38,539 nucleotides of DNA from Dehalococcoidia bacterium (GTDB lineage: Bacteria > Chloroflexota > Dehalococcoidia > GIF9 > AB-539-J10): positions 1 through 38,539 of the forward strand of contig JAGGYM010000003.1 in NCBI GenBank assembly GCA_021162545.1. Direction: 5' to 3'. The notes under the pieces were generated by a model, which made no database searches, was not told where the DNA came from, and saw only the letters and a list, made by a program, of their open reading frames with translations. The translations under genes and the position numbers were made by a program. Below are positions 1 through 38,539 of this stretch, piece by piece. The stretch's first letter is position 1. Every line of letters begins with the position of its first letter.

Positions 1-289
1 CCTTGAATTTCCGCTTCTGCTTACAGCGTAGACCCAGCTTCCTTTTGATACGCTTGATCCGGCAAATCCCTACCTGGATGCCATATTCCACCAGATCTTG
101 CTGCAGTCTCTCGGCACCATAGGTCTGTCTTGTCCGTTTATGCGCCGCTCTAATCTCTACCTCCAGCCTGGCTTCCTCCCGAGCCCACTTCGACAGCGGC
201 CGGTCCACCCAGAAGTAGTACCCGCTTGCCGATACATTCAAAGCTTGGCAAAGGTGCGGTAACGGGTAGTCGAGCCGCAATTCCTTCAT
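1..289 (-). CDS. IS3-family transposase OrfB, N-terminal part only
   Basis: Reverse-strand translation MKELRLDYPLPHLCQALNVSASGYYFWVDRPLSKWAREEARLEVEIRAAHKRTRQTYGAERLQQDLVEYGIQVGICRIKRIKRKLGLRCKQKRKF. The ATG overlaps the OrfA stop (ATGA). Truncated by the window edge. Confidence 0.88.
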   Translation of the reverse strand, partial: MKELRLDYPLPHLCQALNVSASGYYFWVDRPLSKWAREEARLEVEIRAAHKRTRQTYGAERLQQDLVEYGIQVGICRIKRIKRKLGLRCKQKRKFK

Positions 290-603
290 CGACGCGTACT
301 GGGCAGCGACTCCTTCGCAAAGTACGCGGCTGCTTTTTTTAAGATATCCCGTTCCATCTTCGCTTCGACCAGTTCTTTCTTCGTCCGAGCCAGTTCCATC
401 TCGATCTCCGTCAGAGGCCTGTACGTCTTACCTATCTCTCCAAGTTTGCCTTCCTTATATGCCCTGACCCAAGTCGTCAACGTCGATGGCGGCAAGGACA
501 ACCGACGAGCTGCTCTCGGTAACGACAGCTTCTCTTCCGTTACCAGTTTCACCGCTTCCTCTCGAAACTCCTTCGTGTACCTTCCCTGTAGAATCCCTTT
601 CAT
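286..603 (-). CDS. IS3-family transposase OrfA (HTH)
   Basis: 105 aa; RYTKEFREEAVKLVTEEKLSLPRAARRLSLPPSTLTTWVRAYKEG... ERDILKKAAAYFAKES is the typical IS3 OrfA HTH/leucine-zipper pattern. Confidence 0.9.
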   Translation of the reverse strand: MKGILQGRYTKEFREEAVKLVTEEKLSLPRAARRLSLPPSTLTTWVRAYKEGKLGEIGKTYRPLTEIEMELARTKKELVEAKMERDILKKAAAYFAKESLPSTRR

Positions 604-689
604 TCTGACACCTCCGTCTTTCTATTTTACCCAACTTTGGTGTCCTTTAAATCCATCCTACCTCAAAGGAGACCTGTGATCGGTTGCGT

Positions 690-719
690 TTGCAATGTGA
701 ATGGGTCTAGCTGTATAAT
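690..719 (+). promoter_or_regulatory. Candidate sigma70-type promoter for the ferredoxin/AOR operon
   Basis: TTGCAA (690-695), 18-bp spacer, TATAAT (714-719), about 100 bp upstream of the ferredoxin ATG. Confidence 0.5.
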
Positions 720-818
720 CACGCTAAAATAGCAAGCAGTGGAATAACACTGCAGCAACTGGCTCCATTCAGCAGGAGTGCAGGAGCGTTGTGTTGTCTG
801 AAAGGGGTACCTGCGAGC

Positions 819-1088
819 ATGTCCAAGCTAGTAGTCGATAGTGAAAAGTGTACCGGTTGTCGATCATGCGAAATTGCCTGTTCATATCACCATAGCAAAA
901 CCTTCAACCCCAACATCGCCAGCTTACATATCCACTTCGTGGAGAAGAAAGGAGAAATAACAGTTATTCTGTATAAAGACCTGAAACAGGAAGAAAAGAA
1001 AAGCAGGATTCCCTGTGATGGGTGCTTCAATGAGCCCAAACCGTTGTGCGTTAAATACTGCGTTTCGGGAGCCATCACAGTATCGTAA
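819..1088 (+). CDS. 4Fe-4S ferredoxin-type electron transfer protein, partner of AOR
   Basis: Starts MSKLVVDSEKCTGCRSCEIACSYHHS...; second Cys set CDGCFNEPKPLCVKYC. Immediately upstream of the AOR gene. The ORF track starts at 789, but ATG 819 fits the ferredoxin N-terminus better. Confidence 0.85.
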   Translation: MSKLVVDSEKCTGCRSCEIACSYHHSKTFNPNIASLHIHFVEKKGEITVILYKDLKQEEKKSRIPCDGCFNEPKPLCVKYCVSGAITVS

Positions 1089-1105
1089 TACCACAAGGAT
1101 TAATC

Positions 1106-3040
1106 ATGTCGATAAACAATACCTTTTCTTTCGGTGGCAAGGTGTTAAAGGTCAATTTAACCACCGGGCAGATATTGACAGAGTCCACCTGGAACTATGC
1201 GCGGAAGTTTCTGGGCGGTAGAGGCGTAGATAACTGGCTTCTGTATAGCGAAGTAAAGCCCTGGGTGGGATCTCTTGATCCCGCCAACAGGTTAATATTC
1301 GGCACCGGCGTCCTCACTGGCACTCTAGCCCCCAGTGCCTGCCGTCACAGCGTGGATGCCAAGAGCCCCATAACGGGCGGCGTGGGTTCAGCAAACTCAT
1401 GCGGGCACTTTGCTGCAGAACTGAAGTACGCCGGATACGATCACGTAGTTTTTCAGGGACGCGCCAGAAGTCCCGTTTACCTGTGGATAAAAGATGACCA
1501 GGTGAAATTGATGAATGCATCACGCGTCTGGGGGAAAACCACGGGAGAAACCAGCGACTTGATACGAGAAGAGCTGGGAGATGAGCAAATTCCAATTGCC
1601 TGTATAGGCCCTGCAGGTGAAAATTTAGCCCGCAGCGCCTGCGTTATGGCCAACCGCGCCAGGGCATCGGGGAGATGCGGACTGGGGGCAGTAATGGGAT
1701 CCAAGAACTTGAAAGCCGTCGCTGTAAGAGGATCCAGAGCGGTGGAAGTAGCGCAACCCGAGAGATTTATGGAGCTCGTGGACAGGGCATGGAAAAAGAT
1801 AAGGGCATCCAATTCGGCGGAACAGCGTAGAATCTGGGGAACTTATAAAACACCAGACCTTTACAACGAGCGAGGCCACCTGCCGGCAAGAAATTTCCAA
1901 GATGAATACGTTAACCCCAAGATCATCAGCAAGGTAACCCCTGAAATCTACAAAAGAGACTATGAAGTTAGAAGGCTGGGATATACCTCATGTCCCATAA
2001 GCTGCAGCCACTTTTACCGGGTTACCGACGGGCCTTATGCAGGCTTGGCCTGTGAAGGAATTGAAATTAACGACCTGATGAATTTCGTCGCTAAATTTGA
2101 AATAGATTACGCTCCAGCGATAATAAATCTGCATTGCCTGTGCAATGAATATGGCCTGGACCAGGACAATGCCTCGGGAGCAATTTCCTGGGCGTTCGAG
2201 TGCTACCAGCGAGGGATTCTTACCCAAAAGGACACTGACGGTCTCGAGCTCCGCTGGAGCGATCATAAGACCGTAGCAGAGATCCTGCGGAAAATAGCAT
2301 ACAGGGAAGGAATCGGAGACCTACTCGCCGAGGGGGCGAAGAGAGCTTCCGACATAGTGGGTAAAGGGTCCGAAAAATTTGCCATCCACGTTAAAGGACA
2401 GGATTCCGTAGAATGCATGAGAGGGTCAGGAAGAAGCTGGGCATTGGGTTGTGCTGTTTCGACTAGGGGTGGAACGCATACAAGAGGTGCCAATTTAATA
2501 GAAGCCATGAATGTCCCTCCCGACATCTGCGAAAAGATCTGGGGAGTACCGAAAATCAATGGACCACTTTCCTATCAAGGTAAAGCTCACTTGGTGGTAT
2601 ATTACGAAAAATTACAAGCTGTTTTAGATAGCCTAGGCATGTGCTTGTTTTGCAGCAACTGGTCCGGTCCCGACCTCCTCGGCCCGGATGATCTGGCCGG
2701 CTTGTATTCAGCTGCCACTGGAGAGGAGATTACTAGCGACGAGCTCATGCTAAAAGGAGAGCTAATTCACAACGTAGAGAAGGCTTTCAATTCACTCCAT
2801 GCCGGCTTTAACCGCAGCGATGATTTCCCTCCTACGAGATTCATGGAAGAGCCCGTTTCGTCAGGTCCAATGAAGGGAGAACTACTCACCCAGAGCGAGT
2901 GGGAGAAAATGCTTGATGAATACTACGAGCTTCATGGATGGGACAAGCAGACAGGTTTACAGACCCAAAAGTGTCTGGAAGATTTGGACTTGAAGCCGGT
3001 AGCCGATGACCTGAGCAGAGTAAAGAGGCTGCCAGCATAG
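1106..3040 (+). CDS. aor: Aldehyde:ferredoxin oxidoreductase family (tungsten/molybdenum-bis-pterin enzyme)
   Basis: 644 aa; SACRHSVDAKSPITGGVGSANSCGHFAAELKYAGYDHVVFQGRA, GPAGENLARSACVMANRARASGRCGLGAVMGSKNLKAVAVRG, CPISC and SLGMCLFC segments. Confidence 0.93.
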   Translation: MSINNTFSFGGKVLKVNLTTGQILTESTWNYARKFLGGRGVDNWLLYSEVKPWVGSLDPANRLIFGTGVLTGTLAPSACRHSVDAKSPITGGVGSANSCGHFAAELKYAGYDHVVFQGRARSPVYLWIKDDQVKLMNASRVWGKTTGETSDLIREELGDEQIPIACIGPAGENLARSACVMANRARASGRCGLGAVMGSKNLKAVAVRGSRAVEVAQPERFMELVDRAWKKIRASNSAEQRRIWGTYKTPDLYNERGHLPARNFQDEYVNPKIISKVTPEIYKRDYEVRRLGYTSCPISCSHFYRVTDGPYAGLACEGIEINDLMNFVAKFEIDYAPAIINLHCLCNEYGLDQDNASGAISWAFECYQRGILTQKDTDGLELRWSDHKTVAEILRKIAYREGIGDLLAEGAKRASDIVGKGSEKFAIHVKGQDSVECMRGSGRSWALGCAVSTRGGTHTRGANLIEAMNVPPDICEKIWGVPKINGPLSYQGKAHLVVYYEKLQAVLDSLGMCLFCSNWSGPDLLGPDDLAGLYSAATGEEITSDELMLKGELIHNVEKAFNSLHAGFNRSDDFPPTRFMEEPVSSGPMKGELLTQSEWEKMLDEYYELHGWDKQTGLQTQKCLEDLDLKPVADDLSRVKRLPA

Positions 3041-3296
3041 ATAGACCTGAATGACCTCATGACCTCCGCCAATTATCTGCAGGAAACTAGAACATAGAGA
3101 ACGCGCAACGAATAGCGCTACTTACCGAAAATATTTTCCAGATTGGGCGGTACCCATATCGCCCCCGCAGAATTCAGCTTCAAAAAATGCTGGGCCTTGC
3201 TAAGCACAAAATTGCTGCTTACAATAATGCAATGAGGCCTGGAAGCGACGCTCAATTGCCGGGCGCCAGAACGGAAGAAGGCAAGAAGGTTCTACT

Positions 3297-3469
3297 ATGG
3301 CAAAAGTATCGTCTATGAATCGAAATATGGAACCACCTGACTCGCGGCCCAGGCCATTGCGAAAGAAATGAACCAAATGGCAGGAGCAGAAGCCTTTATC
3401 ACAGAACCCCACGAGATAGATCTCAACCACGTGGGCGTATTCGATGCCGTTGTACTGTCGCTCGGCTGA
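3297..3469 (+). pseudogene. Degraded flavodoxin-like gene (frameshift + stop + 3' truncation)
   Basis: Conceptual translation GKSIVYESKYGTT*LAAQAIAKEMNQMAGAEAFITEPHEIDLNHVGVFDAVVLSLG* resembles the flavodoxin N-terminal phosphate-binding loop region. It needs one added base in the A-run after ATGGCAAAA and contains an in-frame TGA. Confidence 0.6.
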
Positions 3470-3824
3470 TGGAACTAAGCTTCTCTTCGACCTCAGCTGT
3501 GAGAGTAGACTCCTCCCACTCCGCTAGTTGGCACGCTGTGTCCAGTAGCGCTGGTATTAGCTGCTCGGCACAAACATAATCCAGTCTCTCCCAGACTATT
3601 CGTACCACCTCAACCACAGCCACTCCATCCCACCTTGCTTTGAGACGCACCTTCCTGAGAGCACGCTCCAGAATCGGCATATTCATTAGCCGTATCAGAC
3701 TCTTACGGTGTAGTCCGGTCACCTCTCCCATTTCGGTCAGTAATTGAATACGTTCCTTTCGCCCTGATTGGACATACCTCGAGAGAACTAGTTTCAGGTA
3801 TTTTCTTCGTTCGTTTACGCTCAT
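3423..3824 (-). pseudogene. Truncated integrase/transposase (N-terminal HTH part only, DDE domain absent)
   Basis: 133 aa; RKYLKLVLSRYVQSGRKERIQLLTEMGEVTGLHRKSLIRLMN ... EEKLSSISRATVQR resembles the N-terminus of integrase-core transposases. The ORF stops before any DDE catalytic core. Confidence 0.7.
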
Positions 3825-3850
3825 CTTTTCGCTGCTCGGAATGATCCTCC

Positions 3851-3914
3851 CTCAGTAACATTTTTATCTGAGTGAATCATACCCCTCTCGGTAACATTTT
3901 AGATGAGTGAATAC
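3851..3914. repeat. Two imperfect direct repeats (CTCRGTAACATTTT...GAGTGAAT), 36 bp apart
   Basis: ctcagtaacatttttatctgagtgaatcat and ctcggtaacattttagatgagtgaatacg; GTAACA begins at 3855 and 3891. Located just upstream of the transposase relic start. Confidence 0.7.
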
Positions 3915-3995
3915 GACTACAGAGCAAGACAAAGGGAGCAACTTTCTACGCCTACAATATCTCTGCATCTCTGCTATAATGATAGGTGAGAAGTT

Positions 3996-5825
3996 ATGAA
4001 ATCTCTTTGGGGGCGCAACAGTCTTTTATACCTGCTATTTCTGATAGTGATGGTTGCCCTGATATTTGCCTTTATGCCTCATGGAGGGCCTGAAGAAGTA
4101 ACGCTGGGTGCGTTTATCGACCAGGCCAAACAGGGGCAAATTGACACTATCAGACAGGAAGACAGTTCTCTTGTTGGCCTGGCAGGAAGCGAAGACAAAA
4201 TTAAAGCGTCCTTCCTGGGTAACACCGAGGACCTGCGAAATTTCCTGACGCAGGAAGGCGTAACCATAGGGGAAGGCGGAGTAAAAATCGATGTTAAGGC
4301 TGCCACCCGCGACTGGGGAACGATAGCTCTGCAAATCATCCTGCCTCTCGCATTGTTTGGCTTTCTCTTCTTTTTCTTGTTCAAATCAGCCCGTGGCATG
4401 GGATCACAGGCCTTTGACTTCAGCAAAAGTCGTGCGCGTCTATCTCACGGCGACAAATCCACAGTGACTTTTGCCGACGTTGCTGGAGCTGAGGAAGCGA
4501 AAGAAGAAGTTCAGGAAATAGTAGAATTCCTCAAATACCCCGAGAAGTTCACTGCGCTGGGAGGACACGTGCCCTGCGGCGTGCTCCTTGTAGGACCTCC
4601 GGGAACGGGAAAGACCTTGCTGGCTAAGGCCATAGCAGGAGAAGCCAAAGTGCCCTTTTACTCCATCAGCGGCAGTGAGTTTGTAGAGATGTTCGTCGGG
4701 GTTGGCGCTGCCCGGGTAAGGAACCTGTTTGAGCAAGCCAAGCACACTGCCCCCAGCCTTATATTTGTCGATGAAATCGATGCCGTGGGACGGCACCGCG
4801 GAGCGGGTCTGGGAGGAGGGCACGATGAAAGGGAACAGACATTGAACCAGATCCTGGCCGAGATGGATGGCTTTGACACCAACACCAACGTCATCGTTAT
4901 AGCTGCAACCAACCGTCCCGACATCCTTGACCCAGCTTTGCTGCGACCAGGACGCTTCGACCGTCACATCGTCATAGACCTCCCCGACATGAAGGGTCGC
5001 GAAGCCATCTTAGAAGTACACGCCAGAAACAAGCCCCTGGCCAAGACAACCAACTTCAAGACCATAGCTAAGGAGACGGCAGGGTTCAGCGGTGCCGACC
5101 TGGCCAATTTAATTAACGAGGCAGCTATACTATCCGCTCGCCATGACCTCAAAGAAATTACCGCCCAGGAGCTTGAATCTGCCGCCGAACGAGTTATCGC
5201 CGGGCCAGAGAAGAAAAGCCGTACCATTTCCACAAAGGAAAAGGAAATCATTGCTTATCATGAAAGCGGGCATGCCCTGACCTCCAGAATGTTGCCCAAT
5301 GCCGATCCAGTGCACAAAATTTCCATCATCGCCCGCGGCATGATGGGAGGTTGGACGCGCTTTCTGCCTGCTGAAGACCACCACCTCTGGACAAAATCCC
5401 AATTTAACGACAGGATAGCAGTGACCCTAGGGGGACGGGCTGCAGAAGAGATAAAGTACGGAGAAGTAACCACTGGAGCAGAAAATGACCTGGAACAGGC
5501 AACCAAGCTGGCCCGGAAGATGGTTACGGAATATGGCATGAGTGAAAAACTGGGGCCGCGGACTTTTGGGCAGAAGCAGGAACTTGTCTTTCTGGGCCGC
5601 GAAATTAGTGAACAAAAAGATTACAGCGACGAAACTGCTAATGAGATAGACCAGGAAGTGCATAACATAATCCAGCGCGCCTATGGCACCACAAAACGAA
5701 TCCTCTCTGAGAACAAAGTCACCTTAACGAAAATGGCAGAAGACCTCATTGCCAAGGAAACGCTGGGGGAAGAGGAACTCAACAAGCTGTTCAAAGAACT
5801 GGTTCCAAAACAGATCTACGTTTGA
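3996..5825 (+). CDS. ftsH: ATP-dependent zinc metalloprotease FtsH
   Basis: 609 aa; [18 protein letters not shown] Walker A, FVDEID Walker B, AAA SRH ([20 protein letters not shown]), zinc motif HESGH, and an N-terminal TM pair. Confidence 0.97.
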
Positions 5826-5870
5826 GCTGATCTTCCTTCACTGATACCAGGTTCACACCCAGCATAAATG

Positions 5871-7544
5871 CTATTCCCCGGATACAATCCCGAGACGGCT
5901 GTTCTCCTCATCCACAATGGAATCATCAAGTTTGGCAAACAGCGGATACGGCTCAGGAAGTTTCTGCCCCGGCTCAGGGAGCTGAAATTCCCACCCCACC
6001 TCTCTTAAACTTCCATCGAACCCAAGCAGAGAATGAAGCTTCTCAGAACTGAAAGGGAGAAAAGGATAGAGGACAATTTTTAAAGCTGAAAGTAAAGATA
6101 ACGCGGTATAAATAGACCTGGCTGAAGCTTGTCTCTCCTCCTTGATTTTCTTCCACGGAGACTGCTCATCAAGATACTGATTTGCCTCCCGTGCCAGAGA
6201 CATAGCCTCATTTATAGCCTCCTTAAAATTACACCCATATATCAGCTCATCGACAGTGCGCATAACAGTTGTCGCCCGTTGCATTAATTCTTGACTTCGC
6301 GCATCAAGGTCGCCTGGCGCAGGCACGGCTCTATCGAAGTTACGATAAGTAAAAGTAAGGACGCGGTGCACCAGATTGCCATAGGTTGCCACAAGTTCAT
6401 TGTTGTTGCGACGCAGGAACTCACGCCAGGAAAAGTCGCTATCGCTGGTCTCAGGCATGTTGACTGACAGGATATACCGTAAAGGGTCCGGTTGATACCG
6501 TTCCAGATAATCTGGTAGCCAAACAGCCCACTTGCGGCTGGTAGAGAGTTTCTGTCCCTCAATGGTCAAAAATTCATTGCCTGGAACATTATAAGGAAGA
6601 TTCAAATCGCCATATCCCAGCAACATCGCCGGCCACACAAGCGTATGAAAAAAAATGTTGTCCTTGCCCACAAAATAGAAACTCTTTCCTTCTCCTCGCC
6701 AGAAAGGTTGCCATGCCGACTCATCACCGCGCAATCTTGCCCACTCTTTACTCGCCGACAGATAGCCAATGACGGCCTCAAACCAGACATAAATTCGCTT
6801 GTCATCAAAACCATCTTGAGGAACACTTATTCCCCAGTCCAGATCACGCGTTATGGCTCTGTCCTTCAACCCTTCATCCAGGAACTTCCACGTAGCCCCC
6901 AGTACATTGCGCCGCCAGCAAGTCTGTCCACTCATCCACTCCTCGAGCTGCTTCTGAAAAGCACTGAGGCGTAAAAAGAAGTGCTCTGAACTTCGGAACT
7001 GTGGCGTTGCAGAACAAAGGTAACACCGCAGATCCTTAAGGTCAAAGGGGTTCACGGGACGACCACAAACCTCGCACTGATCCCCACGCGCTTTATCAAA
7101 ACCACAATGAGGGCAGGTGCCCTCCAGGTAACGGTCGGGAAGAAAGCGCTGACATCTGGAACAGTACGCTTGAAGCATCGTGTCCCGGTAGATATATCCC
7201 TTACGGAGAAGGGTAAGAAATATATCGTGTGTAACTTCAGTGTGATTTACCGTGCTCGTCGTAGTAAACAGGTCGAAGGAAATGCCTAGCTTTTGCCAGC
7301 AATCTCTAAATTGCTGATCATATCTATTCGCTATTTCCTCTGGAGACGTGGATTCCTCAGCAGCCCGGATGGTGATCGGTGCTCCATGTTGATCACTCCC
7401 CGAAACCATCAACACTTCATTGCCCTTGAGCCGATGATAACGGGCAAAAATATCAGCCGGCAAATAGGCACCAGCGATATGTCCCAGGTGCAAAGGCCCA
7501 TTGGCATAAGGCCAGGCAATACCTATTAAAATATGTTCACTCAT
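5871..7544 (-). CDS. metG: Methionyl-tRNA synthetase
   Basis: 557 aa; IGIAWPYANGPLHLGH (HIGH motif), Zn knuckles CSRCQRF..CPHCGF..CEVCGRPV, KMSKS-equivalent GQKLSTSRKW. Confidence 0.96.
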   Translation of the reverse strand: MSEHILIGIAWPYANGPLHLGHIAGAYLPADIFARYHRLKGNEVLMVSGSDQHGAPITIRAAEESTSPEEIANRYDQQFRDCWQKLGISFDLFTTTSTVNHTEVTHDIFLTLLRKGYIYRDTMLQAYCSRCQRFLPDRYLEGTCPHCGFDKARGDQCEVCGRPVNPFDLKDLRCYLCSATPQFRSSEHFFLRLSAFQKQLEEWMSGQTCWRRNVLGATWKFLDEGLKDRAITRDLDWGISVPQDGFDDKRIYVWFEAVIGYLSASKEWARLRGDESAWQPFWRGEGKSFYFVGKDNIFFHTLVWPAMLLGYGDLNLPYNVPGNEFLTIEGQKLSTSRKWAVWLPDYLERYQPDPLRYILSVNMPETSDSDFSWREFLRRNNNELVATYGNLVHRVLTFTYRNFDRAVPAPGDLDARSQELMQRATTVMRTVDELIYGCNFKEAINEAMSLAREANQYLDEQSPWKKIKEERQASARSIYTALSLLSALKIVLYPFLPFSSEKLHSLLGFDGSLREVGWEFQLPEPGQKLPEPYPLFAKLDDSIVDEENSRLGIVSGE

Positions 7545-7592
7545 AAGATTTCTTTACTCCTCAGGGCCAACATACCAGTCAACACCGCAATA

Positions 7593-7802
7593 TTACACCT
7601 CCTCCCGGGAGAAGAAAGTAATTGTCTCTTCTCCTTCCTCCTCCTTGTACGAGGCATATCCCAGTTTCAGACAACACTCAACGCAAAGGCGCTGTTCGTT
7701 ACTTTCCCCACCTTCAAGCATCAGATACCGCTCCCCATGACCAAGAGAACGATGACAACCATCACACTGCATTTTACCTATAGCGATACATCCACGTCGC
7801 AT
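7593..7802 (-). CDS. Small Cys-pair (zinc-ribbon-like) protein of unknown function
   Basis: 69 aa; CDGCHRSLGHGERYLMLEGGESNEQRLCVECCLKLGY. Lies colinearly between rsmI and metG. Confidence 0.65.
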   Translation of the reverse strand: MRRGCIAIGKMQCDGCHRSLGHGERYLMLEGGESNEQRLCVECCLKLGYASYKEEEGEETITFFSREEV

Positions 7803-7803
7803 T

Positions 7804-8664
7804 TTAGCCTCCTTTCTTAAAATTCAACCAGGTCTGATAAAGATTCCTCTTCGACACAGTGCCCAACAGGCAAACACCAGAGATGGCATCGCGAGCACTA
7901 ACCCCCCTCTGGAAGAGCTCTCGTAAGATGCTCTCCATTTCCCCTGTGATTTGTCCTTCCTTCTCAGGGTTTCCTTCAATAACCAGAGTAAACTCTCCTC
8001 TCGGCTCGGAAAAGTGAACTCTGGCCTGGCTCACCATACCCCTGAACACTTCTTCATGGACTTTGGTAAGCTCACGACAAACGGATATCCTCCTGTCCCC
8101 CAGAACATTCTCTATATCTTCCAGTGCCTTTCCAATGCGGTGTGGAGCCTCGAAAGCCACTATAGTTCTCGCCCCTTTGGCAATGGAAGACAGAAGGCGT
8201 TTTCTCGCACTCTGGCGGCGGGGAAGAAAACCAAGATAGATAAACTGGTCTGTCGGCAATCCGGAAATTGCCAGGGCAGCAACGGGCGCCGAGGCCCCAG
8301 GCACCGGCACAACGGAACTCCCCTGCTCAATGGCGGCAACGGTGAATTCATAACCGGGATCGCTTACTCCCGGCATACCTGCCTCAGAGACCAGCGCCAC
8401 ATCATGCTCTCCAAGATAACGCAACAAATAATCCAGTTTGGCCTGTTTACTGCCTTCATAGTAACTGGTCATAGCGGTTTTTATATTATAGACGTTAAGC
8501 AAGCGGCGCGTGGTACGCGTATCCTCCGCTGCAATAAGATCAACTTCCTTCAAAATACGTAAAGCTCGCAAGGAAACATCTTCCATATTGCCTATGGGAG
8601 TAGCAACGATGTAAAGGGTAGACACAACTGGGTAATTGTAGTTCGCAGCTGTAATTTTGTCCAC
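7804..8664 (-). CDS. rsmI: 16S rRNA (cytidine-2'-O)-methyltransferase RsmI
   Basis: STLYIVATPIGNMEDVSLRALRILKEVDLIAAEDTRTTRRLL ... VSEAGMPGVSDPGYE ... GFLPRR. The real start may be the in-frame GTG just before STLYIV. Confidence 0.95.
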   Translation of the reverse strand: MDKITAANYNYPVVSTLYIVATPIGNMEDVSLRALRILKEVDLIAAEDTRTTRRLLNVYNIKTAMTSYYEGSKQAKLDYLLRYLGEHDVALVSEAGMPGVSDPGYEFTVAAIEQGSSVVPVPGASAPVAALAISGLPTDQFIYLGFLPRRQSARKRLLSSIAKGARTIVAFEAPHRIGKALEDIENVLGDRRISVCRELTKVHEEVFRGMVSQARVHFSEPRGEFTLVIEGNPEKEGQITGEMESILRELFQRGVSARDAISGVCLLGTVSKRNLYQTWLNFKKGG

Positions 8665-8752
8665 ATATGTACCATACAGCAGTCGCCCTTGTAAACGCGA
8701 ACCTTGCCTGCATCTGACAACGTCCCTGCAGGGCCAGATTATGCCGTTTGAC

Positions 8753-10195
8753 TTACTTTGCGCCTTCCTTCATCAACTCCTGGTGCAGGACCCCAATAAA
8801 GGGCAGGTTGCGATATTCCCCTCCGCGATCCAAACCATAACCTACTATAAATTCGTCCGTAATTTCAAAGCCAACGTAATCAAGCGGTACATCCACGAGA
8901 CGACGGACTCTCTTATCCAGAAAAGTACACACACGGAGGCTTGCCGGGTTACGAGCTGAAATATATTTGAGCACATAGTTCAACGTCATGCCCGTATCTA
9001 CGATATCTTCCACCATCAGTACATGCTGCCCCGTAATAGTACTATCAAGGTCTTTGGTTATTTGCACCACATGGGCATCACTACCATAGCGCGATATGGC
9101 CATAAAATCAGGGATAACGGGGAGAGAAAGATTCTGCATCAAGTCAGACATGAAGCAAACGACGCCCTTCAGGATTCCTACCAGCACCAACTTCTCACCG
9201 GCATAGTCCTGAGATATGCGCTTGGCCAAAACCCTGACCCTGCGCTGAATCTGTGTATGGCTATACAAAACGTGTTCGACCCCCTCAGTTTTAGCTTCAC
9301 CCGCAAAGCCATAACCATATTTAGCAAGGAGCCTGGTATAATCATTCTTATTCAGCAGCTTAATATTAATCCCGGGATAAAGTTCCCTCAGGCGACGCAC
9401 CTTTCGATTTTTTTCAGTTATCAGACTTTGCTTCAACGTAGTCAATTCAACATAGAGGTCCATCTCAGAGAGATAAAAATCTGGAGTGAACATTTCAGCC
9501 ACCCCGTTCTTTCCCCAGCGGAGAGGAAAAGCGCGAGGTTCATACAACCACTCGATGCGGTAGAAATCCAGCAGCTTGGCAAATTCCCCCTCGCTGGGGT
9601 GAGCAAAGTTGGTCGGCCGCAAGGCACTGGTGGGCAATTGAGGCACCTGAGGCTCTATTCGCTCCTTATCTGACTTGTAGCCCTTCTCCAGCAAGCGGTA
9701 CAGTTCCATCTTTTCAAATAAGAGGGCACATATATCAGCAACGCTAAGAAGAAAACTCCTGTCAGATTCGGAGAATTCCTGAGGTTCCCGGGTGTAAATT
9801 CTGATCTCGCCAACAACTTCGCCATTTTTAGTGATGGGAACTCCAAGGATAGAAGATATTCCCTGGTCCCTATCCTCTTCAGGATATTGAATCCCGTGCG
9901 TCACGGCAATATCAGCAATATCAGCAATATATACTATTCTTCCATCGAGTATGTCGGGAAGACTCTTGCGCGCATCAAGGGGGCCCTTCCTGAGAAAAAG
10001 ATCGCTTAAACCATAAGCGCCTACGGTAACCAGATATCTCTTCAGAGGATTGAGGAACAAAATGCGACATCCCTGCCCGTGCACCGTCTTGGCAGCGCTT
10101 TTAGCTATAGAATTGCCGATTTTCCTCAGGCCAAAGGCCGAATTGGATACCTTACTTATCTGTTTAAGTGCTGGGTAATAGTTGCCGCTCATCAC
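8753..10195 (-). CDS. Multidomain protein: GAF-like + PD-(D/E)XK-like domain + hypoxanthine phosphoribosyltransferase
   Basis: 480 aa; the C-terminal third has the PRPP loop VLMVEDIVDTGMTL and an HPRT-like C-terminus (LDYVGFEITDEFIVGYGLDRGGEYRNLPFIGVL). Middle TPDFYLSEMDLYVELTTLKQSLITEKNRKVRRLRELYPGINIKLL. N-terminal GAF-like GISSILGVPITKNGEVVGEIRIYTREPQEFSESDRSFLLSVADICALLFEKMELYR. Confidence 0.88.
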   Translation of the reverse strand: MMSGNYYPALKQISKVSNSAFGLRKIGNSIAKSAAKTVHGQGCRILFLNPLKRYLVTVGAYGLSDLFLRKGPLDARKSLPDILDGRIVYIADIADIAVTHGIQYPEEDRDQGISSILGVPITKNGEVVGEIRIYTREPQEFSESDRSFLLSVADICALLFEKMELYRLLEKGYKSDKERIEPQVPQLPTSALRPTNFAHPSEGEFAKLLDFYRIEWLYEPRAFPLRWGKNGVAEMFTPDFYLSEMDLYVELTTLKQSLITEKNRKVRRLRELYPGINIKLLNKNDYTRLLAKYGYGFAGEAKTEGVEHVLYSHTQIQRRVRVLAKRISQDYAGEKLVLVGILKGVVCFMSDLMQNLSLPVIPDFMAISRYGSDAHVVQITKDLDSTITGQHVLMVEDIVDTGMTLNYVLKYISARNPASLRVCTFLDKRVRRLVDVPLDYVGFEITDEFIVGYGLDRGGEYRNLPFIGVLHQELMKEGAK

Positions 10196-10268
10196 ACCTC
10201 CTGGCTCAATCTACCTTTATATCTTCCACCTCGATCATCCTTTCCGCGATGAAAGATAAGCTAGGCCT

Positions 10269-12824
10269 TCAGCCACATTTAGTAAAACCACATTCAAGAC
10301 AAATATTGCAACCTTCCTGGTAAATTAAAGGCCCTCCGCACTCAGGACACTGGCCTGCCCCACGCATATCAGAACCGGAATTCGAGACCTGCGAGTTCAA
10401 ACTCTCGCCCCCGTGATCAGATACAATATATTCAGATTCATAGCGCACATGATCAGCAGCCTCTTGCTTGACGTACTTCTCGAGAACTCCAGCAATGGCA
10501 TCAGCACAGGACATAACAGCATGACCTTGCTCCCACGAAATAGAGGGGCAACGAATGCCACGCAGTTGCCTAACGACAGAATCCAGGTCCATGCCGGACC
10601 TCAAGGCCAGCGAGATGAGACGGCTGATAGCCTCGAGTTGTGCCGCAGCACAGCCGCCAGCTTTCCCCAGAGTAGAAAAAACCTCGCATATTCCAGCTTC
10701 ATCAAAATTCACCGTCACATAAATGTAACCACATCCCGTATTCACTCTCTCGGTTACACCTCTAGTAATTTTAGGCCGCTTCCTGGGAGTGACCCCTGTC
10801 CCTGTCTCCTCCACCACCTTTCCCACAGAAAGAACTTGTCCCTCACGACTTCTGTCTCGATAGATGGTGATTCCTTTTAATCCCTCATGATAGGCCATCA
10901 TATACACCTGCCTGACGTCTTCAGGAGTCGCTTCATAAGGAAAATTCACCGTCTTGGATACAGCACTATCGGTATATCGCTGAAAAGCTGCCTGTATCCC
11001 GACATGCCACTCCGGAGATATATCATGAGCAGTAACAAAGACTTTCTCGAGCTCTTCAGGAAGGTCCACAACCCCTTTTCCCTTCTTCCCTTCTGCCAAT
11101 CCTTTCATCAACTCCGCAGAATAAAATCCCTCTTTCTTGGCCCTCTCCTCAAAGTGAGGATTAACTTCAACGAACTCTTCACCCCCCAGAATGTGGCGCA
11201 CGTAACTCAAGGCATACAGGGGCTCGATTCCACTGGAACAGTTGGCAATTATGCTCAAACTACCGGTAGGGGCAACGGTAGTTCTAGAAGCATTACGAAA
11301 TCTGGGCCCACCAGCCACATCATAAATACTGCCTTCAAAGGCAGGGAACTCCCCCCTCTGTTCAGCCAGTGACATGGAGGCTTTATCCGCCTCTTCAGAT
11401 ATGAACCGCATGACCTGCTCCGCCGTATCGATTGCCCTCTTGCTATTATAAGGAATGTTAAGCTGAACCAGCATATCGGCAAAACCCATTACGCCCAATC
11501 CTATCTTCCTGGTAGCCCGTGTTCTCTCCGTTATCTCAGGCAAAGGGAAGAGGTTCACATCGATAACATCATCGAGAAATCGTACAGCCAGGCCAACGAT
11601 GCAAGCCAGTCTATCATAATCGATCTGGGCCGCGCCGCCATTCCGGCAAATCACCATTTTCGCCAGGTCTATAGAGCCCAGGTTACAGGATTCATAGGGA
11701 AGCAGTGGCTGTTCCCCGCAGGGATTGGTACTTTCGATCCTGCCAAGATTGGGAGTGGGGTTATACTGGTTTATCCGATCGATAAACACAATGCCTGGAT
11801 CACCGGTGCGCCAGGCCATGCTAACTATTTTGTCAAAAACCTCTCCGGCGTCGAGCTTACCCGCTATCTCTCCAGTTCTTGGATTTGTTAAATTGTAGTC
11901 TGTTCCCTTCTTTACCGCCTCCATGAATTCATCGGTAACAGCGACTGAGAGATTAAAATTGGTCAAGTTTTGCAAGTTTTCCTTAGCGGTAATGAATTTC
12001 AAAATATCGGGGTGCTCGACATTGAGTACAGCCATATTGGCTCCGCGGCGCATACCACCCTGCTTGATAACGTCGGTGGTGATATCCAGGACTCGCATAA
12101 AGGAAATAGGGCCACTTGCTATACCACCGGTAGAGCCAACCCTGTCCTTCTCGGGTCTAAGCCGGGAAAAGGAGAAACCCGTGCCTCCACCACTCTTATG
12201 GATTAAGGCGGTAGACTTGACAGCATCAAAAATCGACTCCATGGAATCGCCAATTGGAATGACGAAACAAGCCGATAACTGTCCCAATTCTCGCCCCGCA
12301 TTCATCAGCGTGGGCGAATTGGGCAAGAACTCAAGGTTCGCCATTATCTGATAGAACTTCTCCTCCCAGAAGGAAACGTCCGCCCGGGAATCATAAAGCT
12401 TCTCTGCGGAGGCAATATGCCGGGATACGCGGCGAAACAGATCTTCGGGGGTTTCAATGACGTCTCCTTCGGAATCTTTCTTCAGATATCTTCTCTCCAG
12501 CAATCTCAAGGCATTGTCGCTCAACACAATCCCCGAAACGGCCCGGCTCCTTGCCTGGGGCAAAAGCTCCTCAATCGCAGAAACGCCCTCCATCGTATCC
12601 CTGACCTCCAGAGAAGAACCAGAAGGCCCACCTCGCGGTGAAATGAATTCTTCCATTCCGGGCAAAGGTTGCGCCGCTCCCAAACGTTGGCTCAGTTGCT
12701 CGGTAAAATTCTCCAGAAAGGCTCTATCGCTGACACCCAGTGATTCAGCGGCAGAGAAAACAGCTTTGGCTACCCTATCTTTGCGAATAGCTCCCTCCCT
12801 ACCTTTCTTGCCTGCTCTGGACAT
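10269..12824 (-). CDS. nrdJ: Adenosylcobalamin-dependent (class II) ribonucleotide reductase
   Basis: 851 aa; NSPTLMNAGRELGQLSACFVIPIGDSMESIFDAVKSTALIHKSGGGTGFSFSRLRP, NPCGEQPLLPYESCNLGSIDLAKM, TVAPTGSLSIIANCSSGIEPLYALSY, C-terminal Zn ribbon CPECGGPLIYQEGCNICLECGFTKCG. Confidence 0.97.
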   Translation of the reverse strand: MSRAGKKGREGAIRKDRVAKAVFSAAESLGVSDRAFLENFTEQLSQRLGAAQPLPGMEEFISPRGGPSGSSLEVRDTMEGVSAIEELLPQARSRAVSGIVLSDNALRLLERRYLKKDSEGDVIETPEDLFRRVSRHIASAEKLYDSRADVSFWEEKFYQIMANLEFLPNSPTLMNAGRELGQLSACFVIPIGDSMESIFDAVKSTALIHKSGGGTGFSFSRLRPEKDRVGSTGGIASGPISFMRVLDITTDVIKQGGMRRGANMAVLNVEHPDILKFITAKENLQNLTNFNLSVAVTDEFMEAVKKGTDYNLTNPRTGEIAGKLDAGEVFDKIVSMAWRTGDPGIVFIDRINQYNPTPNLGRIESTNPCGEQPLLPYESCNLGSIDLAKMVICRNGGAAQIDYDRLACIVGLAVRFLDDVIDVNLFPLPEITERTRATRKIGLGVMGFADMLVQLNIPYNSKRAIDTAEQVMRFISEEADKASMSLAEQRGEFPAFEGSIYDVAGGPRFRNASRTTVAPTGSLSIIANCSSGIEPLYALSYVRHILGGEEFVEVNPHFEERAKKEGFYSAELMKGLAEGKKGKGVVDLPEELEKVFVTAHDISPEWHVGIQAAFQRYTDSAVSKTVNFPYEATPEDVRQVYMMAYHEGLKGITIYRDRSREGQVLSVGKVVEETGTGVTPRKRPKITRGVTERVNTGCGYIYVTVNFDEAGICEVFSTLGKAGGCAAAQLEAISRLISLALRSGMDLDSVVRQLRGIRCPSISWEQGHAVMSCADAIAGVLEKYVKQEAADHVRYESEYIVSDHGGESLNSQVSNSGSDMRGAGQCPECGGPLIYQEGCNICLECGFTKCG

Positions 12825-12831
12825 CTTTCTG

Positions 12832-13350
12832 CTACTGAGAAACCCCCTGGAGATTCACCGCCCCGGGAGATAATGGCGATAAGCGATTTGCCGAAACGTC
12901 GATTCCCCTGGAAGCCAAGTTATCCACCGCCTGCTTCAGCTCTCCTATATCGGCAAACTCGCGGTAAATGCTGGCAAAACGGATATACGCTATGTGATCC
13001 ATCTCCTTCAAACCCTCCATAACCAGGTCTCCAATGAGAGAACTGGGAATTTCACTTTTCCCCTCCTGGTAGACTTCAGCCTCAACGCTGTCTACAAGCT
13101 TATCAACCGAACCCATGGGCAAAGGCCGTTTTTCACAAGCCTTCCGAATGCCACGAAAGAGCTTATCTCTATCAAATCCCTCTCGCCGCCGGTCCTTCTT
13201 GACCACAAAAATGCTGTGTGGCTGTACGCGCTCATAGGTAGTAAACCTGGCAGCACACCGAAGGCACCTCCTCCGCCTGCGCACCCCTGCATCCACCGCC
13301 CGTGAATCTATCACTTTAGATTCCACTGCCCCACAAGATGGACACTTCAC
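12832..13350 (-). CDS. nrdR: Transcriptional repressor NrdR (ATP-cone)
   Basis: MKCPSCGAVESKVIDSRAVDAGVRRRRRCLRCAARFTTYERV; GTG start; directly upstream of nrdJ. Confidence 0.96.
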   Translation of the reverse strand: MKCPSCGAVESKVIDSRAVDAGVRRRRRCLRCAARFTTYERVQPHSIFVVKKDRRREGFDRDKLFRGIRKACEKRPLPMGSVDKLVDSVEAEVYQEGKSEIPSSLIGDLVMEGLKEMDHIAYIRFASIYREFADIGELKQAVDNLASRGIDVSANRLSPLSPGAVNLQGVSQ

Positions 13351-13385
13351 TGCTTCACCACAAATTGTATTATGTGGTTAGTCTA

Positions 13386-13401
13386 ACACTAAATATAGTA
13401 A
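13386..13401. promoter_or_regulatory. Candidate NrdR box upstream of nrdR-nrdJ
   Basis: ACACTAAATATAGTAA resembles the NrdR-box consensus (ACACWATATATWGTGT). A neighbouring imperfect dyad CCACAAATTGTATTATGTGG lies at 13358-13377. Spacing (centres ~26 bp) is not the usual ~31-32 bp. Confidence 0.35.
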
Positions 13402-13580
13402 AAAACAACCGTTTTGCCTCTATTTGAAAGGAAAAGCGCCCTGAATGAAATACCGTCACCACCACACGTCACCCTCCGACTGAGGGGCACACCTCTATAA
13501 GATTTAAGAACTTGGGTTAGTTCTCAACACCGCTTCCTCTGCAACCAGGGCAATCCTTATTCACATCTCGCAGAGAACAG

Positions 13581-13609
13581 GAGAGGGGAGTTGCGATAGC
13601 TCCCCTCTC
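13581..13609. terminator. Strong hairpin just downstream of ftsZ
   Basis: GAGAGGGGAG-TTGCGATAG-CTCCCCTCTC, a 10-bp perfect stem. No clear U-tract follows on the minus strand. Confidence 0.4.
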
Positions 13610-13630
13610 TCACAGCAGCAAAATTCAGAC

Positions 13631-14767
13631 TCACCACTTGGAGACCTTGGACGCATCAGGGAAAGTCGCTCTATTAGTAGTCAAAGAACCGCCTATGACG
13701 TTGTCCGACGCAGGAAAGCTCTTGGAGCGACGCAAGAAGGAAGGCACATCCAGAACCTCAGAATCGTTTTTTATCAGGTGACGCAGTTCATCAGTGGTAG
13801 CTTTTCTCTTGCCGTACTGGGTAACAAAGCCCGTTGCGATAATGGTAAGTTCGATCTCGCCATCCATCTTGGGGTCAAATACCACGCCAAAGATTATGTT
13901 GGCACCAGGGTCAACCGCCTGGGCAATCACCTGAGCAGCCTCATTACACTCAAACAGAGTAAGGCTCGTCCCTCCGGTAATATTGAACAACACTCCCTTG
14001 GCACCCGCTATGGACACATCAAGCAGAGGGCTCGCCAGTGCTTCCTTGGCGGCTTCAGCCGCACGGTTTTGCCCACTGGCTCTCCCCGCGGACATCCATG
14101 CAGGACCAGCATCTTTCATTACCGCCTTGATGTCAGCGAAATCGAGATTAATTAAGCCAGGGACGGTAACTACTTCTGAGATGGCTTTAACCCCCAGGCG
14201 CAGGGCATCGTTTGCCAGTCCGAAGGCACTATCCACAGTCGTCTTGGCATCACAGAGTTGCAGTAAGCGATCGTTAGGAAGAATAATCAGCGTATCGACC
14301 TTTTCACTCAAATGCAGCAAGCCCTCTTCCGCCACCCTCGCCCTGTTTGCTCCCTCAAAAGTAAATGGTTTCGTTACAACCGCAATGGTAAGAGCCCCGG
14401 ACTGCTTGGCAACCTCAGCTACGACAGGAATACCTCCCGTACCTGTACCACCCCCCATGCCTGCAGTGACAAACACCATGTCGGCTCCTTCAACAACGGC
14501 CTCTATTTCCTGCCGGCTCTCTTCCGCTGCTTTGCCACCAACCTTATGGTCACCTCCAGCACCCAATCCCCGCGTTAACCTTTCCCCCAGTTGAATCCTG
14601 GTGGACGCTTCGGCCAGGGACAATGCCTGCCCGTCGGTATTCATGGCTACGAAATCAACCCCTCTTATCCCCTCCCTCACCATACGGGTGATGGCATTGC
14701 TCCCACCCCCACCAATACCTATGGCCTTGATCTTCGCTACTCCTGGAGTATAAATCTGCTTAGCCAT
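13631..14767 (-). CDS. ftsZ: Cell division protein FtsZ
   Basis: 378 aa; IGIGGGGSNAITRM, AGMGGGTGTGGIPVVAEVAK, NLDFADIKAVM. Confidence 0.97.
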   Translation of the reverse strand: MAKQIYTPGVAKIKAIGIGGGGSNAITRMVREGIRGVDFVAMNTDGQALSLAEASTRIQLGERLTRGLGAGGDHKVGGKAAEESRQEIEAVVEGADMVFVTAGMGGGTGTGGIPVVAEVAKQSGALTIAVVTKPFTFEGANRARVAEEGLLHLSEKVDTLIILPNDRLLQLCDAKTTVDSAFGLANDALRLGVKAISEVVTVPGLINLDFADIKAVMKDAGPAWMSAGRASGQNRAAEAAKEALASPLLDVSIAGAKGVLFNITGGTSLTLFECNEAAQVIAQAVDPGANIIFGVVFDPKMDGEIELTIIATGFVTQYGKRKATTDELRHLIKNDSEVLDVPSFLRRSKSFPASDNVIGGSLTTNRATFPDASKVSKW

Positions 14768-14793
14768 TTTAACCTCCTTATCTTATCTTCAAA

Positions 14794-16014
14794 TTAACTA
14801 CGAAAGAACTTCTTGACAAAACCGACTATGGAGCTCCAAGGACCACTTCTGTGCAGCTTGATTTCCGAACTGGTCTTTCCACCCACCTGCCACAGAACCA
14901 ATCCCAGCGTGGTAGCATAGGCTGGGTCGTGGAGAATATCTGAGATGCCGTAGATGCCCACGTTCAAGGGTCTGCCTATCCGCACCGGCATTTGCAACAC
15001 CTCTTGTCCCAGCACATCAAGTCCGGAGAGATTGGATGTACCCCCGGTGAGAACCAAACCATGCGGAGCCAGAGTACGGTAATCGGTGGTAGGCATCTCC
15101 AGGAGCGTCAGTTGCAGTAACTCTTCCATTCGAGAGCGAATGATGCCACAAAGACTTCGATAAGAAGCGCTGTGTCCATTTGTGCCAACCCTGGTGGTCT
15201 CCTCGATCTCCAGGCTTGGAGTCACATCTGCATACTGCTTTTTCACCTTCTCTGCAATCTCAAAAGGCAAGCCCAAACCAATCGAGAGATCGCTGGTTAC
15301 CTGATACCCTGCTACAGGAATAATTGCAGTATGGTAGATACTCCCACCCTTAAATACAGCGACATCGGTAGTACCACCACCAATATCAGCCATAATCACA
15401 CCAATTTCCCTTTCCTCTGGAGTCAACACGGCCTCAGCACTGGCTAGAGGTTCCAGTACCAGGTCTTCAACGTCAATTCCGATGCTCCGGATGCACTTGA
15501 CCAGATTTTGGATCGAGGTTATCGAAGCAGTGATGATGTGAGTTTCCACATCCAGCCTGGTACCGTGCATGCCCACGGGCTCCTGCACCTTTTCTTGTCC
15601 ATCGAGAGCATAATAGCGGGGAATAGCATGTAACACCCGCTTACCCTCGGGAACGGAAACGCTGCGCGCCGCTGACAATACCCGTTTAAGATCCTGAGGA
15701 CGCACCAGCCGGTCATCCCTGGGAATAGATATAACTCCCCTGTTGTTCAAGCTGGTTATATGTCTGCCAGTGACTCCTACATATACAGATTCTATGCGCG
15801 TTCCGCTGATTCTCTCTGCCTCTTTTATTGAAGCAGAGATAGAACGTTTGGCTTCATCCATATTGACTACTATCCCTTTGTGCAAACCGTGACTGGGTAC
15901 TATTCCCACTCCTAGAACTTCGATGTCATTTGGTGCTTTGGCGTTGGCCACGATGGTGGCAATTTTAGTCGTGCCCACGTCAATAGCAGAAAATATCTTC
16001 CTTGCTTTGGCCAT
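14794..16014 (-). CDS. ftsA: Cell division protein FtsA
   Basis: 406 aa; FSAIDVGTTKIATIVA, MADIGGGTTDVAVFKGGSIYHTAIIPVAG, LVLTGGTSNLSGL. Confidence 0.95.
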   Translation of the reverse strand: MAKARKIFSAIDVGTTKIATIVANAKAPNDIEVLGVGIVPSHGLHKGIVVNMDEAKRSISASIKEAERISGTRIESVYVGVTGRHITSLNNRGVISIPRDDRLVRPQDLKRVLSAARSVSVPEGKRVLHAIPRYYALDGQEKVQEPVGMHGTRLDVETHIITASITSIQNLVKCIRSIGIDVEDLVLEPLASAEAVLTPEEREIGVIMADIGGGTTDVAVFKGGSIYHTAIIPVAGYQVTSDLSIGLGLPFEIAEKVKKQYADVTPSLEIEETTRVGTNGHSASYRSLCGIIRSRMEELLQLTLLEMPTTDYRTLAPHGLVLTGGTSNLSGLDVLGQEVLQMPVRIGRPLNVGIYGISDILHDPAYATTLGLVLWQVGGKTSSEIKLHRSGPWSSIVGFVKKFFRS

Positions 16015-16048
16015 TTTCCACCTCCTTATTCTCGTGGATGTTGCCTTT

Positions 16049-16987
16049 TCAATTGAGCCGCTCGGCTATTCTTAATTTAGCGCTACGGCTACGCAGGTTG
16101 GATTTTATCTCCAACGAAGTAGGGCTAATGGCCTTCCTTGAAATGAGCCTTAAGGTAGGGGTATGCCCGCGGCGATTTACCATCGCTCCTGAGGGACATA
16201 AGCAACTGCTGGCTTCACAGTGCATAAACTGTTTGACTATGCGGTCCTCCAGGGAGTGATAGCTGACAACTGCCAATCTCCCGCCGGGACGAAGGAGGCT
16301 AATAGTTTGCTTCAATGCCATCTCCAGGCTCTGTAGTTCGCTATTGACTGCAATGCGAAGGGCCATGAATGTCCTGGTAGCTGGATGAATTCTGGAACGT
16401 TTGCCTCCAAGAGCCTGCTCAACAACTCGAGCAAGCTGCAGCGTTGTAGAAATGGGGCGATTCTGTACAATAAGATGCGCTATCCGCCGGTAATGGCGCT
16501 CCTCACCATATTCTTTAACGATTCGGCCCAGTTCCCGTTCAGAGAAGCCATTGACGATATCGGATGCGGTCAACTCCTGTCCCGAGTCAAATCTCATATC
16601 CAGGGCAGCTTCCCGTTGAAAACTAAAGCCTCGCTGGGCCGTGTCCAGTTGCAGGGAGGAAACACCAAGGTCGAAAAGAATACCATCGACTGGATAGAAA
16701 TGGTACTTTATGCAGATAACTTTGAGATCGGTGAACCTTTCATTGACCAGAGTAACCGCCGCCTCATATTTTTCAAGCCTGCTTTCAGCTACTCTCAATG
16801 CCCCGGCATCAACATCGATACCCAAAAGCCTTCCCGATGGAGAAATTCGCTTCAATATGGCTGCGGCATGCCCTCCTAACCCCACAGTACAGTCAACGAA
16901 GTACCCTCCCGGCCAAGGCCGCAATCCCTCGACTGTCTCACGAAGCAAGACGGGGATATGTACGGGCAAAGAGCCGTTTAAATTCAC
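16049..16987 (-). CDS. rsmH: 16S rRNA (cytosine1402-N4)-methyltransferase RsmH
   Basis: 312 aa; HIPVLLRETVEGLRPWPGGYFVDCTVGLGGHAAAIL, DGILFDLGVSSLQLD, SYHSLEDRIVKQF. Confidence 0.97.
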   Translation of the reverse strand: MNLNGSLPVHIPVLLRETVEGLRPWPGGYFVDCTVGLGGHAAAILKRISPSGRLLGIDVDAGALRVAESRLEKYEAAVTLVNERFTDLKVICIKYHFYPVDGILFDLGVSSLQLDTAQRGFSFQREAALDMRFDSGQELTASDIVNGFSERELGRIVKEYGEERHYRRIAHLIVQNRPISTTLQLARVVEQALGGKRSRIHPATRTFMALRIAVNSELQSLEMALKQTISLLRPGGRLAVVSYHSLEDRIVKQFMHCEASSCLCPSGAMVNRRGHTPTLRLISRKAISPTSLEIKSNLRSRSAKLRIAERLN

Positions 16988-17421
16988 AATTGCGCTCCAA
17001 AATTCTCAATTATTTCTGACGCCTGTTTCTCATCTTCAGCTACCTCTTTCTCCCACAACTCCTTATTCCAGAGTTCTACATAGCTATTAACTCCCACGAC
17101 GATCACTGTATCGCCAATTTCAGCATAGCTACGCAGTGAGGGAGACAACACTATCCTGCCCTGCCCATCGAAGACAGCATCGGAAGCAGAACCAAAAATA
17201 GCGCGGTTCAGTTTTCTTAACCTGGCAGGAGTCACTGCCTGCGCAGCCAGGCTATCAGCCAACCTCTTACCCTCGGCTATAGGGTAAGCTGCAATGCATT
17301 TCTCCGTCCCCTTAATCAACATCACGCCCTCTTTCATTTGCCGTCTGAATTTGGGGGGCAGTGGTAACCTGCCCTTTTCGTCAACTTTATATTCATGTTC
17401 GCCAAAAAACATATCTCTCAC
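16984..17421 (-). CDS. mraZ: Transcriptional regulator MraZ
   Basis: 145 aa; MFFGEHEYKVDEKGRLPLPPKFR and VFDGQGRIVLSPSLRSYA (two DxxxR half-motifs). 4-bp overlap with rsmH. Confidence 0.95.
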   Translation of the reverse strand: MRDMFFGEHEYKVDEKGRLPLPPKFRRQMKEGVMLIKGTEKCIAAYPIAEGKRLADSLAAQAVTPARLRKLNRAIFGSASDAVFDGQGRIVLSPSLRSYAEIGDTVIVVGVNSYVELWNKELWEKEVAEDEKQASEIIENFGAQL

Positions 17422-17512
17422 CTCAAATCCCGGGCATCCTTTTCATTTTCATTACTCCAAACAAACACCACTCCCCACCTGCCCTCTCACTATCTCCTTT
17501 TTCTACCCCTTA

Positions 17513-17567
17513 TTCCCCCTTTTTCCCCACACATCAATTGTAAGCACTACACCCTCTACTTTGTCAA
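17513..17567 (-). promoter_or_regulatory. Candidate mraZ promoter with three G-rich MraZ-box-like repeats
   Basis: On the minus strand: TTGACA (17567-17562), 19-bp spacer, TACAAT (17542-17537), then TGGGGAAAAAGGGGGAATAAGGGGT with G-runs at 10-bp period. Confidence 0.55.
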
Positions 17568-17721
17568 GTGCTTTTGTGCCTCCTTCAGGCAAAATCTACA
17601 ATTTCCCCGGCTTTTCTTATGTACTTCTATATGCTAAGATGAGCGACTTGGGCTTCATATCAGGCACAAAAGACAGCTCTAACAGACTACAGATTAGCGA
17701 AGGACCTTTTTAAGCAATCAA

Positions 17722-18462
17722 ATGCATATCGACATATTTTGCCTTTTCCCCGAAATGTTGGATTCTCCCCTGGAACAAAGCATCATCAAGAGAGCCAGGG
17801 AGAAGGGTCTGGTAGAGATCACCGCTCACAACATTCGGGACTATACCCATGACAAACATCACACCGTAGATGACTATTCTTACGGAGGTGGACCGGGGAT
17901 GGTGCTCAAACCAGAACCCATCTTCGAGGCAGTGGATACGATAAAGCAGCGAATTCCTGCAGTAGAAGTGCCCATCGTCTTGCTCACTCCAGCGGGCAGG
18001 CTGTTCAATCAAAGGATTGCTCTGGAGATGGCATCTTCATCCCACCTGATGCTAATCTGCGGCCACTACGAAGGCATTGACGAAAGAGTGCGTGAACACC
18101 TCGCTACCGATGAGATCAGCCTTGGCGACTATATCCTCAGCGGAGGTGAAACAGCCGCCATCGTATTGATAGATGCCGTAGTCAGACTCATACCAGGAGT
18201 GCTCGGCTCGGAAATGTCATTAAATACTGACTCCCACACCAATAATTTGTTAGAATATCCCCAGTACACCCGACCCCCGGTATACCGGGATTGGGAAGTG
18301 CCGCCAATTTTGTTTTCGGGAAACCATAGAGAGATCGATGAATGGAGGAGAAGGAAAGCTATCTTACGCACATGCGAACGGCGCCCTGACCTGTTAGAAA
18401 GGGCAAATCTTAGCCCAGAGGAGAAACAATGGATATTCGAGAGCTTGTCGAGCCCAAAATAA
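17722..18462 (+). CDS. trmD: tRNA (guanine37-N1)-methyltransferase TrmD
   Basis: 246 aa; [53 protein letters not shown]. Confidence 0.96.
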
Positions 18463-18851
18463 ACCACAGTGTGCTTCAGGCATCCGCAGGAGACACGGTC
18501 AAAGTCAGCATCAAGACTACCGAGGGAGATAAGGAACGGTTGCAGCATTTCCAGGGAATGGTCATACGGGTAAGGAAAGGAGTTGATGGAGGAAGTTTGA
18601 CTGTAAGGAAAGTTAGCTATGGCGTCGGGGTAGAGTATACCTTCCCCGCTCAATGTGTTTCTCTCCAGGACATCGAAATCCTCAAACGGGGCAAGGTGCG
18701 CCGCGCCAAACTTTACTACATGCGGCAGTTGAGCACCAAGCAAGGCAGGTTAAAGGAAAGACCAGACAAAAAAAAGGCACAAATTGCTATCCCAGAAGAG
18801 GAAATTTCTTCGACCTCTCCCGATTCCCAAGCGTCACAAAACGATGAATGA
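18429..18851 (+). CDS. rplS: 50S ribosomal protein L19
   Basis: 140 aa; [31 protein letters not shown]...[14 protein letters not shown]...[18 protein letters not shown]. Starts inside trmD with an upstream GAGGAG. Confidence 0.96.
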
Positions 18852-21277
18852 AATATGCCGAGGTAGCGGTTAACTCTCCGGCAACGCATCGCACATATTG
18901 TTACGCTATCCCCGAGCACCTGAAGGTCAAGCCAGGACAGGCAGTCTGGGTTCCCTTTGGCTCCAGGACCATTCAGGGCATCGTTGTTGAACTCAACGAA
19001 CAGCCCTCAGTAGAAACAGTTAAAGAGCTATCCGGTGTCACCGGCCTCCTGCCTCTGCTCACACCCGCGCAACTTGAACTTGCCCGATGGATGAGCAAGC
19101 GCTACTTTTCCCCTCTCTTCGAGTGCCTGGCTTTGATGTTCCCACCCAATTTCCAGCATAGATTCACCACTTATCTTCAGACAACCCGCATCCAACCAGG
19201 CCAACCGTCACTTACCCCAGAAGAAAAAAACGCCCTTGCATTCATAAACGGTGGAAACAAGGTAAGCCTGCATGCTCTAGAGAAAAAATTCGGCACACAC
19301 AGAGCCAGCCAACTTATTGCCTCTCTCCTTCAAGATGGTCTGGTAACGAAAACCTGCGAGTTAAAGCCCCCCAGGGCAAAGCCAAAATCATGCACTTACC
19401 TCAAACTCGAGAGAGAAAGTAACGAAATTGACGCTGAAATCAACAAACTGAACAAATCCAGGGCCTTCAAGCAAGCAGAGCTGCTGAGTTTCCTGGACAA
19501 GCAAGACCGCTCCATCTCTATCAAAGAAGCTCAAAAATGCGTCAATTGCTCCCCGAAATCGATAAGGTCACTGGAACAACGCGGCCTCATATCCATGGAG
19601 AGCATCAACGTAAGGAGAGATCCTCTAGCCCGCTTAACCATCGCCCACGCCACGCCCCCACCATTGACCCCTTCACAGGAAATTGCCTGCAAATCCATTG
19701 AGGAGAAACTGCAAAACGGCCGCAACGACCCATCGCCCATATTTCTCCTGTTCGGCGTCACCGGCAGTGGCAAAACCGAACTCTACCTGCAAGCTCTAAG
19801 CAGGATAGTCTCCTTGGGCAAGCGGGGTATTTGCCTCATTCCTGAAATCGCCTTAACCACTCAAATGGTGGAACGCTTTGCCAGTCGTTTCCCCGGACGC
19901 GTGGCAATACTGCACAGCAAGCTCTCTCCCGGCGAACAACTCGACGAATGGCAAAGGATACAGGAAGGAAGATGTGACGTCGTCATTGGCCCCAGAAGCG
20001 CTTTATTCTCCCCACAACCCAATTTAGGGCTTATCATTATAGACGAAGAGCATGAATGGACCTATAAACAGGAGGACAAGTCTCCCCGTTACCACTCCCG
20101 CGATGTAGCCCTCAAACTTGCAGAACTCCACGGTGCCGCTGTAATTCTGGGAAGTGCTACACCAGACATCGATAGCTTTCACCGGGCACAACAAGGCAAA
20201 TATCACCTGCTTACTATGAAAGAGCGCATTACTTCTCGCGGTTACTCGCCTCTGCCACAAGTAAGCATAGTGGATTTAAAGGAAGAACTTAAAAGAGGAA
20301 ACACCAATCTCTTAAGCGATTCTCTGGCCAGCGCTATCAGGGAAGCCCTGGAAAGAGAGGAACAGGTGATTCTGTTCCTCAACCGCCGCGGGGCTACCAC
20401 CTTTGTCCAGTGCCGCCGCTGTCATTTCGTCTTCCGCTGCCCCCGTTGCTCTATAGCTCTTACCTGCCATGCGGTGGAAGGAAAGCTGTTCTGCCATCGC
20501 TGCAACTACTCCATCCCGGTGCCTTCAGCCTGTCCCCGGTGCTCCAGTACCAACCTCAATTTCCTGGGGGTGGGCACACAAAGAGTAGAAGAAGAGGTAA
20601 AATGTCTTTTCCCGGAGGCAAGAATCCTCCGCTGGGATAAAGACACGGTCACCCGGAGATATGCCCAGGAGGAACTGTTGCGAGATTTCCGCGAGCACAA
20701 GGCAGACATACTGATCGGCACACAGATGATCGCCAAAGGGTTAGACCTGCCCCAGGTAACGGTGGCAGGAATAATCATGGCCGACACAGGACTCAATTTC
20801 CCCGATTTTCGTGCAGGAGAGCGCACCTTTCAGTTGTTGTGTCAAGTGGCGGGCCGGGCCGGGCGTGGCCCCAGGGGAGGGAAAGCCATCATCCAGACAT
20901 ATGCCCCCGAAAACTATGTCATTCAGTTCGCCGCCAAACACGACTACCCCGGATTCTACCAGCAAGAGATGAATTACCGGCAACAGTACAATTATCCCCC
21001 CTTCAGTCATCTCGTTCGCCTGATATATACCCACTCCAGTAACAGCCGCTGCCAGCTGGCAGCAGAAAGAATGAGACAGATGGTCCTGAAAGAAAAAGGA
21101 AGCCAGGCCATGAATGACCTGGGCCTGATTGGGCCCTTACCTGCATTCAATGCCAGGGTGCGAGGCAAGTATCGATGGCAACTCCTGCTCCGTGGAGATG
21201 ACCCGTCAAGGATACTCCAGAAATTAACTCTGCCACAGGGCTGGACTATAGATGTTGACCCCATAGGACTATCTTGA
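18848..21277 (+). CDS. priA: Primosomal replication helicase PriA
   Basis: 809 aa; FGVTGSGKTELYLQAL, IIIDEEHEWTYKQED, Zn motifs CRRCHFVFRCPRC/CHRCNYSIPVPSACPRC, VAGRAGRG. Confidence 0.96.
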   Translation: MKYAEVAVNSPATHRTYCYAIPEHLKVKPGQAVWVPFGSRTIQGIVVELNEQPSVETVKELSGVTGLLPLLTPAQLELARWMSKRYFSPLFECLALMFPPNFQHRFTTYLQTTRIQPGQPSLTPEEKNALAFINGGNKVSLHALEKKFGTHRASQLIASLLQDGLVTKTCELKPPRAKPKSCTYLKLERESNEIDAEINKLNKSRAFKQAELLSFLDKQDRSISIKEAQKCVNCSPKSIRSLEQRGLISMESINVRRDPLARLTIAHATPPPLTPSQEIACKSIEEKLQNGRNDPSPIFLLFGVTGSGKTELYLQALSRIVSLGKRGICLIPEIALTTQMVERFASRFPGRVAILHSKLSPGEQLDEWQRIQEGRCDVVIGPRSALFSPQPNLGLIIIDEEHEWTYKQEDKSPRYHSRDVALKLAELHGAAVILGSATPDIDSFHRAQQGKYHLLTMKERITSRGYSPLPQVSIVDLKEELKRGNTNLLSDSLASAIREALEREEQVILFLNRRGATTFVQCRRCHFVFRCPRCSIALTCHAVEGKLFCHRCNYSIPVPSACPRCSSTNLNFLGVGTQRVEEEVKCLFPEARILRWDKDTVTRRYAQEELLRDFREHKADILIGTQMIAKGLDLPQVTVAGIIMADTGLNFPDFRAGERTFQLLCQVAGRAGRGPRGGKAIIQTYAPENYVIQFAAKHDYPGFYQQEMNYRQQYNYPPFSHLVRLIYTHSSNSRCQLAAERMRQMVLKEKGSQAMNDLGLIGPLPAFNARVRGKYRWQLLLRGDDPSRILQKLTLPQGWTIDVDPIGLS

Positions 21278-21338
21278 ACGAACAAATCCCTCGATGAGAT
21301 TTGCCAATGCAATTGCAAAGCTCTATACTTTATAACCT

Positions 21339-22418
21339 ATGTTAGCAGGGCAAGATTATTATCAGGTGCTGGGAGTGCTTCGCGATGCCAGTGAAGACGA
21401 GATCAAGAAGTCTTTTCGTAAATTAGCTTTCCAGTATCATCCTGACCGCAACAAAGATCCAGAAGCCGAAGCCAGGTTTAAGGAGATAAACGAAGCTTAC
21501 CAGGTTCTTTCCGTTTCTGAAAAGCGGAGCAGTTATGACCGCTATGGCAGAGTGGTGGAAGATGGGGAGACTCCCGATTTCAACTTTGGCGGACTGGGAA
21601 GCATTTTTGAATCTTTCTTCGGGGGTTTTGCTGACACCCCCTTCGGGAACCCCCCCCAGCATATCCCGCAAAAAGGCAACGACCGGCACGGACATCTCGC
21701 GCTTTCTTTCGAAGAAGCTTCTTTCGGATGCAAAAAAGAGGTGGAGATACAACGTATCGAAGTATGCCCCTCATGCCAGGGTAGTGGCAGCCAGCCAGGA
21801 ACGAGACCTCAAAGCTGCCCCGAGTGCCGCGGCACAGGCCAGGTAAAGAGAATACAGCAGAGTATATTTGGCCGCTTCGTTCACATGACCACCTGTCCCC
21901 GGTGCCAGGGCAATGGCACCGTGATAACCAATCCCTGTTCTCAGTGCCATGGAAACGGAATTATAAAAGCAAAGCGCAAATTGACAGTAGACATACCCGC
22001 GGGGGTAGATCAGAACTACCAGATTCTCCTCAGCAACGAGGGCGATGCCGGCTCATATGGAGGCCCACCCGGCGACTGCTACTTCACGCTTTCAGTTAAA
22101 CCACACCAGCTATTCCACAGAGAACAGGACGATATCTCCTATGAAATCCCCATCAATCTCACTCAGGCTGTTCTGGGCGGTGAGATAGATATCCCTTCTC
22201 TGGAAGGCACGCTTAGTCTTAAGATACCTCCAGGTTCTCAAAGCGAGAAAATTTTCCGCATCAAAGGCCAGGGAATTCCCCACGTTAAGGGAAGGGGAAG
22301 GGGAGACCTCCTTGTCCAGATCAAAGTAGTCACACCCGAGCATCTGGACAAAAACCAACGCCGCCTCTTTGAAGAACTGTCCAGGATACTACCCAAGCCC
22401 AAAACACCGCAAGCTTAA
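21339..22418 (+). CDS. dnaJ: Chaperone DnaJ
   Basis: 359 aa; J domain with HPD ([26 protein letters not shown]), four CxxCxG repeats ([32 protein letters not shown]). Confidence 0.94.
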
Positions 22419-22480
22419 TTCACTTCCTTTCCGGAGGTGCCATCCAGTCCCCATTTCTCTAAATTCGACGTTTTGCCTTC

Positions 22481-23497
22481 TCAATCAGAAAGATGTGGAA
22501 TCCGAGAAGAGGCAGCTCCGCCCGGAGTGTGTGGAGGTTGATGGTATATAGCAGACCCCGTAATCGCAATTTTAATTTCCCCAACGGGCAAATCGCGAAA
22601 CAAGATGTCATAGACGACATCCGCAATGGGCAATTTCACCTGGAGTTCCTGCGTCAGGCGGTGAAGTGCCTCCGCAGTATAAACTCCTTCGGCAATTTGT
22701 GTCATGGAAGCGCGTATCTCAGACAGAGGATGCCCCCTGCCCAATTCATAGCCAACATAATGATTTCGGCTGAGATTCCCGGCGCAAGTGGTTATCAAAT
22801 CCCCCAGTCCAGCCAGGCCATGAAAGGTACCGGCATCAGCTCCTAAAGACACTCCCAGTGAGACAAGTTCATTCCACCCGTAGGTGATGAAGGCAGACTT
22901 AGCATTATCCCCCAACCCCAGGCCATCTATCATCCCCGCCCCCAGGGCCACAATGTTCTTCAAGGCGCCGCACAATTCCGTCCCCACGACATCCACGCTG
23001 GTAAAAAGGCGAAAACTAGCGCATTCCATCATCTCGCGGGCCTTCTCAGCAACCGCTATATCCCGGGAAGCAACTATCGAAGCAGCAGGCAACCCCCGAG
23101 CGATTTCTTTAGCTAAATTGGGCCCGGACAGAACGCAAATCCGCCCCCTCAACTCAGATGAAATTTCCTCTGCCATCACCTGCGACATCCTTTTTCCCGT
23201 ATCAACTTCCAGGCCCTTCGCAGCACTCAGCAGTAACATGGTGCTGTCAAGATAATCCCTGGTTACAACGACATTTTGTCTCAGTTTCTGAGAGGGCACT
23301 GCCCAAATCACCAGGTCAGCTGAATCTAAAGCTTCCTCCACGCTACTGGTAGAAGAGTAACTGTGGTTGCTCCTGTTTAATGCTTTAGCCTCTGCCTCAC
23401 TCCGGGTCCAGACCCTTACCCATGCCCCCCTACCACACAGCAGGACAGCCAGAGCATCTCCCCAGGTAGTATTACCTATAATTGCAACTCTAGCCAT
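22481..23497 (-). CDS. gpsA: Glycerol-3-phosphate dehydrogenase [NAD(P)+]
   Basis: 338 aa; VAIIGNTTWGDALAVLLCGRG, SAAKGLEVDTGKRMSQV, LSGPNLAKEIARGLPAA, GLAGLGDLITTCAGNLSRNHYVGYELGRG. Confidence 0.95.
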   Translation of the reverse strand: MARVAIIGNTTWGDALAVLLCGRGAWVRVWTRSEAEAKALNRSNHSYSSTSSVEEALDSADLVIWAVPSQKLRQNVVVTRDYLDSTMLLLSAAKGLEVDTGKRMSQVMAEEISSELRGRICVLSGPNLAKEIARGLPAASIVASRDIAVAEKAREMMECASFRLFTSVDVVGTELCGALKNIVALGAGMIDGLGLGDNAKSAFITYGWNELVSLGVSLGADAGTFHGLAGLGDLITTCAGNLSRNHYVGYELGRGHPLSEIRASMTQIAEGVYTAEALHRLTQELQVKLPIADVVYDILFRDLPVGEIKIAITGSAIYHQPPHTPGGAASSRIPHLSD

Positions 23498-23499
23498 TA

Positions 23500-24144
23500 C
23501 TAGAAGAGCTGGCGCTCTGTCCCCCGACTCAGTCTCTTAACGTTATCCCAGTGCCGCCAAATAACCAGCACCGCACCAACCAGCCCATACAAAAGATATA
23601 TCAAGGGTAAACTGTAAGCGCTGCATAGAGGAATCATCAGGCAGCAAGTAGCTGCAACCCCTAGGATAGACCCCAGTGACATGCGCTTGCTGCCCAGCGC
23701 TACCGCAGCCCAAACCTCAACACCCAGCAAAGCTGCCGGAGGATAAATGGCAAACATCGTCCCAAAAAATACGGTAACTCCCCTGCCCCCCTTGAATTTG
23801 GCGAACACAGGCCAATTATGCCCCACAAGCACGCTTAATCCAGTCATAACCTGCGCCACCTGCCAGTCAAGCGAAAGACTGCCCAACAACAAAACACCTT
23901 CCCCCACAATCGCTTTGGCCAGCAAGACCGCACCAAGCGCCTTGACCACATCAAGAACCATGGTCAATGCGCCGAACCTGGTGCCGGCAGCTCTCATCAC
24001 ATTTGTAGCGCCGGTTTTGCCACTTCCTTGTTCTCTCACATCGACGCCCCTGGCCAATTTGCCCACTATCAACCCGAAGGGGATGGAGCCAAAAAGATAG
24101 CCCGCAACTACTGCAACAACAAACCTGGTTATTATCATGCACAC
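23500..24144 (-). CDS. plsY: Acyl-phosphate glycerol-3-phosphate acyltransferase PlsY
   Basis: GYLFGSIPFGLIVGKLARGVDVREQGSGKTGATNVMRAAG, GHNWPVFAKFKGGRGV. Confidence 0.95.
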   Translation of the reverse strand: MCMIITRFVVAVVAGYLFGSIPFGLIVGKLARGVDVREQGSGKTGATNVMRAAGTRFGALTMVLDVVKALGAVLLAKAIVGEGVLLLGSLSLDWQVAQVMTGLSVLVGHNWPVFAKFKGGRGVTVFFGTMFAIYPPAALLGVEVWAAVALGSKRMSLGSILGVAATCCLMIPLCSAYSLPLIYLLYGLVGAVLVIWRHWDNVKRLSRGTERQLF

Positions 24145-24151
24145 ATTACCG

Positions 24152-25495
24152 CTAGTTTCCCCTATTTTTACTCTTATACTTATTGAAGATCAACCGCAGG
24201 GGGGACCCACGAAAACCAAATTTGCGGCGCAGCCGTTTTTCCAGATAGCGCTGGTAAGAAGGATAGACCAGTTGCGGGTCGTTGACCGACAGAATAAAGG
24301 TTGCCAGACTGGTTTCATCCTGGTAAGCCTTAACAATGCGCAAACGTCTCATTCCCTTTGCAACCGGGTGGCTTTCATCCACTGCCTGCTTAATCACCCT
24401 CTCAATTACCCGCTGCGACAATCGCTTCCGACTTTGCTGCCATATAGCCCACGCTCCAGGCAATATCCTGCTTATCCCGGTCCCCTTTTTAGCAGAAACG
24501 TAGAGGAAAGGAACATAAGAGAGGAACTTGAACCGCCACAAAATGAAAGCCTGAATCTCCTTCTTCTGTGTCGCAGGAACAAGATCCCACTTGTTCACCA
24601 CCACCACTATGCTTTTGCCAACTTCAACAATATAGTTAGCGATATGCATATCTTGAGCGGTAACAAACTCAGTGGCATCAATCAGCAACAGGGCAACATC
24701 ACAGCGATCAATAGCCTGGAGGGAACGGAGCAAACTATAATACTCAACACCCCGACCAACTCGCCCCCGCCGTTTAATGCCTGCAGTATCGATAAGTAGA
24801 ACTTCCTTATCCACCCACCGAACCACTGCATCTAAAGAATCCCTGGTCGTGCCAGGAACTTCATCGACAATAGCTCTCTCCTCGCCCAACAAAGCATTCA
24901 ACAACGTTGATTTGCCTGCATTTGGTTTCCCCACAATAGCCAGCTTCATATCCTGCAGCCCGGGTGAAGGTTCCCCAAACTGCTCGGGAAGAAGTGCCAC
25001 GACCGTTTCCATTAGCCTGTCCATCCCCAGGTTGTGGTAGGCGCTCACAGGTATGGGCTGCCCCAGCCCGAGACGATAGAAGTCAGCAATCTGATTTTCC
25101 TTCCCGCGAGCATCCATTTTATTTACAGCCAAGGTGATGGGCTTGCCTGCTCTGCGCAGAATTTCAGCTATTTCCTCATCTGCAGCAATAACCCCCTCCT
25201 TACCATCCACAAGAAAAATTATGGCATCCGCCTGAGAGACGGCTCTTTCTATTTGATGCGCCACCTTTTGCTGCAAAGGTATCTCCGCCGGTTGAAATGA
25301 AAAGTCAGACAAATAACCACCGGTGTCGATCAACGTCATCTCTCTCCCCTGCCACGTAACGGATGCGAGAACGCGGTCCCTCGTCGTCCCTGGCAAATCT
25401 GCCACCACCGCCAGGCGCTTCCCCGCTAAACGGTTAAGCAGGGTGGATTTGCCTACGTTAGCTCTGCCCGCAATAGCAATTACAGATTTCGCCAT
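24152..25495 (-). CDS. der: Ribosome biogenesis GTPase Der (EngA)
   Basis: 447 aa with two G domains (GRANVGKSTLLNRLAG...DLPGTTRDR; GKPNAGKSTLLNALLG...EVPGTTRDS) and a KH-like C-terminus. Confidence 0.97.
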   Translation of the reverse strand: MAKSVIAIAGRANVGKSTLLNRLAGKRLAVVADLPGTTRDRVLASVTWQGREMTLIDTGGYLSDFSFQPAEIPLQQKVAHQIERAVSQADAIIFLVDGKEGVIAADEEIAEILRRAGKPITLAVNKMDARGKENQIADFYRLGLGQPIPVSAYHNLGMDRLMETVVALLPEQFGEPSPGLQDMKLAIVGKPNAGKSTLLNALLGEERAIVDEVPGTTRDSLDAVVRWVDKEVLLIDTAGIKRRGRVGRGVEYYSLLRSLQAIDRCDVALLLIDATEFVTAQDMHIANYIVEVGKSIVVVVNKWDLVPATQKKEIQAFILWRFKFLSYVPFLYVSAKKGTGISRILPGAWAIWQQSRKRLSQRVIERVIKQAVDESHPVAKGMRRLRIVKAYQDETSLATFILSVNDPQLVYPSYQRYLEKRLRRKFGFRGSPLRLIFNKYKSKNRGN

Positions 25496-25507
25496 TTTCT
25501 GATATCC

Positions 25508-26419
25508 TTATCGCAAAAGCACCCTGGCCAGCAGCGATTTCTGAAGGTGAAGCCTGTTCTCTGCCTGGTCAAAGACCACCGACCTGGAATCCTCCAGCAG
25601 ATTATCTGAAATCTCCTCCCCGTGGTGAGCAGGAAGGGGATGCATAAATAAAACATCCGCCGCAGCCAGGTCCAACAGTTTCTCTTCCACCCGATAACCG
25701 GAGAAAATCTCACGACGCCTGTCCACTTCTGCCTCCTGCCCCATACTAATCCATACATCGGTATATACTACATCAGCGCCCTTAACTGCCTCCTCCGGGG
25801 CATCAGCCAATTCAATCTGGCTGCCACTGGAGGCAGCGAACTCCCTGCCCCTCTTCAATATGCCCTGACCAATCTCATAGCCAGAGGGAGAGGCAATGCG
25901 AAAGTTCATGCCGGTAAGCGTAGCGGCGAGAAACAAACTGTTGGCCACGTTATTGCCATCACCAACAAATGCTACCGTCAACCCAGAGAGTTTACTTTTC
26001 TTCTCGTATATAGTGAGCAGGTCGGAGAGAGCCTGGCATGGATGCTCCAAATCAGACAGCGCATTAATAACGGGCACGGATGAATACTCGGCCAAAGTAG
26101 ACAGCGTTCCGTGATAGAACGTTCGAGCAACAATGCCGTCAAAATAGCGACTGAGTACTCTGGCCACGTCAGAAACCGGTTCCCTCCGCCCCATGCCCAC
26201 TTCATCCGGAGCCAAATACACGGCATGACCTCCCATCTGGTGCATGGCCAGATCAAAGCTAACTTTGGTCCGCAAGGAAGGCTTTTCGAAAAGAAGGGCC
26301 AGGGCCATTCCGGAGAGGGAATTCTCTCTCCGCCCCTGCTTCATAAGCAGGGCTTGCTCGATAAGCCGGTCAACTTCCCCTCGGTCAAGGTCACATATTG
26401 AAAGCAGATCCTTCTTCAT
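25508..26419 (-). CDS. argF: Ornithine carbamoyltransferase
   Basis: 303 aa; FEKPSLRTKVSFDLAMHQMGGHAVYL, HPCQALSDLLTIYEK, FMHPLPAHHGEEI. Confidence 0.96.
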   Translation of the reverse strand: MKKDLLSICDLDRGEVDRLIEQALLMKQGRRENSLSGMALALLFEKPSLRTKVSFDLAMHQMGGHAVYLAPDEVGMGRREPVSDVARVLSRYFDGIVARTFYHGTLSTLAEYSSVPVINALSDLEHPCQALSDLLTIYEKKSKLSGLTVAFVGDGNNVANSLFLAATLTGMNFRIASPSGYEIGQGILKRGREFAASSGSQIELADAPEEAVKGADVVYTDVWISMGQEAEVDRRREIFSGYRVEEKLLDLAAADVLFMHPLPAHHGEEISDNLLEDSRSVVFDQAENRLHLQKSLLARVLLR

Positions 26420-26512
26420 CGGCTAACTCCATGATACAAGCATATCAACCGGTCCACACCATTCCTGCCGCAGGGAATTAAGCAGAAACGCAAGAAAGAG
26501 ATACGCTATGCC

Positions 26513-26776
26513 TTAGATTTTCTCCAGGTCAAAAGAGTAACTTTCAATGACAGGGTTAGCCAGCAACTCATGACACATCCGGCCGATTCTCTCTCGTGTT
26601 TTGTCCATCCCGTCTCCATCTATCTTTATCTCGATATACTTTCCTGCCCGAACCTGCGATACCTCACTGAAGCCCAGGTTATGCAACGCCCCTTTGATAG
26701 TCAAACCTTGAGGATCGTTAACCGTGGGTTTTAAAATCACATAAACTTTCGCCAAATACATAACAGCATTCCTCAC
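26513..26776 (-). CDS. purS: Phosphoribosylformylglycinamidine synthase subunit PurS
   Basis: 87 aa; YLAKVYVILKPTVNDPQGLTIKGALHNLGFSEVSQVRAGKYIEIKIDG...ANPVIESYSFDLEKI. Confidence 0.94.
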   Translation of the reverse strand: MRNAVMYLAKVYVILKPTVNDPQGLTIKGALHNLGFSEVSQVRAGKYIEIKIDGDGMDKTRERIGRMCHELLANPVIESYSFDLEKI

Positions 26777-26793
26777 TTGCTCATCTAAATAAT

Positions 26794-27690
26794 CTAGACA
26801 GTTAGTCTATCATAGACTTCACGGTACCTTCTCGCCGTTTCTTCAATTACCTCCTGGGGCAATGCAGGAGATGGTGGTTCTTTATCCCACCCCGAAGATA
26901 CGAGCCAGTCGCGAACCGACTGCTTGTCAAAATTATGCTGGCAAACTCCCACCCTGTACTGATCAGCATCCCAGAAGCGGCTGGAATCGGGCGTCAGCAA
27001 TTCATCCACAAGGATCAACTCGCCCTTCGTTAAACCGAACTCCAACTTGGTATCCGCAATCACAATTCCTTTGCCCTGGGCATAATTCCGAGCATAGTTG
27101 TAAATGAGCAGACTCTTTGCTTCCAGTTCCCCGATTAAAGGCCGTAAGCCAAGTTCACTCACGTCCTGCTCCGTCAAAGGCTGGTCATGCCCCACCTCGT
27201 TCTTGGTAGTAGGAGTAAATATGGGGTTGGGCAATTCCTGACTTTCTCTCATCCCGGGAGGCAAGACTATCTTGCCAACCCAGCCCGTCTTTTCATATTC
27301 TTCCCAGGCTGACCCCGCAAGGTAACCTCGCACGACGCACTCTACAGGAATGCGCTCAGTTTTGGTAACGAGCATTGAGCGATCTATCAGGTAGTCGGGC
27401 AATTCGCCAGAATAACTCCAGTGAGCCTTCATTTCCTCCAGAACAGCTGCGCTATCAACTGCTCGAATAAGGTGGTTGGGCATGAAGTGCCTCGTCTTTT
27501 CAAACCAGAAGGCCGAAATTTGATTAAGCACCTTCCCCTTACCAGGGATGCCACAGGGCAATACAAGATCAAAAGCAGAGATGCGATCGGTAGATACAAT
27601 AAGAAGTTCATCCCCCAGATCGTATATATCTCTTACTTTACCACGGCAGAATAAGGGCAGTGCCAATTCAGTTTCTAATACTATACTCAT
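26794..27690 (-). CDS. purC: SAICAR synthetase
   Basis: 298 aa; GKVRDIYDLGDELLIVSTDRISAFDLVLPCGIPGKGKVLNQISAFWF, ECVVRGYLAGSAWEEY, DTKLEFGL. Confidence 0.96.
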   Translation of the reverse strand: MSIVLETELALPLFCRGKVRDIYDLGDELLIVSTDRISAFDLVLPCGIPGKGKVLNQISAFWFEKTRHFMPNHLIRAVDSAAVLEEMKAHWSYSGELPDYLIDRSMLVTKTERIPVECVVRGYLAGSAWEEYEKTGWVGKIVLPPGMRESQELPNPIFTPTTKNEVGHDQPLTEQDVSELGLRPLIGELEAKSLLIYNYARNYAQGKGIVIADTKLEFGLTKGELILVDELLTPDSSRFWDADQYRVGVCQHNFDKQSVRDWLVSSGWDKEPPSPALPQEVIEETARRYREVYDRLTV

Positions 27691-27705
27691 TGCTCCATAA
27701 AAAGG

Positions 27706-29004
27706 TTAACGCTTATTCAAACCCAGGCTCTCAAAGATGCTGTCCACGTACTTCAAATAATAGCTGTAATCAAAGAGAGATTCCAGCTCAGACCGGGACA
27801 AGCGCGTTGAAATGCGCTCGTCGGACTCAAGTAAATTCAGGAAACTGGTCCTCTCCCTCCACGACTGCATAGCATTAGCCTGGACCATCTTGTACGCCTC
27901 CTCTCTCCCCAAGCCCTTGTTTACCAGGGCAAGCAGTACTCGCTGGGAGAAAATCAGCCCCTGCGTGAGCTCAAGATTGCGCCGCATGTTTTCAGGATAG
28001 ACTCTGAGTCCATTCATGACCGAAGCAAATATGAACAGCATGTAATCCAGCGCGAGGCAGGAGTCAGGTAAGATTATGCGCTCCACCGAGGAATGGCTGA
28101 TGTCGCGTTCGTGCCACAGGGCCACGTTCTCCATGGAACTCAAAGCGTGTCCCCGTATCAATCTTGCCAGGCCACAAATACGTTCGCAGAGCTCGGGATT
28201 TCGCTTATGCGGCATCGCTGATGAGCCCGTCTGCCCCTCTTCAAAGGGTTCTTCAAGCTCCATGATCTCGGTCCTCTGCAACCCCCTGATTTCAGTGGCA
28301 AATTTCTCCAGGGAACTGGCAATCAAAGCCAGCGTAGTGACAAACTGTGCATAGCGGTCGCGCTGGATTATCTGGCTGGATATTGGAACCGCCGGCAAAC
28401 CCAACTTCCCACAAGCCAGCTTCTCCACCTCAGGAGAAACAGTAGCATGCGTGCCCACTGCGCCTGATATCTTCCCAACAGCGATAACTTCCTTCGCTGC
28501 GGCCAGCCTGTGAGCATTACGCTTCATCTCCTCTAACCACAGTGCCATCTTCAAACCCAAGGTAATGGGTTCAGCGTGAACGCCATGTGTCCGCCCCATC
28601 ATTATGGTATATTTGTGCTCTATGGCCTTGTCCTCCAGGGCAGAAATGACCCCGGCTACATCTTCTTCCAGGATGCCTGTTGCTTCTTTCAACTGCAAGC
28701 CCTGAGCAGTATCCATCACATCAGAAGAAGTGAGCCCAAGATGCAGGTATCGGGACTCCTCGCCCAGGCTCTGGGAAACCGCTCCCAGGAAAGCCGTCAT
28801 GTCATGATGGGTTACCTCGAGAATTTCCCCCATGCGTCCCAGATCGAAGCTGGCTTTTCTTATTTTAGATATATCTTCCCCGGGAATTTCACCGACCTCA
28901 GCCAGGGCCTCACAGACAGCTACTTCCACCCCAAGCCACAGGGCAAACTTGTTCTCCTCCGACCACACCTTCTTCATCCGCAGTCTGGAATAACGCTCTA
29001 TCAT
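27706..29004 (-). CDS. purB: Adenylosuccinate lyase
   Basis: 432 aa; GRTHGVHAEPITLGLKMALW and signature GSSAMPHKRNPE. Confidence 0.96.
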   Translation of the reverse strand: MIERYSRLRMKKVWSEENKFALWLGVEVAVCEALAEVGEIPGEDISKIRKASFDLGRMGEILEVTHHDMTAFLGAVSQSLGEESRYLHLGLTSSDVMDTAQGLQLKEATGILEEDVAGVISALEDKAIEHKYTIMMGRTHGVHAEPITLGLKMALWLEEMKRNAHRLAAAKEVIAVGKISGAVGTHATVSPEVEKLACGKLGLPAVPISSQIIQRDRYAQFVTTLALIASSLEKFATEIRGLQRTEIMELEEPFEEGQTGSSAMPHKRNPELCERICGLARLIRGHALSSMENVALWHERDISHSSVERIILPDSCLALDYMLFIFASVMNGLRVYPENMRRNLELTQGLIFSQRVLLALVNKGLGREEAYKMVQANAMQSWRERTSFLNLLESDERISTRLSRSELESLFDYSYYLKYVDSIFESLGLNKR

Positions 29005-29465
29005 GCCAGATCTTCTCCCATTGCCACCTTGTATTTGCAGTAAGCCCGCTTTATTTCCTCGTGCTTCGAGCCCACGATCTGAACAGCAAGTAAAGCTGCA
29101 TTTTTAGCTCCGCTCTCACCAATGCCAACGCAGGCCACCGGCACTCCGCCAGGCATCTGCGCTATTGAGAGCAAGGCATCCACTCCTTTTAAATCGCTGG
29201 TAGGCAAAGGAACACCAATAACAGGCACCGTTGTCCAGCCAGCCAGGATGCCAGGAAGATGCGCAGCCCCACCAGCAGCAGCAATTACAACTTCTATACC
29301 CCGCTCCGCTGCTTTCAAGCCATACTCTCTGGCTTTTTCCGGATTTCTATGCCCCGAGATAACGGAAAGCTCGTAATCAACACCCATGCCCTGCAATACA
29401 TTCAGAGCAGGTTCGATCATCTCTCTATCCGTTTTGCTACCAATAACGATACCCACCAACACCAT
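29001..29465 (-). CDS. purE: N5-carboxyaminoimidazole ribonucleotide mutase, catalytic subunit
   Basis: 154 aa; IVIGSKTDREMIEPAL..ISGHRNPEKA...IAAAGGAAHLPGILAGWTTVPVIGVPL. Confidence 0.95.
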   Translation of the reverse strand: MVLVGIVIGSKTDREMIEPALNVLQGMGVDYELSVISGHRNPEKAREYGLKAAERGIEVVIAAAGGAAHLPGILAGWTTVPVIGVPLPTSDLKGVDALLSIAQMPGGVPVACVGIGESGAKNAALLAVQIVGSKHEEIKRAYCKYKVAMGEDLA

Positions 29466-30731
29466 TCAGTTCGTCTCCCTTAAAGCGATATCCTTACGAT
29501 AATGACAGCCCTCAAAAGAAACAGCAGAAATGTTACGATAAACCTTCTCCCTTGCTTCAGTCAAATCTCCGCCTCTGCTCACTACTGTAAGTACGCGCCC
29601 CCCACCGGTATAGATTTCACCACCCGCACCCATCTTTGTGCCCGCATGAAAGACAAGTGCATCCCTGTCCACATCATGCAAACCACTGATGGGAAAACCC
29701 GTCTCATAGCTACCAGGGTAACCGCCCGAAGCCATAACTACACCGACACAAGCGCCTCTATCCCACTCTATCTTCAGCTGATCAAGGTTGCCGCGAACCA
29801 CCGACATAAATATATCTGTCAGGTCAGTTTTCAGTAAGGGCAAAATCACCTGTGTCTCGGGGTCGCCAAAGCGAGCATTAAATTCTATCACTACCAGTTC
29901 GCTATCAACGACCATCAACCCGGCGTAAAGAACTCCTCTGTAAGGCGTTCCTTCATCAGCCATGGCCTGTACTGCCGGCAACAGAACCGCATTAACGGCC
30001 TTATCCACAAGCTCAGGGGGAAAGAACCCCGGAGGACTGTAGCTCCCCATGCCCCCGGTATTGAGCCCCTTATCTCCATCGCCAACTTTCTTATAATCGC
30101 AGGCAGGTATCATGGGCACCACCGTTTTGCCATCGGTAAAAGCCAGCAGGCTCACTTCAAACCCCGTCAGGTATTCATCAATGAGCACCTGATCACCAGC
30201 AGCCCCAAAAACTTTAGCCTCCATGATATCGCCGAGAGCTTTTTCCGCCTCGGCCATAGAGCTGGCAATAACGGTGCCCTTGCCCGCAGCCAGACCATCT
30301 GCCTTGATAACGACGGGCAACCGTCGTTGTCGCAGGTACTCACGAGCCTCAGGATAGGAAGAAAAGACGCCCCCCTCAGGACAAGCGATTCCATATTTGC
30401 GCATCAAATCCCGGGCAAAAACTTTACTTGATTCGATCCGGGAGGCCGCCCGGGTGGGACCAAAGACGGAGATGCCCAGACCATCGAAATAGTCAACTAT
30501 TCCCAGGGACAGCGGCACCTCAGGGCCAACAACAACAAGAGCAATGTCTCTGTCTTTAGCAATTCTGCCCAGAGCTTCAAAATCCACGGGAGAGACCTCC
30601 AGGTTTTCAGCCATAAGCGCTGTGCCTGCATTTCCAGGGGCCACGAAGACCTTATCGACCCTGGGGCTCTGAGCTATCTTCCAAACCAGCACATGCTCTC
30701 TGGCACCACCACCAACAACTAATACATTCAA
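29466..30731 (-). CDS. purD: Phosphoribosylamine-glycine ligase
   Basis: 421 aa; VLVVGGGAREHVLVWKIAQSPRV, GPEVPLSLGIVDYF, VIKADGLAAGKGTVIA, NARFGDPETQVILP. Confidence 0.96.
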   Translation of the reverse strand: MNVLVVGGGAREHVLVWKIAQSPRVDKVFVAPGNAGTALMAENLEVSPVDFEALGRIAKDRDIALVVVGPEVPLSLGIVDYFDGLGISVFGPTRAASRIESSKVFARDLMRKYGIACPEGGVFSSYPEAREYLRQRRLPVVIKADGLAAGKGTVIASSMAEAEKALGDIMEAKVFGAAGDQVLIDEYLTGFEVSLLAFTDGKTVVPMIPACDYKKVGDGDKGLNTGGMGSYSPPGFFPPELVDKAVNAVLLPAVQAMADEGTPYRGVLYAGLMVVDSELVVIEFNARFGDPETQVILPLLKTDLTDIFMSVVRGNLDQLKIEWDRGACVGVVMASGGYPGSYETGFPISGLHDVDRDALVFHAGTKMGAGGEIYTGGGRVLTVVSRGGDLTEAREKVYRNISAVSFEGCHYRKDIALRETN

Positions 30732-30792
30732 CAGTTACCATCTCCTTTCATTTGTCCCCTTTTCATAGCCGAAGGTATCCCCAACACTTCAC

Positions 30793-30875
30793 AAAAACGC
30801 CTCCCCTCTCGCTGTAACAACATTCCGGTCAACAGGAAGACTCCACGTTATCCTTTACCAGAATAAGAGGGAGGC
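30793..30875 (-). terminator. Nested terminator-like hairpin between the ferritin-like gene and purD
   Basis: Minus strand: outer stem GCCTCCCTCT (30875-30866) / AGAGGGGAGGC (30809-30799) with one bulge, then G-TTTTT (30797-30793). Inner stem ATTCTGGT (30864-30857) / ACCGGAAT (30829-30822). Confidence 0.55.
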
Positions 30876-30905
30876 AACTATATAACCCATGCGCTGGCAT
30901 TCTCG

Positions 30906-31157
30906 CTAAAAGTGCTCTTTGAATTTCTCTGCCTGCGTCGGGTCAAGGCTCTGAATCAAGGCAAGTAGCTCAACAACATGCTCCTTTTCTTCTCCAAGGA
31001 TATGTTCCAGCGTGGCAACAGCTTCCTCGCTTTCCAGACTCAGCACATGTTCCTGATATTGATTGATAGCTTCCAATTCACCTATTAAGTCCTCACGAAG
31101 CATTTCCAGATCATCTTCCACTACTACTTGTTCCTCTTCTTCAAAAGAATTATCCAT
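30906..31157 (-). CDS. Short ferritin-like (half-ferritin / EncFtn- or rubrerythrin-like) protein
   Basis: 83 aa; LREDLIGELEAINQYQEHVLSLESEEAVATLEHILGEEKEHVVELLALIQSLDPTQAEKF: one helix with E and a second with ExxH. Confidence 0.75.
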   Translation of the reverse strand: MDNSFEEEEQVVVEDDLEMLREDLIGELEAINQYQEHVLSLESEEAVATLEHILGEEKEHVVELLALIQSLDPTQAEKFKEHF

Positions 31158-31177
31158 TTTACCCTCCTTTTATTTAG

Positions 31178-31369
31178 CTAAGGATTCTTTTTTACCTCTT
31201 CTATTTCCATCTCTACCTCTTTAATCTCCTCCAGAAGTTCCTCCTTATAATCTTGAAGCATACCGAGATATTCCTGTTTTTCCGGAAGCGACTTAAGCCC
31301 CCGAAAATAGAAACCGACGGGAGGCAAACCAAAATAGAATCTCCAAGACTTTCTGCGCCACATGTCCAT
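31178..31369 (-). CDS. Small protein with acidic/basic coiled-coil C-terminus, function unknown
   Basis: 63 aa; MDMWRRKSWRFYFGLPPVGFYFRGLKSLPEKQEYLGMLQDYKEELLEEIKEVEMEIEEVKKNP. Colinear with the ferritin-like gene. Confidence 0.6.
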   Translation of the reverse strand: MDMWRRKSWRFYFGLPPVGFYFRGLKSLPEKQEYLGMLQDYKEELLEEIKEVEMEIEEVKKNP

Positions 31370-31375
31370 GACCTT

Positions 31376-32101
31376 CTAGAGGGGGCGTCGCTTCACCATA
31401 CTGGAGCAGCGTGGGTACCTCTCCCCTGTAGGGCTTATTTTATCAAGAATTACCAAATAACGCTCATCGTTGAATTCTTCCATCGCTATCTTTTTTACCT
31501 GATTTAATCTGCCCCCCAGAGTAGTAATTGCACTGTCCGCTGCAGCCACTTCCTGTCCGATATCACCTTTCTTAAGGGCAACAAACTTTCCTCCGACGCG
31601 ACAGAAAGGCAACGCCAGCTCTACCAGAGAAGGTAACGCAGCCACCGCACGTGAGACAGCCAGAGCGAATTGCTCCCGGTATAGCTGCGAATGAGCTACA
31701 TCCTCAGAGCGCCCCCGCACCACTTCCACATCATCCAGACCCAGTTCAAATACGAGGTGCTGAAGAAAAGTCGTTTTTTTGGTTATGGATTCAACAAGCA
31801 CCAACCTGGGGCTGCCAAGGAGAATTTTCAGAGGAACACCAGGAAAGCCCGCCCCGGCGCCAATATCAACGATACTGGATAGACCTTCCAGTTCATCTTC
31901 AGTCAAGGCTAGAGCGACGGTCAAAGAATCGAGGAAATGTTTTACCTCTACTTCCGGATAATCCGTTATCGAGGTAAGATTGAACTTCCTGTTCCATGCA
32001 ACAAGCTCTTGATAGTAAAGTTCGAATTGCTCCACCTGCCTGGCCCCAAGCTCCAGACCCAGTTTACCCACACCTTCAATAAGTTTTCTCATCAGGGACA
32101 C
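31376..32101 (-). CDS. rsmG: 16S rRNA (guanine527-N7)-methyltransferase RsmG
   Basis: 241 aa; FELYYQELVAWNRKFNLTSITDYPEVEVKHFLDSL, VDIGAGAGFPGVPLKIL, LVESITKKTTFL, AVSRAVAALPSLVE. Confidence 0.95.
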   Translation of the reverse strand: MSLMRKLIEGVGKLGLELGARQVEQFELYYQELVAWNRKFNLTSITDYPEVEVKHFLDSLTVALALTEDELEGLSSIVDIGAGAGFPGVPLKILLGSPRLVLVESITKKTTFLQHLVFELGLDDVEVVRGRSEDVAHSQLYREQFALAVSRAVAALPSLVELALPFCRVGGKFVALKKGDIGQEVAAADSAITTLGGRLNQVKKIAMEEFNDERYLVILDKISPTGERYPRCSSMVKRRPL

Positions 32102-32298
32102 GTGCGAATAGAAATGAATGGGAACTCTTCACCCCTGGCTGCCGCAAGGGGAATAAACTGCCGCTCGCCTCTAGAGATATATCTTCCGGGGCATCCCATG
32201 GAGGAGAACCAGATTTCGAGAGGACAGTTATTTAACCCTCAACCTGTATAGCTTCATGGCCCCGGAAAAAAGAGAGCACTGTAAAGGCACCTTCAGCA

Positions 32299-33312
32299 TC
32301 AGAATCCCTGCCTGGCGATATAGGCTGCAAGATCGGCGAGGCGGCAACTGTAGCCCCATTCATTATCATACCAGGCCAATACCTTCACCAGATTACCATC
32401 GACAACCATGGTGCTCAAGGCATCAAGAATAGCGCTGGATGAATTGCCCTTGAAATCTATGCTCACCAGCGGTTCATCGCAATACTGTAAAATCCCCTTC
32501 ATCCTGCCTTCAGCCGCATCCCTGAAGGCCCTGTTGACCTCGTCAACAGTCGTCTCACGAGACACATCAGCCACAAAATCAACAACGGACACCGTAGAGG
32601 TAGGCACTCTCATGGCAAGGCCATGAATCTTTCCTTCAAGGTCAGGTATAACCTGAGTTACCATTCGAGCTGCCCCCGTAGTAGTCGGGATAATATTCAT
32701 GGCAGCGGCCCGCGCCCTCCTCAGGTCCTTGTGAAATACATCCAGTATCTTCTGATCATTGGTATAGGAGTGAATGGTGGTCATCAGGCCATGTGTAACC
32801 CTTAAGGCCTGATGCAAAACCTCGACTACAGGAGCAATACAATTGGTAGTACAGGAGGCATTGGATATAACGTTGTGCCTGGCGGGATCGTACTGCTTCT
32901 CATTAACGCCTAGAACGATCGTTATGTCCTCTTCCTTGGCTGGCGCTGAGATGATAACTTTCTTAACGCCACCATGCAGGTGAGCCCTGGCCTTACTTCC
33001 CTGAGTGAAAAGCCCGGTTGACTCGATAACGATGTCCACACCATAGTCGCTCCAGGGAATATTAGCTGGTTCTCGTTCAGCCAGAACCTTTATCGTTTTA
33101 CCATCAACTATGATAGATTCCCCTCCAGATTCCACTCTCCCGGGATAAATGCCGTAGTTGCTATCATATTTAAAGAGGTGTGCATTCGTTTCCGCGTCGG
33201 TGAGGTCATTGAGCACCCTGACCTCCAACTCATCACCACAGCGCTGAGCTATTGCCTTGAGAGTTAATCTTCCAATGCGTCCAAAACCATTAATTCCTAC
33301 TCCTGTCGCCAT
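32299..33312 (-). CDS. gap: Glyceraldehyde-3-phosphate dehydrogenase, type I
   Basis: 337 aa; [30 protein letters not shown] catalytic motif, [12 protein letters not shown]. Confidence 0.97.
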
Positions 33313-33472
33313 CCTTACACCTCCTTTTTTATTTTCGAAACCTCGCCCATTATAAATTAATCCCCTGCATCAATTCCACCCACAGGAGGCATAACTTGTA
33401 AAGAAGGCTAAAAGGCAGTTAAGATTAAGGGACAACCCTGAGAAGCAAATTAACGAACAAGACAAAGTAAAT

Positions 33473-33916
33473 ATGAATTTCCTGGATCAAATCGCAGCCA
33501 TGAAGTTACTGATCGTTCCCGTTATTGCCTGGTTTATAGCACAGGTATTGAAAGTGATCATTCAATCGATCAGAGAGAAGCAGCTAAAGCTGCGATATAT
33601 GACCAGCTCAGGAGGAATGCCCAGTGCTCACTCTGCTATAGTTTGCGCGCTGGCAACAGCTATGGGCAGGGTCTATGGCATAGATTCAGGTGCCTTTGCC
33701 ATCAGTACCATCCTGGCCTTCATAGTAATGTACGATGCTGCCGGCGTACGTCAGGCAGTAGATAAACAATCTGCCGCGCTGGATCACCTGCTAACCAGTT
33801 TCCCCAAAACACCTCCTGAATTTGAGCATTTCTTGGAAAATCTGGTGGGACATACCCGATTTCAGGTCGTAGCTGGAGCGGCATTGGGAGTTCTCCTGGC
33901 GTGGTGGTGGATTTAA
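33473..33916 (+). CDS. Divergent PAP2 family membrane protein
   Basis: 147 aa; AWFIAQVLKVIIQSIREKQLKLRYMTSSGGMPSAHSAIVCALATAMG...MYDAAGVRQAVDKQ. Confidence 0.9.
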   Translation: MNFLDQIAAMKLLIVPVIAWFIAQVLKVIIQSIREKQLKLRYMTSSGGMPSAHSAIVCALATAMGRVYGIDSGAFAISTILAFIVMYDAAGVRQAVDKQSAALDHLLTSFPKTPPEFEHFLENLVGHTRFQVVAGAALGVLLAWWWI

Positions 33917-33963
33917 CGCCACCAGCCTCTTTCTCACTCCCCTGCTGACCAGTTCAAGGAGAT

Positions 33964-35220
33964 ATGATTAAAGTGCTCGCAAATTTCCTGGGGAAGGTTA
34001 CTCAGCTTGAAGGCAAAAAATTCCTCAAGCTCGGCGAGGAAGTCAATGACTCGGAAATTATTGCCCCTGAAATGAAAAACAGCGAGGTCTCACTCTACAT
34101 ACATATTCCTTTCTGTAAAACGCTCTGCCCTTACTGCTGCTTTAACAGATACCTATTCAACGAGGAAAAGACAAGAAAATACTTCCAGCACCTGAAAAAA
34201 GAACTTGACCTCTACCTTCAAAAGGGTTTCAGGTTTTCAAGCTGCTACTTTGGTGGAGGAACCCCCACCGTGTTGATGCCCGAATTGCTGGAATTCATAG
34301 ACTACCTGAAAAGTAATTCCCTCGGGAAAGAGATTTCTCTGGAAACAACTCCACGCGAGATAGATGAAGTAAACGTAAACCTCCTGAAGCAAGCCGGGGT
34401 CAACAGGCTCTCCATCGGCATTCAAAGTTTCGACAGCGATATATTGAGGGCTATGGGGAGGGCATTCTGCAACGAAGAAGAGCTGAAGGAAAAAATCTTA
34501 ACCGCCAGGAACAATTTCGATACCCTCAATCTGGATTTCATCTTCAATTTTCCTTCGCAATCCATCGAAAGCTTCCAGGCTGACCTGGAGATCTTTAACA
34601 GCCTTGACATAGACCAGGTTACATTCTATCCCCTGATGCCTTCCCCTCATAAAAAAAACGCCCTGGAGAGAAGATTTCGCAAGGTAGATACCTCCAGGGA
34701 AAAGGATTTTTACGACGTCATTCTTCAAACCACACACGCCAGCGGATATAACGCCTCGACCGCCTGGTGTTTTTCCAAAGGCAAGAGAATGATAGATGAA
34801 TACGTGGTTGATTTCGATGATTACGTAGGAATTGGAGCAGGATCTGTAAGCCTCCTACAGGGAAATTTCTACGTGAACTCATTTTCCCTGGACAAATATG
34901 CAGAGCTTACAGGACAAAACAGGCTGCCGATAATCAGGTTGAGAAAACTTTCAGACCACGAATTAATGTACTACTACCTTCTGTCAAAACTATTTGGTAT
35001 AAAGCTGGACACGGATAAATTCCGCCAGAAATTCAAGGTCGACATACACAAAACGCTGAGGAAAGAACTAATGTTTCTCAAGCTCTCTGGCCTGGTTCAA
35101 GAAGAAGAGAGCGCGATAGAAGTAACCCTGAAGGGCATGTATCCCCTGAACGTGATGATGAGAGAATTTTTCTCTTCCTTGAACGGATTGAGAGAATACT
35201 GCATTGAGAACCAGCTTTGA
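33964..35220 (+). CDS. HemN/HemW-family radical SAM protein (specific role unknown)
   Basis: 418 aa; LYIHIPFCKTLCPYCCFNRYLF (CxxxCxxC), YFGGGTPTVLMPELL, VNRLSIGIQSFDSDILRAMGR, DYVGIGAGSVS. Confidence 0.9.
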   Translation: MIKVLANFLGKVTQLEGKKFLKLGEEVNDSEIIAPEMKNSEVSLYIHIPFCKTLCPYCCFNRYLFNEEKTRKYFQHLKKELDLYLQKGFRFSSCYFGGGTPTVLMPELLEFIDYLKSNSLGKEISLETTPREIDEVNVNLLKQAGVNRLSIGIQSFDSDILRAMGRAFCNEEELKEKILTARNNFDTLNLDFIFNFPSQSIESFQADLEIFNSLDIDQVTFYPLMPSPHKKNALERRFRKVDTSREKDFYDVILQTTHASGYNASTAWCFSKGKRMIDEYVVDFDDYVGIGAGSVSLLQGNFYVNSFSLDKYAELTGQNRLPIIRLRKLSDHELMYYYLLSKLFGIKLDTDKFRQKFKVDIHKTLRKELMFLKLSGLVQEEESAIEVTLKGMYPLNVMMREFFSSLNGLREYCIENQL

Positions 35221-35225
35221 ACTAA

Positions 35226-36119
35226 CTACAAAACCACCGACAGGATATAGCCCACACCCAGAAGCACCTGCGTCAGCATCACAACGAGAACGTTGTTCTT
35301 CATCGCCACCGCCATTTTCTCTGGCACCTCTCGCTGACTCAAAGCAGCCTGAACGGCCTTTATAGCCAGGGGAAGCGTCAGCAAAGCTATTAGCGAGAAG
35401 ACCGGCATCATCTCCATTGCTACAGCGCCAACTATCCACAAATAGGCCACCGCGGTGAGTATTGAATAAACCATCCCTGCCTTTCTCTGGCCCATAACGA
35501 TGGGCAAGGTTTTTCTGCCGGCTTTCCTGTCAGCTTCCACATCAGGAAATTCGTTCAGAAGAAGCAGGTTATGCACCAGTATTCCCGAAGGTATGCACAT
35601 GACAACTGCCGGGAGGGTATAAGCAGCAGTCTGCACAAAATAGCAGCCAAGAACGGGCAAAGCCCCCATCCCCACCCCGGGGGCCCACTCGGGCCATCCC
35701 ATTCTGGTTAAGAAGGGCGTGTAAAGGACAACGCACATCGCCCCTACCACAATTAAAGGCAGCAACAACCATCCTCTGGTCATGATAAAGTAAACGCCTA
35801 TGGGCACCGCCAGTACGAGCGAAACCACCCCAAACCAGAGAACCTGGCGCGGAGCAAGGAGGCCGGGCGGCAATATGCCACTGCCACCGCTGAAAGGAGT
35901 CCTTTTTGTTTCCAGGTCTATACCGCTTCTATAGTCAAAGTAGTCGTTGAGGACGTTCACGCTGATATGGCACAGGAGCAAGCCCAGGAAAGCCAGCAGA
36001 GCATAGCCCAGCCGAAACGAACCGTCATGCCAGGCCACAGAAGTACCCAGAAACGCCAGCACAACGGAAAGCACCAGAAACTGCGGCCTCGTTTCCAGAA
36101 ACCATATCTTCAGCCTCAT
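35226..36119 (-). CDS. menA: UbiA-family prenyltransferase, probably 1,4-dihydroxy-2-naphthoate polyprenyltransferase
   Basis: 297 aa polytopic; NVLNDYFDYRSGIDLETKRTPFSGGSGILPPG and NEFPDVEADRKAGRKTLPIVMG Asp-rich motifs. Next to menG. Confidence 0.85.
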   Translation of the reverse strand: MRLKIWFLETRPQFLVLSVVLAFLGTSVAWHDGSFRLGYALLAFLGLLLCHISVNVLNDYFDYRSGIDLETKRTPFSGGSGILPPGLLAPRQVLWFGVVSLVLAVPIGVYFIMTRGWLLLPLIVVGAMCVVLYTPFLTRMGWPEWAPGVGMGALPVLGCYFVQTAAYTLPAVVMCIPSGILVHNLLLLNEFPDVEADRKAGRKTLPIVMGQRKAGMVYSILTAVAYLWIVGAVAMEMMPVFSLIALLTLPLAIKAVQAALSQREVPEKMAVAMKNNVLVVMLTQVLLGVGYILSVVL

Positions 36120-36196
36120 TATCTGCCTGCCGCTATTTTATCCCGGGAATCAACCCTGACGCAAACAAGACGATCAGCCCACCATCCATTGCCAGA

Positions 36197-36949
36197 TCAC
36201 CTCTTTCCTAAATAGCTCAGTTCTACCTTCCTGGTGGCGACATGAACTGTCACCGCACCAAAAGTCAGTGGATAAGCTTCAATATCTCTCAAGCCTGCCT
36301 TCTCCATAACCCGCTTCAACTCAGGAGAGCTGGGAAATTCTGATATCGACCGCGGAAGATAAGCATAGGCTTCCTTATTTCCTGAGATAGCTTTCCCCAG
36401 AAAGGGGAGAATTCGAAAGAGATAGAGAGAGTAAATCCTGCCGAATATCCTGCGCCGGGGCTGGCTGAATTCAAGACAGAGCAGCTTCCCCCCTTCTTTC
36501 AATACCCTTGCTATTTCCCCAAGCGTCCCCCCGATATCCGCGTTCCTCAAGCCAAAGCCGATAGTGACACTATCAAAGGTATTATCAGGAAAGGGAAGAA
36601 GCTCTGCCTGAGCGCAGATAAGCTCCAACTTGCTGCGTGGGGACTTTCTTATCTTATCCTGAGCTTTCACCAGCATATCCTGGCAAAAATCGACCCCGAC
36701 GATATCGCTCCCCTCACCAATTCTGCGGGCCACCTCCACAGCAAGGTCACCGGTGCCCGTAGCTATATCCAGAACCATTCCCCCAAACCCAGCATCAATC
36801 CTGGAAGCAGTGAATCTCCTCCAGTATTTATCCCTGCCAAAACTGAGCAATGCGTTGAGGAAATCGTAGCGAAAGGCAATGCCAGAAAACATCCTGCGGA
36901 TATATATTCCCCTATCTGTCATTTTCCTGCTACTGTTGCCGCCACACAT
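36197..36949 (-). CDS. menG: Demethylmenaquinone methyltransferase (UbiE/MenG)
   Basis: 250 aa; MFSGIAFRYDFLNALLSFGRDKYWRRFTAS, VLDIATGTGDLAVEVARR, DSVTIGFGLRNADIGGTLGEIARVLKEGGKLLCLEFSQP. Confidence 0.95.
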   Translation of the reverse strand: MCGGNSSRKMTDRGIYIRRMFSGIAFRYDFLNALLSFGRDKYWRRFTASRIDAGFGGMVLDIATGTGDLAVEVARRIGEGSDIVGVDFCQDMLVKAQDKIRKSPRSKLELICAQAELLPFPDNTFDSVTIGFGLRNADIGGTLGEIARVLKEGGKLLCLEFSQPRRRIFGRIYSLYLFRILPFLGKAISGNKEAYAYLPRSISEFPSSPELKRVMEKAGLRDIEAYPLTFGAVTVHVATRKVELSYLGKR

Positions 36950-37027
36950 ATTAACAAAGAAGACAACCGCTGAGACCGGCCCGGGGCCCCGGCGACAGAA
37001 CCTTTGTTCCAGAAGACCTTCTCAACG

Positions 37028-37044
37028 CAAGTATAGTATACTTG
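37028..37044. promoter_or_regulatory. 17-bp perfect dyad (possible operator) in a divergent intergenic region
   Basis: CAAGTATAGTATACTTG between menG (minus) and the hydrolase gene (plus). Confidence 0.4.
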
Positions 37045-37156
37045 ACAAGCGTCGCGCTGCCTTGATTGCTTTCTTGAGCCAGGGAGAAGGAACGAGAGCA
37101 GTGCCCGGCTTTTTCTCGAGGAATGGAAGCACTCTTTACAAAGAGACAGCTATATA

Positions 37157-37924
37157 GTGAAACCAGAAGTTTTTTGCCTGCAAAGTGAAGGCCTTGATCT
37201 CATCGGAGAAATCTATATTCCACTGGGGAATAAACCTCACCCCTCCCTGTGCATCTGCCACGGCATCCCCGCCACCCCATATAGCCCCGATGGTGAAGGA
37301 TATGCTTCTCTGGCACAAAGGTTTTGCGCCGCAGGTTTTGCCACCCTGATCTTCAATTTCCGCGGTACCGGAAAAAGTCAGGGCAATTTCGACATGCAGG
37401 GATGGAGCAGGGACCTGCAGGCTATTCTGGATTTTCTTACCGGCCTTGATGAGGTGGACAGGAACCACATCCATCTCCTCGGTTTCAGTGGAGGAGCAGC
37501 AGTAAGCGTCTACGTTGCCTCTCAAGACCCCCGCATATCTTCTCTAATCGCCTGCGCCTGCCCTGCCGAGTTCAGTATCCTGGCCAACAAAGAAACGCTC
37601 CACTCTTCCATCCAGCATTTCCACGAAATTGGGGCCATCAAAGACGAAGACTTCCCTCCCTCACCCGAAGAATGGCTGGAAGGATTCGAGACAGTTTCTC
37701 CAATTAAATGGATAGACAAGATTTCTCCCCGCCGGTTGCTCCTGGTCCACGGGGACGCCGATGAAGTAGTGCCCCTGGAGCATGCATACAAACTGTATCA
37801 AAAAGCCAGAGAACCCAGGGACCTGGCCATAATTCCTGGAGCCAGGCATAAACTGCGTTTGGATAAGGCCGCAATGGACACCGTCCTGGACTGGCTCAAG
37901 AGCAAACAGGCAGGCACAATTTGA
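37157..37924 (+). CDS. Alpha/beta hydrolase
   Basis: 255 aa; CHGIPATPYSPDGEGYASLAQRFCAAGFATLIFNFRGTGKSQGNF, nucleophile elbow GFSGGAA, VHGDADEVVPLEHAYKLY, GARHKL. Confidence 0.9.
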   Translation: MKPEVFCLQSEGLDLIGEIYIPLGNKPHPSLCICHGIPATPYSPDGEGYASLAQRFCAAGFATLIFNFRGTGKSQGNFDMQGWSRDLQAILDFLTGLDEVDRNHIHLLGFSGGAAVSVYVASQDPRISSLIACACPAEFSILANKETLHSSIQHFHEIGAIKDEDFPPSPEEWLEGFETVSPIKWIDKISPRRLLLVHGDADEVVPLEHAYKLYQKAREPRDLAIIPGARHKLRLDKAAMDTVLDWLKSKQAGTI

Positions 37925-38011
37925 CACCTGCCAGTTTGGACTGATAGAATCCCTATGCTTTTGATTGTTCATTTGAATGGTCACTACGAGGGAGAATAAA
38001 GGTCCAGTAGC

Positions 38012-38055
38012 TTTTCCCCCGGCCCCGGTGGGCGCTTTGCATGTAAAGGGGAAAA
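38012..38055 (+). promoter_or_regulatory. Hairpin in the rplU 5' leader
   Basis: TTTTCCCC (38012-38019) pairs with GGGGAAAA (38048-38055), 8-bp perfect stem, ending about 22 nt before the proposed rplU start. Confidence 0.4.
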
Positions 38056-38077
38056 CCATATAAGTGGAGGCATTAAG

Positions 38078-38398
38078 ATTTACGCCATTATTGATCAAGG
38101 CGGCAAACAGTACAAAGTCGCTCTGAACCAGACGATAGAAGTCGAGCGCCTCGATGCACCTCAGGGTGAATCCGTGGAGCTGGGCGAGGTACTGTTCATT
38201 GGAGACACCAGCGATATCCTCGTGGGCAATCCAACTATCAAAGATGCCAAAGTTATGGCCACTTCCCTAGGTGAAGCCAAAGGAAACAAAGTCACGGTGT
38301 TTAAATATAAATCCAAAGTGCGATATCACAGAAAACAGGGCCACCGCCAGATACATACCAGCCTGCTCATAAATGAAATTATCAAGCCCGGAGATTAG
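38078..38398 (+). CDS. rplU: 50S ribosomal protein L21 (proposed ATT start)
   Basis: Translation from ATT 38078: (M)[42 protein letters not shown]...[27 protein letters not shown]. Conserved L21 N-terminus. GGAGG lies 7 nt upstream. No in-frame ATG/GTG/TTG before 38174. Confidence 0.88.
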
Positions 38399-38399
38399 G

Positions 38400-38539
38400 A
38401 TGGCACATAAGAAAGCAGGTGGGAGCATAAGGGGCGGGCGCGATAGTCAGTCAAAGCGCCTGGGGGTAAAAAAATACGGAGGAGAGCAAGTGCGCGCTGG
38501 AAATATTTTGATGAGACAGCGCGGAACGCGCATATTTGC
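38400..38539 (+). CDS. rpmA: 50S ribosomal protein L27, 5' part (truncated by window end)
   Basis: [46 protein letters not shown]; start one base after the rplU stop. Confidence 0.96.

Follow-up and report, generated by a model that had tools for sequence, protein, structure and literature searches.

The window analysed here, a 38,539-nt stretch of a Dehalococcoidia genome (GCA_021162545.1; 1.39 Mb in 67 contigs, G000 below), ends in the genes for ribosomal proteins L21 (rplU) and L27 (rpmA; Table 1). The identity of rplU rests both on its linkage to rpmA and on a full-length match to Pfam Ribosomal_L21p (PF00829; positions 2-99 of 99, 110.9 bits, E 3.4e-32). Inside rpmA, 127 bases of the window's contig (C20, window 38413-38539) are identical to an overlapping stretch of contig C1 (L175:1-127); the two are probably adjacent in the genome, with rpmA continuing on C1.

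Table 1. Features of the rplU-rpmA locus, in window positions
Feature	Position	Strand	Basis and remarks
Promoter-like site TTGACA-18-(TG)TAGAAT	37921..37950	+	Consensus scan; upstream of rplU
In-frame TAA	37997..37999	+	Sequence; closes the rplU frame 27 codons before the start
Shine-Dalgarno (SD) GTGGAGG	38064..38070	+	Sequence; core GGAGG 38066-38070; 7 nt before ATT
Predicted ATT initiation codon of rplU	38078..38080	+	Edge of conservation; kept as ATT/ATC in relatives
rplU, ribosomal protein L21, 106 aa	38078..38398	+	PF00829 and translation
rplU codon 2, TAC	38081..38083	+	Synonymous TAT would give an out-of-frame ATG 4 nt into the gene
GTG, first canonical in-frame start	38174..38176	+	Sequence; its use would lose the conserved N-terminal 32 residues
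rpmA (L27)	38400..38539	+	Normal ATG 1 nt past the rplU stop; truncated where the contig ends

What stands out is the apparent start of rplU, at the very rare codon AUU in place of AUG. The original prediction held that this gene initiates at ATT, and the reading frame bears out the particulars on which it was built: there is no ATG, GTG or TTG in frame between the TAA and the GTG at 38174, the conserved L21 N-terminus lies upstream of that GTG (the Pfam match begins at 38081), and the strong SD stands where it was placed, separated from ATT by the spacer CATTAAG. The codons that follow ATT are TAC GCC ATT ATT GAT CAA GGC GGC AAA CAG. The expected damage to annotation is also seen, as the mechanical list of open reading frames holds only a truncated rplU frame of 74 aa (38174-38398).

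Comparison with relatives strongly supports the ATT start. The rplU start was scored in 168 genomes, 119 from Dehalococcoidia (61 families) and 49 from other Chloroflexota classes. It is AUU (61 genomes) or AUC (7) in 68 of the 119, representing 31 of the 61 families, a count that leaves out L062 and L050, where an ATG lies 1 or 4 codons upstream, and includes L037, in which the start is shifted by one codon. None of the 49 genomes from other classes shows it, all having ATG, GTG or TTG. Within the window's own family 24 of 26 genomes carry AUU or AUC, and the start is also ATT in family f16, represented by complete genomes of 1.4-1.7 Mb (L119, L120, L138). AUG, GTG or TTG serves as the start in roughly half of the families sampled from the class, so AUU is dispensable for rplU; f2, genus g9 of the window's family (f1), f71 and part of f22 are among these canonical lineages. 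Judged by this distribution, the AUU start is a maintained feature, much wider than one genome.

The start codon is coupled to a strong SD. GGAGG precedes 61 of the 68 AUU/AUC genes vs 2 of the 51 rplU genes of the class that start with AUG, GTG or TTG, and it is found in 7 of 49 in other Chloroflexota classes. The association within the class is strong (Fisher p = 3e-23), although this value is uncorrected for relatedness, which inflates it, and supported branches alone provide 2 independent pairs. Five genomes of the class carry the matching anti-SD, CCUCC, in their 16S rRNA; a search of the window's own assembly did not recover the 16S 3' end. Two genomes of genus g9 (L100, L101) and two of f71 (L107, L108) start rplU with GTG or ATG, carry no GGAGG, and lie near AUU users, which makes these lineages natural pairs for the study of compensation between a weak start and a strong SD.

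A second nucleotide-level constraint falls on codon 2, which is TAC in all 67 AUU/AUC genes scored and never TAT. The canonical-start genes of the class use both tyrosine codons here (34 TAC, 12 TAT; p = 8e-6 for the difference), tyrosines elsewhere in these rplU genes are split 124 TAC to 114 TAT, and in 259 genes from the window's genome TAT is favoured in Tyr-Ala pairs (174 to 43 TAC). Ahead of GC, TAT would create an out-of-frame ATG at offset +4, within reach of the strong SD. There is no ATG anywhere from -5 to +14 in the AUU/AUC genes, and the +4 ATG is present in 12 canonical-start genes of the class. We propose that the fixed UAC is explained by avoidance of a competing AUG, as would be expected if ribosomes have only a weak AUU to initiate on and would be drawn off by any AUG nearby.

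Is this a property of rplU or a habit of the genome? The adjoining rpmA starts with ATG (85) or GTG (16) in 101 of the 102 genomes of the class scored, the remaining one being masked sequence. Starts are canonical throughout the S10-spc-alpha cluster of G000 (some 30 genes). A composition-based scan for coding signal ahead of the first canonical start, covering about 346 predicted genes (341 kb of G000, roughly a quarter of the genome), ranks rplU first, with acylphosphatase, prfB and infC as the further clear cases. The idea that AUH starts are in general use across the genome was considered and rejected, given the canonical S10 cluster and rpmA and the few candidates among the genes scanned. 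The prfB-like frame (L177:5091-6132; G000:C3, + strand) has a conserved N-terminal part without an in-frame start; prfB, the gene for RF2, is known for a programmed frameshift that is expected to give exactly this picture. For the acylphosphatase (minus strand of L177; G000:C3:18337-18612) the sole plausible start is ATA, and a conserved odd start was rejected, since most relatives have ATG at or beside the position; this singleton looks like a recent loss of ATG or an error in one genome. An HflX-like frame (L193:18329; G000:C19, + strand) opens right after a TAG with ATA behind GGGGGG, and has an alternative GTG start 11 codons downstream.

The remaining case, infC, is the classical one. Located by tblastn (loci L064-L097 and L141-L169; the gene of the window's genome lies in L094, G000:C49:6500-11500, near base 1820), it starts with ATA (52) or ATC (5) in 57 of the 61 genomes of the class scored and never with ATT, although internal isoleucine codons of infC in the class are evenly mixed. 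In other Chloroflexota classes infC starts with ATA, ATC or ATT. From these counts, infC keeps its known AUH habit phylum-wide, with rplU following suit in Dehalococcoidia alone. The preferred codons differ, AUA for infC vs AUU for rplU, and f2 has a canonical rplU start while its infC stays AUH. The two genes are thus not strictly coupled, because rplU has lost AUU where infC keeps AUH.

Could the AUU start be genuine and still have no regulatory role? It may have arisen once in an ancestor, been compensated by the SD, and persisted by drift or as a simple fixed dampener of L21 output, a view to which we give somewhat less than an even chance. In a tree of L21 the AUU/AUC genes are strongly clustered without forming one clade, and parsimony counts 18 changes, of which at least 2 are forced by supported branches, L21 being too short for firm placement of gains and losses. 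An early gain of AUU followed by several losses would suit this pattern. The losses, recurring in the canonical lineages named above, fit a start that carries no regulation; they usually involve the adoption of a start (AUG or GTG) located 1-3 codons further upstream, with GGAGG lost together. In Escherichia coli, the AUU of pcnB is reported to do no more than limit expression (Binns and Masters 2002, cited in PMC1780047). Against this stands the retention of the codon in 31 families, even though one substitution would turn ATT into ATG. The SD and codon 2 are likewise under constraint at the nucleotide level. Such persistence is not predicted by an origin through drift alone, and a fixed dampener needs no restriction to AUU or AUC.

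Another possibility is that translation starts further upstream, at ATA 38060, at ATT 38072 or at a TTG or ATG found in some relatives, leaving ATT 38078 as an internal isoleucine codon. Some canonical codon does occur before the in-frame stop in 27 of 67 relatives, and in some f16 genomes TTG stands 5 and 7 codons ahead of ATT. The other 40 of the 67 AUU/AUC genes have no canonical codon back to that stop. In 15 of 67 an in-frame stop lies within 8 codons of the start, the closest at 2-3 codons; in L006, for example, TGA stands two codons upstream of ATT. Compared pairwise, the AUU/AUC genomes agree fully in amino acid at codons 1-3 (identity 1.00), and identity falls to 0.05-0.17 at codons -14 to -1, except at -4 and -3, which are the SD. 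In most genes GGAGG lies 6 or 7 nt from the start and in some 8-10 nt, a variable spacing that does not keep the upstream stretch in one frame. ATT 38072 stands only 1 nt from the SD. An internal codon would be expected to be mixed and to include ATA, which is never seen at codon 1, although internal isoleucines of the same genes are 169 ATT, 148 ATC and 116 ATA. An upstream start is therefore highly improbable. What is found, namely no canonical alternative, a well-spaced SD and a codon kept in relatives, is the pattern of AUU/AUC initiation of the infC type, and it makes initiation of rplU at AUU very probable, a weak start that would be paired with a strong SD.

Control by a structured leader RNA, with AUU secondary, would have a counterpart in the Firmicutes L21 leader, a ribosomal-protein leader in Rfam. 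The promoter-like site, which makes 11 of 12 consensus matches (0.3 expected by chance in the consensus scan) and whose TTGACA and TAGAAT align and are kept in a same-genus genome, would give rplU a leader of some 120 nt here. In many relatives, however, a TAnAAT box lies only some 28-40 nt before the start, which leaves almost no leader. An Rfam search of 37600-38539 gave zero matches up to E = 1, the L21 leader included, and the predicted fold of the rplU leader is no more stable than that of shuffled sequence (z = 0.41). The leader reading is accordingly a very unlikely one. Lastly, a sequencing or assembly error hiding a true ATG at 38078, for which the fragmentation of the assembly (67 contigs) might speak, is untenable because the comparison of start codons returned not ATG throughout but the same ATT or ATC codon in 67 other genomes, a same-genus genome and 66 more.

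These considerations favour an AUU start with a strong SD that is old and selectively maintained, with initiation that is likely to depend on initiation factor IF3, an explanation to which we assign a probability of roughly 0.85. The start site, its conservation, its coupling to the SD and the avoidance of a competing AUG are all visible in the genomes compared, whereas initiation with fMet-tRNA at AUU in vivo, discrimination by IF3 and the physiological purpose are inferred. In such a mechanism initiator tRNA would read the AUU on 30S subunits anchored through GGAGG:CCUCC pairing, and a near-perfect GGAGG 6-7 nt upstream would make the weak codon workable. Initiation on the rplU-rpmA mRNA would then depend on IF3 and on initiation fidelity, as at infC. 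L27 may follow L21 by translational coupling, through an rpmA start that adjoins or overlaps the rplU stop (most often at offsets of -11 and +2 nt), so that both proteins would be held at a set level tracking the balance of IF3 and ribosomes.

Is control by IF3 what has been selected? Because IF3 represses non-canonical starts at infC and sigR, rplU initiation should be IF3-sensitive, and such sensitivity fits AUU and AUC codons generally as well as the AUA and AUC starts of infC in the class. Two points count against it: a high ratio of IF3 to ribosomes would lower L21, which is no obvious feedback, and, in the genomes compared, infC is AUH also where rplU is not. By analogy, IF3-dependent control as the selected function is plausible, with the odds evenly balanced. 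The AUU probably serves to throttle or regulate this core gene of the ribosome, and the gain for L21 could be either a regulatory link to the IF3/ribosome balance or a simple fixed limiter. More tentatively, infC (AUA/AUC) and rplU-rpmA (AUU/AUC) might form one IF3-tuned circuit that sets the supply of 50S subunits through L21 and L27. If true, ribosomal protein synthesis would be controlled at the start codon in a circuit kept since early in the class.

The bacterial genes with a characterised AUU start are, to our knowledge, very few, chiefly infC and pcnB. Initiation at AUU is itself already known, and sigR offers a precedent for conserved non-canonical starts in genes other than infC. The open-access literature searched contains no report of rplU with AUU or of infC starts in Dehalococcoides; in RefSeq or UniProt the L21 of Dehalococcoides may already be given this start codon, without comment. 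A core ribosomal protein gene that keeps AUU in about 30 families, together with a matching strong SD and synonymous sites constrained against a competing AUG, would be evidence that selection can actively maintain a poor start codon, and would extend control at the level of the start codon to ribosome production. On the practical side, gene callers limited to ATG, GTG and TTG truncate, misplace or lose L21 in these genomes.

Several known systems resemble this arrangement in part. The Firmicutes L21 leader is likewise a post-transcriptional control point on the rplU-rpmA operon, but here neither a leader structure nor an Rfam match was found, and the odd element is the start codon. The AUU of E. 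coli pcnB (cited in PMC1780047) is comparable as a weak start that limits expression; unlike pcnB, rplU is a ribosomal protein gene, and it shows class-wide conservation and a coupled strong SD. The likeness to infC is closer: it starts with AUU in E. coli and with ATC in Streptomyces, codons against which IF3 discriminates (PMC5472188), and in both genes AUU/AUC is kept over a long evolutionary distance in a gene of the translation apparatus. Unlike the product of infC, L21 is no initiation factor, so there is no direct autoregulatory loop and the IF3 dependence of rplU is drawn by analogy. The Streptomyces sigR gene, which starts with GTC, differs from rplU in its codon, in its confinement to one genus, in encoding a regulatory sigma factor and in that its repression by IF3 has been shown experimentally; like rplU, it carries a lineage-conserved non-canonical start outside infC that had been misplaced in annotation (PMC5472188).
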